NCBI GenBank assembly: GCA_902787575.1 | Contig: CADAGX010000018.1 | Span: forward strand, 1-50,617 | Reading direction: 5' to 3' | Length of the DNA: 50,617 nt | Origin: an uncultured Bacteroidales bacterium | GTDB lineage: Bacteria > Bacteroidota > Bacteroidia > Bacteroidales > Bacteroidaceae | Part shown: piece after piece, positions 1 through 50,617 of the stretch | Numbering within the stretch: the first letter of the stretch is position 1 | How the letters are laid out: each line of letters opens with the position of its first letter | Made by a program: the position numbers and the translations under genes | Notes under the pieces: model-generated | Seen by the model: the letters and a program-made list of their open reading frames with translations, nothing else | Databases searched by the model: none | Told to the model about the DNA's origin: nothing

Positions 1-345
1 AATGGTGAGAGGTGAGAGGTGAGAGGTGAGAGGTGAGAGGTGAGAGGTGAGAGGTGAGAGATTCGCTAACCTCTAACCACTAACCATTAACCATTAACCA
101 CTAACCACTAACCACTAACCTTTAAAATGGTGAGAGGTGAGAGGTGAGAGGTGAGAGGTGAGAGGTGAGAGATGAGAGATGAGAGGTGAGAGGTGAGAGA
201 TGAAAGATTCGCTAACCTCTAACCAATAACCTCTAACCAATAACCACTAACCACTAACCACTAACCACTAACCACTAAAATGGTGAGAGGTGAGAGGTGA
301 GAGATGAAAGATTCGCTAACCACTAACCACTAACCACTAACCTTT
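1..345. repeat. 7-bp repeat array with higher-order units
   Basis: The stretch alternates purine-rich heptads (GGTGAGA, occasional GATGAGA) with pyrimidine-rich heptads (CTAACCA, CTAACCT). Three higher-order units start near 1, 126 and 279 with AATGGTGAGAGG. Each goes through a junction GATTCGCTAACC (about 60, 207 and 309) into the pyrimidine arm. The two arms are largely complementary (GGT with ACC, AGA with TCT, one mismatch per heptad), so each unit could fold into an imperfect hairpin. The window begins inside the array. No gene is seen in 1-374. Confidence 0.9.
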
Positions 346-374
346 ACTTTATTTCTCTCTTCAGGGCGCGTGTT

Positions 375-2615
375 TCAGAAGCGTGTGACGTCTTCCACCT
401 CTTGGATGCGCTTGAGGTCGCGGCAGATAGCTTGCACGTCGGTTGCATCGTGCACTTCGAGCTGAATTTCTCCCCGGAAGATGCCGTCTTGACTCTGGAT
501 GTTGAGCTGGCGGATGTTGATATTGAGCTGGCCGGAGAGGATGGCTGTTATCTGATGGAGGACGCCCACGTGGTCGATGCCTTGCAGGCGGATGGTGGCA
601 GGGAAGAAGAGTTGCTTGTGGGTATCCCACTGAGCTGCGAGAATGTGGTTGCCGTCGCTGGCCTTAAGACGGGCGGCCACGGGGCACTGACGCTTGTGGA
701 TGGTGATGCGACTGAGACCATCGAAGTAGCCGAGCACGCTGTCGCCCGGTATGGGGTGGCACTCGGGGCAAATGAGGTAGCGGCCGATGGTCTCCTCGTT
801 GAGGATGAGGGGCTTGCGACGGTCCACTTTCATGGGCTCGGCAGTGGGCTGCTCTTCGGGAGCGGCGGCCTCGGCTGCGCGGTGTGGCTTGAGGAAGTGG
901 AGATAGCGACTCCATCCGCCTTGTCCTGTTTGTGCGCGCAGGCAGGATAGGTCGTCCGCCCCGAGGTGTATGGTGCCACGTGCTATGGCGGAGTAGAGGT
1001 GGGCAGCCGAGGGCTGCTGGTGGAAGCGCACGAGGCGGTCGGTGGCCTGGCTGCCGGGTTCCACCTCGGCTTGGCGCAGGAACGCAGCAAGTTGCTCTTC
1101 GCCTTGCTTCTGAAGTTCGCGCTCCTGACGTCGCAGAATGGCTTGTATCTTGCCCTTGGCCTTGGCAGTGGTGGCCACTTGGAGCCACTGGGGCGTGACC
1201 TTGGGCTGCTTGGAGGTAAGTATCTCTATCTGGTCGCCGCTCTCGAGCCGATAGCTGATGGGCACGAGGCGGTGGTTCACCTTGGCTCCGATGCAGTGTG
1301 TGCCAAGGAAGGTGTGGATGCCAAAGGCGAAGTCGAGGGCGGTGGCTCCTGCGGGCATGGTCTTGAACTCGCCCTTGGGAGTGACGACGAAAATCTCGTT
1401 GGCATAGAGGTTGAGCTTGATGGCATCGAGGAAGTCGATGGCATCGGGCTGCGGGTCGTCGAGTATCTCCTTGATGGTACGCAGCCACTTGTCGAGTTCG
1501 TTCTCGCTGTCCTCGGCTTCCTTGCCGCCTTCCTTGTACTTCCAGTGGGCGGCAAATCCCTGTTCGGCCATTTCGTCCATGCGTCGGGAGCGTATCTGTA
1601 CTTCCACCCACTGCCCAGACTTACTCATGAGTGTGGTATGGAGTGCTTGATAGCCGTTGGACTTAGGGTGCGATAGCCAGTCGCGGAAGCGTTCGGGGTG
1701 GGGTTTGTAGATGCTGCTGCAGGTGGCGTAAATCTGGAAGCACTGGGCGATCTCGTCTTGCGGTCGGTCGGGGTCGAAGATGATGCGCACGGCCAGAATG
1801 TCGTATATCTCTTCGAAGGTGACGTGCTTGTTCTGCATCTTGCTCCAGACGCTGTAGGGCGTCTTGATGCGTGCCTTTATCTCGTAGTGGAGGCCAGCTT
1901 CGTCGAGGCGTTGGCGGATGGGAGTAGTGAACTCGCGGAAGATCTCGTGCAGGTGGGCGTCCACGTCTGCCAGCTGCTGTCGGATGGAGCGGTATTCGTC
2001 GGGGTGTTCGTAACGGAAACTGAGGTCCTCAAGTTCTTCCTTCACCTTGTTCAGGCCGAGGCGATGTGCCAGTGGTGCATAGATGTAGAGCGTCTCGCCG
2101 GCAATCTTGTATTGCTTGCTGGGCAGCTGGCTGCCAAGGGTGCGCATGTTATGGAGGCGGTCGGAAATCTTGATGAGGATGACGCGGATGTCGTCGCTCA
2201 TGGTAAGGAGGAGCTTCTTGAAGGACTCGGCTTGTGCGGACGCCTTGTCTCCGAAGATTCCGCCCGAGATTTTGGTCAGTCCGTCCACGATTTCGGCAAT
2301 CTTGGGGCCGAAGATGTTCTGTATGTCCTCTACCGTATAGTCTGTGTCCTCCACTACATCATGCAGCAGCGAGGCGCAGATGCTGGTGCTGCCCAGTCCG
2401 ATTTCCTCGCAGGCTATCTGCGCCACGGCTATGGGGTGCATGATATACGGCTCGCCCGAGAGACGGCGCACTCCCTTGTGTGCCTGCCGCGCAAAGTTGT
2501 AGGCCTTCTCGATGATTTCGATGTGCTTGCGGTGGCGTGAGTGGAGGTAGGTGTCCACCAGATGGCGGTAGGCTGCGTCTACCATTTTCTCGTCTTCGAT
2601 CTCTCTCTCTGTCAT
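375..2615 (-). CDS. relA/spoT: Bifunctional (p)ppGpp synthetase/hydrolase, RelA/SpoT family
   Basis: Long RSH-family stringent-response enzyme, 746 residues, the usual full length. An N-terminal HD hydrolase domain has H60, the H85-D86 pair and the following E-D (89-90), so the hydrolase site looks intact. The synthetase domain follows (about 235-360; a conserved HPKSNGYQALHTT stretch is visible), then a TGS domain (about 405-465) and a C-terminal ACT domain (about 670-746) for ribosome/amino-acid sensing. It makes and degrades (p)ppGpp from GTP/GDP and ATP. It is the last gene of the parA-parB-DUF5683-mltD run, 76 nt after mltD, and that gap is filled with 7-bp repeats. The start ATG at 2613-2615 is the first in frame and matches the family N-terminus. 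Whether synthetase or hydrolase dominates in vivo cannot be read from sequence. Confidence 0.95.
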   Translation of the reverse strand: MTEREIEDEKMVDAAYRHLVDTYLHSRHRKHIEIIEKAYNFARQAHKGVRRLSGEPYIMHPIAVAQIACEEIGLGSTSICASLLHDVVEDTDYTVEDIQNIFGPKIAEIVDGLTKISGGIFGDKASAQAESFKKLLLTMSDDIRVILIKISDRLHNMRTLGSQLPSKQYKIAGETLYIYAPLAHRLGLNKVKEELEDLSFRYEHPDEYRSIRQQLADVDAHLHEIFREFTTPIRQRLDEAGLHYEIKARIKTPYSVWSKMQNKHVTFEEIYDILAVRIIFDPDRPQDEIAQCFQIYATCSSIYKPHPERFRDWLSHPKSNGYQALHTTLMSKSGQWVEVQIRSRRMDEMAEQGFAAHWKYKEGGKEAEDSENELDKWLRTIKEILDDPQPDAIDFLDAIKLNLYANEIFVVTPKGEFKTMPAGATALDFAFGIHTFLGTHCIGAKVNHRLVPISYRLESGDQIEILTSKQPKVTPQWLQVATTAKAKGKIQAILRRQERELQKQGEEQLAAFLRQAEVEPGSQATDRLVRFHQQPSAAHLYSAIARGTIHLGADDLSCLRAQTGQGGWSRYLHFLKPHRAAEAAAPEEQPTAEPMKVDRRKPLILNEETIGRYLICPECHPIPGDSVLGYFDGLSRITIHKRQCPVAARLKASDGNHILAAQWDTHKQLFFPATIRLQGIDHVGVLHQITAILSGQLNINIRQLNIQSQDGIFRGEIQLEVHDATDVQAICRDLKRIQEVEDVTRF

Positions 2616-2620
2616 CTTTA

Positions 2621-2662
2621 TTATTGGTTATAGGTGAGAGGTTATAGGTTATGGGTAATCCC
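2621..2662. repeat. 7-bp repeat cluster between mltD and rsh
   Basis: Consecutive heptads TTATTGG, TTATAGG, TGAGAGG, TTATAGG, TTATGGG, TAATCCC sit directly upstream of the rsh start. Same family as the array at 1-345. Confidence 0.8.
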
Positions 2663-2691
2663 CCTCTCGGGAGTGTATAGTGGGTGGGGCT

Positions 2692-3969
2692 TTACTTCAC
2701 TCTCAGTTTCTGTCCGGCTCTGATGTTTGTTCCTTTTATTCCGTTAAGGCGTTGCAGGCGTGCAACTGTGGTATGGTTGCGGCGGGCTATGGCTCCCAGT
2801 GTGTCGCCACTGCGCACGGTTACAGATGAACCGCGGCCTCTACTCCCGCTACGGCTGGCTGCCTTGTGTTCCTCTCTGCTGGCCACTTCCACCACTCGGC
2901 GGTTAGGCTTGAGCGTCTCGGGCCGACAAGCATAGACCGAGTCTTCAGCTTCAAGGAATGTGCTGATGGCTGCAGTGGGCATTCGCAGTGTGCAGGGGCG
3001 GCTGTCAGCGGGGATAAGCGTGGTGCGATACTGCGGGTTGAGTGCGCGCAGTTCGTCTATGTCTGTCTTGCAGACTGCTGCAATCTGTTCCATATAGACG
3101 CTGCGGTGCAGTTGTAGGGTGTCGGTGCCGGCCGGCAGGACGGTCTGTACGGGGCAGATGTTATGGTCGCAGTAGTAATTCATTATATAATTGGCTGCAA
3201 TGAAGGCCGGCACGTAGCCTTGTGTCTCGCGGGGCAGATAGGGCCAGATTTTCCAGTAGTCGGTCTGTCCGCCAGAGCGCTTGATGGCCCGGCTCACGTT
3301 TCCCGGCCCACAGTTGTAGCTGGCAATGACGAGCGTCCAGTCGTGGAAGATTTCGTATAGGTCACGCAAATATCGAGCTGCGGCGTAGCTGGCTTTTATG
3401 GGGTCGCGGCGGTCGTCTATGAGGCTCGTCACCTCCAGCCCGTACTGCTTTCCGGTGGTAATCATAAACTGCCAGAGTCCGGCGGCACCGGCGCGGCTGG
3501 TGGCTCCGGGATTGAGCGCGCTTTCGATTACAGGAAGGTACTTCAGTTCGAGCGGCAGCTGGTAGCTCTCTAGCGCGTCCTCAAAGAGCGGAGTGTAGAA
3601 GTTGCTTGCTCCAAGCATTATGCTCACCGAGCGGCGCAGTCGTCCGCTGTATTGGTCTATGTATCGTGCCACCACTTCGTTGTAAGGCATCTCTATTACG
3701 TTTGGCAAGCGGCTGAGACGCTGGATGTAAACTTCTGCCGGGAAGGTGGGATTCTCGCCTGTTGAGTGGCAACTGTCATCGTTCGAGAGGAACTTGCGGA
3801 CGTTCCATTCGTGCAGCAGGCTGTCGATCTCTCTGGGCTGCATTCCCTCAGGCAGCACCAGCGAATCTTCGGCCAACGCCTCCTCCTCCTCGGTCTGCGC
3901 GCTCATTGGCTGGCTACTCGTAAAGAGGAAGCCCAGTGCCGCGAGTGCTATGTATAGGTGTTTTCTCAT
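2692..3969 (-). CDS. mltD: MltD-like lytic transglycosylase with LysM
   Basis: Secreted peptidoglycan lytic transglycosylase of 425 residues that cleaves the MurNAc-GlcNAc bond to form 1,6-anhydroMurNAc. A signal peptide covers residues 1-25 (hydrophobic core ALAALGFLFTSS, ending SAQ). The SLT domain (about 120-290) carries the catalytic Glu149 in PVIESALNP, the GLWQF motif, and the ASYNCGPGNV motif typical of family 1 SLTs. One LysM domain lies at the C-terminus (about 378-425; SGDTLGAIARR). It sits between DUF5683 (21 nt upstream) and rsh, the order usual in Bacteroides relatives. Most MltD proteins have two or more LysM repeats; only one is seen here. Confidence 0.93.
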   Translation of the reverse strand: MRKHLYIALAALGFLFTSSQPMSAQTEEEEALAEDSLVLPEGMQPREIDSLLHEWNVRKFLSNDDSCHSTGENPTFPAEVYIQRLSRLPNVIEMPYNEVVARYIDQYSGRLRRSVSIMLGASNFYTPLFEDALESYQLPLELKYLPVIESALNPGATSRAGAAGLWQFMITTGKQYGLEVTSLIDDRRDPIKASYAAARYLRDLYEIFHDWTLVIASYNCGPGNVSRAIKRSGGQTDYWKIWPYLPRETQGYVPAFIAANYIMNYYCDHNICPVQTVLPAGTDTLQLHRSVYMEQIAAVCKTDIDELRALNPQYRTTLIPADSRPCTLRMPTAAISTFLEAEDSVYACRPETLKPNRRVVEVASREEHKAASRSGSRGRGSSVTVRSGDTLGAIARRNHTTVARLQRLNGIKGTNIRAGQKLRVK

Positions 3970-3990
3970 TTTCGAAACTTTTATTCTCTT

Positions 3991-4677
3991 TTAAAACGTT
4001 AGGCTGCATTGCATGCCCACTGCCACGTTTCGCTGCGTGCCGCACCGGGTCTCAAAGGCTGCCGGCTGCAGTCGCAGGCTCAGGTCGGTGCTGATATCGA
4101 ACGAAGAGAGCTCGGCATCGACATAGGCATCTATGATGGAGATGAGATAGACGCCAGCAAAGGCGAAGATACTCATGTCTCGATACTTGCGGAAGTAGTT
4201 TTTCTTGTTCTTGAATATGGTCTTGAATCGTTCTTCCTTGCCCGAAATATCATAGCCCAGCGGTAGCATCTTCTCGTAGCTCTTTGTGCCAGGGTCGCTG
4301 TCCATAATATCGAGATAAGCCTGACTGTAGTCGTGCAGCATCTGGTTGTTCCAGGTCAGAGCGTATGTGCAGCCGAGAAATCCTCCGTACACCACAGGCA
4401 GTTTCCAGTACTTGCGGTTGTAAATCTGTCCGCCGCCCGGAAAGACGAGGGCAATCCACATGGAGCGTATCGGGTCGGGGCAGAAGCGCTCTCCCTCGCG
4501 CTGCAACGGAATGTTAATGAGGCTGTCTGTGATGGCCAGAAAGGCAGCAGTGTCTATGCGTAGCGTGTCCGGCTCATCGGTTACCGCCGGCTCCTGTGCT
4601 CGCAGCGTATGCAACGAGCAGCAGAGCAGCACCAATGTGGCTGTCAACCTCAGACAGATGTTTCGCGTTCGGCTCAA
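3991..4677 (-). CDS. DUF5683 membrane protein
   Basis: Conserved Bacteroidetes protein of unknown function, 228 residues. An N-terminal hydrophobic signal (1-27, ending LRAQ) is followed by a motif FPGGGQIYNRKYWK, a hydrophobic segment after it, and a second one (SIFAFAGVYLISIIDAYVDA). That pattern is characteristic of DUF5683, a family that pairs a short Gly-rich P-G-x-G-Q-x-Y motif with membrane helices. It starts 3 nt after the parB stop, so the two are almost certainly co-translated. The function is unknown; its fixed place beside parB and mltD suggests a role in envelope or division. Confidence 0.85.
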   Translation of the reverse strand: MSRTRNICLRLTATLVLLCCSLHTLRAQEPAVTDEPDTLRIDTAAFLAITDSLINIPLQREGERFCPDPIRSMWIALVFPGGGQIYNRKYWKLPVVYGGFLGCTYALTWNNQMLHDYSQAYLDIMDSDPGTKSYEKMLPLGYDISGKEERFKTIFKNKKNYFRKYRDMSIFAFAGVYLISIIDAYVDAELSSFDISTDLSLRLQPAAFETRCGTQRNVAVGMQCSLTF

Positions 4678-4680
4678 TCT

Positions 4681-5577
4681 TCAGCGTTTCAGTTCGTCCA
4701 ACAATTCGATGATTCGCTCCAGCTCGCTGTCGTTTGCAAACGGGATGCTGATTTTTCCGCGTCCCGTCTCGGAGCATGTGAGTTGCACTTTTGTGCGGAA
4801 TAGTTTGCTCAGGCTCTCCTTCAGCGCATTGTATTCGAGGCTCAGCGAGGCACCTTTAGGCTTGATGCGGCGGCCGCTCTGGCTCTTCACCGAAGCGCCC
4901 TCGGCCAGCGTCTTCACCATTTCCTCTATGCGTCGCACACTCATCTTCTCTTTCTTCATTTCGTTGAAGACCTTGAGCTGAGTCGTCGGGTCGCTCAGTG
5001 CGAGCAGTGCCCGAGCGTGTCCCATGTCTATCTCCCTGTTCTTCAGCGCTACCTGAATGTTGGCGGGCAGCTTCAGCAGGCGTAGGTAGTTGGTCACGGT
5101 GGCTCGGTTCTTTCCCACTCGGTCGCTCAGCTGTTCCTGAGTGAGTCCGTACTTCTCGAGCAGGTGCTGATAGGCCAGTGCAATCTCCAGAGCTGTAAGG
5201 TCTTGCCGCTGGATGTTCTCCACGAGTGCCATTTCCATCATGTTCTCGTCGTCCACCGTTCGGATATAGGCGGGAATCCGAGTCAGTCCCGCCAGCTGAC
5301 TTGCTCGCCAGCGGCGCTCACCGGCTATGATTATGTACGAGCCGTCGCCCATGTCTCGCAGCGTGATAGGCTGCACGATTCCTATCTGTTTGATGCTGGC
5401 AGCCAGTTCCTGCAGGCTGTTTTCGTCAAATTCTCGCCTCGGCTGGTCGGGATTGGGCCGAATCTGCTCCACCAGCACTTCATTGATGCTCGAAGAACCT
5501 TCGGTCTTTACTTCATCCATGCTGATGAGTGCGTCCAGACCACGTCCCAGCGCTTGGTATTTCTTTCGTATGGCCAT
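4681..5577 (-). CDS. parB: ParB/Spo0J chromosome partitioning protein
   Basis: DNA-binding CTP-dependent clamp of the ParABS system, 298 residues. The N-terminal start (MAIRKKYQALGRGLDALI) is typical of chromosomal ParB. The N-terminal CTPase domain contains the GERRWRA arginine box (86-92), a helix-turn-helix follows (about 130-165, with LTQEQLSDRVGKNRATV), and a C-terminal dimerisation segment closes the protein. It lies 40 nt downstream of parA in the same direction. No parS palindrome was recognised in this window. Confidence 0.96.
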   Translation of the reverse strand: MAIRKKYQALGRGLDALISMDEVKTEGSSSINEVLVEQIRPNPDQPRREFDENSLQELAASIKQIGIVQPITLRDMGDGSYIIIAGERRWRASQLAGLTRIPAYIRTVDDENMMEMALVENIQRQDLTALEIALAYQHLLEKYGLTQEQLSDRVGKNRATVTNYLRLLKLPANIQVALKNREIDMGHARALLALSDPTTQLKVFNEMKKEKMSVRRIEEMVKTLAEGASVKSQSGRRIKPKGASLSLEYNALKESLSKLFRTKVQLTCSETGRGKISIPFANDSELERIIELLDELKR

Positions 5578-5584
5578 TCTTTCT

Positions 5585-5619
5585 TAAATGGTTATTGGTT
5601 ATTGCTTAGAGGTTCTCTC
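5585..5619. repeat. 7-bp repeat cluster between parA and parB
   Basis: Heptads TAAATGG, TTATTGG, TTATTGC, TTAGAGG, TTCTCTC run through the parA-parB gap. They end on the parA stop codon (plus-strand tca at 5618-5620). Confidence 0.7.
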
Positions 5620-6385
5620 ACCGTTCACTTTTCTTTATGATTTCCTCGGCCAACTTCAGGTGAGTCTTGGCTCCCACCGAGTCGGCATCATATAGCAGCA
5701 CGGGCATACCGTGCCCAGGTGCCTCGCTCAGCTTCACGTTTCGCGGTATTACGGTATTGAAAACCAGTTCTCGGAAGTGCCGCTTTACGTCGCTGTACAC
5801 TTGGTTGGCCAGTCGGAGGCGGCTGTCGTACATGGTCAGCAGGAAGCCTTCGATAGAGAGCGTCGGATTGAGCTTCGACTTCACAATCTTTATCGTATTT
5901 AGCAGTTTGCTGATGCCCTCCAGCGCAAAGTATTCGCACTGCACCGGAATGATTACGCTGTCTGCAGCCGTCAGTGCGTTTACTGTGATGAGTCCAAGGC
6001 TCGGGCTGCAGTCAATGAGTATGTAGTCGTACTCCTCGTTCACCGTCTTCAGCAGTTCCTTCAGCACTGTCTCGCGGCCTTTAGCTGAGAGCATCTCTAT
6101 TTCGGCTCCCACCAAGTCGATATGCGAGGGCACAATGTCCAGCCCCTCTATGTCTGTAGTGTAGATGGCCTCGCGGATGTCTAAGTGGTTTACCAGCACA
6201 TGGTAGAGCGAACACTCCACCTGCTTCACATCTACTCCCATTCCCGACGAGGCGTTTGCCTGCGGGTCGGCATCAATGAGCAGCACTCTCTTCTCCAGCG
6301 TGGCCAGCGAGGCCGAGAGGTTCATGCTGGTGGTGGTCTTTCCCACTCCTCCCTTCTGATTGGCTATGGCTATAATCTTGCTCAT
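5618..6385 (-). CDS. parA: ParA/Soj family chromosome partitioning ATPase
   Basis: Deviant Walker ATPase of the ParABS system, 255 residues. The Walker A motif KGGVGKTT is at residues 11-18, the A' motif [10 protein letters not shown] follows, and LIDCSPSLG is the Walker B region. An in-frame ATG 25 codons upstream (6460) was rejected: the promoter box TACCTTTG (6430-6437) lies inside that extension, so the transcript starts after it, and ParA proteins begin just before the A-x-x-x-KGG strand. First gene of the minus-strand operon, divergent from surE. Confidence 0.96.
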
Positions 6386-6429
6386 ATTTTGTTTTCCTGT
6401 TTTGTCCGTTCGAATTTTCTTTTTCAGAA

Positions 6430-6437
6430 CAAAGGTA
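6430..6437 (-). promoter_or_regulatory. Bacteroidetes -7 box of the parA operon
   Basis: TACCTTTG on the minus strand matches the Bacteroidetes primary sigma consensus TAnnTTTG and lies 44 nt before the parA ATG. No convincing -33 TTTG is visible. Confidence 0.7.
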
Positions 6438-6602
6438 GGCATTTCTGCCTGCTCGGCCACGCATTTTCCTGCGCAGAATGCAGAATGTGTTAATAACTCG
6501 CGTGCAATGTTAATAACTCGCGCGTCCGAGCGTACGTTAAGCTCCCAAGGTGCGAAGATAAGATTTTCTTTCCGAAAAACCGCTTTTTTAAACCTTTTTT
6601 AG

Positions 6603-6610
6603 TATTTTTG
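6603..6610 (+). promoter_or_regulatory. -7 box of surE
   Basis: TATTTTTG matches TAnnTTTG and lies 22 nt before the surE ATG. With the parA box it makes 6386-6632 a divergent promoter region. Confidence 0.7.
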
Positions 6611-6632
6611 TGCCAAAATTCATAGAATCAAT

Positions 6633-7406
6633 ATGTCCAAACGTCCCTTAATACTTATCTCCAACGATGATGGAGTGCAGGCTCAGGGGCTTCGAGTGCT
6701 CACCCGCCTCATGTGCCAGTTGGGTGAAGTTGTGGTGGTGGCACCCGACTCGGCTCGCAGCGGTTCAGCTTGTGCCATCACGCCCATAGAGCCAGTGCGC
6801 CTACGGCTCATCCGTCAGGAGGAGGGTCTCAGCATATATGCCTGCACGGGCACTCCGGTGGACTGCGTGAAGCTGGCACTCGAGAAGGTCGTGCCGCGGC
6901 GTCCCGACTTGGTGGTGAGCGGCATCAACCATGGTGATAACGCCTCCGTGAGTCTCCACTACAGCGGCACCGTAGGCTGTATCCTCGAGGCTTGCATGAA
7001 AGGTGTGCCTGCCATAGCCTTTAGCCTCCGCACCCGCGAGTTGCAGTGCGATTTTTCGCCCTACGAGGCCACCATCCTCCGAGTGGCTCGCCACGTGCTG
7101 CTCGAAGGCCTTCCGCAGGACGTCTGCCTGAATGTGAACTTCCCGCAGGTGGCCGCGCTTGCTGGCGAGCGCCTTTGCCGCATGGCTCGTGGCAACTGGC
7201 AGCAGGAGTGGCGAGAGAGTGAGCGCGAAGGTGAATACCAGTTGACCGGTTACTTCACCAACCTTGAGCCCGAAGCTGACGACACCGACTACTGGGCCAT
7301 CGACCATGGCTTTGCAGCCATCACACCCCTGCAGTTGGATATGACGTTTTTCCCGTCGGGAAGGGAGAATGGAGTAGAGATTAAGGGATTAGGAAATGGG
7401 GATTGA
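6633..7406 (+). CDS. surE: 5'/3'-nucleotidase SurE
   Basis: Survival protein SurE, a metal-dependent phosphatase acting on nucleoside 5'- and 3'-monophosphates and short polyphosphate; 257 residues. The N-terminal metal-binding motif ISNDDGVQAQGL (N11, D12, D13) and the SGINHGDNASVSLHYSGTVG active-site segment are intact. Its last nine codons are encoded by the left arm of a 7-bp repeat (GATTAAG, GGATTAG, GAAATGG, GGATTGA, 7379-7406), the TGA stop being the end of the last heptad. The C-terminal tail V-E-I-K-G-L-G-N-G-D is therefore probably not a conserved part of the fold. Confidence 0.95.
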   Translation: MSKRPLILISNDDGVQAQGLRVLTRLMCQLGEVVVVAPDSARSGSACAITPIEPVRLRLIRQEEGLSIYACTGTPVDCVKLALEKVVPRRPDLVVSGINHGDNASVSLHYSGTVGCILEACMKGVPAIAFSLRTRELQCDFSPYEATILRVARHVLLEGLPQDVCLNVNFPQVAALAGERLCRMARGNWQQEWRESEREGEYQLTGYFTNLEPEADDTDYWAIDHGFAAITPLQLDMTFFPSGRENGVEIKGLGNGD

Positions 7407-7483
7407 TGGACTAAGGAACTCCTAATTTCTTACCCCTAATCCCCAATAATCATAATCTAAGAACCAGCCCTAAACCCTAATCC
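7379..7483. repeat. Two-arm 7-bp repeat, surE tail to lpxB leader
   Basis: The left arm has four purine heptads (7379-7406) inside the surE 3' end. The right arm has nine consecutive heptads from 7421 (CCTAATT, TCTTACC, CCTAATC, CCCAATA, ATCATAA, TCTAAGA, ACCAGCC, CTAAACC, CTAATCC). GGATTAG in the left arm is the complement of CTAATCC in the right, so an imperfect hairpin is possible. The end of the right arm contains CCCTAAACCCTAA, identical to plant-type telomere heptamers. Confidence 0.8.
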
Positions 7484-7491
7484 AAAGTAAT

Positions 7492-8631
7492 ATGAAATAT
7501 TACTTCATAGTTGGCGAAGCCAGTGGCGACTTGCATGCCAGCCATCTTATGGCGGCATTGCGTAGCGAAGACCCCGAGGCCGAGTTCCGCTTCTTTGGCG
7601 GCGACCTCATGGCGGCTCAGGGTGGTACGCTCGTCCGCCACTATCGAGAGATAGCCTATATGGGCGTCGTGCCCGTGCTGCTACATGCCCGCACCATCCT
7701 GCGAGCCCTTTCCCATTGCCAGCGCGACATCATAGCATGGCAGCCCGATGTGGTTGTGCTGGTGGACTATCCCGGCTTCAACCTCCGCATGGCACGCTTC
7801 GTGAAGCAGCATACCCAGATTCCAGTTTTCTACTATATTGCTCCCAAGATATGGGCATGGAAGGAGCGTCGCATCCGCAGTATTCGCAGTTATGTGGATG
7901 AGCTTTTCAGCATCCTGCCATTCGAGGTGGACTTCTTCGAGAGGAAGCATCATTATCCCATACACTATGTGGGCAATCCCACTGTAGATGAAGTGGCTGC
8001 CCATCGACCTACGTCTTCCACTTGGCAGAAGCCTGTCATCGCCTTGTTGCCTGGCAGCCGCGAGCACGAGATACGCGAAAATCTGCCCCGTATGCTGGAG
8101 GCGGCAGCGCCCTACGCTCGCGACTATCAACTCCTTGTGGCTCAAGCGCCCAGTCAGCCCGACTCTGTCTATAATCCCATCATCGAGAACTGTCGTCGTC
8201 GCTTCTTTTCCGATGTATTGATGCCGGTGGGACTGCAGTCGGGCGGCACGTTCCAGCTGCTCTCCTGCGCCACCGCGGCTCTTGTGGCCAGTGGCACTGC
8301 CACGCTGGAGACAGCCCTATTGCGCGTTCCTCAGGTTGTGTGCTACCGCATGCAGCCTGCTTGGCTCGTCTCGCTGCTGCGTCCGCTCGTGTTGCGCATT
8401 CCCTACGTCTCGCTTGTCAATCTTGTGGCCGGCCGCCAAGTGGTGCCCGAGCTGATAGCTGCGCAGATGACCGCCGCAAATGTTCGCCGCCATCTCGCTG
8501 CAATCCTGCCCGGAGCCTCCGATCGAGAGTCGCAGTTGCAGGGCTACGAAGACGTGGCGCGCCTATTGGGCCAGCCCGGAGCGCCTCAGCGAGCTGCCCG
8601 CCTGATGGTGTCATTGTTGCGTCACGAGTAG
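7492..8631 (+). CDS. lpxB: Lipid-A-disaccharide synthase
   Basis: GT19 glycosyltransferase that joins UDP-2,3-diacylglucosamine and lipid X to make the lipid A disaccharide at the inner membrane; 379 residues, normal length. Family hallmarks are the N-terminal [13 protein letters not shown] segment, [10 protein letters not shown], the [14 protein letters not shown] stretch and [10 protein letters not shown]. The C-terminal half has [14 protein letters not shown] (donor nucleotide binding). It follows surE by 85 nt of repeat sequence, the pairing common in Bacteroides relatives; no separate promoter box is obvious in that gap. Confidence 0.96.
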
Positions 8632-8658
8632 GTAGTCCCATTTTTTCCTGTCCGAAAG

Positions 8659-8689
8659 TTGTGGCGGGAAGAATAATTTTGTATCTTTG
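8659..8689 (+). promoter_or_regulatory. Promoter of the GH127/GtaA unit
   Basis: A TTG (8659-8661) as possible -33 element, 20 nt spacing, then -7 box TATCTTTG (8682-8689). The start codon follows 25 nt after the box. Confidence 0.75.
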
Positions 8690-8714
8690 CAGCCACACTG
8701 ACGAAAAAAATAGT

Positions 8715-10787
8715 ATGTATGTAAGTTTTCGCGCTATGCGCATTTGTTTTTGTGCAGTCTTGGCCGCTCTGCCTGCTGCTTTCGTCACGGCGCAGACGCG
8801 CATGGTGGATGCCAGCGAGATAGCTGCCTCAGAGAGTATTTATGTGAACAATCGTGCTCCGTTGCCTGCGGCTCCGTTCGTGAAGTTGCCAGTGGCGTCC
8901 ATTGAGCCGCGTGGTTGGTTGGGCGAGATGCTGCGGAGACAGCGCGAAGGCTTGGCCGGACGGCTGGGCGAGATCAGCGCCTGGCTCGACAAGCGCGATA
9001 ATGCATGGCTCTCCGAAGGTGGCAGCCACGGATGGGAGGAAGTGCCTTACTGGCTGAGAGGATATGCCAATATGGCTTACCTTTCGGGCAACGAGGCGAT
9101 GCTGCGCGAGACAAAGATATGGGTGGAAGCCATCCTGAACAGCCAGCGCGAGGACGGATACTTCGGGCCGGTAAACGAGAGGGACGGCAAACGCGAGGTG
9201 TGGGCTAACATGCTGGCACTGCAGATACTGCAGGATTGGTATGAATACTCGGCCGACCAGCGTGTGCTCGACCTGATGAAGGGCTACTTCCGCTGGCAGA
9301 TGGAGTATCCTGAAGAGAAGTTCCTGCGACACTATTGGGAGAACTCGCGCGGAGGCGACAACCTGCTTTCCGTGCTGTGGCTCTACAACCGCACGGGCGA
9401 GAAGTGGCTGCTGGAACTGGCCGAAAAGGTGCACCGATGCACGGCCAACTGGATGCAAGAGAGCTCGCTCCCCAACTGGCACAATGTGAACGTGGCCGAG
9501 TGTTTCCGTGAGCCGGCAGAATACTTCTTGGTGAGCCGCGATTCGGCTGCCCTGCGTGCCACATACAACAACTTCCGCCTCATACGTCGCATCTTTGGGC
9601 AAGTGCCGGGTGGCATGTTTGGCAGCGACGAGAACTGCCGACTGAGATACATAGACCCGAGGCAAGGTACGGAGACGTGCGGCTTTGTGGAACAGATGCT
9701 CTCGGACGAGATACTGATGGCGCAGACGGGCGACTTGCTTTGGATGGAAAACCTCGAGGACGTGGCCTTCAACAGTCTGCCTGCAGCACTGACTGAAGAC
9801 ATGCGCGCACTGCGATACATCACATGTCCCAACATGGTGCAGTCCGACAGCCGCAACCATAGCCCGGGCATACAGAATGGAGGCCCCTTTCTGATGATGA
9901 ACCCATTCAGCAGCCGATGCTGCCAGCACAACCATACAATGGGCTGGCCCTACTATGCGCAGAACCTCGTGCTGGCAAGTGCAGATGGCGGGGCAGCGCT
10001 GCTTATCTACGGCGACTGCAAGGCTCGGCTCCGAGTGGTCGGCGGTCGCGAGGTGGAACTCGACGAGGAGACGCACTATCCCTTCTCCTCAGACGTGAGT
10101 CTGACGGTGCGCCTCGGGCAGAAGAACGGCCGTAAGGCCAAAACGCGGACGCCAGAGGCTGTCCAGTTTCCGCTCTATCTGCGCATACCCACTTGGACCG
10201 AAGGCGCGCACGTGACGGTCTGCGGCAAGACGGTGCCCACACAGGTGAGCAGCGGACTGCTGCGCATCAGTCGCGAGTGGAGAGACGGAGACCGAGTGGA
10301 ACTCCACTTCCCCATGCGTCTCTCGCTGCGCTGCTGGGCGCTCAACAAGAACAGCCTTTCGGTGGACTACGGACCGCTCACCATGAGCCTCTTCATAAAG
10401 GAACGCTACGAGCGGCGCGACAGCCGCGAGACGGCCATTGGCGACTCGCACTGGCAACCGGAGGCCGATGCCACGGGATGGCCCTCGTTCGAGATATATG
10501 CAGACAGCCCATGGAACTATTCGCTGCTGCCCGACACACGGCAGATGCAGGTGGAGTGGGGCGAATGGCCAGCCGACAACTACCCGTGGAACAGCCACAA
10601 CACACCATTGCGCATCCGGGCACGAGGCGCTCGCATCCCCTCTTGGACCACCGACTCCACTGGCCTCTGTCAGACGTTGCCCGAGGCCGACGCTCCACGA
10701 GGTGCACTGGAGGACATCATGCTGGTACCTATGGGAGCAGCACGACTGCGCATCAGCGCATTCCCGCCACAATTCGCAAACCAATAA
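8715..10787 (+). CDS. GH127-type beta-L-arabinofuranosidase (DUF1680)
   Basis: Secreted glycoside hydrolase, 690 residues. Signal peptide about 8-27 (ends FVTAQ). The (alpha/alpha)6 catalytic domain spans about 45-500, followed by beta-sandwich domains. In GH127 the catalytic site is a Zn-thiolate with Glu-x-Cys and a Cys-Cys pair, one Cys acting as nucleophile. Here E320-T-C322 and C402-C403 (SSRCCQHNH) are present, so the enzyme should be active; substrate specificity within GH127 and related families cannot be fixed. The open frame reaches back to 8340 inside lpxB, but the promoter box at 8682-8689 and the signal peptide place the start at 8715 (or ATG 8736). It forms an operon with the next gene (27 nt gap). 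Confidence 0.85.
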   Translation: MYVSFRAMRICFCAVLAALPAAFVTAQTRMVDASEIAASESIYVNNRAPLPAAPFVKLPVASIEPRGWLGEMLRRQREGLAGRLGEISAWLDKRDNAWLSEGGSHGWEEVPYWLRGYANMAYLSGNEAMLRETKIWVEAILNSQREDGYFGPVNERDGKREVWANMLALQILQDWYEYSADQRVLDLMKGYFRWQMEYPEEKFLRHYWENSRGGDNLLSVLWLYNRTGEKWLLELAEKVHRCTANWMQESSLPNWHNVNVAECFREPAEYFLVSRDSAALRATYNNFRLIRRIFGQVPGGMFGSDENCRLRYIDPRQGTETCGFVEQMLSDEILMAQTGDLLWMENLEDVAFNSLPAALTEDMRALRYITCPNMVQSDSRNHSPGIQNGGPFLMMNPFSSRCCQHNHTMGWPYYAQNLVLASADGGAALLIYGDCKARLRVVGGREVELDEETHYPFSSDVSLTVRLGQKNGRKAKTRTPEAVQFPLYLRIPTWTEGAHVTVCGKTVPTQVSSGLLRISREWRDGDRVELHFPMRLSLRCWALNKNSLSVDYGPLTMSLFIKERYERRDSRETAIGDSHWQPEADATGWPSFEIYADSPWNYSLLPDTRQMQVEWGEWPADNYPWNSHNTPLRIRARGARIPSWTTDSTGLCQTLPEADAPRGALEDIMLVPMGAARLRISAFPPQFANQ

Positions 10788-10814
10788 CCTTTTATTAATA
10801 TAAAATAGTAAAAC

Positions 10815-13328
10815 ATGAAAAAAAGATTTGCATTCGTCCTGATGGTTGCCGCAGCAATGGCAGGCTGTCAGAAGAAGGCCGTAAACGTATTCGAGCCTTA
10901 TGCCCAGACCGACCTGCGCCTGCCTTCCGTGCCGCTGGTGGTGAACGACCCGTACTTCTCCGTCTGGTCGCCGTTCGACCGCCTGACAGACGGCACTACT
11001 CGCCATTGGACAGACGACGAGAAACCACTGCTCGGACTACTGCGAGTGGACGGACAGACCTACCGCTTCATGGGCAAGCAGCAGGAATATGTGCTCGAGG
11101 CCATTGCTCCCATGGCAGACGAAGAGCGCTGGCAGGGACAGGTCACTCGCGAGGAGCAGCGCGACGGCTGGCAGGCTGAGCAATTCGATGCCTCCGCCTG
11201 GCGCACTGAGAAGGCCGCTTGGGGTTCGCCGAACCTCGACTATGTGAGCAGCCGCTGGGCTCGCGAGGGCAGCGACATCTATATTCGCCGCGAAGTGGAC
11301 ATCACCAACGAGCAGTTGCAACAAGACCTCTATCTGCGCTACTCGCACGATGACGTCTTCGAACTCTACATCAACGGAACGCAGGTGGCCTCCACTGGCG
11401 AGACATGGGTGGACGGAGTGGTGCTGCATCTCACCGACTCGCTCAAGCAACTGCTGCACGAAGGCTGCAACGTCTTGGCCGCTCACTGCCACAACACCAC
11501 GGGCGGAGCGTATGCCGACTTCGGTCTCTACCGCAACATCCGCGAGGCAACTGCCGAGCCGCTCGTAGCAGAGCAGAAGAGCGTGGACGTGCTGGCCACC
11601 AATACCTACTACACCTTCGTGTGCGGCCCTGTGGAACTGGACCTCGTCTTCACAGCCCCCATGCTGATAGATGACTACGACCTCATCTCCACTCCCGTCA
11701 ACTACATCTCCTATCGCGTTCGCTCCACTGACAGCCAGAAGCACTCCGTGCAGCTGATGCTGGGAGCCTCGCCCCTGATGGCTGTCAACAAGCCCTCGCA
11801 GGCCACACTCACCACACTCGGCTCCGAGGAAGGCGTACAGTTTGTCCGCACCGGCACCATCGACCAGCCCATTCTGGCTCGGAAGGGAGATGCCATCTGC
11901 ATCGATTGGGGATACTTCTATATGCCGGCCATCAATGGAACCGTCGGCATGGGACAGCCCGTAGCCGTGGAAACTGCGTTTGCCCAGAGCGGCACGTTGC
12001 CTCAGGCTGATACCACTTCCATCAGCTCCTTCCGTCCCGCCACAATGCCCACACTGGCCTATGTACACGACTTCGGAACGGTGGAGACCGCACAGAGTTT
12101 CGCACTGGTGGGCTACGATGAAGTGCAGGACATCGAGTATATGTACAAGCGCTACAAAGGCTACTGGGCACACGGAGGCAGCGTCTCCATCTTCAAGGCC
12201 TTCAGCCGGTTTGCCTCAGACTATGCCTCCATCATGCAGCGTTGCCGCGAGTTCGACCAGATGATTTACGACGACGCCATGCAGGCCGGCGGCCAGCAGT
12301 ATGCCGAGATTCTCAGCGGCTCGTATCGCCACGTAATGGCTGCACACAAACTCTTCGAAGACGAGGACGGCAACCTCCTCTGGTTCTCGAAGGAAAACAA
12401 CTCCAACGGCTGCGTTAATACTGTAGACCTCACCTATCCCGAGGCACCCCTTTTCCTCGTCTACAACCCCGAGCTGCAGAAAGCCATGATGACCAGCATC
12501 TTCGACTACAGCCTCTCCGAGCGTTGGACGAAGCCATTCGCAGCCCACGACCTTGGCACATACCCCATTGCCAACGGACAAGTCTACGGAGGCGACATGC
12601 CGCTCGAGGAAGCTGGCAACATGATAACCCTTGCCGCCATGCTCTGCAAACTCGACGGCAACACACAATACGTAGATAAGTACTGGCAGTTGCTTACCAC
12701 CTGGGCCGACTACCTCGTAGAGAACGGACAAGACCCCGAGAACCAGCTTTGCACCGACGACTTTGCCGGACACTGGGCTCACAACTGCAACCTCTCGCTC
12801 AAGGCCATTTGCGGAGTGGCAGGCTATGCCGAAATGGCACGCATGAAGGGACTCACCGATGAGGCCGACCGCTATCTGCAGACTGCACGCCAGATGGCAC
12901 AGAAGTGGGAGCAGATGGCGCTGGAGGGAGACCACTATCGCCTCGCCTTCGACCGTGAAGGGACCTGGAGCCAGAAGTACAACATGATCTGGGACCTCCT
13001 CTGGGACCTCCACCTCTTCTCCGACGAAGTTTATAGTCGCGAAATCGCCTACTACCTCACTGTGCAGAACAAGTACGGACTGCCGCTCGACTGCCGTCGC
13101 GACTATACCAAGAGCGACTGGATAATGTGGACCGCAGCCATGGCGCCCGACACAGAGACCTTCCAGCGCTTCGTTACGCCCGTTTACGACTACATCCACG
13201 AGACCGAATCGCGCGTACCCATCAGCGACTGGAGCGACACAAAGACCGGCCGTATGGTAGGCTTCAAGGCCCGCAGCGTCATTGGCGGCTACTGGATGAA
13301 AGTCCTTGCCGACAAGCTGCGCAAGTAA
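10815..13328 (+). CDS. GtaA-type glutaminase-like lipoprotein (DUF4964/5127/4965/1793)
   Basis: Exported lipoprotein of 837 residues. The lipobox AMAGC puts the lipidated Cys at 18. The order of regions matches the Bacteroidetes GtaA family: DUF4964-like start (LRLPSVPLVVNDPYFSVWSP, about 38-57), a beta-sandwich sugar-binding-like insert (about 115-235, with DDVFELYING), DUF5127 and DUF4965, and a C-terminal six-hairpin DUF1793/glutaminase A domain (about 500-830; LLWFSKENNSNGCVNTVDLT, CTDDFAGHWAHNCNLSLK). Members are annotated as glutaminases from fungal homology, but the barrel is glycosidase-like and the activity in Bacteroidetes is not settled. Pairing with a GH127 enzyme favours a role in degrading plant cell-wall arabinan or hydroxyproline-linked arabinosides; that is inference. 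Confidence 0.8.
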   Translation: MKKRFAFVLMVAAAMAGCQKKAVNVFEPYAQTDLRLPSVPLVVNDPYFSVWSPFDRLTDGTTRHWTDDEKPLLGLLRVDGQTYRFMGKQQEYVLEAIAPMADEERWQGQVTREEQRDGWQAEQFDASAWRTEKAAWGSPNLDYVSSRWAREGSDIYIRREVDITNEQLQQDLYLRYSHDDVFELYINGTQVASTGETWVDGVVLHLTDSLKQLLHEGCNVLAAHCHNTTGGAYADFGLYRNIREATAEPLVAEQKSVDVLATNTYYTFVCGPVELDLVFTAPMLIDDYDLISTPVNYISYRVRSTDSQKHSVQLMLGASPLMAVNKPSQATLTTLGSEEGVQFVRTGTIDQPILARKGDAICIDWGYFYMPAINGTVGMGQPVAVETAFAQSGTLPQADTTSISSFRPATMPTLAYVHDFGTVETAQSFALVGYDEVQDIEYMYKRYKGYWAHGGSVSIFKAFSRFASDYASIMQRCREFDQMIYDDAMQAGGQQYAEILSGSYRHVMAAHKLFEDEDGNLLWFSKENNSNGCVNTVDLTYPEAPLFLVYNPELQKAMMTSIFDYSLSERWTKPFAAHDLGTYPIANGQVYGGDMPLEEAGNMITLAAMLCKLDGNTQYVDKYWQLLTTWADYLVENGQDPENQLCTDDFAGHWAHNCNLSLKAICGVAGYAEMARMKGLTDEADRYLQTARQMAQKWEQMALEGDHYRLAFDREGTWSQKYNMIWDLLWDLHLFSDEVYSREIAYYLTVQNKYGLPLDCRRDYTKSDWIMWTAAMAPDTETFQRFVTPVYDYIHETESRVPISDWSDTKTGRMVGFKARSVIGGYWMKVLADKLRK

Positions 13329-13345
13329 AAGCAGGAATAGGAAAA

Positions 13346-13371
13346 ACAATGCCCTCCCTTCGGGGCATTGT
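13346..13371 (+). terminator. Hairpin terminator of the GH127/GtaA unit
   Basis: Stem ACAATGCCC (13346-13354) pairs with GGGCATTGT (13363-13371), loop TCCCTTCG, 17 nt after the stop of the GtaA-type gene. No strong T-run follows. Confidence 0.65.
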
Positions 13372-13399
13372 CCTGTGACGCGCCTCGTGTTGCGCGGAT

Positions 13400-13450
13400 T
13401 AGCCTTGAAGGGGCGACAGACCAATTGGTTCTGTTGCCCCTTCAAGGCTA
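13400..13450. repeat. 51-bp near-perfect inverted repeat
   Basis: Fifteen-base outer arms TAGCCTTGAAGGGGC and GCCCCTTCAAGGCTA enclose an inner ACAGA/TCTGT pair around CCAATTGG. It could be a second, bidirectional terminator or a structured RNA. Confidence 0.75.
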
Positions 13451-13534
13451 TGTATACGGACGCCTCTGTGCCATAAATGTTCGCAGGTGTCGCGCGTTGA
13501 GGAGGCCATTTATGGTTGTCGGCATTCTTCTCCC

Positions 13535-13895
13535 TCAAAATTTTTCTCCGAAAAAACCTACATACCTACACCAAGCGCATTTATCAGAAAGAAATACAAT
13601 GCGTTAATGGGGTGTAGGTTTTGGTGTAGGTTCGTTGTTTTAGTGTAGGTTTTCCGCCATAAATCCTCACTTTTCCTCAACATTTAACACTTCTCGGGCC
13701 ACGTGCTTATAGTTTGTGAAATGACGTGTCGCACTTGTGTTTTTACCCGTGAAATGTTAAAAACCATGTGTAGTGTAAGCAAAAACCTACACTAAATAGG
13801 CTTGCCTACACTGGAACCTACACCCCAAAGCGCGTTGTAAGACAGCGAGATAAGTGCTCCGAGTGTAGGTTTGTAGGTTTTTCCGGAGAAAAATT
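13535..13895. repeat. 360-bp imperfect palindromic element (MITE-like)
   Basis: The two halves mirror each other around about 13717. Matching arms are: AATTTTTCTCCG at 13537 with its complement ending 13895; the ACCTACAnACCTACAC blocks inside those; GGTGTAGGTT at 13611-13620 with AACCTACACC at 13815-13824; TTTAGTGTAGGT at 13639-13650 with its complement at 13785-13796; AACATTT at 13679-13685 with AAATGTT at 13752-13758. The motif GTGTAGGTT recurs within each half. There is no transposase. It may be a non-autonomous mobile element or a large structured RNA. Confidence 0.75.
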
Positions 13896-13929
13896 ATTAG
13901 GAGAAGGGCGCGGGCTGTGCCCTGGCCGT

Positions 13930-13956
13930 GATGCATGCATCATAGAAACGTTTCTA
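13930..13956. promoter_or_regulatory. Two adjacent perfect palindromes, possible operators
   Basis: GATGCATGCATC (13930-13941) and TAGAAACGTTTCTA (13943-13956) are perfect palindromes of 12 and 14 bp, one base apart. They could bind dimeric regulators, but no start codon or promoter box lies nearby. Confidence 0.35.
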
Positions 13957-14176
13957 ACCGCGCTGAATTTGCTTATCATAATTATTCCGCGCGACGAGGG
14001 CCGCACCATGTGTCTTTCTGAGGGAGCGAAGCGGAAGAAGAATCTCAGACCAACACCATACTGTAGGGAATTTGCTTGTCAAATTCCGCCATTCGCGCAT
14101 GTTTTTTTTCGGTCTTTGACAAGTCTTTCCGTGATGTTTTGCATTTGTCCTTCGGAAAGAAAGTGTGGCTTTCTTT

Positions 14177-15136
14177 TTACTGAAAGGCTTCCACCTCGGC
14201 GCAGAACTGGCCGTAGATGTAGTGAACGAGCAGTTTGCCTCGGTGCCCTTGCTCGGTAAGCAGTTGTGCCACGTGGCCCATGGTCATGCGCCAGTTCACT
14301 TCCACGCATGGACAAATGCCGCCGTCGGCCGTCAGCATCATGTCCACTCCCAGGGGGCCGCGGTAGGCGTAGCGCGTAAGGTGTTGCTCCCACCAGTGGC
14401 GCACGTCTGCGAGCACCTGTGGCGGTACGTACTGCATGAGCCACGAGAGTTTCTCGCCTTCGGATGCAAGCCATGAACCGGTGTAGGCTCCCGATTCGTT
14501 GGTATGGAAGAGTGAGAGTCCGCGGTACTCCACACCGCCAGCTCCGTCGAGCCGGAAGAGCATGCCGAAGTCGGCCAACTTGTCGAGCCGGCTCTCGGCC
14601 ACCACGCTGCCCTGCTGCCGTAGGATGCGGCGGCACCATGCGCGTGCAGCAGGCTGCCCCGAAGGCATCAGACCGCGTCCGCTGCTGCTCCATGGGGATT
14701 TGAAGAGGCGTTCGGAGGTGTCTGAGGCGGGGAAGAGCTGGTCTATCGACTGGCAGAGAAGGCTCTCTCCGCGCAACAACGGTCCGCAGAGTCCGTCGGC
14801 CTGCTGTTGATGCAGAGCCTCCACAGCTGTGCGGCGGTGAGAGAGTTGGCGCAGGCGCTCCAGTGCGTCGGCTGAGGGAAGGAAAGACGCGTCCACGCCT
14901 GCCTGCGAGAGTTGATGCACGAGTGCCGGACTCCATCCCCATGGGCAGATTTCGTCGCCTGGACTAAGGTGGAGCGGCGAGGTGCCGTCCCAGACCACGT
15001 CGTCCTCTTCTGCCCACCACTTGGGCAGCCACGAGAGGTCGGAACGCATCTGGCGAATGAGGGCTGGAGGCGTGTAGCCCGGACGTCCGTCTGCGAGTGC
15101 CATGTCGTTCTCGGGATTGAAAACATAGACTTTCAT
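14177..15136 (-). CDS. Uncharacterised ATP-grasp-like protein
   Basis: 319 residues, cytoplasmic, no signal or membrane segment. N-terminus [18 protein letters not shown] do not recognise a named family, but the layout is ATP-grasp-like: a lysine with a Gly/Ser-rich loop [12 protein letters not shown] (146-157), and near the C-terminus an acidic-Asn motif [14 protein letters not shown] (about 286-299) where ATP-grasp enzymes place the metal-binding E-x-N. Such enzymes ligate a carboxylate to an amine or thiol using ATP; no substrate can be named. The frame stays open to 15331, but the promoter box TAACTTTG ends 5 nt before the ATG at 15134-15136, so the upstream frame is promoter sequence. 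Divergent from the large fusion gene, with which it may work. Confidence 0.7.
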
Positions 15137-15141
15137 GAGGG

Positions 15142-15149
15142 CAAAGTTA
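15142..15149 (-). promoter_or_regulatory. Proximal promoter of the ATP-grasp-like gene
   Basis: -7 box TAACTTTG on the minus strand, preceded by a TTTTTTG -33 region about 19 nt upstream. The box ends only 5 nt from the ATG, so the mRNA should be leaderless or nearly so. Confidence 0.75.
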
Positions 15150-15216
15150 CGAATAAACGAGAGAAAAGCAAAAAATAAATTTGCTTTTCCGAGTGCAAGT
15201 AACCTCGGCTGTAAGC

Positions 15217-15224
15217 CAAAGTTA
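15217..15224 (-). promoter_or_regulatory. Distal copy of the ATP-grasp-like promoter
   Basis: A second TAACTTTG, identical in context to the proximal box, 75 bp further upstream. It would give an mRNA with a leader of about 75 nt. Confidence 0.65.
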
Positions 15225-15290
15225 CGAATAAACGAGAGAAAAGCAAAAAAAAGATTTGCCTTTCCGAACATGAATCTCGGTTTTTTGCCG

Positions 15291-15298
15291 TACATTTG
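15291..15298 (+). promoter_or_regulatory. -7 box of the fusion gene
   Basis: TACATTTG matches TAnnTTTG and ends 22 nt before the ATG at 15321. No clear -33 element. Confidence 0.65.
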
Positions 15299-15320
15299 TA
15301 CACACACAGAAACAATCTCC

Positions 15321-18300
15321 ATGACACACATGCAGAAGAAAAGTATGATAGACTGCTTTATTCCCTATGAGAGCGACTCGCAGGCGAGCGAGACGCTGTG
15401 CCAGTTGCGTGCCGACGAGCATGTGGGTGCAGTTCATCTGTTGCGCGAGGGCGGTGCTTGCAAAAGCTCGGTGCTGCGTTGGATAGCCTCGCGTGCGCAT
15501 GCTCCTTATATATTGCTCTATACGAAGTTGGAGGCGTTGCAGCTGGGCTTTCACGCCCTAAGGCGTATGCTTACGGTGGCTGCCGACAGCGGAGCACTGA
15601 TGCTCTATGCAGACCACTATGTGCTCTCGCCTGATGGTAAGCGAACGGCCAAGCCGCTGACGGACTACCAGTTGGGTAGCGTGCGTGACGACTTCGAGAT
15701 GGGTTCGCTCTTGCTTATTCACACCGAGACGCTACGCCAATATGTGGCCTCGCAGCCGCACTGCTACCGCTACGCTGCACTCTACGACTTGCGCCTCTTC
15801 GTGAGCCGCCGGATGCTGCCTGTGCACCTCGATGAGTTTCTTTATACCGAGGTGGAGCGCGACACGCGACTGAGCGGACAGAAGCAGTTCGACTATGTAG
15901 ACCCACGCAACCGCAGCCGACAGCTCGAGATGGAGCGCGCCTGCACCCGTCACCTGCTTGCCATTGGAGCCTATCTGAAGGGCAAGGACGTGGAGGAACC
16001 GCAGCTTCAGGAGGGCGACTTCCCGGTGGAGGCCACCGTGGTCATTCCGGTGCGCAATAGAGTGCGTACCATAGAGGATGCCATACGTAGTGTGCTGGAG
16101 CAGCAGACCTCGTTTGACTTCAACCTCATGGTGGTGGACAACCTGAGCACAGACGGGACTACCGAAATCGTGCGACGCTTCACGGACAATCCTCGCGTGC
16201 TGCATCTCATACCCGAACGCGACGATTTGGGCATAGGCGGATGCTGGAACATGGCCGTGCACGATGCGAGGGTAGGGCGCTTCGTGGTGCAGCTCGACAG
16301 CGATGACCTCTACAGCAGTCCCCACACGCTGCAGCGTATCGTGGACTGCTTCTATCGGCAAAGAGCGGCTATGGTCATCGGTTCGTATCGCATGTGCGAC
16401 TTCCAACTGCAGACGCTGCCGCCCGGACTGATAGACCACAGCGAGTGGACAGACCGCAACGGACGCAACAACGCACTGCGCATAAATGGGCTGGGAGCGC
16501 CACGCGCCTTCTTTACCCCTCTGCTGCGCGAAATGCAGATACCCAATACGAGTTACGGAGAGGACTATGCACTGGGACTGATGTTCAGTCGCCGCTTCCG
16601 CATTGGACGCATCTTCGACGAGCTCTACCTTTGCCGACGATGGGAGGGCAACAGCGACGCCGCGCTCAGCCAAGAGCGCATAAACCGCAACAACTGGTAT
16701 AAGGACCACTTGCGCACGCTCGAAATCAAGGCTCGCCAGAGGCTGAACGCCGAGAGACGGCAGTCGCTCTCGGAGGAGGAGGTGAGCCGCTTCTTCACCG
16801 ACGAGATGGAGCAGTGGCCGGAGGCTGCACAGCGGTACGCCGACCTGCGGGCGCAAGTGCAGACACGGCAGTTGCTCGAGGACGGATATATGCTGCAGGC
16901 GCAGTGGAACCCATCGCGAATCGTCAGCACCGGAGCGCGCACCGATGCTGCCTCAGTGGCCGCACGCCCCTGCTTTCTGTGCCAGAAGAACCGACCCGAG
17001 GCACAGCACTTCCTGTCCATCGAAGGACAGTATCAGCTGCTCGTGAATCCGTTCCCAATACTGCCGCAGCACTTTACCATTCCGACGCGTTGCCACACCG
17101 ACCAACACATCTACAGCCACTTCCAGACGCTGCGACGACTGGCATGGCAGCTGCCCGAGCACATTGTCTTCTACAATGGGCCGCAGTGCGGAGCTTCGTG
17201 CCCCGACCACATGCACCTGCAGGCTGGCAGCCGAGGCATTGTGCCGTTGGAACGCGACTGGGCACAATACGAACAACGCCTCGAACGTATTCTTCCCTCG
17301 GCCGATGGAGGTGAGGACCGTCGCTTCGGGCTCTTCGTGTTGCACGGCTATGCATGCCCTGTGCTGGTGCTCCGCAGTCCGTCGGCTGATGCAGACTTGG
17401 CACTCTGCGAGCGCGTCTATCGCGCACTGCCCGTCTGCGACGGAGAGAGTGAACCGCGGATGAATCTCGTGGCGTGGCGTGGTCGGACTCCCGAGCAAGA
17501 GGATTGTCTGGTGACGTTGCTCTTCCCGCGCCGCAAGCACCGCCCCGACTGCTACACCGCCTCGGGCGAGGGTCGGCTGCTGGTCAGTCCCGGTGCGCTG
17601 GATATGTGCGGCCTGCTCGTCACTCCGCGAGAGGAGGACTTTGGCCGTCTCACACCTCGGTTGGCCGCCGACATCCTTCAAGAGGTGAGTCTCGGGTGGA
17701 TGGATTTGCAATCCGTATTGGCCCAGCTGACAGAGGGGACTCAGCGCAGCGAGCCTGTGCTCAATGTCGGTGTAATGACAGAGCGCCACATCCGCTTCAC
17801 GCTAAACGTACCGTATGCGGCAGACGGAGAGATATTTGTGGGCCCGCAGGAAGCTGAATGCAACGAGGGCATGGTGGTATGGAAGGGACGGCGATTCCGC
17901 AACTTACGCTTTGTGGCACTGCAGGCCGGAGCCACCTTCTGCCTTTCGGATGTAACCATCGGCAAACAGTTCCACTGGGAGCGACGCGAAGTTCAGACCT
18001 TCAGCGGCAACTTGCGCCTCGTGCCGGACGGCAACCAACTGGTGGCAGTGAACGAAGTAAGGGTGGAGGAATATCTGGCCAGCGTGATTTCGAGCGAGAT
18101 GAAGGCTACGGCCAGTCCGGCCTTCCTTCGTGCCTCGGCCGTGGTGTGTCGCAGCTGGCTCTTCGCTCAGCTACAAAAGAAGAATCAGCCAACAGCCAAC
18201 GTCCAACAGCCAACGTCCAACAGCCAAGAGCCAACAGCCGAATACCGCATTCGGTGGTACGACCGCACAGAACACACGCTCTTTGATGTCTGTGCCGACG

Positions 18301-18986
18301 ACCACTGCCAGCGGTATCAGGGTCTGACACGCCTTTCCGATTCGCGCGTGCGGCAAGCAGTGCGCGACACGCGAGGCCTCGTACTTACTGCCGACGGAGA
18401 AGTTTGCGATGCACGCTTCAGCAAGTGCTGCGGCGGGCAGACAAACGAGTTCCGCTACTGCTGGCAGAACTTGCGACCGGCCTACCTCGCTTCGGTTGCC
18501 GACCCATATTGCAGTCAGGCTGATGCTGCCATACTCTCGCGGGTGTTGAATGGCTATGACCGCGAGACGCCTCAGTTCCTCAACTGGCAAGTGGAGTTCA
18601 CTCAACAGGAACTGCACGACTTGCTGCAGGAGCGACTCGGCATCGACTTTGGCAGTATCTTGCGTCTCGAAACGCTGGAACAAGGTCCCGGCGGACACAT
18701 ATCGCAGTTGCGCATCGTCGGCACGCAGCGCCAGTTGGTGCTTGGCAAGGAACTCGAGATACGACGAGCACTCTCGCACAGCCACCTGCTCAGCAGCGCC
18801 TTTACTGTAGAGACGCAAGGCAGTGGCGATGTGCCTGAGAAGTTCGTCCTGCACGGACGCGGCTGGGGACACGGAGTGGGCATGTGTCAGATAGGTGCCG
18901 CCGTAATGGGCGAGCAGGGCTTTGCTTACACAGATATACTGAGCCATTATTTTGCCGCTGCCACCCTGCAGCGACTATACGACTGA
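15321..18986 (+). CDS. Fusion: two GT-A-like domains, DUF4922 (HIT/GalT-like), SpoIID
   Basis: 1221 residues, no signal peptide. Residues 1-230: a degenerate glycosyltransferase-like domain ([20 protein letters not shown], then ADHYV). Residues 238-450: GT2 domain with [10 protein letters not shown] at the start and the metal-binding DSDD at 326-329. Residues 545-800: DUF4922, a HIT/GalT-superfamily domain with CxxC (551, 554) and catalytic H630-M-H632-L-Q634 inside [16 protein letters not shown], as in GDP-hexose or Ap4A phosphorylases. Residues 815-1221: SpoIID/LytB-like domain with catalytic-type Glu926 in SSEM and the C-terminal [15 protein letters not shown] motif. A 7-bp repeat encodes an Asn/Gln/Pro/Thr linker at 955-973 inside it. 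Start 15321 was chosen because the promoter box lies at 15291-15298; the upstream open frame to 15135 is duplicated promoter DNA. Role unknown; sugar-nucleotide turnover plus glycan synthesis and cleavage is suggested. Confidence 0.85.
18186..18241 (+). repeat. Eight 7-bp repeats inside the fusion gene
   Basis: CAGCCAA, CAGCCAA, CGTCCAA, CAGCCAA, CGTCCAA, CAGCCAA, GAGCCAA, CAGCCGA in direct succession, translated in frame into a polar linker in the SpoIID domain. The same heptads occur between genes at 24106-24133. Confidence 0.9.
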
Positions 18987-19004
18987 ATAAGCGGGACAAA
19001 GAAA

Positions 19005-19043
19005 AAAAGCGGAAGCAGCTCCATCTGAAGTGCTTCCGCTTTT
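19005..19043. terminator. Bidirectional terminator between fusion gene and tRNA-Gln
   Basis: Perfect 13-bp stem AAAAGCGGAAGCA (19005-19017) with TGCTTCCGCTTTT (19031-19043). A-run on one side and T-run on the other allow termination of both the fusion gene and the minus-strand tRNA. Confidence 0.85.
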
Positions 19044-19045
19044 GG

Positions 19046-19116
19046 TTGGGCTACCCGGACTCGAACCAGGAAAGGCAGGACCAGAATCTGCAGTGTTACC
19101 ATTACACCATAGCCCA
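19046..19116 (-). tRNA. tRNA-Gln (anticodon CTG)
   Basis: Minus-strand cloverleaf of 71 nt. Acceptor TGGGCTA pairs with TAGCCCA, followed by an A discriminator. The D-arm contains TGGTGTAATGGTAACA, the anticodon loop is TTCTGGT (anticodon CTG, Gln codon CAG), and the T-arm has GGTTCGAGTCC. CCA is not encoded. Confidence 0.95.
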
Positions 19117-19147
19117 ATCAAGGTTTGCAATTTCCTCAATCGCGCTG

Positions 19148-19178
19148 CAAAGGTATGGCGTTTTTTGCGAACCGCAAA
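19148..19178 (-). promoter_or_regulatory. Promoter of tRNA-Gln
   Basis: Minus-strand -33 TTTG (19175-19178), 19 nt spacing, -7 TACCTTTG (19148-19155): an almost ideal Bacteroidetes promoter. Confidence 0.8.
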
Positions 19179-19204
19179 GCTTTTTCCCAAAAAAATCTAA
19201 ATTA

Positions 19205-19236
19205 TTTGTTTTTTCCCCCAACTCTCTGTACCTTTG
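19205..19236 (+). promoter_or_regulatory. Promoter of rsfS-ftsH-cdsA
   Basis: -33 TTTG (19205-19208), 20 nt, -7 TACCTTTG (19229-19236), 40 nt before the rsfS ATG. Confidence 0.8.
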
Positions 19237-19276
19237 CGCCTACTTAATCTACGTAATTCGGACAAGAAAGGACTTA

Positions 19277-19639
19277 ATGAAAGAAACGACAGGTGATTTG
19301 GCACAGACCATTGTGGAAGGTCTGCAGGAGAAGAAAGGTTTTCAGATAGTGGTGGCTGACCTCTCAGGCATCCCCGATACGATATGCAAGAAGTTTGTCA
19401 TCTGCTCCGGCTCGTCGCCCACGCAGGTTCAGGCGCTGGCGCAGAGTGTAGGTGAGGTGGCCCGCGAGCGTTTGGATGCCCGACCACTGGCTGTCAGCGG
19501 ATTGCGCAACGCACAATGGGTGGCAATGGACTATGCCGACGTAATAGTCCACATATTCCTGCCCGAGACGCGCGCGTTCTATGATATGGAGCACCTTTGG
19601 GCCGATGCCGAACTGCAGCAGATACCCGACGACTTCTAA
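19277..19639 (+). CDS. rsfS: Ribosome silencing factor RsfS
   Basis: 120-residue RsfS/Iojap protein that binds uL14 on the 50S subunit and blocks subunit joining when nutrients are scarce. Visible family features: VADLSGIPDTICKKFVICSG near residues 26-45, and the C-terminal WVAMDYADVIVHIF and YDMEHLWADA segments. The frame is open far upstream through the tRNA-Gln gene, so the ATG after the promoter box (19277) was taken. First gene of a unit with ftsH (35 nt) and cdsA (50 nt), an order common in Bacteroides relatives. Confidence 0.95.
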   Translation: MKETTGDLAQTIVEGLQEKKGFQIVVADLSGIPDTICKKFVICSGSSPTQVQALAQSVGEVARERLDARPLAVSGLRNAQWVAMDYADVIVHIFLPETRAFYDMEHLWADAELQQIPDDF

Positions 19640-19666
19640 GTCCGCAGTCCATAGTTTAAAGTTCAG
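19639..19666. repeat. 7-bp repeat cluster between rsfS and ftsH
   Basis: Heptads AGTCCGC, AGTCCAT, AGTTTAA, AGTTCAG begin on the last base of the rsfS stop codon. Confidence 0.65.
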
Positions 19667-19674
19667 GATACCGT

Positions 19675-21651
19675 ATGGCAGAAAAGAAATCCAAGATGCC
19701 CCGTTTCAACCTTACGTGGCTGTATATGGTTATTGCGCTGGTGCTGGGCTATCTGGTGCTGACTAGCGATAAAACACAATTGGCAGGCGCGAGTTCGAAG
19801 ACGGTAAGCTATACCGAATTCAAACAATACGTCACACAGGGATATGCCAGTCGCATTGTGGTGAACAAGAAGGAAGGCTCGCTGGTGATGTACGTGAAGA
19901 GCGACCACATCCGCGACGTCTTCAAAGTGGACGGCGTGCAGCCCGGACGGCAACCGTATGTGGAGACAGAGTTTCTGAGCGCTGAGAAGTTGCAAGACTT
20001 TCTCGACGAGCAGGAGTCGCTTGGCAACTTCTCGGGTAACGTCAGCCACCAAAGCGGCGACTCGGGCATGATGAATTTTCTGTGGAGCTTCGGACCGCTG
20101 ATACTCATCATTCTCTTTTGGCTCGTGATGATGCGTCGCGTAGGCGGCGGTGGCGGCGGTGGTGCAATGGGCATCTTCAATGTCGGCCGCAGCCGAGCGC
20201 AGCTGGTGGAGAAGGACCAAGCAGGAAAAGTCACGTTCCAGGACGTGGCCGGACAGGCAGGAGCCAAGCAGGAAGTGCAGGAAATTGTGGAGTTTCTGAA
20301 GAATCCCAAAAAGTATACCGACTTGGGCGGCAAGATTCCCAAGGGCGCCCTGCTGGTAGGCCCTCCGGGAACGGGTAAAACGCTACTGGCAAAAGCCGTG
20401 GCCGGAGAGGCTGACGTACCGTTCTTCAGCATGTCGGGTTCGGATTTTGTGGAAATGTTTGTCGGTGTGGGCGCCAGCCGAGTACGCGACCTCTTCCGAC
20501 AAGCAAAGGAGAAGGCGCCTTGCATCATCTTTATCGATGAAATAGATGCAGTTGGCCGTGCGCGTGCCAATCGTGCGGCAATGGGTTCGAACGACGAGCG
20601 CGAGAGTACCCTCAATCAATTGCTGACCGAGATGGACGGATTTGGTACCAACAGCGGTGTGATTATTCTGGCCGCCACCAACCGTGCCGACATCCTTGAT
20701 AAAGCGCTTTTGCGAGCTGGACGATTTGACCGACAGATACACGTAGATTTGCCGGACGTGAACGAACGGAAGGAGATTTTCCAAGTTCACCTACGTCCAC
20801 TCAAAACAGACAATACGCTTGATATTGATTTCCTTGCACGGCAGACACCTGGTTTCAGTGGAGCCGACATTGCCAATGTCTGCAACGAGGCCGCGCTGAT
20901 TGCAGCCCGAGGCAGTAAGGAGGCCGTCGGCAAGGAAGACTTCTTGGCAGCGGTGGACCGCATCATCGGCGGACTGGAGAAGAAGACCAAGGTAATGACG
21001 GCTGAGGAGAAACGTACCATTGCATTGCACGAGGCAGGCCACGCTTCGATAAGCTGGTTGTTGCAGTATGCCAATCCGTTGGTGAAGGTTACCATTGTGC
21101 CGCGTGGTCGTGCGCTGGGTGCAGCGTGGTATCTGCCAGAGGAACGCCAGATTACGACTCGTGAGCAGATGCTCGACGAAATGTGCGCTACGCTGGGTGG
21201 CCGTGCAGCGGAGGAACTCTTTACGGGGCATATCAGCAGTGGAGCGATGAACGACTTGGAGCGTGTGACCAAACAGGCGTACGGAATGATTGCGTACATG
21301 GGCATGGGGCAGGAAATACCCAACCTGTGCTACTACAACAACGACGAGTACGGCTTCCAGAAACCTTACTCCGAGGCTACGGCGCAGCTCATCGACAAGG
21401 AAGTGAAGGACATGATAGCCGAGCAATACGCACGTGCAAAGAAAATCTTGAGCGAGCATGCATCTGAGCACGGCCAGCTGGCGCAGTTGCTGGTGGAACG
21501 TGAGGTTATTTTTGCCGAGGATGTGGAACGTATATTCGGCCCACGTCCCTGGGCAAGTCGCACCGAAGAACTTCTGGCTTCCGACGTGGAGAACGAAGAA
21601 AAGGAAAAACCTTTGTCCGAGGACGAGGCAGAGACAGATAAAACAGAATAA
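19675..21651 (+). CDS. ftsH: ATP-dependent zinc metalloprotease FtsH
   Basis: Membrane-anchored AAA+ protease for misfolded membrane proteins and short-lived regulators; 658 residues. Two membrane segments (about 12-31 and 136-153) flank a short periplasmic domain. After a seven-glycine run (157-163) comes the AAA module with Walker A GPPGTGKT (229-236), Walker [12 protein letters not shown] and the second region of homology with [19 protein letters not shown]. The M41 protease domain has HEAGH at 452-456 and ends in an acidic, Lys/Glu-rich tail. Complete. Confidence 0.97.
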
Positions 21652-21701
21652 TAAGAATTCCACCTCTCTCTTTCACGCGGAGAGAATAGTGATAGTTTCA
21701 T

Positions 21702-22544
21702 ATGAAGAATTTCCTGACACGCGCCCTGACGGGCATCGCTTATGTACTACTATTGGTGGGCTGCACGGTGTGGAGTCCTGTTTCTGCATTTTTCTTCTTT
21801 GCTGTGGTGGCTGGTGGCTGTGTGGCCGAATTCTGTTCTCTGATGAACAAAGAATATGGTGCTTCGGTCAGCGTGCCGTTGAATACACTGGCCGCTTTTA
21901 TACTGGTGGCTTGCGTCTGGCTCTATTGCATCGGCAGCCCCAGCGTGGGGCAGACGTTGGCCCTCTACGTGCTGCTTCTTATCTACCTCCTTGTCAGCGA
22001 ACTCTACCGCGCTTCGGAGAATCCGCTGCGCAACTGGGCATTGAGCATCTTTGGCCAGCTCTATGCTGCCGTGCCCTTCTCGTTACTGCCCATGCTGAGC
22101 GTGCGATACGATGCTGCAGTCAGCAGCTATGCCTACACATGGATATATCCACTGGCGTTGTTTGCTTTTCTTTGGGCTAACGACACAGGCGCATATATCT
22201 TCGGTGTAACGCTGCAGCGCTACATTCCGGCCAAACTTTTCCCCAGCATTTCGCCCAAGAAATCGTGGGTCGGCAGTGTGGGTGGTGGCCTGTTGACGTT
22301 GCTTTTGTCGGTGGTGGCGTGGCGCGTATTTCCCGACACACTGTCATTGTGGCGTTGGTTGGGTTTCGCGTTGGTGGTGGTGGTATTCGGTACGTGGGGC
22401 GACCTCGTGGAAAGTAGGCTGAAACGCCAGCTTGGTATTAAGGACAGCGGGCAGATTCTGCCTGGCCACGGCGGCCTACTCGACCGTTTCGACAGTGCCT
22501 TGCTTGCCATTCCTGCTGTCGTGGCATACTTTGTGCTTCTCTGA
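21702..22544 (+). CDS. cdsA: Phosphatidate cytidylyltransferase
   Basis: Integral membrane enzyme making CDP-diacylglycerol from CTP and phosphatidic acid, the branch point of phospholipid synthesis; 280 residues, several hydrophobic helices. The C-terminal signature is complete: LKRQLGIKDSGQILPGHGG followed by LLDRFDS. The central WANDTGAYIFG and SPKKSWVGSVGG stretches are also typical. Last gene of the rsfS-ftsH-cdsA unit, tail to tail with the radical SAM gene. Confidence 0.95.
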   Translation: MKNFLTRALTGIAYVLLLVGCTVWSPVSAFFFFAVVAGGCVAEFCSLMNKEYGASVSVPLNTLAAFILVACVWLYCIGSPSVGQTLALYVLLLIYLLVSELYRASENPLRNWALSIFGQLYAAVPFSLLPMLSVRYDAAVSSYAYTWIYPLALFAFLWANDTGAYIFGVTLQRYIPAKLFPSISPKKSWVGSVGGGLLTLLLSVVAWRVFPDTLSLWRWLGFALVVVVFGTWGDLVESRLKRQLGIKDSGQILPGHGGLLDRFDSALLAIPAVVAYFVLL

Positions 22545-22579
22545 GGTAATAAATAGAAAAGCTGCTTCCCCGGCTGACT

Positions 22580-23188
22580 TTATACGAGATATGTCAGTTC
22601 GTCGAAGTGCGAAAATCCCATCTTGGCGAGTTCTGCACGGCTGCGTGACACGTCGTCGGGTGTGTTGAAGCCTGTGATGTGCGGCAGGCGCAGTGTGACG
22701 TGGTCTGTATCTGCGTTTTGCGCTAACCATTGCAGATTGCACCGTAGTGGAGCAATCGTGCGAGAAGTGTATGCTTGATAGGTGACGGGATTCAAATCCT
22801 TTATGTCGATGTAGAAATGGTGGATGTGGGGCAGGATTTCCTGCACGGCATCCAGCTTCGTGCTGAGACTTGTCTCCAAGTAAATGTGCCACGACGGAGG
22901 ACAACTGCGGCAGAACTCTGCGATAAACTGCGTGTGGAGCAATGGCTCTCCGCCGCCAAAACAGATGCCGCCGCCTGTGGCTTGGAAGTATAGGTCGTCC
23001 ACCGCCACTTCGTCAAGCAGCTGTTTCGTGCTGATGCGTCGCTTCACTCCCTCCGGCACCAAGCATTGCGGGTTCAGGCAGTAGCGGCAGTGGAGCGGGC
23101 AACCGTGAAAAGCCACCAGCGTAGTGACGCCCTGCCCGTCAGTCGTCAGGCGGTGGCGTTCGATGCCGATAATTGGTGCCTTCAGCAT
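22580..23188 (-). CDS. Radical SAM protein, glycyl-radical activase-like
   Basis: 202 residues, short radical SAM enzyme. The [4Fe-4S]/SAM motif CxxxCxxC is at C30, C34 and C37 (FHGCPLHCRYC), followed by the GGGEPLL SAM-binding turn and YLETSLST and YIDIKDLN strands as in PflA/NrdG-like activases. It lacks the extra ferredoxin-like cluster insert of larger activases. No glycyl-radical enzyme partner is present nearby, so the substrate is unknown. It starts 16 nt after the TonB-like gene, in the same direction. Confidence 0.85.
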   Translation of the reverse strand: MLKAPIIGIERHRLTTDGQGVTTLVAFHGCPLHCRYCLNPQCLVPEGVKRRISTKQLLDEVAVDDLYFQATGGGICFGGGEPLLHTQFIAEFCRSCPPSWHIYLETSLSTKLDAVQEILPHIHHFYIDIKDLNPVTYQAYTSRTIAPLRCNLQWLAQNADTDHVTLRLPHITGFNTPDDVSRSRAELAKMGFSHFDELTYLV

Positions 23189-23204
23189 CGTTTAATCAGG
23201 ATTC

Positions 23205-23849
23205 TTAGTGCAGTTTGAATTCGACGGGAAGGAGAAATTTGCTTTCCACGCACTTCGCGCCCTGTCTTGCAGGCTTCCATTTGGGCATGGACTTTACGAG
23301 CCGCAGTGCCTCGGCATCCAGCAACGCGTTTGGCGAGCGGTGGATTTCCACTTCGCCGACGCTTCCATTTTTTTGCACCACGAATTTCACAATGACACGC
23401 CCTTCAATGCCTTTCTTTCGGGCTTCACGTGGATATCGCATGTGTTTCTGTATCCAAAGCTTGCATGCCGTGTCACCTCCCGGGAATTGGGCGTTCTCCT
23501 CCACAAGGCCGAAGAGTATGTCGTCATCCGAAATTTGAGATTTCTTGCCTGCCAACGTGTCGCTCGTGACTTGTTGTTTTTTCTGGACGAGCGTGTCGGG
23601 AGTCTGTGCTTGCGCGACAGAGGGAAAGAGTGCTGCACCGATTCCAGCTATGACGACAGCCTTTCCGAGCGCCTGCCGCATGTCGAGTTGGTGCTCCAGG
23701 TAGTGCACTTCTGTTTCACACGCCGGACAGGTGCCTCGGCACTCGCCCTCGTGCGTACAAACTTGTGGCACGTATCGGATGTCGTTAGCCTGTGCGATGT
23801 GCAGCCGTACGGCTTTCAGCACTTCGCATATTTTCTTTCCGCGGTACAT
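23205..23849 (-). CDS. TonB C-terminal domain protein with N-terminal Cys cluster
   Basis: 214 residues. The N-terminal cytoplasmic-type segment has five cysteines (C8, C31, C37, C41, C44) in a pattern C-x5-C-x3-C-x2-C (CTHEGECRGTCPAC) that looks metal-binding. A hydrophobic segment (about 61-80) follows, then a short linker and a TonB C-terminal domain (about 115-214) with VEENAQFPGGD and MPKWKPARQG, nearly the same words as in the TonB at 45977-46696. It lacks the usual Pro-rich spacer, so it may not reach across a full periplasm. Located just downstream of tRNA-Leu with no promoter box of its own. Confidence 0.8.
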   Translation of the reverse strand: MYRGKKICEVLKAVRLHIAQANDIRYVPQVCTHEGECRGTCPACETEVHYLEHQLDMRQALGKAVVIAGIGAALFPSVAQAQTPDTLVQKKQQVTSDTLAGKKSQISDDDILFGLVEENAQFPGGDTACKLWIQKHMRYPREARKKGIEGRVIVKFVVQKNGSVGEVEIHRSPNALLDAEALRLVKSMPKWKPARQGAKCVESKFLLPVEFKLH

Positions 23850-23898
23850 GTGTTGGACGTATTTATGAGTGATGAAAATGGTTTGTTTCCTCGTGAAG

Positions 23899-23983
23899 TG
23901 CCCGGAACGGGACTCGAACCCGTACGACCGTTATGGTCAAGGGATTTTAAGTCCCTCGTGTCTACCAATTCCACCATCTGGGC
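23899..23983 (-). tRNA. tRNA-Leu (anticodon TAA)
   Basis: Minus-strand type II tRNA of 85 nt with a long variable arm. 5' end GCCCAGATGGTGGAATTGG; anticodon stem-loop GGGACTTAAAATCCC (anticodon TAA); T-arm GGGTTCGAGTCCC; 3' acceptor CCGGGC plus A discriminator. CCA not encoded. Confidence 0.95.
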
Positions 23984-24004
23984 AGCCAATGGTTTTTCTG
24001 TGTG

Positions 24005-24012
24005 CAAAGGTA
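24005..24012 (-). promoter_or_regulatory. Promoter box of tRNA-Leu
   Basis: Minus-strand TACCTTTG, 21 nt before the 5' end of tRNA-Leu. As no other box precedes the TonB-like and radical SAM genes, it may drive all three. Confidence 0.7.
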
Positions 24013-24020
24013 AGGAGAAT

Positions 24021-24154
24021 AGTTTAAAGTTCAAAGTTTCGCGCGTCAAAGTTTTGCCTTTGACCCGAGAAATGTGTTTTAAGCAGTCCATAGTCCATAG
24101 TCTAAGCTAACAGCCAACAGCCAATAGCCAACAGCCTTCAGTTTTCAGTTGTTG
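24021..24154. repeat. 7-bp repeats upstream of tRNA-Leu
   Basis: AGTTTAA, AGTTCAA, AGTTTCG (24021-24041). After a short gap come ten heptads from 24085: AGTCCAT twice, AGTCTAA, GCTAACA, GCCAACA, GCCAATA, GCCAACA, GCCTTCA, GTTTTCA, GTTGTTG. The last ones overlap the stop codon of the Cys-rich lipoprotein gene. Confidence 0.8.
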
Positions 24155-24729
24155 GCTACGATAAGTGTGTTGCCGACCAGTGAGACGCGGTAGCGGATAA
24201 GCGGCTTGCCGTTGTCGGTGCGTCCCACATTGTTCAGATTGTACGTGCGCTGGCAACTTTTGCAGTGCGCCATCCCGTTTTCCTGCAACTCGAGTGGCTT
24301 GGTTATGCTGTAGTCGTGGTAGCAATTCGAGCACGCAAGGTCAAAACACACCACTTGACTCACGTCCCGACCCATCTCAGGAATCTCTGGCAAGCCCACT
24401 ATCAGTCCCGATAGCCCGAGGTAGAAACCTTCGTGTACGTAGTTGCCGGTGATTGGCACGGGGTCTGTACGTGTGAGGCTCTTGAAAATAAATTCTTTGC
24501 CCGATGTGGTGATGGTGCAGAACTGCCCCATGCTGTTGCATGCAGTATAAAGCGCCTGTGCTTGATAAATGTTTTCCATTTTGAAGCGTGCCGGCAGGTT
24601 GCTGAAGAGGTGGTCTGCCTTTCGGCACGCGACGAAAGACAGCGCCAACACGACGCAGCAAAAAAACTGCACGTCGTAGCGCGAAATCCACGTGTGGCGT
24701 GAAGCAAAACTACGTGTGCTTTTTTTCAT
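24145..24729 (-). CDS. Cys-rich putative lipoprotein, zinc-ribbon- or Rieske-like
   Basis: 194 residues; family not recognised by name. The hydrophobic stretch FFCCVVLALSFVAC (22-35) ends in a lipobox-like Cys35. The C-terminal half has CFDLACSNCYHDY and, about 20 residues on, AHCKSCQRTYNLNN. This two-part Cys arrangement resembles a zinc ribbon, or a Rieske fold in which the histidine ligands are replaced. The ATG overlaps the argH stop (ATGA), so it is translationally coupled. A longer frame to 24831 was rejected because it would lie within argH. Last gene of pyrE-SRPBCC-argH. Confidence 0.65.
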   Translation of the reverse strand: MKKSTRSFASRHTWISRYDVQFFCCVVLALSFVACRKADHLFSNLPARFKMENIYQAQALYTACNSMGQFCTITTSGKEFIFKSLTRTDPVPITGNYVHEGFYLGLSGLIVGLPEIPEMGRDVSQVVCFDLACSNCYHDYSITKPLELQENGMAHCKSCQRTYNLNNVGRTDNGKPLIRYRVSLVGNTLIVANN

Positions 24730-26084
24730 TCCGACAGCGGTTTCAGCAGATTCTGCTCGGCGGTTTCCATCTGCTCGAAGTGGAAACTTCCCCACACCTC
24801 GTCCATCAGCGCGGCTATCTGTTTGTTGCATAGATTTCCTATGCTGCCTTCGTGGGTGTGATGTACCTCTTTTCGCGGACGGAACGTGCCAGCCTCGATG
24901 TCGAGTCCTACTTTCTTGTATGCATCGCGGAATGGCATTCCTTCGGCAGCCAAGCGATTCACTTCTTCCACCGAGAACATCAGGTCGTAGCGCTCGTCGT
25001 CGAGAATCTTCTTGTTTACCTCGATGCGGCCCACAATGTAAGTTGTCATTCGAAGGCAGTCGCGTAGTTCCTCGAACGCGGGCAGGAAAACTTCTTTTAT
25101 GATTTGCAGGTCGCGGAAGTAGCCACTCGGCAGATTATTCATGATAAGCGTAATCTGTGTGGGCAACGCCTGCAGTTTGTTGCATCGTGCGCGGATCAGC
25201 TCGAATACATCTGGGTTTTTCTTGTGTGGCATGATGCTCGAGCCTGTGGTGCATTCCTTGGGCAGCCTCAGGAAACCGAAATTCTGCGAGTTGAACAGGC
25301 AGGCATCGAACGCCAGTTTAGCCAGCGTGCCGGCTACACCTGCCAGCGCGAAAGCTACGTTGCGTTCCGTCTTGCCGCGTCCCATCTGGGCGTACACTAC
25401 GTTGTAGTCCATCGAGTCGAAACCCAGCAACTGCGTCGTGGTCTGCCTGTGCAGAGGGAAGCTGCTACCGTAGCCGGCGGCTGACCCAAGTGGGTTGCGA
25501 TTGCACATTTTGTAGGCTGCCTGCAGTAGCAGCAAATCATCGGTCAATGCTTCTGCGTAAGCACCGAACCACAATCCGAAACTACTGGGCATGGCCACCT
25601 GAAGGTGCGTGTAGCCGGGCATCAGCACGTCGCGGTAGTTCTCGCTCTGACGCTGCAATTCCTCGAAAAGGGCTTTCACATCTTCGCAAACGAACTTCAG
25701 TTGGCGTCGTGTGAAGAGCTTCAGGTCCACCAGCACCTGATCATTTCTGCTTCTGCCGGAATGAATCTTTTTTCCCACGTCTCCCAGTCGCCGTGTCAAC
25801 TGTAATTCTATTTGTGAGTGGACGTCCTCGATGCCTTCTTCAATGACAAACTCTCCTCGGCGAATCTGAGCGTGGATGTTTTGCAGTTCGGCAGTAAGCG
25901 TCCGCAGTTCGGCAGCCGTCAGGAGACCTATCTCCTCCAGCATCCTGATGTGAGCCAGCGAGCCCAGCACGTCGGCTTCGGCCAGATACATGTCCATTTC
26001 GCGGTCGCGCCCCACTGTGAAACGTTCGATTTCTTGGTCCGTGCCGTAGCCTTTGTCCCAAAGTTTTGCGTTCTGATTCGTCAT
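24726..26084 (-). CDS. argH: Argininosuccinate lyase
   Basis: 452-residue fumarase/aspartase superfamily enzyme that splits argininosuccinate into arginine and fumarate. The superfamily signature GSSIMPHKKNP is present, with SGRSRNDQV and MPGYTHLQVA upstream as expected for ArgH. Complete. It follows the SRPBCC gene by 21 nt and overlaps the next gene by 4 nt. No other arginine gene is in the window. Confidence 0.96.
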   Translation of the reverse strand: MTNQNAKLWDKGYGTDQEIERFTVGRDREMDMYLAEADVLGSLAHIRMLEEIGLLTAAELRTLTAELQNIHAQIRRGEFVIEEGIEDVHSQIELQLTRRLGDVGKKIHSGRSRNDQVLVDLKLFTRRQLKFVCEDVKALFEELQRQSENYRDVLMPGYTHLQVAMPSSFGLWFGAYAEALTDDLLLLQAAYKMCNRNPLGSAAGYGSSFPLHRQTTTQLLGFDSMDYNVVYAQMGRGKTERNVAFALAGVAGTLAKLAFDACLFNSQNFGFLRLPKECTTGSSIMPHKKNPDVFELIRARCNKLQALPTQITLIMNNLPSGYFRDLQIIKEVFLPAFEELRDCLRMTTYIVGRIEVNKKILDDERYDLMFSVEEVNRLAAEGMPFRDAYKKVGLDIEAGTFRPRKEVHHTHEGSIGNLCNKQIAALMDEVWGSFHFEQMETAEQNLLKPLSE

Positions 26085-26105
26085 ATTAATGAGTTTAACT
26101 GTGAA

Positions 26106-26591
26106 CTAAGCACTGTATGGCAGTCCGGCCAGCATCGTTGCCAGCCCGTCTACGCCCTGCTGCAGTTTGCTTCCCACCATCTGGCGCACGAAAAAGTTCA
26201 GTTCGGCCTTCACCGTCAGCCGCATGGCACATTGTTGCTCGCCTGCGGGCAGCAGCTGAATCCACATGTTGGCTGGGATGGGCGAGCCCTCGAGCGCGAA
26301 TTTCACCGTTTTCCCTTCCTCGCGCTCCACAATGCGCAGTGTAATTTCGCCCAGTGGCGAGTTGCCTGTCACACTGTCGGCGTCGAATTTCAGTTCGCGA
26401 AGCTTCGTGACGATGCTTTCCACCTGCTCTGGCTTCACTTTGTCGCCTGCTTGCTCCAGGATTCGGCGTTGTAGTTCGGGATTGTCGAGGTTGCTCTGTA
26501 TGACGCCGAGGTTCGTCAGGTCCGAAAGTTTGGCGTACACGTTCTCCAGTGGCGCGCCGATGGTCTTCACTTCGCTCTTGTATTCAGTCAT
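26106..26591 (-). CDS. SRPBCC/polyketide cyclase-like protein
   Basis: 161 residues, soluble. N-terminus MTEYKSEVKTIGAPLENVYAKLSDLTNL followed by alternating beta strands and a C-terminal helix (FFVRQMVGSKLQQGVDGLATML), the START/SRPBCC fold that binds hydrophobic ligands. The start overlaps the pyrE stop (ATGA). The conserved position between pyrE and argH in Bacteroides relatives is known; the ligand and function are not. Confidence 0.8.
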   Translation of the reverse strand: MTEYKSEVKTIGAPLENVYAKLSDLTNLGVIQSNLDNPELQRRILEQAGDKVKPEQVESIVTKLRELKFDADSVTGNSPLGEITLRIVEREEGKTVKFALEGSPIPANMWIQLLPAGEQQCAMRLTVKAELNFFVRQMVGSKLQQGVDGLATMLAGLPYSA

Positions 26592-27223
26592 TCTGCGTTC
26601 CAGTTTGCGGGATCTTGCCTCCACGCGTTCAACAATTCCATGTCGCTCTCCTTGATGTAGCCTGTGCGAAGCGCTTCGGCAAGCACGGCGTTGTAGTTCG
26701 AGAGCGTCAGCAATTCCACTCCCGCCTCGCGGAATGCGTCCTGCGCCACGGGGAAACCATAGGTGAACGACGCCACCATGCCCACAACCGTGTGTCCCGC
26801 TTCGCGCAACGCGCTGACGGCTTTCAGGCTGCTACCGCCCGTGCTGATGAGATCTTCCACCACAATTACTTTTGCGTCCTGTGGCAGTTCGCCTTCTATC
26901 AGGTTGCCCATTCCGTGGTCTTTCGCCTTACTGCGGACATAGGCGAATGGTTTTCCCAAAACGTCGGCCACTAATGCACCTTGCGCAATGGCGCCGGTTG
27001 CCACGCCAGCCACGGCATCTGCCTCTGGGAAGTGTTCCATCACCAGTCGCGACAGCTCGGTTTTCACAAAAGTACGCAGGGCAGGGAAGGAGAGTGCCTT
27101 GCGATTGTCGCAATAGATAGGGCTCTTCCAACCGCTGGCCCACGTGAAAGGCTGGTCGGGTTGCAGTTTCACGGCTTTTACCTCCAGCAGTTTTGCAGCG
27201 AATATCTGTTCCAGATTTTTCAT
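26588..27223 (-). CDS. pyrE: Orotate phosphoribosyltransferase
   Basis: 211 residues; transfers phosphoribose from PRPP to orotate giving OMP in pyrimidine synthesis. PRPP-binding motif VIVVEDLISTGGSS is present, as is FTWASGWKSPIYCDNR near the N-terminus. An ATG four codons further upstream (27235) is possible, but the start at MKNLEQIFAAKLL fits the family. Promoter box TAACTTTG at 27255-27262. Heads the pyrE-SRPBCC-argH-lipoprotein operon. Confidence 0.95.
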   Translation of the reverse strand: MKNLEQIFAAKLLEVKAVKLQPDQPFTWASGWKSPIYCDNRKALSFPALRTFVKTELSRLVMEHFPEADAVAGVATGAIAQGALVADVLGKPFAYVRSKAKDHGMGNLIEGELPQDAKVIVVEDLISTGGSSLKAVSALREAGHTVVGMVASFTYGFPVAQDAFREAGVELLTLSNYNAVLAEALRTGYIKESDMELLNAWRQDPANWNAE

Positions 27224-27254
27224 GCTATGAGTCATTTGGTTTTTGTTACGGCTG

Positions 27255-27262
27255 CAAAGTTA
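27255..27262 (-). promoter_or_regulatory. -7 box of the pyrE operon
   Basis: Minus-strand TAACTTTG, 31 nt before the chosen pyrE ATG. Confidence 0.7.
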
Positions 27263-27296
27263 CGTTTTTTAATTCAGAAACGCGCAAAACTTGTGG

Positions 27297-27334
27297 TCAA
27301 AAATGATGCGGAGCGCTTCACAGCGTCCCGCATC
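27297..27334 (-). terminator. Terminator of the sigma/anti-sigma operon
   Basis: On the minus strand GATGCGG (27328-27334) pairs with CCGCATC (27305-27311), with inner GC pairs, followed by ATTTTTG. It lies 70 nt after the stop of the secreted 558-residue protein. Confidence 0.75.
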
Positions 27335-27403
27335 CACGTTTCAAACATGTTAACCTATTGTGAATATTTCTTTCCCTCGGATTGCGCCGATTGTATCCGG
27401 CTT

Positions 27404-29080
27404 TCATTCTTCGGGCAGCTCGCCCATCCACTCGAGTGTGAAGTCGCAGGCCGAGAGCCACTTCATGCAGAACTGCTTTCCGGTGAAGGCCGGGTCGCAC
27501 GATACGCCGTATGAGAGCGTTCCGTCTCGCACTACGATTCCTTCAATTCCTACGCGGTTCCATCCGTAACCGACGCCGCCATTGGCCAGTGTCATGCGCA
27601 CATCTTGTGGCGACGGCTGCTCGCCGCGGTCGGCGGCGCCCTTCACACGCAGAGCTGCCTGCTGCCAGATGTCGCCATATTGCTGGCCACATCCCACAAT
27701 CTCCACGAGCGCACGGTTGTTCTTGCCGTATTCTTTTGTTTCTTCGAAGATGTAAGCTCCCGAGGGGCCTTCGCCCGATGCGCGTACGGCAGCCGTCAGT
27801 CGGTATATGCCGGTCCGCAGGCCGGTTTCCACGTGCTCGGCATGGTATTGCAGCACGTCGTCCCCGTCAGCGTGGCCGTCGAGGTAAAACCGCTCCGTGT
27901 CGCCCGAATAGTGCCGGCCCGAGACGGCGAAGTACCAGCGGCCGCCGTCGTTTTTCGTCACGGTGAAGCCCGTCTGCTTGAGGTACAGATTTTGTTCCTT
28001 ATGGCTCATTGCTAAGCGGACGGACTCGTTGGTGATGCTGCGAAGCACGGCATCGGAGGTTTCGAAGTAGGGGAGCGCAGCTTTGCCGTTTTGCCGAGCT
28101 TGTTTCTGTGCGTGAGAAACGAGTTTCCATAGGAAAGCGTATTGCTCCGGCGTGAGCAGCAGCGGATAGCGCAGCACCTGGCGTCGCATGGCAAAGCCGA
28201 TGGCCACCATTTCTGCCTCCGAGGCTGTGTCTGTCATCTGACTCAGCACACTTATTTGCTGAGCGAGACACTCGTATCCGTCGTGATAATCTGCTATGTG
28301 GTCCATTTCGTTCAGTATCTCCTGCATGAAACTTGTTCTTATGGGCCACGTTCCGTCTACGAAAGTCGTCCCTATTTTTACGGGCTGTGTTTTTTCGCCG
28401 CCCGCGTTAGATGTCGCTTGTACCGTAGTTCCTATCTTAATTGCGGTGCGCACGCTGTCCATTGTGATGTAGTCTGCCGGTTGCGACGGCGCGACGCGCT
28501 TCTCTTCGGGCGCGTAGCCGAAGAATTCTGCCACGTATCCTCTGATTTTCGTGCTTTCGATAGTATATATTGTAAAGAGGAAAGACGAGGTGAAGCCGTC
28601 CACTTCCTTGAAAGACATGAGCGCAATCATCTCTTTCTCCGCGATGGAAACGTCGTGGTAGCGGCCGCGCTGCCGTGTGCCAACTGGAATGCGCAGGCCG
28701 TTGACGTTAGCTCTGCCGTCCTTCTTGCCTTGGACGAAGAAAGACGTGGCGTGCTTTCCTGCCTCCTTGAAGGCGCGGTCGAGTTTGTCTGCTGTCTCCT
28801 TGGCTTTTCCCGACTGAAGATCTATCTCAAACCGCAGGCCGTTGATGGCCAGCGTGTCGTCGTTGTGCTGAAACCACAGCGGGAAGAACTGGATGTCCTT
28901 GCTGAGAAAGAATTCCTTGAGTGCCAGATGCATCTCCTTTACGTGCGGATTCTTCTCTACGGCCTCGGGCATCACACATGCCTCGGCCGGTGTTTCCTGC
29001 AGGCCTGCTGCGTCTGTCTGTGGCATGGCTGGCAGAGCCAGTGCCACGAGGGCTGCGTATAAAAACAATGCTCGTTTCAT
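27404..29080 (-). CDS. Secreted protein of unknown function
   Basis: 558 residues with a signal peptide (1-21, MKRALFLYAALVALALPAMPQ). I recognise no domain. Residues about 35-190 look like a mixed alpha/beta domain with the stretch DTLAINGLRFEIDL; the C-terminal third (about 385-558) is rich in aromatic beta strands and Gly and may be a carbohydrate-binding or jelly-roll module (GIYRLTAAVRASGEGPSGAYIF). It starts 6 nt after the anti-sigma-like gene, so it is the third gene of an ECF sigma operon. It could be the extracytoplasmic effector or sensor of that system, by position only. Confidence 0.7.
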   Translation of the reverse strand: MKRALFLYAALVALALPAMPQTDAAGLQETPAEACVMPEAVEKNPHVKEMHLALKEFFLSKDIQFFPLWFQHNDDTLAINGLRFEIDLQSGKAKETADKLDRAFKEAGKHATSFFVQGKKDGRANVNGLRIPVGTRQRGRYHDVSIAEKEMIALMSFKEVDGFTSSFLFTIYTIESTKIRGYVAEFFGYAPEEKRVAPSQPADYITMDSVRTAIKIGTTVQATSNAGGEKTQPVKIGTTFVDGTWPIRTSFMQEILNEMDHIADYHDGYECLAQQISVLSQMTDTASEAEMVAIGFAMRRQVLRYPLLLTPEQYAFLWKLVSHAQKQARQNGKAALPYFETSDAVLRSITNESVRLAMSHKEQNLYLKQTGFTVTKNDGGRWYFAVSGRHYSGDTERFYLDGHADGDDVLQYHAEHVETGLRTGIYRLTAAVRASGEGPSGAYIFEETKEYGKNNRALVEIVGCGQQYGDIWQQAALRVKGAADRGEQPSPQDVRMTLANGGVGYGWNRVGIEGIVVRDGTLSYGVSCDPAFTGKQFCMKWLSACDFTLEWMGELPEE

Positions 29081-29086
29081 TTTTAT

Positions 29087-29761
29087 TTAGAATGTTAAAT
29101 AATTTGCAGTGCTGTCTATCATGATTTCGAACTGCGCGGCCTGCTCCACCTGGCGGTGCAGCAGTTTTTCCACCAGTCGGTTGAGCCGTTCGTCGGCGCG
29201 CACCAGCTCTGCGAGGCGTGCCAGGCAGGCGCTGTCGCTGCAGTCGCCCATTTCCTCCTCGAGCCGTGTGAGGTAGTACTCGAGGCTGTCGGCCGCCGTG
29301 GCGAGGATTGGTGCCTCTGGTTCGGCGGGCGGCGATGGCGACACGGCGGCAGGATTTGTTTTACGTGCCGTTTTTTTCTTGCCGGCCGTCGCAATTTTTT
29401 TCTCACGTGTCGTTTCGACCGGAACTGGCTGTGGCACGTGAGCAAGCTGCACGTCGTGCTTCGCAGTGTCACGCTTGGCGGTCTGTTCGCTGCCCTCTGC
29501 TATCCGCTGCCCGCGGTCTGAAGTCCGTTGTCCGAAATCTGCCATGCCGATTCCCACAGCCAGCAGGATTACGGCTGCCGCTGCTGCCGTCCATCGCAGC
29601 GTGCGACGTCTCCTCAAGCGCCTGTTCTCGGCGGCTTCCACCAGCCGGTCGAACTCGTGCTCGGCTGCATCGAGCTGAGCCTCGTCGGGCAGGGTTGGCC
29701 GTTCGGTGTGCAGCGGTTGCCGTCCCTGCAGGTACTCCTCTATGAAATGACGTGTGTTCAT
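29087..29761 (-). CDS. Anti-sigma-factor-like single-pass membrane protein
   Basis: 224 residues. An N-terminal cytoplasmic domain (1-48) with acidic helices precedes an Arg-rich stop (RRLRRRRTLR), one membrane helix (about 56-73) and a periplasmic part. The periplasmic part has a repeat-derived linker (74-97), a Lys/Pro-rich stretch and a helical C-terminus. The ATG overlaps the sigma factor stop (ATGA), the usual coupling of sigma and anti-sigma genes. No zinc-binding ZAS motif is visible. Role as anti-sigma is inferred from topology and position. Confidence 0.7.
   Translation of the reverse strand: MNTRHFIEEYLQGRQPLHTERPTLPDEAQLDAAEHEFDRLVEAAENRRLRRRRTLRWTAAAAAVILLAVGIGMADFGQRTSDRGQRIAEGSEQTAKRDTAKHDVQLAHVPQPVPVETTREKKIATAGKKKTARKTNPAAVSPSPPAEPEAPILATAADSLEYYLTRLEEEMGDCSDSACLARLAELVRADERLNRLVEKLLHRQVEQAAQFEIMIDSTANYLTF
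29477..29539 (-). repeat. Nine 7-bp repeats inside the anti-sigma-like gene
   Basis: Minus-strand heptads GATTTCG, GACAACG, GACTTCA, GACCGCG, GGCAGCG, GATAGCA, GAGGGCA, GCGAACA, GACCGCC. Twenty-one bases make a seven-residue period, giving FGQRTSD-RGQRIAE-GSEQTAK just after the membrane helix. Confidence 0.75.
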
Positions 29762-30267
29762 GCGAAATATCCTCCTTTCTTCAGCTGTTTCCGAATGCGG
29801 GCGCGTGCAGAACTGAGCATGACGCTGACGCTGCGAGGGCCGATGCCCGTGGTGGCGGCTATCTCGGATACCGACATGCCGTCCTCCGCATGGAGTTGCC
29901 ACAGTTCGCGTTCGCGGCGTGGCAGGCAGTTGGCCGCCGCTTGCAGTGCGTTGCGCAGTTCCCGCTCCTGGAGTTCGTCCTCGGCATTGCAGACGCTATG
30001 GATGGCGACGGCTTCTTCTGCCGGCAACGGCACGCTGTGTCGAGTGTGCGACGAGCGAAGGCGGTCGATGCACGCATTCTTGGTGAGTCTGACACCCAGA
30101 CGTTCTGCGTCGGCGGCGCTTGGCAACTGGGCCCACGCGTGCCACAGCCGCACCAGCGCGTCCTGCACTGCATCTTCCGCCTCGTCGCGGCTGAGCAACT
30201 GGCGGGCGAGAACCAGCAGACGGCCTCTCAGATTGGATGCGATGAACGCAAATGCGGGTGTCTCCAT
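29758..30267 (-). CDS. ECF-type RNA polymerase sigma factor
   Basis: 169 residues, sigma-70 region 2 (about 10-75; DEAEDAVQDALVRLWHAW is the region 2.2-like core) and region 4 (about 105-160; LPRRERELWQLHAEDGMSVSEIA with the helix-turn-helix GIGPRSVSVML). No region 3, as in the ECF group. First gene of a three-gene operon. The family ECF subgroup was not assigned. Confidence 0.9.
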   Translation of the reverse strand: METPAFAFIASNLRGRLLVLARQLLSRDEAEDAVQDALVRLWHAWAQLPSAADAERLGVRLTKNACIDRLRSSHTRHSVPLPAEEAVAIHSVCNAEDELQERELRNALQAAANCLPRRERELWQLHAEDGMSVSEIAATTGIGPRSVSVMLSSARARIRKQLKKGGYFA

Positions 30268-30318
30268 ACGCTATTATAACGATGTGGAGCGTGGGATGTT
30301 AAGTTCGGAGGTGAAAAA

Positions 30319-30762
30319 TTATTCGGGCAGCAGGTCGAAAATCACTTCTGCCTCGAAGCCGCGCGAGGCGGCATGGCGTAGCAGTTTCGTGCGACGCACG
30401 TAAGAATCGGTGTCGCGCAGGGTACGCGCCTTGGCGGCCAGCACGTGGCGCAGAATGTCGGCGTACTCCTCTTCGTCCACCTGCAGGGCCTGCTCTATGT
30501 CGGCTTCGGGAAGTCGAAGCTGGCGCAGTGCCATGCGGATTTTCAGCCGTCCCCAGTGATTCTGCCGCAGTTTGTCGGAAACGAAAGCACGGCAGAAACG
30601 CGCCGTGTCAAGATAATTTTCGTCGTAGAGATACGCAATAATGCGAGCAATGTCGGCCTCCGACGTCTCCCATCGGCGCAACTTTTCTGTAATCTGGCTT
30701 TCGCATTGTTCGCTCTGACTGCAGAGCGCTGCGGCGCGGCTGAGTGCTTGTTCGTATTTCAT
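30319..30762 (-). CDS. recX: Regulatory protein RecX
   Basis: 147 residues of helical repeats (ITEKLRRWETSEADIARIIAYL, then DENYLDTARFCRAFV, then RLKIRMALRQLRLPEADIEQAL), the RecX pattern. RecX limits RecA filament growth. The start overlaps the prmC stop by 4 nt. RecA itself is not in the window. Confidence 0.9.
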   Translation of the reverse strand: MKYEQALSRAAALCSQSEQCESQITEKLRRWETSEADIARIIAYLYDENYLDTARFCRAFVSDKLRQNHWGRLKIRMALRQLRLPEADIEQALQVDEEEYADILRHVLAAKARTLRDTDSYVRRTKLLRHAASRGFEAEVIFDLLPE

Positions 30763-31568
30763 GAGGCTTTCTTGGCTTTTGCGAAACGTACTTTGCGGTC
30801 CGAGTCCTTCAGAATTTCCACTCCCGTGTATCCTGCCTCGGTGAGCAACTGCTGCATTTCCAGTCCGTAAGCGCTGTTAATCTCGAAGTAAAGGCTGCCG
30901 CCGCGATTGAGATGCGTGCGGGCGTAATCTAGCACGGCACGGTAGAAAAGCAACGGGTCGGAGTCGGGCACAAAGAGCGCTTCGTGCGGCTCGTAATGGA
31001 GCACGTTGCGGTGCATGCCGGCTTGCTCCGAGCGCGTCACGTAGGGTGGATTGCTGACGATGACGTCCCACAGTTCGTCGGACGGGGCTGGATGTAAAAT
31101 ATCTTCGTGCATGAATCGGACGTCTGCGCCCAACGCTTCGGCGTTTCCTCGGGCAATCTCCAAAGCACGGGGCGAGATGTCGATGGCCGTGACGTTCCAC
31201 CCGGCCAGTGCCAGCGTTACGGCGATGCACCCCGAGCCTGTGCCAACGTCGAGCAGACGCCCTGTACCGCTTCCCACCAACTGCACCAGCTCTGCCGTCT
31301 CGGGCCGCGGAATCAGTACGCCAGGTGCCACGCGGAACGTTCGCCCGCAGAAATCAGCCTGTCCGAGGACGTACTGTATCGGCTCGCCGTCGAGCAGACG
31401 GGCGACAAGAATTTCCAGCTCGGCTTGCGCCGTTGCGGATAATTCCTTATCTTTGCCGAGCAAAAGGTCTGCGTGCGACAGTCCGAAGCGCACGTCCATC
31501 AGTGTTCGCCACACGGCTCGCGCCTCGCCCGGCGGATAGACTTTCTGCAGTTGCTGAAGGTAATTCAT
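30759..31568 (-). CDS. prmC: Release factor glutamine methyltransferase
   Basis: 269 residues. Methylates the GGQ glutamine of RF1/RF2 with SAM. N-terminal helical domain, then the Rossmann SAM site LLDVGTGSGCIAVTLAL and the substrate motif NPPY (in VIVSNPPYVTRSE). The promoter box TATCTTTG (31573-31580) ends 4 nt before the ATG, so the mRNA may be leaderless. Confidence 0.95.
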   Translation of the reverse strand: MNYLQQLQKVYPPGEARAVWRTLMDVRFGLSHADLLLGKDKELSATAQAELEILVARLLDGEPIQYVLGQADFCGRTFRVAPGVLIPRPETAELVQLVGSGTGRLLDVGTGSGCIAVTLALAGWNVTAIDISPRALEIARGNAEALGADVRFMHEDILHPAPSDELWDVIVSNPPYVTRSEQAGMHRNVLHYEPHEALFVPDSDPLLFYRAVLDYARTHLNRGGSLYFEINSAYGLEMQQLLTEAGYTGVEILKDSDRKVRFAKAKKAS

Positions 31569-31572
31569 GGCG

Positions 31573-31580
31573 CAAAGATA
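31573..31580 (-). promoter_or_regulatory. -7 box of prmC-recX
   Basis: Minus-strand TATCTTTG directly in front of the prmC start codon (4 nt). Confidence 0.65.
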
Positions 31581-31629
31581 GTGAGAAAGATTAAAAGTGA
31601 GAAATTAAAAAATCAAAAATTCGCCCGAT

Positions 31630-32676
31630 ATGGCAAATGAAGACAGGCTGCAGACGACGTTCGACGAGCAAATGATGGCGCGGTGCATCGAGTTGGCACT
31701 ATGCGGCGCAGAGGGCGCGGCTCCCAACCCTATGGTGGGGGCGCTGCTGGCTGTGGATGGTCGCATCGTGGGCGAAGGATTTCATCGTCAGTGGGGCGGG
31801 CCACACGCAGAAGTGCACGCCATACGCAGTGTCGCGGACCGCAGTCTGCTGCGTCGCAGCACGTTGTATGTTACGCTGGAGCCTTGCGCACACTTCGGTA
31901 AGACGCCTCCCTGCGCAGATTTGATAGTGAGCGAGGGAATTCCCCGCGTGGTGGTGGGTTGCCGCGATCCGTTTGCCAAAGTAAACGGCGCAGGCATTCG
32001 CCGGATGCGCGACGCGGGGATTGAGGTGACGGTGGGCGTGCTGGAGAAGGAATGCAGGTATCTGAACCGTCGATTCATCACGTTCCACAGTCTGCGCCGC
32101 CCGTGGGTGACGCTGAAATGGGCGCAGAGCGCTGATGGTTTCATAGATCGCGAGCGAAGCGGCGGCGCTCCGCAACGTTTCTCGTCGGCTTTCACACAAG
32201 CACTTGCGCACCGCGAGAGGGCAATGCACCAAGCCATCTTGGTGGGGACACGAACGGCAGCATTGGACAATCCGACGCTTACCACCCGACACTGGGACGG
32301 CCCGAATCCGTTGCGGCTGACCATAGACCGCCACGGTGTGCTGCCCGACAATCTGAATATGATGGATGGCGCCGCTCCCTTCCACGTGTACCACGACGGG
32401 GCGCCCGAGGTCGTTCTTGCGGACCTTTACGCCCGTGGCATTCAAAGCCTGCTGGTGGAAGGCGGCGCCCGCACGTTGCAGTCGTTTATCGACAGCGGTC
32501 TGTGGGACGAAGTGCGTGTGGAGACTGCGCCTATGACGCTTGGTGGCGGTGTGGCTGCCCCGCAGTTGCACTCGGCACAGAGCGTCGCGTTGCAGTTCTT
32601 GGACGGTCGTAGGCTCGAAACGTTTGCACCCATGGAGGGCTACGAAGTGCGCTTTCGGAACTCCGAAGGGGCGTAA
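31630..32676 (+). CDS. ribD: Riboflavin biosynthesis deaminase/reductase RibD
   Basis: 348 residues, bifunctional. N-terminal zinc deaminase domain (HAEVHAI and EPCAHFGKTPPC supply the zinc ligands and catalytic Glu), C-terminal reductase domain of DHFR fold (from about 155; LKWAQSADGF, LVEGGARTLQSF). Converts diaminohydroxy-phosphoribosylaminopyrimidine to the ribitylated uracil in two steps. Divergent from prmC; no FMN riboswitch fits in the 61-bp gap. Confidence 0.95.
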   Translation: MANEDRLQTTFDEQMMARCIELALCGAEGAAPNPMVGALLAVDGRIVGEGFHRQWGGPHAEVHAIRSVADRSLLRRSTLYVTLEPCAHFGKTPPCADLIVSEGIPRVVVGCRDPFAKVNGAGIRRMRDAGIEVTVGVLEKECRYLNRRFITFHSLRRPWVTLKWAQSADGFIDRERSGGAPQRFSSAFTQALAHRERAMHQAILVGTRTAALDNPTLTTRHWDGPNPLRLTIDRHGVLPDNLNMMDGAAPFHVYHDGAPEVVLADLYARGIQSLLVEGGARTLQSFIDSGLWDEVRVETAPMTLGGGVAAPQLHSAQSVALQFLDGRRLETFAPMEGYEVRFRNSEGA

Positions 32677-32756
32677 AAAGTGTAACGAAGGGCCGCTTAA
32701 TCCCTAATTTTTCTTAATTCCGCGCCCATTTGTGCGCGTAAGTCAAATAATAGCTG

Positions 32757-32764
32757 TATTTTTG
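32757..32764 (+). promoter_or_regulatory. -7 box of the envelope run
   Basis: TATTTTTG, 18 nt before the DUF6242 ATG. The small hairpin CGCGC/GCGCG at 32721-32738 upstream may end ribD transcripts. Confidence 0.65.
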
Positions 32765-32782
32765 TACTCTGAATAACGCAAC

Positions 32783-34186
32783 ATGCACAACGTGACACTG
32801 AGAATAAAAAAATATTTGCTGCTGCCTCTAGCACTACTGGCCGTACTTTCGTCCTGCTCGGACGACGAAGAAACAGAAATCTCGGATTATTGCTACATCT
32901 CCGGCGTGACGCTGGGCACGGTGCGACGCACAATGTACACAAAAAGCAGCGAGGGAACAGACAGTACGTACTATACTACCTTTACCGGCAGCAACTTCGC
33001 TTTCACAATCGACCAGCGAAAACAAAAAATCGAGAACGAGGATTCGTTGCTATTTAACTCAGATTTGCGTTCGGTGCTCCTAACGGTGAATTATGTGGGT
33101 GCACTTCTGGTTTATCGGCCTGCCGCTGATACGACTGCCACGTGGCAGACGTACAACAGCAAGGACAGCATCGACTTGCGCCAGCCGCTGCATCTGAAAC
33201 TCTTCACCGAGGGAGGACGATTGTCGCGGCAATATCTACTGAAGGTAAACGTGCATCAGCAGGAAGGCGACTCGCTGAACTGGCGAAAGACGGCCGGTGG
33301 CGAAGTTTTGGCAGGTATGACAGAAGCAAAGTCTGTGGTGCTGCGCGACACGCTGACGGTGATTGGTCGCATGACGGACGGCAGCATCCATGTTGCCACA
33401 CGTCCGACACTCGACTTGCAGGGCGCGTGGAGTACGGAACCGACCGACCTGCCTGTGACGGCTGACTTGGAAACGCTGCGCGGACGTGGCGATTCGCTCT
33501 TTGTGAGCCTTGGCGACGGTAGTATCTACGCCACTGCCGACGGTGCCAACTGGAACCAACTGGCTGGCGGCGTGACGGGTCTGAAATTGGTGGCTGTGAC
33601 AGACGATTTGTTTTACGCTCTTATTGGCGAAGGTCTCTTCCGCTCGACAGATGCTGCAGCATGGGAAGCGGAAGCATTGGATGCTCCGGCAAGCAACTTG
33701 CCTCGGCACGGAATACAGAGCGTGGCGTACGAACAGACCAACGGCAACCGCCGACTGGTGCTGCTCGGAGCACGCGAGAATGCGAGCGTAGCCGACACGA
33801 CGGCAGCCGTGTGGTGTAAGGTGTGGAATGCGAGAACGCCCGAAGAGCATGCCGAGTGGGTGTACGTGACACCTACCGAAGATAATCTCTACCAGTGTCC
33901 GCTGCTGAAGCAACTGACATTGCTGCACTACGACGGCAAACTGATGGCCTTCGGCGGCGAGTCGGAGGAAAACTGTGGGTCGCATCAGAGTCTCGACTCG
34001 CTGTATATGAGCAACGACCACGGGATAACGTGGCGCTCAGACGGAGAAATAAAACTGCCGACGTCGCTCAAAGGAAAAACGGGTGCCGTAACGGCCTGCG
34101 TGGACGGGCAGAAGTATATTTGGTTAACCGCCAATCAGGAAGTATGGCGCGGAAGATTGAACAGACTGGGCTTCGTCCGTCAGTAG
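32783..34186 (+). CDS. DUF6242 lipoprotein with BNR-like propeller
   Basis: 467 residues. Signal with lipobox LAVLSSC (Cys25), followed by an acidic SDDEE linker that often marks surface-exposed Bacteroidetes lipoproteins. The N-terminal DUF6242-type domain is about 30-170; the rest has Asp-box-like repeats (YATADGANW, LYMSNDHGITW) indicating a beta-propeller. Function unknown. Its 3' end overlaps the next gene by 43 nt in another frame. First gene of the uppS-bamA run. Confidence 0.85.
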   Translation: MHNVTLRIKKYLLLPLALLAVLSSCSDDEETEISDYCYISGVTLGTVRRTMYTKSSEGTDSTYYTTFTGSNFAFTIDQRKQKIENEDSLLFNSDLRSVLLTVNYVGALLVYRPAADTTATWQTYNSKDSIDLRQPLHLKLFTEGGRLSRQYLLKVNVHQQEGDSLNWRKTAGGEVLAGMTEAKSVVLRDTLTVIGRMTDGSIHVATRPTLDLQGAWSTEPTDLPVTADLETLRGRGDSLFVSLGDGSIYATADGANWNQLAGGVTGLKLVAVTDDLFYALIGEGLFRSTDAAAWEAEALDAPASNLPRHGIQSVAYEQTNGNRRLVLLGARENASVADTTAAVWCKVWNARTPEEHAEWVYVTPTEDNLYQCPLLKQLTLLHYDGKLMAFGGESEENCGSHQSLDSLYMSNDHGITWRSDGEIKLPTSLKGKTGAVTACVDGQKYIWLTANQEVWRGRLNRLGFVRQ

Positions 34187-34884
34187 CGCTGCTCCTGATA
34201 TTTCTGGTCTGTGGTGCGGCAAGTGCACAAACGGACTTGGAATACAAGATGGAGATGGGTGCCGGCGTCGGCACGTGCTTCTATCTTGGTGACGCCAACA
34301 GCACGCCTTACGCACACATGAGTGGCATGGGCGGAGTTTTGGCACGTTGGATTTTCAATCCCCGCATGGTGGTGAAGGGAAACCTCGCGTTCGGCCACAT
34401 CGGCGGCACCAGCGAGGGACGATTCATCCCGACGGATGCCACCAGCCCAACGCCAGCGGGCGGAGTGCCGACCACGGTAAAGTTCCAGAGAAACCTCGTG
34501 GACTTCGGCGCGCAGTTCGAAATGAACTTCTGGGGTTACGGCGCTGGCGGCGGATACAAGGAAAACAGTCCCATCACACCTTACGCCTTGGCCGGCATGG
34601 GTGTCACGGTGGCTCTGGGCGGTGCTGGCACACGCGGCGCGCTGAACCTTCCCATCGGAGTGGGTGTGAAATACAAGGTGAAGCCGCGGTGGAATATCGG
34701 ACTGGAGTGGACGATGCGATTTACGACGTGCGACGAGCTGGATGCTCCGAGCAAAAATCGTGCTCAGTTGGTTCAACCGTATGGAATTAAGAGTGTCGGG
34801 CTGAAAAACAAGGATTGTTATTCATTTACGACGTTCTACGTGACGTACGACATGTTTGCCAAATTAAGAAAGTGCAATAACTGA
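34144..34884 (+). CDS. DUF6089 outer-membrane beta-barrel protein
   Basis: 246 residues. Signal peptide (1-29, ending CGAASAQ), then alternating amphipathic strands rich in Gly and aromatics (GVGTCFYLGDAN, LEWTMRFTTCDELD, YSFTTFYVTYDMFAKL). This arrangement is the DUF6089/PorT-like small barrel seen before uppS in Bacteroides relatives. The ATG at 34144 lies inside the DUF6242 gene; the frame open further upstream is a shadow of that gene. It ends 12 nt before uppS. Confidence 0.85.
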   Translation: MARKIEQTGLRPSVALLLIFLVCGAASAQTDLEYKMEMGAGVGTCFYLGDANSTPYAHMSGMGGVLARWIFNPRMVVKGNLAFGHIGGTSEGRFIPTDATSPTPAGGVPTTVKFQRNLVDFGAQFEMNFWGYGAGGGYKENSPITPYALAGMGVTVALGGAGTRGALNLPIGVGVKYKVKPRWNIGLEWTMRFTTCDELDAPSKNRAQLVQPYGIKSVGLKNKDCYSFTTFYVTYDMFAKLRKCNN

Positions 34885-34896
34885 AAGAAATACGAT

Positions 34897-35646
34897 ATGG
34901 AATACGAATTGAACAGAGCGGAAATACCGCAGCATATCGCAATCATCATGGACGGAAACGGGCGGTGGGCTCAGCAACGCGGCCTGTCGCGTTCGGCCGG
35001 ACATGCCGCTGGAGTGGACGCTGTGAGGCGTATCACCGAAGAATGCGTGCGGCTGGGAGTAAAATACCTCACGCTGTACACTTTTTCCACCGAGAACTGG
35101 AACCGGCCACAAGAGGAGGTAGCTGCGCTCATGCAGCTACTTCTCGACCGTATGGACTTAAGTCTCTTCATGGACAACAATGTGCGATTCCGAATGATAG
35201 GCGGGCTAGAGCGGCTGTCGCAGCCCGTACAGGATTGTATCACGCTTTTCGAGAAAGAAACTGCCGGCAATACTCGCATGACGGCAGTCGTGGCAATGAA
35301 CTATAGCAGCCGTTGGGAGTTGACGGAGACAATGCGGGAAGCAGTGAAACTGGCTGCCAAAGGTGAACTTACGGCCGATGATATCTCGGAAGATTACGTG
35401 TCATCTCACTTGCAAACACGTTTCATGCCCGACCCGGATCTGCTCATCCGTACGGGCGGCGAACTTCGTATCAGCAATTACCTGCTGTGGCAGTGCGCCT
35501 ACAGCGAGTTCTATTTCTGCGAAACATACTGGCCAGATTTTATGCCGGCTGACCTTCACAAGGCAATTGCCGTGTACCAAAAACGCCAGCGAAGGTTCGG
35601 ACTGACGGAAGAACAAGTGGAAAATAATGGCGGACGCCTGAAATAA
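34897..35646 (+). CDS. uppS: Undecaprenyl diphosphate synthase (isoprenyl transferase)
   Basis: 249 residues. cis-Prenyltransferase extending farnesyl diphosphate with isopentenyl diphosphate to the C55 carrier used for peptidoglycan and O-antigen. Signature IIMDGNGRWAQQRGL with the catalytic Asp, TLYTFSTENWNRP in the middle, and the C-terminal DLLIRTGGELRISNYLLWQ and EFYFCETYWPDF motifs are all present. Sits 14 nt before bamA. Confidence 0.97.
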   Translation: MEYELNRAEIPQHIAIIMDGNGRWAQQRGLSRSAGHAAGVDAVRRITEECVRLGVKYLTLYTFSTENWNRPQEEVAALMQLLLDRMDLSLFMDNNVRFRMIGGLERLSQPVQDCITLFEKETAGNTRMTAVVAMNYSSRWELTETMREAVKLAAKGELTADDISEDYVSSHLQTRFMPDPDLLIRTGGELRISNYLLWQCAYSEFYFCETYWPDFMPADLHKAIAVYQKRQRRFGLTEEQVENNGGRLK

Positions 35647-35660
35647 TAGAAACGTAAAGC

Positions 35661-38282
35661 GTGAAAAGGATATACCTTATTATATATATGTGTTTCTGCA
35701 TGGCCGCGCTGGCGATGGCACAGACCGTTCGTGAAGTGGCACCTGCTATTGACTACAGCCGCACGCCGCGTTGGTTTTATATCGGCGGCATTCGGGTGGA
35801 AGGCGTGCAGAACTACGACGAAAGTCTGCTTGTGGGGCTGAGCGGTCTCACGGTGGGCGACAGAATCGAGATTCCGGGAGATGAGATTTCGAAGGCCGTA
35901 AAAAGATTCTGGCGTAATGGCCTGTTCGATAATGTGGCCATCAGTGTGGACAGTCTCGTGGGAGATTCGGCCTACCTGCACATACAACTGACGCAACGGC
36001 CTCGCATATCGCAGATTAACTACAGTGGTGTGAAGAAAAGTGAGCGCGACGATCTGGAATCCAAAATGGGATTGGTGAAAGACAACCAGCTCACGCCGAA
36101 CATGATTGACCGCGCCAGAATACTTGGCAAACGTTATTTTGCTGATAAGGGCTACAAGAATGCAGAAATCAACTTCGTGCAACGCGAAGATGTGGCGGCC
36201 CCCGGAAAAGTTATCGTGGATGTTAATGTGGATAAGAAGGAGAAGGTAAAGATCGACCACATTTACATTTCTGGAAACAACGCTTTGCCCGAGAAAAAGA
36301 TAAAAGGCAGCCTTATCCGCAATGGCGTTCTGAAGAAGATTCACGAACGTGGTAAAATGAGTAGCTGGTTCCGCAGCAAGAAATTCGTCGAGAGCAAATA
36401 CAAGGAAGCAAAGGAGAATCTATACACAAAGTACGGCGAACTGGGCTACCGCGACGCGCTGATTGTTTCGGACAGCGTGGTGCCGACCGAAAGGGGAGGC
36501 GTGGATATCTACATTAACGTGGAGGAAGGCCAGAAGTACTACGTGCGAAATGTGGAATGGGTCGGCAACACACTCTACCCAACGGATGCGCTAAACGAAA
36601 TACTGCGCATGAAAAAGGGAGATGTGTACAATCAGAAGTTGATGAACGACCGTCTGTCTGCGGATGAGGACGCGGTAGGAAATCTGTATTACAACAACGG
36701 ATATGTATTCTATAACTTGGATCCGATAGAAGTGAACATCGTAGAGGATTCGGTGGACTTGGAAATGCGAATTACCGAGGGGGCGCAGGCGCACATCAGC
36801 CACGTCAAAATCACCGGAAACGACCGTGTTTACGAAAATGTGGTGCGTCGCGAGTTGAGAAACAAGCCGGGCGACCTCTTCTCCAAAGAGGCACTTGAGC
36901 GCTCGTATCGTGAGATAGGTTCGATGGGACACTTTAATCCCGAGCAAATCGACTATAAAATCGAACCAGACCAAGTGAACGGAACGGTGGATTTGAAGTG
37001 GGGATTGGAGCCAAAGAACAATGATCAGGTGGAATTCTCGCTTGGATACGGACAAACCGGCGTCATCGGAAAGATTGGTTTGAAGTTCAGCAATTTCTGT
37101 ATGGCCAATCTTTTCCAGAAAAATGGACTTCGCCGCGGCGTTCTGCCACAAGGCAACGGCGAAACTTTCAGCATCAGCGGACAGACCAACGGCCGATACT
37201 ATCAGGCTTACAGCGTGAATTATATGAATCCGTGGTTTGGCGGAAAACGTCCGACGACGCTCAGCGTGAGTGCGTTCTTCAGCAAACAAACGGATATCAG
37301 CGACAATTATTACAACCAAGCGCTGTATCAGAATTACTACAACAACTATCTGTACGGCTACGGGATGAACGGGTATAACTACATCGAGAATTACTACGAT
37401 CCCGACAAGTTTGTGAAGATACTGGGCGTGAGCCTCGGTTGGGGAAAGCGACTGCGCTGGCCTGACGACTATTTCACGCTGGGTGCCGACCTCAGTTATA
37501 CACGTTATATGCTGAAAGACTGGCAATACTTCCTCATCTCGAACGGAAATTGCAACAGCATTAGCTTGAATCTCACGCTTTCGCGCAACAGTACGGACAA
37601 TCAAATCTACCCGCGTCGCGGTTCGGACTTTACGCTCAACGCGTCGGCGACGCCGCCGTTCAGCCTGTTCGACGGGCGCGACTACGCCAATCTGGCCACC
37701 GACTACCGTAGCAGTTCGTATCGCAGCGAGTTGCAAGAAAAATACCGTTGGATAGAATACCACAAGTGGAAGTTCAAAGGTCGGATGTATAACGCACTTT
37801 CGAACGCAAACAAGTGCTTCGTGCTGATGACGCGTGTCGAATTTGGAATTTTGGGCCATTATAACAGGCACAAGCGCTCGCCGTTCGAAACTTTCTACGT
37901 GGGCGGCGACGGAACTTCGGGCTACAGCACCACTTATGCCACGGAGACCATCGGAATGCGCGGCTATGATAACGGTTCTCTGACGCCCGGTTACAGTGGA
38001 TATGCCTACGACAGATTTACACTCGAACTGCGTTATCCGTTTATGTTGAGCGCCAGTACCAACATCTACGGCCTTGTGTTTGGCGAAGCCGGCAATGCGT
38101 GGGACGACGTGCGAAAGGTGAATCCGTTCGATTTGAAGCGTTCCGTCGGTGCTGGCGTGCGTATTATGCTGCCAATGGTCGGCCTGCTCGGAATCGACTG
38201 GGCCTACGGATTTGACAAAATCATGGGTGTGAAGACATACAGCGGAAGCCACTTCCACTTCATACTCGGTCAGGAATTCTAA
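35661..38282 (+). CDS. bamA: Outer membrane protein assembly factor BamA
   Basis: 873 residues. Signal peptide (1-21, ends ALAMAQ), five POTRA domains (about 30-430) and the Omp85 barrel (about 450-873) ending in HFHFILGQEF with the terminal aromatic. It folds and inserts outer-membrane barrels. The start is GTG at 35661, chosen because it gives a normal signal peptide; the next ATG (35688) would cut off its charged N-terminus. A Tyr/Asn-rich loop (about 550-575; NNYLYGYGMNGYNYIENYY) is an extracellular loop insert. Confidence 0.95.
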   Translation: MKRIYLIIYMCFCMAALAMAQTVREVAPAIDYSRTPRWFYIGGIRVEGVQNYDESLLVGLSGLTVGDRIEIPGDEISKAVKRFWRNGLFDNVAISVDSLVGDSAYLHIQLTQRPRISQINYSGVKKSERDDLESKMGLVKDNQLTPNMIDRARILGKRYFADKGYKNAEINFVQREDVAAPGKVIVDVNVDKKEKVKIDHIYISGNNALPEKKIKGSLIRNGVLKKIHERGKMSSWFRSKKFVESKYKEAKENLYTKYGELGYRDALIVSDSVVPTERGGVDIYINVEEGQKYYVRNVEWVGNTLYPTDALNEILRMKKGDVYNQKLMNDRLSADEDAVGNLYYNNGYVFYNLDPIEVNIVEDSVDLEMRITEGAQAHISHVKITGNDRVYENVVRRELRNKPGDLFSKEALERSYREIGSMGHFNPEQIDYKIEPDQVNGTVDLKWGLEPKNNDQVEFSLGYGQTGVIGKIGLKFSNFCMANLFQKNGLRRGVLPQGNGETFSISGQTNGRYYQAYSVNYMNPWFGGKRPTTLSVSAFFSKQTDISDNYYNQALYQNYYNNYLYGYGMNGYNYIENYYDPDKFVKILGVSLGWGKRLRWPDDYFTLGADLSYTRYMLKDWQYFLISNGNCNSISLNLTLSRNSTDNQIYPRRGSDFTLNASATPPFSLFDGRDYANLATDYRSSSYRSELQEKYRWIEYHKWKFKGRMYNALSNANKCFVLMTRVEFGILGHYNRHKRSPFETFYVGGDGTSGYSTTYATETIGMRGYDNGSLTPGYSGYAYDRFTLELRYPFMLSASTNIYGLVFGEAGNAWDDVRKVNPFDLKRSVGAGVRIMLPMVGLLGIDWAYGFDKIMGVKTYSGSHFHFILGQEF

Positions 38283-38389
38283 AAACAACACGCAGAAAAT
38301 AAATTGTCACACGTAGAAAAATAAAAACTGCATAGCGAAAATTCAGAAACAATGTGTAACAGGGCGCAAGCCTTAAAGACAGAAAGAAA

Positions 38390-38896
38390 ATGAAGAAGTT
38401 ATTGTTTACAATCGTGGCGCTCTTTGCCCTGCAGGCAAGCGCGCAGAAGTTCGCATTGGTGGACATGGAATATATCCTGAAGCACGTGCCGGCCTACGAG
38501 CGGGCTAACGAACAGCTCAATCAGGTGAGCAAGAAATGGCAGGCCGAAGTGGACGCGTTGACTTCCGAAGCGCAGACGCTCTACAAGAATTACCAGTCCG
38601 AAGCCGTTTTCCTGAGCGACGAACAGAAAACAAAGCGCGAGGAGGCCATCGTTGCCAAGGAGAAAGAAGCAGCCGAGCTGAAGAAAAAATATTTCGGACC
38701 TGAGGGAGAACTCTACAAGAAGCGCGAGAGCCTGATGGCTCCCATTCAGGACGAGATTTACAACGCCGTAAAGGATATTTCCGACCAGAAGGGTTACAGC
38801 CTGATACTCGACCGCGCCAGTGATGCAGGCATCATTTTTGCCAGCCCGAAGATTGATATCTCCAACGAGGTGCTGACGAAACTCGGTTACAACTAA
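38390..38896 (+). CDS. OmpH/Skp family periplasmic chaperone (copy 1)
   Basis: 168 residues. Signal peptide (1-19, ASAQ), then the Skp pattern: short beta strand (FALVDMEYILKHVP), a long charged helical hairpin (about 40-125), and a closing strand (YSLILDRASDAGIIF). Skp-type trimers carry unfolded outer-membrane proteins to BamA. 107 nt after bamA. Confidence 0.93.
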   Translation: MKKLLFTIVALFALQASAQKFALVDMEYILKHVPAYERANEQLNQVSKKWQAEVDALTSEAQTLYKNYQSEAVFLSDEQKTKREEAIVAKEKEAAELKKKYFGPEGELYKKRESLMAPIQDEIYNAVKDISDQKGYSLILDRASDAGIIFASPKIDISNEVLTKLGYN

Positions 38897-38935
38897 GCGA
38901 TAAGCAAAAATCAAACTATCAAAAATATTATTTCT

Positions 38936-39436
38936 ATGAAAAAGATTTTAATTGCCATCTTACTGGCGGCTCCCGCGTGCCTCAACGCGCAGAAATTTGC
39001 ACATTTCAACAGCGCAGACATCATTCCGAATATGAAGGAATACACGACGGCGCAGTCCGAAATCGAGGCGATGGCCAAGCAGTTTGACGACGATCTGAAG
39101 CTGATGCAGGACGAACTTCAGAAGAAGACAGACGAATATCAGAAGGAGCAGGCCAATCTGCTCGAAAACGTCAAGCAGCGCCGCGAGGCCGAACTGCAGG
39201 ATCTCTACCAGCGCCTGCAGCAGTCTTACCAGGACAACCAGCAGGCAATGGCCAAGGCTCAGCAGGAGAAAATGGGCGCCATTCAGGAAAAGGTAATTGC
39301 CGCAGTGAAGAAAGTTGGCGAGGCTGGCGGCTACGTTTACGTGGTTGATATCAGCGTCGGTGCCATTCCGTTTGTAAATACTCAGCTGAGTACAGACATA
39401 ACGGATCAGGTGAAGAAAGAAGTCGGCATCCAGTAA
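38936..39436 (+). CDS. OmpH/Skp family periplasmic chaperone (copy 2)
   Basis: 166 residues, signal peptide (1-19, CLNAQ), then FAHFNSADIIPNMKEY, a long Gln/Lys/Glu-rich coiled coil (about 45-120), and closing strand YVYVVDISVGAIPFVN. Clearly related to copy 1, 39 nt downstream of it. Confidence 0.93.
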   Translation: MKKILIAILLAAPACLNAQKFAHFNSADIIPNMKEYTTAQSEIEAMAKQFDDDLKLMQDELQKKTDEYQKEQANLLENVKQRREAELQDLYQRLQQSYQDNQQAMAKAQQEKMGAIQEKVIAAVKKVGEAGGYVYVVDISVGAIPFVNTQLSTDITDQVKKEVGIQ

Positions 39437-39452
39437 TTTTTTTAGACAGCCT

Positions 39453-40040
39453 ATGAAACGTCTTTTATCAACCTTGGCATTTCTGCTGCCGCTGGCCGTT
39501 TTTGCACAGGTGCAGTTCGGCTATCTCAGTTACGACGCTGTGATGCAGGAAATGCCGGAGTACGCACAGGCGCAGAAAGAGGTCGCAAGCTTGAAAGCCA
39601 AGTACGAGGCCGAGGCTACGAGAGGCGAGACGGAATTTCAGAAGAAGTTCGTGGAGTTCCTCCAAGGGCAGAAAGACTTCCCGCAAAGCATCATGCAGAA
39701 ACGGCAGGCCGAGCTTCAGGGACTTATGGACAATGGCGTGAGCTTCCGTCAGCAGGCACAAAAACTCATAGCACAAGCCGAAAAGGATTTGATGGCCGGC
39801 GTGGAGAAGCGTCTGAACCGCGCGATTTTGGAAGTCGGCGTGGAGCATGGCTACGGTTACATCTTGAATACCGACCGCAACGCGTGCCCGTATGTAAATC
39901 CCGTGATGGGCGTGGACGTGACACAGTTGGTGCGTCAGAAACTTGGCCTTGTGGAAGCTCCGGCGCCTGCGGCCGATGCCCAGCCCGCTGCTGCTGACGC
40001 TCAGCCGGCGGCTCCCGCTCCGGCTGCGGAGAATCCCTGA
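39453..40040 (+). CDS. OmpH/Skp family protein with Ala/Pro-rich tail (copy 3)
   Basis: 195 residues, signal peptide (1-19, AVFAQ), OmpH pattern as in the two preceding genes (FGYLSYDAVMQEMPEY; closing YGYILNTDRNACPYVNP), then a C-terminal tail of Ala, Pro, Gln and Asp repeats (about 168-195, units like ADAQPAA) absent from the other two. The tail could anchor to or span the peptidoglycan. 16 nt after copy 2 and 17 nt before murI. Confidence 0.9.
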   Translation: MKRLLSTLAFLLPLAVFAQVQFGYLSYDAVMQEMPEYAQAQKEVASLKAKYEAEATRGETEFQKKFVEFLQGQKDFPQSIMQKRQAELQGLMDNGVSFRQQAQKLIAQAEKDLMAGVEKRLNRAILEVGVEHGYGYILNTDRNACPYVNPVMGVDVTQLVRQKLGLVEAPAPAADAQPAAADAQPAAPAPAAENP

Positions 40041-40057
40041 TGCGATTGTAGAGCGAG

Positions 40058-40906
40058 ATGCTGGCTACGCACGACTCCGACACGGCACAAGGACCCATTG
40101 GCATCTTCGATTCCGGCTTTGGCGGGCTTACTATCCTGCGCGAGATTCGGAACGTCATGCCTCAGTACGACTATGTTTACTTGGGCGACAACGCACGCAC
40201 TCCCTACGGAACGCGCTCGTTTGAGCTCGTTTATGAGTTTACACGTCAGGCAGTGCGCTGGTTGTTTGCCCGCGGCTGCCGTCTGATAGTCCTTGCGTGC
40301 AATACCGCCTCTGCAAAAGCGTTGCGCAGCATTCAGCAAATCGACCTCCCAGCGCTTGATCCGTCGCGACGTGTGCTGGGCGTTATCCGTCCCACGGCCG
40401 AGTGCATTGGCCATTACACTACGTCGCGCCACATCGGCGTGCTGGCCACGCCCGGAACGGTGCGAAGCCGCACGTACGAACTGGAGATAGCCAAGTTGTT
40501 TCCCGACGTAGTGGTTACTTCCGAGGCTTGTCCCATGTGGGTATCGCTTGTCGAGAACCAAGAGTACGCGAGCGAAGGCGCCGACTACTTCGTCAGAAAA
40601 AACATAGAACGGCTAATGGAGCGCGACAGTGCCATTGACAGCGTTATTTTGGGCTGTACGCACTATCCCTTCCTGCTGCCCAAAATTCGGCAGTACATGC
40701 CGGCGGGCGTGAAAGTGCTCCCACAAGGCGATTTTGTGGCCCATAGTCTGGAGAATTATCTCAGCCGGCATCCCGAGATGCAACAGCGCGTTTCGACTGG
40801 AGGCACGTGTCGTTTCTTCTCGACCGACACGCCTGAATCTTTCAACGAAGGCGCCGCGTGGTTCCTCGGAGACCGTGTCAGTGCCGAACTTGCAGTGTTA
40901 GAATGA
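40058..40906 (+). CDS. murI: Glutamate racemase
   Basis: 282 residues. Makes D-glutamate for peptidoglycan. Both catalytic cysteines are visible, in LACNTASA and GCTHYPFLLP, as well as FDSGFGG near the N-terminus. The stop overlaps the DUF1573 start (ATGA). Confidence 0.96.
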   Translation: MLATHDSDTAQGPIGIFDSGFGGLTILREIRNVMPQYDYVYLGDNARTPYGTRSFELVYEFTRQAVRWLFARGCRLIVLACNTASAKALRSIQQIDLPALDPSRRVLGVIRPTAECIGHYTTSRHIGVLATPGTVRSRTYELEIAKLFPDVVVTSEACPMWVSLVENQEYASEGADYFVRKNIERLMERDSAIDSVILGCTHYPFLLPKIRQYMPAGVKVLPQGDFVAHSLENYLSRHPEMQQRVSTGGTCRFFSTDTPESFNEGAAWFLGDRVSAELAVLE

Positions 40907-41970
40907 AGAAAACTCAACTTGCCATCCTCCTTTCTTTCCTCTCCTGTCTCTGCGGATGGGGGCAGGCACGTTTTGTGCCTGATGCAGAAATCGTGAAGGT
41001 GGGCGAGGTGGAGTTTCAGGTGCCACGTCGCGTGGTGTTCGGCTTCACGAACCGTGGCGACGCCGACCTTCGGATACTGGAGGTGCGGCCTTCGTGCGGA
41101 TGCCTGCTGGCTGTCTTTCCCCGCGAACCGATAGCTCCCGGCCAGCATGGCGAAGTGGAAGTGACGTTCGACGCCAAGATGCTGGGAACTTTTCACAAGG
41201 ACGTGGAGATACGCTGTGAGGGCGCCGAGCCGATTTTCCTCTCTATGCAGGGCTGTGTGGTGCGCGAAGTGCATGATTACGGCGCAGAGTTCCCAATCGA
41301 TTTGGGCAACGTTTTGCTCGAGACGAACTATCTGGAGTTCGACGACGTGAGTCGCGGCGACCGTCCCTGCGTGGAGTTGCGGCTGGTTAACAAGGAGAAA
41401 ACTCCGTTCCGACCCGAGCTAATGCACCTGCCGGCCTATGTGAAGGCGCAGTATGTGCCCGAGACAATTCCGGCCGGAAAGGTGGGAACCATTCGTCTGG
41501 AACTTGATTCCGAGGCTTTGCCCATGTTGGGACTGAACCAGACGAGCGTGTATCTGGCGCGTTATCTGGGCGATAAGGTGGGCGACGCGAACGAGATTCA
41601 GCTTTCTGCCGTGCTCTTGCCCGACTTCTCGCAGTTGACCGACGAGCAGAAAGCCGCCGCACCGAGACTGGAGGCTGACAAAACAGACGTACAGCTCTCC
41701 GCATCCGACAAAGCGCGCCGCACCGAGACCGTAACGCTCAGCAATCTTGGAAAAAGCGACCTGCACATCCGTCAGGTACAAGTGTTCAGCCGCTCACTTT
41801 CGGTGTCGCTCGGCAACCAAACGTTGCGCCCCGGCCGACATACGAAGCTTAAGATTTCGCTCCACCCCGAGCACTTGTCGTCGAAGAGCCGCCCGCGTGT
41901 GCTACTCATCACCGACGACCCCGAGCATCCGAAGCAGATATTTAATGTGGAGGTGGCCGGCATCAAGTAG
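40903..41970 (+). CDS. DUF1573 secreted protein
   Basis: 355 residues. Signal peptide (1-21, CGWGQ). DUF1573 is an Ig-like fold common in Bacteroidetes; here the N-terminal copy has the typical VEFQVPRRVVFGFTNRGDADLRI followed by VRPSCGC (the conserved C-x-C), and a second Ig-like repeat is near the C-terminus (TVTLSNLGKSDLHI). Function unknown; usually surface or periplasmic. The ATG at 40903 overlaps the murI stop; the upstream frame to 40858 was rejected as part of murI. Confidence 0.85.
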   Translation: MKKTQLAILLSFLSCLCGWGQARFVPDAEIVKVGEVEFQVPRRVVFGFTNRGDADLRILEVRPSCGCLLAVFPREPIAPGQHGEVEVTFDAKMLGTFHKDVEIRCEGAEPIFLSMQGCVVREVHDYGAEFPIDLGNVLLETNYLEFDDVSRGDRPCVELRLVNKEKTPFRPELMHLPAYVKAQYVPETIPAGKVGTIRLELDSEALPMLGLNQTSVYLARYLGDKVGDANEIQLSAVLLPDFSQLTDEQKAAAPRLEADKTDVQLSASDKARRTETVTLSNLGKSDLHIRQVQVFSRSLSVSLGNQTLRPGRHTKLKISLHPEHLSSKSRPRVLLITDDPEHPKQIFNVEVAGIK

Positions 41971-42016
41971 ACCGCCCGTGGCATCCTCCACTCTCACACT
42001 TCATTTCCGAAAAGAC

Positions 42017-43114
42017 ATGGAACATCCCGAAAATAATCCCGAGTACGCCGGACTGACCGTGAACAGCGGAGTGGCGCCCGTCTCCATCATAAATCCGTAT
42101 CTGAAGCGTGGCCGCTTCAATCGTCACCGCCTGACGGCAGCAGACTACGTGGAGGGAATCCTGAAGGGTAACGTCACCATACTCGGGCAGGCCGTCACAC
42201 TGGTAGAAAGTACGAATCCCGAACACCAGCAGGTGGCTCAGGAAGTAATTGAGAAGTGTCTGCCCCATTCGGGCAACAGCGTGCGAGTCGGCATCAGCGG
42301 CGTGCCAGGAGCCGGCAAGAGCACCAGTATCGACGAATTCGGCTTACATTTGCTGAAAAAGTACGGTGGCAAGTTGGCTGTCTTGGCCATCGACCCAAGC
42401 AGCGAGCGGACGAAGGGCAGCATTCTGGGCGACAAAACGCGCATGGAGAAGCTGGCCGTGCATCCCGACTCGTTCATCCGTCCCAGCCCCTCGGCCGGCA
42501 GCCTGGGTGGCGTGGCTCGCAAGACGCGCGAGACGATAATCCTCTGCGAGGCCGCAGGCTTCGACAAGATTTTCGTGGAGACGGTCGGCGTGGGGCAAAG
42601 CGAAACGGCGTGCCACTCGATGGTAGATTTTTTTCTCCTCATTCAGTTGGCCGGCACGGGAGACGAGCTGCAGGGCATCAAACGTGGCATAATGGAGATG
42701 GCCGACGGCATAATCATCAATAAGTGCGACGGAAACAATGTAGACAAGTGTCATTTGGCAGCTACGCAGTTCCGCAACGCGCTTCACCTCTTTCCCATGC
42801 CCGAAAGTGGCTGGCAGCCGAAAGTTCTCACGTATAGTGGTTTCTACGGCTACGGCATAGAAGAAGTCTGGGACATGGTGTACGAGTATTTCGACTTTGT
42901 GCGCCAGAACGGCTACTTCGATCATCGGCGAAATGAACAGGCGAAATACTGGATGTACGAGAGCATCAACGAGCAATTGCGCAATAGCTTTTTCCAGAAC
43001 CCCACGATAGCAGACATGCTGGCAGCCGAGGAAAAGAGTGTGCTCGAGGGTCAGAAAACCTCTTTCGTAGCTGCCAAACAGCTGCTCGACTCGTACTTTG
43101 CGCTGTTGCGATAG
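42017..43114 (+). CDS. meaB: Methylmalonyl-CoA mutase-associated GTPase MeaB
   Basis: 365 residues. P-loop G3E GTPase that protects and reloads the B12-dependent methylmalonyl-CoA mutase. Walker A GVPGAGKST (about 96-104), AIDPSSERTKGSILGDKTRM, the VETVGVGQSE switch and the NKCDGNN base-recognition region are present. The mutase subunits are not in the window, which is usual. 46 nt after the DUF1573 gene. Confidence 0.95.
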   Translation: MEHPENNPEYAGLTVNSGVAPVSIINPYLKRGRFNRHRLTAADYVEGILKGNVTILGQAVTLVESTNPEHQQVAQEVIEKCLPHSGNSVRVGISGVPGAGKSTSIDEFGLHLLKKYGGKLAVLAIDPSSERTKGSILGDKTRMEKLAVHPDSFIRPSPSAGSLGGVARKTRETIILCEAAGFDKIFVETVGVGQSETACHSMVDFFLLIQLAGTGDELQGIKRGIMEMADGIIINKCDGNNVDKCHLAATQFRNALHLFPMPESGWQPKVLTYSGFYGYGIEEVWDMVYEYFDFVRQNGYFDHRRNEQAKYWMYESINEQLRNSFFQNPTIADMLAAEEKSVLEGQKTSFVAAKQLLDSYFALLR

Positions 43115-43128
43115 CGGAGGGAAAAAAT

Positions 43129-43215
43129 GTCTGCTGTCGCATCGGCAAATGCGACGCTTGGCTGTGACGCACGCGACACGTAGTTTTTACGTTCGCGACG
43201 CGTCGCATTTTTTTT
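43129..43215. terminator. Large bidirectional terminator, meaB/ispH
   Basis: Outer stem AAATGCGACGC (43147-43157) with GCGTCGCATTT (43200-43210) followed by a T-run; inner stem CGCGA-ACGTA/TACGT-CGCG around GTTTT. GCGAC/GTCGC words recur several times, so alternative pairings exist. Fits a shared terminator for the convergent meaB and ispH. Confidence 0.8.
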
Positions 43216-43226
43216 GCGACGTGTGG

Positions 43227-44090
43227 CTACTTGGTGACCTGAGCTTCGATGTAGGATTTACACTCTTCCATAAGCCAGCGCGGCGTGCTGGTGGCACCGC
43301 AGATACCCACGCTCTGGCAGCCGTCGAACCAGCTGAAATCGATTTCCTGAGGCGACTCTATTAAAAAGGAACGCGCGCGCACGCGACGGCACTCGCTGAA
43401 AAGCACGCGACCATTGCTGCTTTTCTTTCCGCAGACGAACAGGACGGCGTCGTGCCGCGTGGCAAACTCGCGAATGTGCGGTATCTGATTGGCCACCTGA
43501 CGGCAGATCGTGTCGTATGAGGTGAATCGCGCTCCCGGAAGCATGTGCTGTTCTATGTATGCGACGAGGAGACGGAATTCGTCCAACGGCTTGGTGGTTT
43601 GGGAATAAAGGCAGATGTCGTGCGAAAAGTCGAGTGTCTCGGCTTCCTGCAACGTTTCGATGACGATGGCATGCCCCTCGGTCTGTCCCACAAGTCCCAG
43701 CACTTCGGCGTGTCCGCGCTCGCCGAAAATGACAATCTGACGGCCGGGCGTGCCCGTCTCGTACTCCGTCTTGATGCGTTTCTGCAGGTGGAGCACCACA
43801 GGGCACGTGGCGTCGATGATTTCTATGCTGTTCTTTTCGGCCGTCTCGTAGGTAGATGGCGGCTCGCCGTGGGCACGAAGCAAAACCTTTGCGTGCGAAA
43901 TGGCGTGCAACTGCTCGTGGTTGATGGTTTTTAGTCCCATCTTTTGCAGACGTTCACACTCGCGGCCGTTGTGTACGATGTCGCCCAAACAGAAAAGTGT
44001 GCCTTCCGTCTGCAATTCCTCCTCGGCCTTTCCGATGGCACGGGTGACGCCGAAGCAAAATCCCGAGTGTTGGTCTATCTCTATCTGCAT
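43227..44090 (-). CDS. ispH: 4-Hydroxy-3-methylbut-2-enyl diphosphate reductase
   Basis: 287 residues. Last step of the MEP pathway, giving IPP and DMAPP. Three Fe-S cysteines: SGFCFGV near the N-terminus, DATCPVV, and GICGATSTP at the C-terminus. A frame extends to 44171 but overlaps cmk; the ATG at 44090 lies 1 nt after the cmk stop and begins the family sequence MQIEIDQHSGFCFG. Confidence 0.96.
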   Translation of the reverse strand: MQIEIDQHSGFCFGVTRAIGKAEEELQTEGTLFCLGDIVHNGRECERLQKMGLKTINHEQLHAISHAKVLLRAHGEPPSTYETAEKNSIEIIDATCPVVLHLQKRIKTEYETGTPGRQIVIFGERGHAEVLGLVGQTEGHAIVIETLQEAETLDFSHDICLYSQTTKPLDEFRLLVAYIEQHMLPGARFTSYDTICRQVANQIPHIREFATRHDAVLFVCGKKSSNGRVLFSECRRVRARSFLIESPQEIDFSWFDGCQSVGICGATSTPRWLMEECKSYIEAQVTK

Positions 44091-44091
44091 C

Positions 44092-44784
44092 TCAATCTGC
44101 CTCTGCGATGCGGCGATATAAATCCAGCAGCCACTGCTTCTGTTCTGCGATGGTGAGATTTGTGTTGTCAAGCACGATGGCGTCTGGCGCTTGGCGCAGC
44201 GGACTGATGGCGCGCGTGGAATCTATTCTGTCGCGCTCCACCACGTTCTGAAGAATGTCGTCCAAATTGCATGTCTCGCCCTTTGCCGTCAGTTCGTCGT
44301 AGCGTCTTTTTGCGCGCACCTCGGCGCTGGCTGTCACAAAGACCTTCATTTCTGCATTTGGGAAGACCACTGTGCCGATGTCTCGCCCGTCCATTATTAC
44401 GCCCTTGGCTTCGCCCATTTGTCTTTGTTGCTCCACCATTGCTTCTCTGACGAATCCTATTGCTGCTACCCGGCTGACGTGCTGCGAAACTTCCAAGGTG
44501 CGAATCTGATTTTCGACGCAGGTGTCATTCAGATACGTGTCTGGTTTCCCGGTTTCGGCATTCAGTCGGAAGGATATCCGAATGTCGCCCATTCGCTTTT
44601 GAAGTGCCTCGGTGTCGAATGCGTCCTTTGTGAGCATTCCTTCCTTTAGGGCAAAAAGTGTGACGGCGCGGTACATAGCGCCAGAATCGATATAGACGTA
44701 TCCTATTTCTCGCGCCAAGTCCTTAGCCATCGTGCTCTTGCCGCACGAGGAATGGCCGTCGATAGCGATGGTTATCTTCTTCAT
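44092..44784 (-). CDS. cmk: Cytidylate kinase
   Basis: 230 residues. Phosphorylates CMP/dCMP. P-loop [11 protein letters not shown] at the N-terminus, then [12 protein letters not shown], and the [11 protein letters not shown] stretch typical of Cmk. Middle gene of porQ-cmk-ispH, an order seen in Bacteroides relatives. Confidence 0.96.
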
Positions 44785-44799
44785 CTTTGTACGAATGAT

Positions 44800-45798
44800 T
44801 TATTGTTGTTTCTTTTGCAGGCTGTAGGAGAGCGAGACGCATAGGGTGGGTGAGCTGACGTGATACTTCGCATATGCCAGTCCCACCTTCAGGCGGTTCA
44901 GATTCAGGCCAGCGCCGAAACTTAATCCCGCTCCGTGCGACGAGCCGGCGGCCTTCATTTCGTTGGCGCGGCGGAAGTTATATCCGGCCGACACGTAGAA
45001 GATTTGTGCCGGATGAATGTCTACACCCAAGTTGAAGTGGTTCATAAAAATCTTGCCGCTGCTGGTTTCCTTGCCTGCCGTGTAGTAGTCTTTTTTGCTC
45101 CACCTTGTGAGATCGAACATAGTGAGCGAGATACTGGCCGGTGCGTGCGCCAGTCGTTTGGTAAACCCCACTTCGAGGTCGAAGGGGAGACGCTCGTGAT
45201 GATCGCCGAACGCCTTTACTTGTCCACCCAGATTGCGTGCCACAGCCGAGAAAGAGAACTCACTTTCCTCTAAAAAGTAGTTCACGCCCAAGTCTACGGC
45301 CAGCGCACAGGAAGTAAACTCGCCGTAGTGCGAATAAATCATCTTGCCGGCAGCTCCGCCTGCCCAGCGGTCGCTCAGAGAATAGCTGTACATACCGCTG
45401 ACACAAAGGTCGAGGGGACTGATGTTGCCCACGGCCTCGCCGGTGGCAAGGGTTTCGGTGATGGAACCGTAGCCGACAAACTGCACGTTCGCACCCCACG
45501 TGCCGCGTTCTCCGGCCACTTGTGCGTATGACGCACTTCCGGCCTTGCAGCCTCGCATGTAGGTGAGGAAGTTTAGGCCCATCGTTTTGTCACTGACACT
45601 TGCCAGAAGAGCGGGATTGAGGAATGTGAGCGAAATATCGTCCTCAACGAGCGAAATGTTTCGCCCGCCCAAGGCGGTGGAATGGGCCGAGGATGGAAGA
45701 TTCAGGAAACTGAAAACACTGGTGGCCTCTTGAGCTTGCGCAAATGCGCCCGCCGCCAAAATGTTTGCCACCAGTAGCCAGATTCTTGTTTTTCTCAT
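44800..45798 (-). CDS. porQ: Type IX secretion system protein PorQ
   Basis: 332 residues. Signal peptide (1-23, AGAFAQAQ), then an outer-membrane barrel of the PorV/PorQ (FadL-like) type: FLNLPSSAHSTALGG, SLTFLNPALL near the N-terminus. PorQ is part of the attachment complex that fixes T9SS cargo or processes its signal, so the organism probably has a T9SS. An ATG 12 nt upstream (45810) is a possible start; the open frame beyond is promoter DNA (box at 45819-45826). 15 nt before cmk. Confidence 0.85.
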   Translation of the reverse strand: MRKTRIWLLVANILAAGAFAQAQEATSVFSFLNLPSSAHSTALGGRNISLVEDDISLTFLNPALLASVSDKTMGLNFLTYMRGCKAGSASYAQVAGERGTWGANVQFVGYGSITETLATGEAVGNISPLDLCVSGMYSYSLSDRWAGGAAGKMIYSHYGEFTSCALAVDLGVNYFLEESEFSFSAVARNLGGQVKAFGDHHERLPFDLEVGFTKRLAHAPASISLTMFDLTRWSKKDYYTAGKETSSGKIFMNHFNLGVDIHPAQIFYVSAGYNFRRANEMKAAGSSHGAGLSFGAGLNLNRLKVGLAYAKYHVSSPTLCVSLSYSLQKKQQ

Positions 45799-45818
45799 CT
45801 TTTTTCTCATTTCGCTTT

Positions 45819-45826
45819 CAAAGATA
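45819..45826 (-). promoter_or_regulatory. -7 box of porQ-cmk-ispH
   Basis: Minus-strand TATCTTTG, 20 nt before the chosen porQ ATG. Confidence 0.65.
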
Positions 45827-45922
45827 GTGCAATTTCTCGCAAAATGCTCCTTGTCGCATGCAAAAAAATAAGAGAATGGGAAAAAAAAAGCCTCCAAGCA
45901 TAGCGGAATAAAAAAAAAGTGG

Positions 45923-45930
45923 TAATTTTG
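45923..45930 (+). promoter_or_regulatory. -7 box of tonB
   Basis: TAATTTTG, 46 nt before the tonB ATG, divergent from the porQ promoter. Confidence 0.65.
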
Positions 45931-45976
45931 CCCCAAATACAAGCCCTAAACGTTTCAGAAAATAAAGCAAAAAACT

Positions 45977-46696
45977 ATGGATAATACAGCAAAGACAGAA
46001 AATGTGGACCTTCGTGCACAAAAATCCACGAACCTCTTGATGGGTTACGTGCTTGCGCTGGCTGCAATGTTTGTGGCCTTTGAGTACACGCAGCGCGAGG
46101 TAAAGGTGGTTGAGACGGACAAAATCTATGAATTCCGCATGGAGGAAGACATGATTCCTATCACGCAACAGCAGGAAACTGTGGCTCCCCCGCCAGCTGC
46201 CGCCCCGACGGTGATGGAAATCATCAATGAGGTGGAAGACGATACCGAACTTCCCGAGGAAGAAGTTGAAACGACGGAGGAAGTAAATCAGGCCATCACA
46301 ACTGTGGTGGGTACAGGTGCCCCCAGCGCTATGGTGGCTACCGGCCCGGTTGGCCCCGTTGTGGAAGCTGACGACGACGATCGTATTTTTGATATCGTAG
46401 AGGAGAACGCTCAGTTCCCGGGTGGAGATGAGGCTTGTTTCAAGTGGCTCAGCGAGCATATCAAGTATCCTTCCATCTGTCAGGAGCAGGGAGTTCAGGG
46501 ACGCGTTATCGTGTCGTTCGTGGTAAATAAGGATGGTTCTATCGTTGACGTGAAGACGTTGCGTTCGCCCGACTCGAACCTTTCGAAGGAAGCAGAGCGA
46601 GTTGTAAAACTGATGCCCAAGTGGAAACCTGCTCGCCAAGGTAACAAGACGGTGCGCTCACGCTTCAATTTGCCTGTCCTCTTCCGTTTGAACTAA
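45977..46696 (+). CDS. tonB: Energy transducer TonB
   Basis: 239 residues. One N-terminal membrane helix (about 20-37, LLMGYVLALAAMFVAFEY), a Pro/Glu-rich periplasmic spacer (68-135), and a TonB C-terminal domain (about 145-239; VEENAQFPGGDEACFKWL, VQGRVIVSFVVNKDG, MPKWKPARQGNK). It couples proton motive force to SusC/TonB-dependent transporters. The same VEENAQFPGGD word occurs in the TonB-like protein at 23205-23849. Confidence 0.92.
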   Translation: MDNTAKTENVDLRAQKSTNLLMGYVLALAAMFVAFEYTQREVKVVETDKIYEFRMEEDMIPITQQQETVAPPPAAAPTVMEIINEVEDDTELPEEEVETTEEVNQAITTVVGTGAPSAMVATGPVGPVVEADDDDRIFDIVEENAQFPGGDEACFKWLSEHIKYPSICQEQGVQGRVIVSFVVNKDGSIVDVKTLRSPDSNLSKEAERVVKLMPKWKPARQGNKTVRSRFNLPVLFRLN

Positions 46697-46714
46697 AAGC
46701 AAGTAACATAATTC

Positions 46715-46745
46715 GAGGCTGTTCTCTCAAAAAGTGGACAGCCTC
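46715..46745 (+). terminator. Hairpin after tonB
   Basis: GAGGCTGT (46715-46722) with ACAGCCTC (46738-46745); no clear T-run. Possible terminator, or attenuator for the next gene. Confidence 0.5.
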
Positions 46746-46760
46746 AATAGTATATATAAT

Positions 46761-47738
46761 ATGTACACGAGCGAGGAACTGATGCAGAGGGTGGAGAATA
46801 CGCTAACCGCCCTAGCCAATGAAAAAAAGACGCGACCGGAACTCTATGCTCCCATTCAGTATATTCTTTCGTTGGGCGGCAAACGTCTGCGCCCGACGCT
46901 ACTGCTGATGGCATACAACCTGTACCGCGACGATGTGGATCGCGCCATGATGCCAGCCGTGGCACTCGAGATGTATCACAACTTCACCTTGATGCACGAC
47001 GATGTGATGGACCGCGCTGATTTCCGGCGTGGAAAACCATGTGTCCACAAGCGTTGGGACGAGCGGGTTGCCATTCTGAGTGGCGATGCCATGTTCCTGT
47101 TCTCGTACAAACGACTGGCCATGTGCGAGCCGTCGAAGTTAGCCGACATGCTTGCCCTCTTTAATCAGACCGCTTTCGAAGTCTTCGAAGGGCAGCACGA
47201 CGACTTGGCATTCGAAACGCGAAACGATGTCTCCGAGGCTGAGTACGTAGAGATGATTCGCCTAAAGACGTCGGTTCTGCTGGCGTGTGCCTTGAAAATG
47301 GGAGCTATGCTGGCTGACGCCTCGCTAGATGACATGCAGCATCTCTACGACTTCGGGCAGAATATCGGCCTCGCTTTTCAGTTGCAAGACGATTATCTCG
47401 ATGTTTATGGCGATTTCCGCACGTTCGGCAAACGTATCGGCGGTGACATCCTTTGCAACAAGAAGACGTTTATGCTCATCAATGCCCTCCAGAAATCCTC
47501 CGACGCCCAGCGACGTGAACTGCAAAGCTGGCTCGACGCCACTGATTACGTGCCGGAGGAGAAAATAGCTGCTGTGACACGCCTTTATACTGCGGTCGGC
47601 GTGGACAAAATGGCGCTCAAACGCATCGACGAATATTATGCGGCCGCACTCGAATGTCTTCGTCGCGTTTCTGTTGCCGAGGAACGCAAGCAACTGCTTT
47701 GGCAGTTCGCCAAGTCTTTGCTTGGCCGGAAATCCTAA
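46761..47738 (+). CDS. Polyprenyl (all-trans) diphosphate synthase
   Basis: 325 residues. trans-Prenyltransferase with the first Asp-rich motif DDVMDRADFRRG and the second LQDDYLDVYGD, plus GGKRLRPTLLL. It elongates allylic diphosphates with IPP, likely for the menaquinone side chain; chain length cannot be told. A GTG at 46734 in frame overlaps the hairpin and was rejected in favour of ATG 46761. 23 nt before tatD. Confidence 0.92.
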   Translation: MYTSEELMQRVENTLTALANEKKTRPELYAPIQYILSLGGKRLRPTLLLMAYNLYRDDVDRAMMPAVALEMYHNFTLMHDDVMDRADFRRGKPCVHKRWDERVAILSGDAMFLFSYKRLAMCEPSKLADMLALFNQTAFEVFEGQHDDLAFETRNDVSEAEYVEMIRLKTSVLLACALKMGAMLADASLDDMQHLYDFGQNIGLAFQLQDDYLDVYGDFRTFGKRIGGDILCNKKTFMLINALQKSSDAQRRELQSWLDATDYVPEEKIAAVTRLYTAVGVDKMALKRIDEYYAAALECLRRVSVAEERKQLLWQFAKSLLGRKS

Positions 47739-47761
47739 CTTTTGAACGCTAACAGCAGAAC

Positions 47762-48538
47762 GTGACCGACACACACAGTCATCTCTACGAGCCGGAATTT
47801 GCCGACGACGTGCATGAATGCATCGCTCGCGCGCAGCAAGTAGGCGTGCGACGCATCTTTTTGCCCAACATAAATGCCGAAACGGTGGAGCCTATGCTCG
47901 ACCTTTGTCGCCAGTACCCGAAGTATTTATATCCCATGCTTGGACTTCACCCCACAGACGTGCGTGCCGACTTCGGAAGCGTGCTCGACCAAATGGAAAA
48001 GCGTCTGCAAGATCCGCAGCATCCGTATATAGCCATCGGAGAAGTGGGCCTCGATTACTATTGGGACAAGACGTACTATTCCGAACAGCAAACGGCGTTT
48101 CGCCGGCAAGTGGCGTGGGCCGAAAAATTCAACCTGCCACTTATGATTCATTCACGTGCCGCATTTTCAGAACTGCACGCAGTTTTGAAGGATTTCAAAG
48201 GCCATAATCTCACAGGCGTCTTCCATTGTTTCAGCAGTTCCTTGCAGGAAGCACAGAAATTGCTGGCATTCGAAGGATTTATGCTAGGCATCGGCGGCGT
48301 TCTCACCTACAAGAATGCACACCTACCCGAGGTGCTTTCTCATATTCCGCTTTCCAAAATCGTACTCGAGACAGATTCTCCCTATCTCGCTCCCGTGCCG
48401 TATCGTGGAAAACGAAACGAGAGCGCTTACGTGGCTGAAGTTCGCAAAACTCTTTCCTATATATATAAGGTAAGCGAAGACGAGGTGGATTGTCAGACGG
48501 AGGCCAATGTGAACCGTATTTTCACGCGAGCAAAGTGA
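47762..48538 (+). CDS. tatD: TatD family metal-dependent hydrolase
   Basis: 258 residues. DNase/hydrolase of the amidohydrolase fold; metal ligands visible as DTHSHLY (start), IGEVGLDYYW, MIHSRAAF, FHCFSS and ETDSPYLAP. The start is GTG at 47762, giving the normal M-T-D-T-H-S-H N-terminus. Complete, but its stop (48536-48538) is the last native feature before the suspected assembly join. Confidence 0.95.
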   Translation: MTDTHSHLYEPEFADDVHECIARAQQVGVRRIFLPNINAETVEPMLDLCRQYPKYLYPMLGLHPTDVRADFGSVLDQMEKRLQDPQHPYIAIGEVGLDYYWDKTYYSEQQTAFRRQVAWAEKFNLPLMIHSRAAFSELHAVLKDFKGHNLTGVFHCFSSSLQEAQKLLAFEGFMLGIGGVLTYKNAHLPEVLSHIPLSKIVLETDSPYLAPVPYRGKRNESAYVAEVRKTLSYIYKVSEDEVDCQTEANVNRIFTRAK

Positions 48539-48542
48539 GATT
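48539..48542. other. Suspected chimeric join
   Basis: Between the tatD stop and the truncated oxidoreductase, composition and translation signals change abruptly. The upstream frame of the oxidoreductase is closed by a TGA at 48510-48512 inside tatD, so its missing N-terminal half is not encoded here. The exact breakpoint could be several bases either side. Confidence 0.7.
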
Positions 48543-49535
48543 ATGGCCGTCAAAACAGAAAACCAGCTCACCTCCGTCGTGGCGGTCAACAAAGAAGGAT
48601 TTGTGGAATATTCGGCGAAATGCTTTGTGGATGCTACGGGCGACGCAGACGTGGCAGCCCTCTCCGGCGTGACCTTCCACGTTGGCGCATCGGAGGCGGA
48701 CATCGCCGAGGGCTGTGCCGCCGAACTTGGCCAGATGCACGCCTTCGGCACCATGTTCCGCGTCCGGGGAGTCGATTTTCACCGCCTTTTCACATGGCTC
48801 AAGGCGGCTCCCCACCGATTTGTGGAGCATCAATTCGGGGTCATGTCCATCGAGAACGTGACAGAGAGCTATGAGCACGGCGAGATGTGCGTGTTCCGGG
48901 TGCTGATCGACCTGCCGGACGGCAGGACGGGCCCCGTACAGGTATATAATCTGCCCGCCAAGGACGAAGCGATTTTGCTGGGGCCCTATTGCGGCTGTAC
49001 CGGCAGTGGGTTGGACACGCGGGATCTGAGCCGTGGGCAGGAGACCCTCCAGGCTGGCGCGCGCCGGCTTATGGCCCTGCTCTCCTCCTGTCCAGGATTT
49101 GAGTCGGCCCGCATCACGTATGTGCCGGATGTCGGTGTGCGCGAGACGCGGCACATACGGGGCATGTATGTGCTTACGGGTATGGACGTGCTCAAAAGCG
49201 CCGATTTTCCCGATTCCATCGCCTGCGGCGGACATCCGGTGGACATCCATCCCCTGCCCCCCGATGTAGAGCACATGCCCATGCACCACTGGCGCTTCCA
49301 CATCCCCTACCGCATCATGGTGCCGGAAGCCGTGCAAGGCCTCCTGGTCACTGGCCGATGCGTCTCCGCCACCCGCATGGCCAGCGGCTCCCTGCGCCCC
49401 ACTGCCCAATGCATGGCCATGGGCGAGGCGGCTGGCGTGGCGGCTGCCATCTGCGCCAGGGAAGGCATCACGCCCTCCGCCGTCGACGGAGCGTCACTGA
49501 GCAGGATCATGATCAGCAAGGGCGCCATCGTATGA
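48543..49535 (+). pseudogene. FAD-dependent oxidoreductase, N-terminally truncated
   Basis: 330 codons matching the C-terminal two thirds of the FAD_oxidored family (PF12831-like). It begins in the middle of the fold: LTSVVAVNKEGFVEYSAKCF then VDATGDADVAALSG, a region that lies after the first 120-140 residues in complete members. The N-terminal GxGxxG FAD-binding motif is absent. The C-terminus looks intact (VRETRHIRGMYVLTG, TGRCVSATRMASGSLRP, MGEAAGVAAAIC). The ATG at 48543 is probably internal. More GC-rich than the genes before it; most likely from another organism. Confidence 0.75.
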
Positions 49536-49567
49536 TCTCCACGCGATGACCCCGCCCAGAACACAAC

Positions 49568-49574
49568 GGAGGTG
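49568..49574 (+). promoter_or_regulatory. Strong Shine-Dalgarno (GGAGGTG)
   Basis: GGAGGTG ends 5 nt before the ATG at 49580. Native genes in this window have no such sequence, as expected for Bacteroidetes; this supports a different source for the last 2 kb. Confidence 0.8.
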
Positions 49575-49579
49575 ATACC

Positions 49580-50617
49580 ATGATCAATCAGGATTGGCGG
49601 TGGCTCAGCAATGGCCTGATCATACCGTCGGAAGCCGGATACAGCGATCAGCCCAGCATCGTAAAGGCCCCGGACGGCACATGGGTCTGTTCCGTCACCA
49701 CCGGCAAGGGCATCGAGGGCGCCCAGGGCCAGTATGTGAGCATCACCCGCAGCGCCGACCGAGGACACACCTGGACCGAGCCTGTGGCGCTGGAGGATCC
49801 GCAGTGGGAATCGGCCTATTCCAGTCTGGCCGTCGCCCCCAGCGGCAGGATCTACTGCTTCTACTGCTACAACATGGATCATGTCGATATCCGCGCAGTG
49901 CCTCTCAGGCGCTACGACATGGGAGGCTACTACTGCTTCCGCTTCAGCGAGGACTGCGGCCGCACCTGGTCGGAGCGCCGCGTGGTGCCCGTGCGGGATT
50001 TCGATATCGACGACAGCCAGCCCCGGGAATACGCCCAGTACAACGGAAAGCCTCTGCGGTTTTTCTGGAACGTGTCCCGCATATTCTTCGACGGCGACAC
50101 GTTTTACTCCGCGCTGATCAAATATCAGTACGATCCCAGCGACATCCTCCACCGGTCCGAGGGCGTCCTGCTGCGCTGTGAGGGCTTGGACAGGGACATG
50201 GAGCACGCCCGGTGGGAAACACTGCCTGAAGGCCGCACCGGTATCCGGACCCCGGCGGGCGGCGGACCCATCGCAGAGGAGCAGTGCTATGTGAAGCTGT
50301 CCGACGGCACCATATTTGTGACCTTCCGCACGGTAGACGGCTGCTCCGCCTGCACCCTCAGCCGCGACGGCGGCCGCACCTTCCAGAGCGCGCAGTATAT
50401 GCGCTACTCGAACGGACGCCCCATGAAGCACAATCGGGCCGCCAATTTCATATGGCCGCTGGGCGGAGGACGATACCTGTACTGGTTCAACAATCACGGA
50501 CTGCGCTCCTATGACCGGCGCAACCCTGTGTGGTGCTCTCTGGGCACCGAGGTGCCCGGGCCGGACGGACTGACGCTCTCCTTTTCGGAGCCGGAAATAC
50601 TGCTCTACCACGAGGGC
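49580..50617 (+). CDS. Sialidase-like (BNR/Asp-box) protein, 3' end missing
   Basis: 346 codons, open to the end of the window. No signal peptide. Asp-box repeats of the six-bladed sialidase propeller: SADRGHTWTE, SEDCGRTWSE, SRDGGRTF, with a preceding SIVKAPDGTWVC blade start. Such proteins include exo-sialidases and other glycan hydrolases; catalytic residues cannot be assigned. It follows the truncated oxidoreductase in the same direction, 44 nt apart. FAD_oxidored and sialidase-like genes often neighbour each other in sugar-use loci of Clostridia, which is background knowledge. Confidence 0.75.
   Translation, partial: MINQDWRWLSNGLIIPSEAGYSDQPSIVKAPDGTWVCSVTTGKGIEGAQGQYVSITRSADRGHTWTEPVALEDPQWESAYSSLAVAPSGRIYCFYCYNMDHVDIRAVPLRRYDMGGYYCFRFSEDCGRTWSERRVVPVRDFDIDDSQPREYAQYNGKPLRFFWNVSRIFFDGDTFYSALIKYQYDPSDILHRSEGVLLRCEGLDRDMEHARWETLPEGRTGIRTPAGGGPIAEEQCYVKLSDGTIFVTFRTVDGCSACTLSRDGGRTFQSAQYMRYSNGRPMKHNRAANFIWPLGGGRYLYWFNNHGLRSYDRRNPVWCSLGTEVPGPDGLTLSFSEPEILLYHEG

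Follow-up and report, generated by a model that had tools for sequence, protein, structure and literature searches.

A fused glycosyltransferase, DUF4922 and SpoIID protein of the Bacteroidales as a likely cytosolic enzyme assembly for muropeptide salvage

The window, that is, the whole stretch of 50,617 nucleotides analysed here, contains an uninterrupted reading frame at 15321-18986 on the forward strand, encoding 1221 residues followed by a stop codon. A first-pass annotation read this frame as a four-part fusion of a GT-A-like domain, a GT2 glycosyltransferase, a DUF4922 domain and a SpoIID domain, and the single frame and its domain matches agree with that reading. The motifs named there, DSDD (residues 326-329), HMHLQ (630-634) and GHGVGMCQ (1183-1190), are all present. 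Well-studied SpoIID enzymes act outside the cytosol, whereas nucleotide sugars are cytosolic. The locus raises the question of where such a protein works, and on what.

Sequences entered the conservation counts if they spanned 85% or more of a domain and came from a locus no shorter than 4,500 bases, and the others were dropped; this gave 106, 115 and 106 sequences for the glycosyltransferase (GT), DUF4922 and SpoIID parts. The N-terminal domain (residues 9-230; 15345-16010, forward strand) keeps D98 in 104 and D123 in 105 of the 106 sequences. Residues 1-230 gave no match in Pfam and PDB sequence searches, and a profile comparison by hhalign detected a likeness to the GT2 domain of the same protein (E 3.4e-4, probability 38%, 180 columns). 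The earlier label of a degenerate GT-A-like domain is thus plausible but weakly supported. The GT2 domain itself (residues 231-478; 16011-16754, forward strand) is assigned to glycosyltransferase family 2 by its match to PF00535 at 239-362 (E 3.7e-18; 66.4 bits, cut-off 23.3), its DxD motif and its acceptor-side ED. D326, D328, D329, E414, D415, R439, R440 and W441 occur in 106/106 sequences, and the best solved relatives are chondroitin synthase structures (2z86/2z87).

The DUF4922 region (residues 482-803; 16764-17729, forward strand) matches PF16269 over its core at 491-636 (E 7.9e-59; 198.2 bits, curated cut-off 23.6). Its match to Ap4A_phos_N of Pfam, at 22.8 bits, lies just under the cut-off of 23.1, and with alignment profile A1 it matches yeast Ap4A phosphorylase 2 (4i5t; E 5.9e-5). 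The Ap4A phosphorylase/GalT branch of the HIT superfamily and DUF4922 have HxHxQ in common, set in an alike stretch of 16 letters; in DUF4922, H630 and H632 are present in all 115 sequences and Q634 in 114. The CxxC ahead of this motif (CFLC, 551-554) presumably corresponds to that of GalT. The papers found to mention DUF4922 deal with plant GDP-L-galactose phosphorylase genes. An internal duplication of the region was rejected, as hhalign gave no signal (E 0.052 over 9 columns).

The SpoIID domain (residues 804-1221; 17730-18983, forward strand) matches PF08486 at 905-1023 (E 7e-21; 75.1 bits, cut-off 23) and the SpoIID/LytB model TIGR02669 at 909-1218 (E 5.6e-46; 157.6 bits, cut-off 83.3); it falls below the cut-off of the equivalog spore_II_D model (116.1 against 234.75 bits). 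With profile A1, the solved relative 4rwr, which we take to be from Bacillus anthracis, was matched at E 3.8e-28; others are 5i1t/5txu, presumably from Clostridioides difficile. The domain shares with the SpoIID/LytB lytic transglycosylases the above-cut-off match, the catalytic-type glutamate and the HGxGM motif, and a His/Cys set (H985, C991, H995 and C996) similar to the zinc site of C. difficile SpoIID. In the alignment, E926 falls on E101 of that protein, and C991 corresponds to C140 by motif spacing; the available text of the C. difficile study states that both E101 and C140 are required (PMC6221140). E926, the four residues of the His/Cys set, H1184, C1189 and Q1190 are found in 106/106 sequences. 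The family differs from ordinary SpoIID/LytB proteins in its further invariant cysteines C1037, C1064 and C1189, in lacking a signal peptide and in being fused to, or inherited with, nucleotide-sugar enzymes. A degenerate 7-base tandem repeat (CAGCCAA, 7.7 copies; 18186-18239, forward strand) lies inside the coding region, in a loop of the domain; the 22 relatives displayed have ordinary sequence at this place.

Since the catalytic-type residues are invariant or nearly so, the comparison argues for GT, DUF4922 and SpoIID being three working enzymes. It had been suggested that glycans are made, phosphorolysed and cleaved at one site; the three sets of residues lend support to the presence of the enzymes, and the reactions themselves stay putative. 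The same annotation had also offered a non-enzymatic SpoIID fold, against which these residues speak. A related explanation is that SpoIID is a binding or regulatory fold, sensing muropeptides and steering GT and DUF4922. The cytosolic place, unusual for a lytic transglycosylase, and the co-inheritance of SpoIID with enzymes of another kind would suit such a role. However, a binding-only domain would be expected to lose some of its catalytic-type residues, and the glutamate persists in 106/106 sequences, as do the metal-site residues and the positions of the GHG and CQ motifs, so that we consider a sensor quite unlikely.

The fusion is not peculiar to the window and belongs to bacteria of the gut and rumen. 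GT, DUF4922 and SpoIID share one frame at 71 of 80 named loci, four of them (L069, L071, L075 and L080) cut by a contig end, and the window's copy and its 11 best-scoring relatives (L001-L012) are fused without exception. At seven loci a GT-DUF4922 protein is accompanied by a separate SpoIID gene, and at one (L092) GT stands apart from DUF4922-SpoIID. At the remaining locus (L088), GT-DUF4922 ends in a stop codon 83 bases before the contig end, with SpoIID beyond view. In other families of the Bacteroidota the parts are separate genes, frequently though not invariably adjacent, and in several of these families they adjoin ampG. Within the genus and among its close relatives, the universal split that would have spoken against the fusion is not seen.

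An assembly fusion had been a further concern. The window's assembly is incomplete (34 contigs, 86.9% complete) and the parts can be neighbouring genes elsewhere, both of which would suit an artefact joining neighbours. The identical arrangement at 71 of the 80 loci excludes it, and we regard this origin as hardly credible. If anything, errors seem to split the gene: in a tree of 58 of the 115 DUF4922 sequences, two split loci (L084 and L192) are nearly identical to fused ones. Gene calling took the longest open frames, by which some genes were missed; the AmpG of the window's genome and the DUF4922 and SpoIID of L156, absent from the gene calls, were found by genome search only.

The reverse-strand neighbour at 14177-15331 was considered as a member of the system and rejected, being seen near GT, DUF4922 or SpoIID genes only in the genus (at L192, and at none of L153-L191). 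Among the 78 named loci usable for this count (two were too short), its relatives adjoin the fused gene in 27 and lie within four genes of it in 30.

The cellular location was approached through the N-terminus. The frame is open upstream to 15135, giving 1283 residues if counted from the upstream ATG. Matches of relatives begin mostly at residues 1-10 of the 1221-residue protein, for which reason the true start probably lies between M1 and M9 (15321 to 15345). A signal peptide hidden upstream was discarded, since the additional 62 residues derive from intergenic sequence that is repeated and is not shared by relatives. Judged by hydropathy and start position, no leader, export signal or anchor was found in the fusion, in agreement with the first-pass annotation. 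Where SpoIID is a gene of its own, 20 of 21 cases have their called start right at the domain, which leaves no room for a signal peptide, the frame of L153 being longer. Ordinary SpoIID/LytB genes carried hydrophobic leaders in all six cases scored (from eight loci looked at), in a test that is crude, based on hydropathy and start position only, and whose ranges overlap (0.59-2.09 for split SpoIID, 1.83-3.07 for ordinary SpoIID/LytB). The protein might nevertheless be exported to the periplasm in a way that escapes recognition and act on the sacculus, as its well-studied relatives do outside the cytosol. Apart from the missing leader and the starts of the split genes, this would separate GT2 and DUF4922 from the cytosolic nucleotide sugars that they would require, and it seems very improbable.

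The genomic setting suggests a link to muropeptides. Of 148 genomes of the phylum, the same 22, the window's own among them, have DUF4922 and this type of SpoIID (E<1e-40). In a panel of 79 genomes, GT is present in 35 of 36 with DUF4922 and in none of 43 without it (Fisher p 1e-21, kinship ignored). An AmpG-type muropeptide importer, which is shared with recycling of the Escherichia coli type (AmpG, NagZ, AmpD, AnmK, MurQ), is present in 36/36 and 8/43, respectively (Fisher p 5e-15, kinship ignored; the query came from G278, itself one of the 36). A strong AmpG match (E<1e-60) was obtained in 22 of 25 genomes of the window's genus, which are 61-92% complete. The AmpG-like protein that was scanned scored 174.7 bits, below the curated cut-off of 350 for the AmpG model. 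The match in the window's own genome lies on another contig (G000:C3), which gives presence without neighbourhood; NamZ is likewise on a contig other than that of the fused gene.

Neighbourhoods elsewhere are closer. By coordinates read by hand, GT and DUF4922 are less than 1 kb apart in 27 of 36 panel genomes, and in 11 of 36 AmpG is no more than about 5 kb away from GT or DUF4922. SpoIID is within 5 kb of DUF4922 in seven of 21 non-window genomes and not near it in the other 14 (also by hand). AmpG occurs in 14 of 40 fetched loci, which had been selected around the three genes; in L067 and L082 it is the gene immediately 3' of the fusion. Some loci run in the order GT-DUF4922-SpoIID-AmpG, and L160 (G278) continues with NamZ. 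Further neighbours are NamZ, NagK-like kinases and NagZ-type GH3 proteins, the latter two under curated cut-offs.

The order in L160 matches that of the muropeptide/MurNAc operon Tanf_08345-08385 of Tannerella forsythia (GT, a second gtf, lytB encoding SpoIID, ampG, ybbC), so that the second "gtf" is probably DUF4922 by position. T. forsythia has a gene for each, the annotations being glycosyltransferase for two of them and amidase enhancer precursor for the third, whereas the window encodes a single polypeptide and AmpG and NamZ lie on different contigs. The seen part of the T. forsythia report describes xanthan lyase, gtf, gtf, lytB, ampG, ybbC and murTKQ as transcribed as one unit, and assigns no step to gtf, gtf and lytB (PMC5388701).

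At the level of sequence, the comparison establishes a conserved fusion, co-inheritance of its parts with one another as well as with AmpG, the lack of a visible signal peptide, and catalytic-type residues that are intact in all three enzymes. On this basis the protein is quite likely a cytosolic enzyme assembly that salvages peptidoglycan fragments imported by the AmpG-type permease. Muropeptides would enter the cytosol through AmpG. The imported unit, GlcNAc-MurNAc or GlcNAc-anhydroMurNAc, would be acted on by SpoIID at its MurNAc side. DUF4922 might transfer a nucleotidyl group via a covalent histidine intermediate, whereby a sugar phosphate would become, or be released from, an NDP-sugar. 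The tandem GT might add a sugar or, in reverse, remove one, and the fusion would hold the intermediates together. A link of this kind to AmpG and peptidoglycan salvage would explain the use of a SpoIID enzyme inside the cell. It should be mentioned that C. difficile SpoIID, according to the accessible text, had no activity on peptidoglycan without SpoIIP (PMC6221140), and a small disaccharide may for this reason not be a natural substrate.

The assembly could instead be synthetic, GT and DUF4922 building a cytosolic or lipid-linked MurNAc/GlcNAc glycan whose chains SpoIID trims or ends; AmpG would be linked only through later turnover of the product. Outside the genus, no part is as well conserved as GT, with 44-60% identity where DUF4922 has about 30-40%, and its nearest relatives are polysaccharide synthases (chondroitin synthase, TuaG). 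The T. forsythia operon includes xanthan lyase and, in the part of the report seen, was called glycosylation-related (PMC5388701). The recurrent neighbours identified are AmpG, NamZ, NagK-like kinase, GH3, GNAT and GT4: one importer and no exporter, which counts weakly against synthesis, only part of the neighbour groups being annotated. We judge both the synthetic role and its account of AmpG to be unlikely.

Within the salvage reading, the three proteins may replace AnmK and NagZ in the window's genus. This departs from E. coli-type recycling: AnmK was found in none of the 25 genus genomes and NagZ-type GH3 in two (single query, E<=1e-15), both with leaders by eye; full-length MurQ was found in six. 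Among the NagZ-type proteins displayed, 18 of 19 had a leader by eye (L215 was unclear, and L223 lay outside those displayed). In the panel, outside the genus, AnmK occurs in 16 of 36 genomes with the three genes (in G256 as a fragment only) and in 32 of 43 others, which rules out strict mutual exclusion. It is present in all eight genomes that have AmpG without the three genes (Fisher p 0.005, kinship ignored). Two observations count against replacement. Two members of the genus, G006 (82% complete) and G017 (85% complete), possess AmpG while lacking the three genes and AnmK, and G263 (L177) has a leaderless NagZ-type gene of 359 residues adjoining AmpG, GT and DUF4922.

A stronger version, which we hold to be rather doubtful, would have the three proteins convert AmpG-imported GlcNAc-anhydroMurNAc all the way to activated MurNAc, independently of NagZ and AnmK. 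Here the cytosolic SpoIID would direct its lytic-transglycosylase reaction at the 1,6-anhydro bond, opening it with water, phosphate or a sugar as acceptor, DUF4922 would attach a nucleotide to the product, and the tandem GT would handle GlcNAc. The available text on T. forsythia reports restricted growth on GlcNAc-anhMurNAc fragments and yet no predicted AnmK (PMC7670621); if true, such a route would supply the step unexplained in that organism.

The cell-wall cutting for which SpoIID enzymes are known takes place outside the cytosol. A co-inherited branch kept inside the cell together with AmpG would, if the salvage reading is true, represent a peptidoglycan-salvage pathway found in a considerable portion of the Bacteroidota, and DUF4922 would gain a function. 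It would also open to testing the question of how anhydro-muropeptides are used in bacteria that lack AnmK. These compounds matter for immune signalling and beta-lactamase induction, and a route for their consumption would hence be useful to know.

The fused frame (15321–18986, + strand; 1221 residues) carries GT2, DUF4922, and SpoIID domains in that order according to both Pfam and NCBIfam, in agreement with the multi-domain fusion claimed by the first-pass annotation. Residues 1–230 had no match by sequence in the sequence libraries searched. Because a profile of this region resembles the GT2 domain of the fusion itself (hhalign: E 3.4e-4, probability 38%, 180 columns), a tandem GT-A arrangement is likely. 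Upstream of 15321 the frame stays open to 15135; this extension is repeated intergenic sequence, and the matches of relatives to the fusion start mostly at residues 1–10. A hydrophobic leader is absent from the first 40 residues, which bears out the earlier statement that the protein has no signal peptide. The intergenic stretch at 15135–15300 contains a repeat of about 45 bases (agttacgaataaacgagagaaaagcaaaaaa..., two copies by eye), followed at 15291–15298 by TACATTTG, which resembles the Bacteroides -7 promoter element. The divergent neighbour (14177–15331, − strand), whose inner Met is the likely start, matched no Pfam family, its sole hit being a weak one to the amino-acid ligase model LdmS (E 0.019). 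Of 78 named loci, 27 carry a relative of this neighbour immediately next to the fused gene; two arrangements occur.

The fusion is genuine. Scanning the genome collection gave 133 confirmed stretches, of which the best 80 named loci were retained. The survey of domain order that the first-pass annotation had asked for found GT, DUF4922, and SpoIID in the same single frame in 71 of these 80. In seven others GT and DUF4922 are fused and SpoIID is separate; L092 has a separate GT and a DUF4922+SpoIID fusion, and L088 has GT+DUF4922 with a stop just before the contig end. A DUF4922 tree built from 58 of 115 rows has a branch (support 99/93) that separates all 27 single-gene rows from the fused proteins and the split forms closely related to them; this fused side comprises 19 fused rows, the window's own protein, 7 GT+DUF4922 rows, and 2 DUF4922+SpoIID rows. 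Within the fused side, the SpoIID fusion appears to have been lost secondarily in a six-row clade, the direction being uncertain. Sequencing error may account for a few of the splits, since L084 and L192 are split yet almost identical to fused rows. Outside the genus, GT+DUF4922 (G270, L161) and DUF4922+SpoIID (G032, L163) fusions keep the domain order of the window's fused gene. On one contig (G087:C140), a second DUF4922 copy lies in two pieces (5980–6222 and 8040–8270, about 1.8 kb apart) within 113- and 248-residue frames, next to an additional GT copy that contains a single internal stop; the arrangement resembles a duplicate that has decayed or been interrupted.

Judged from the alignments, the active sites of GT2, DUF4922, and SpoIID look intact. 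D326, D328, D329, E414, and D415 of GT2 are present in 106/106 aligned sequences, as are E926, H985, C991, H995, C996, H1184, C1189, and Q1190 of SpoIID. In DUF4922, H630 and H632 are found in 115/115 and Q634 in 114/115 sequences. The SpoIID of C. difficile is described as having the catalytic E101 and binding zinc via H134, C140, H145, and C146, and as inactive in vitro without E101, C140, or H145 (PMC6221140). E926 of the fusion aligns with E101; the His/Cys match was read from the spacing, which is H-x5-C-x3-HC in the fusion and H-x5-C-x4-HC in the C. difficile protein. The closest solved relative of DUF4922 is yeast Ap4A phosphorylase 2 (4i5t), with an E value of 5.9e-5 for the profile of residues 481–1221 and 7.7e-4 for the domain alone.

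The fusion-type SpoIID looks cytosolic, as far as gene starts indicate. Of 21 split SpoIID genes, 20 are called as starting at the domain or a few residues before it, with N-termini of the M-x-x-E-P-x-I-x-V-G-I-L type; the L153 gene has a longer called frame, in which a clear leader is absent. Hydrophobic leaders were seen in all six ordinary SpoIID/LytB genes scored from the phylum (8 loci examined). The argument rests on start position, because the hydropathy ranges overlap (0.59–2.09 for split SpoIID vs 1.83–3.07 for ordinary SpoIID/LytB). The window also encodes an ordinary lytic transglycosylase of the SLT + LysM type (2692–3969, − strand), close to parA/parB and a RelA/SpoT gene.

DUF4922 and fusion-type SpoIID (E<1e-40) occur in the identical 22 of 148 phylum genomes, the window's own counted. 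When 36 DUF4922-positive genomes were compared with 43 DUF4922-negative ones, GT (E<=1e-20) was found in 35/36 vs 0/43, AmpG in 36/36 vs 8/43, and AnmK in 16/36 vs 32/43; the co-occurrence tests are uncorrected for relatedness, the 36 positive genomes represent 7 families, and the AmpG query came from one of them (G278). Coordinates read by hand place GT and DUF4922 less than 1 kb apart in 27 of the 36 and AmpG no more than about 5 kb from either in 11; among the 21 non-window DUF4922 genomes of the phylum set, 7 have SpoIID no more than 5 kb from DUF4922. The order GT-(GNAT)-DUF4922-SpoIID is seen in L157, L158, L159, L160, L162, L178, and L179. SpoIID is upstream of GT and DUF4922 in L153, L154, and L173, and distant from them in further loci. 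Thus the trio is tied together by fusion and co-occurrence, and not always by gene order itself. In L157 (10623–11144), and likewise in L156, L158, and L176 (families f29, f45), GT and DUF4922 are separated by a GNAT acetyltransferase gene, after which the L176 contig ends; its product may re-acetylate an amino sugar. In family f49, L154 has a GT4-type glycosyltransferase gene (8173–9282) directly 3' of the cytosolic SpoIID gene; the corresponding genes of L155 and L171 belong to this group, and that of L173, similar in length, probably does.

Among 40 loci fetched around trio genes, AmpG was found in 14, a NagK-like kinase in 9, a NagZ-type GH3 in 6, NamZ in 4, and a GNAT acetyltransferase in 4, although the kinases, GH3, and AmpG do not reach the curated cut-offs of the respective NCBIfam equivalog or subfamily models. 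AmpG comes after the fused gene itself in L067 and L082. Three AmpG-type permeases near trio genes (L162 11389–13179, L164 10966–12843, L165 5177–7030) are about 600–630 residues long, with about 150–180 extra residues mid-transporter; in the two scanned (L162, L164) this insert had no Pfam name. L177 encodes a leaderless 359-residue NagZ-type GH3 (9525–10601) beside NamZ, AmpG, GT, and DUF4922; SpoIID is absent from the fetched stretch.

In Tannerella forsythia, one transcript is reported to contain xanthan lyase, gtf, gtf, lytB, ampG, and ybbC, then murT, murK, and murQ, and its AmpG to import muropeptides (PMC5388701), taking up GlcNAc-anhMurNAc and GlcNAc-MurNAc (PMC7670621). Growth was restricted on digests of mainly GlcNAc-anhMurNAc-peptides (OD ~0.8 vs ~1.3 on GlcNAc-MurNAc-peptides); AnmK was not predicted, and the fate of anhMurNAc was left unexplained (PMC7670621). 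The available portions of both papers give no step to gtf, gtf, and lytB (PMC5388701, PMC7670621). By analogy of gene order, Tanf_08355 would be DUF4922. In literature searches of a library lacking most subscription journals, no listed title or abstract opening dealt with a cytosolic SpoIID or a GT-DUF4922-SpoIID fusion.

Within the genus of the window (25 genomes, incomplete), AmpG gave strong matches in 22, and the trio was present at least in part in 22 (GT alone in G009; missing in G006, G015, and G017). Full-length MurQ was found in 6, NamZ in 5, NagZ-type GH3 in 2, and AnmK in none, an absence from 25/25 that is unlikely to arise by chance. The window's genome itself has MurQ (contig C15), NamZ (C12), a GH3, and AmpG (C3). 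Since NagZ and AnmK are scarce in the genus, and the NagZ-type proteins of relatives mostly have leaders (18/19, by eye), it is probably the trio, and not NagZ and AnmK, that the imported disaccharide encounters. More boldly, opening of the 1,6-anhydro bond might fall to the cytosolic SpoIID and re-activation of the sugar to DUF4922. Against this, AnmK is retained in 16 of the 36 genomes with the trio, AmpG occurs without trio or AnmK in G006 and G017, and the leaderless NagZ-type gene of L177 (genome G263) adjoins AmpG, GT, and DUF4922. Processing of imported muropeptides by the trio is considered most likely, because of its company (AmpG, NamZ, and amino-sugar kinase), its apparent cytosolic place, and its seemingly intact sites.

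The SpoIID coding region of the window contains a 7-base tandem repeat, CAGCCAA (18186–18239; 7.7 copies, 78% matches), where the 22 relatives compared have ordinary loop sequence. Elsewhere in this genome, contigs C7, C16, and C21 carry similar arrays. Since the unit length of 7 is not divisible by 3, slippage of the array by a single unit would truncate SpoIID, sparing GT and DUF4922.
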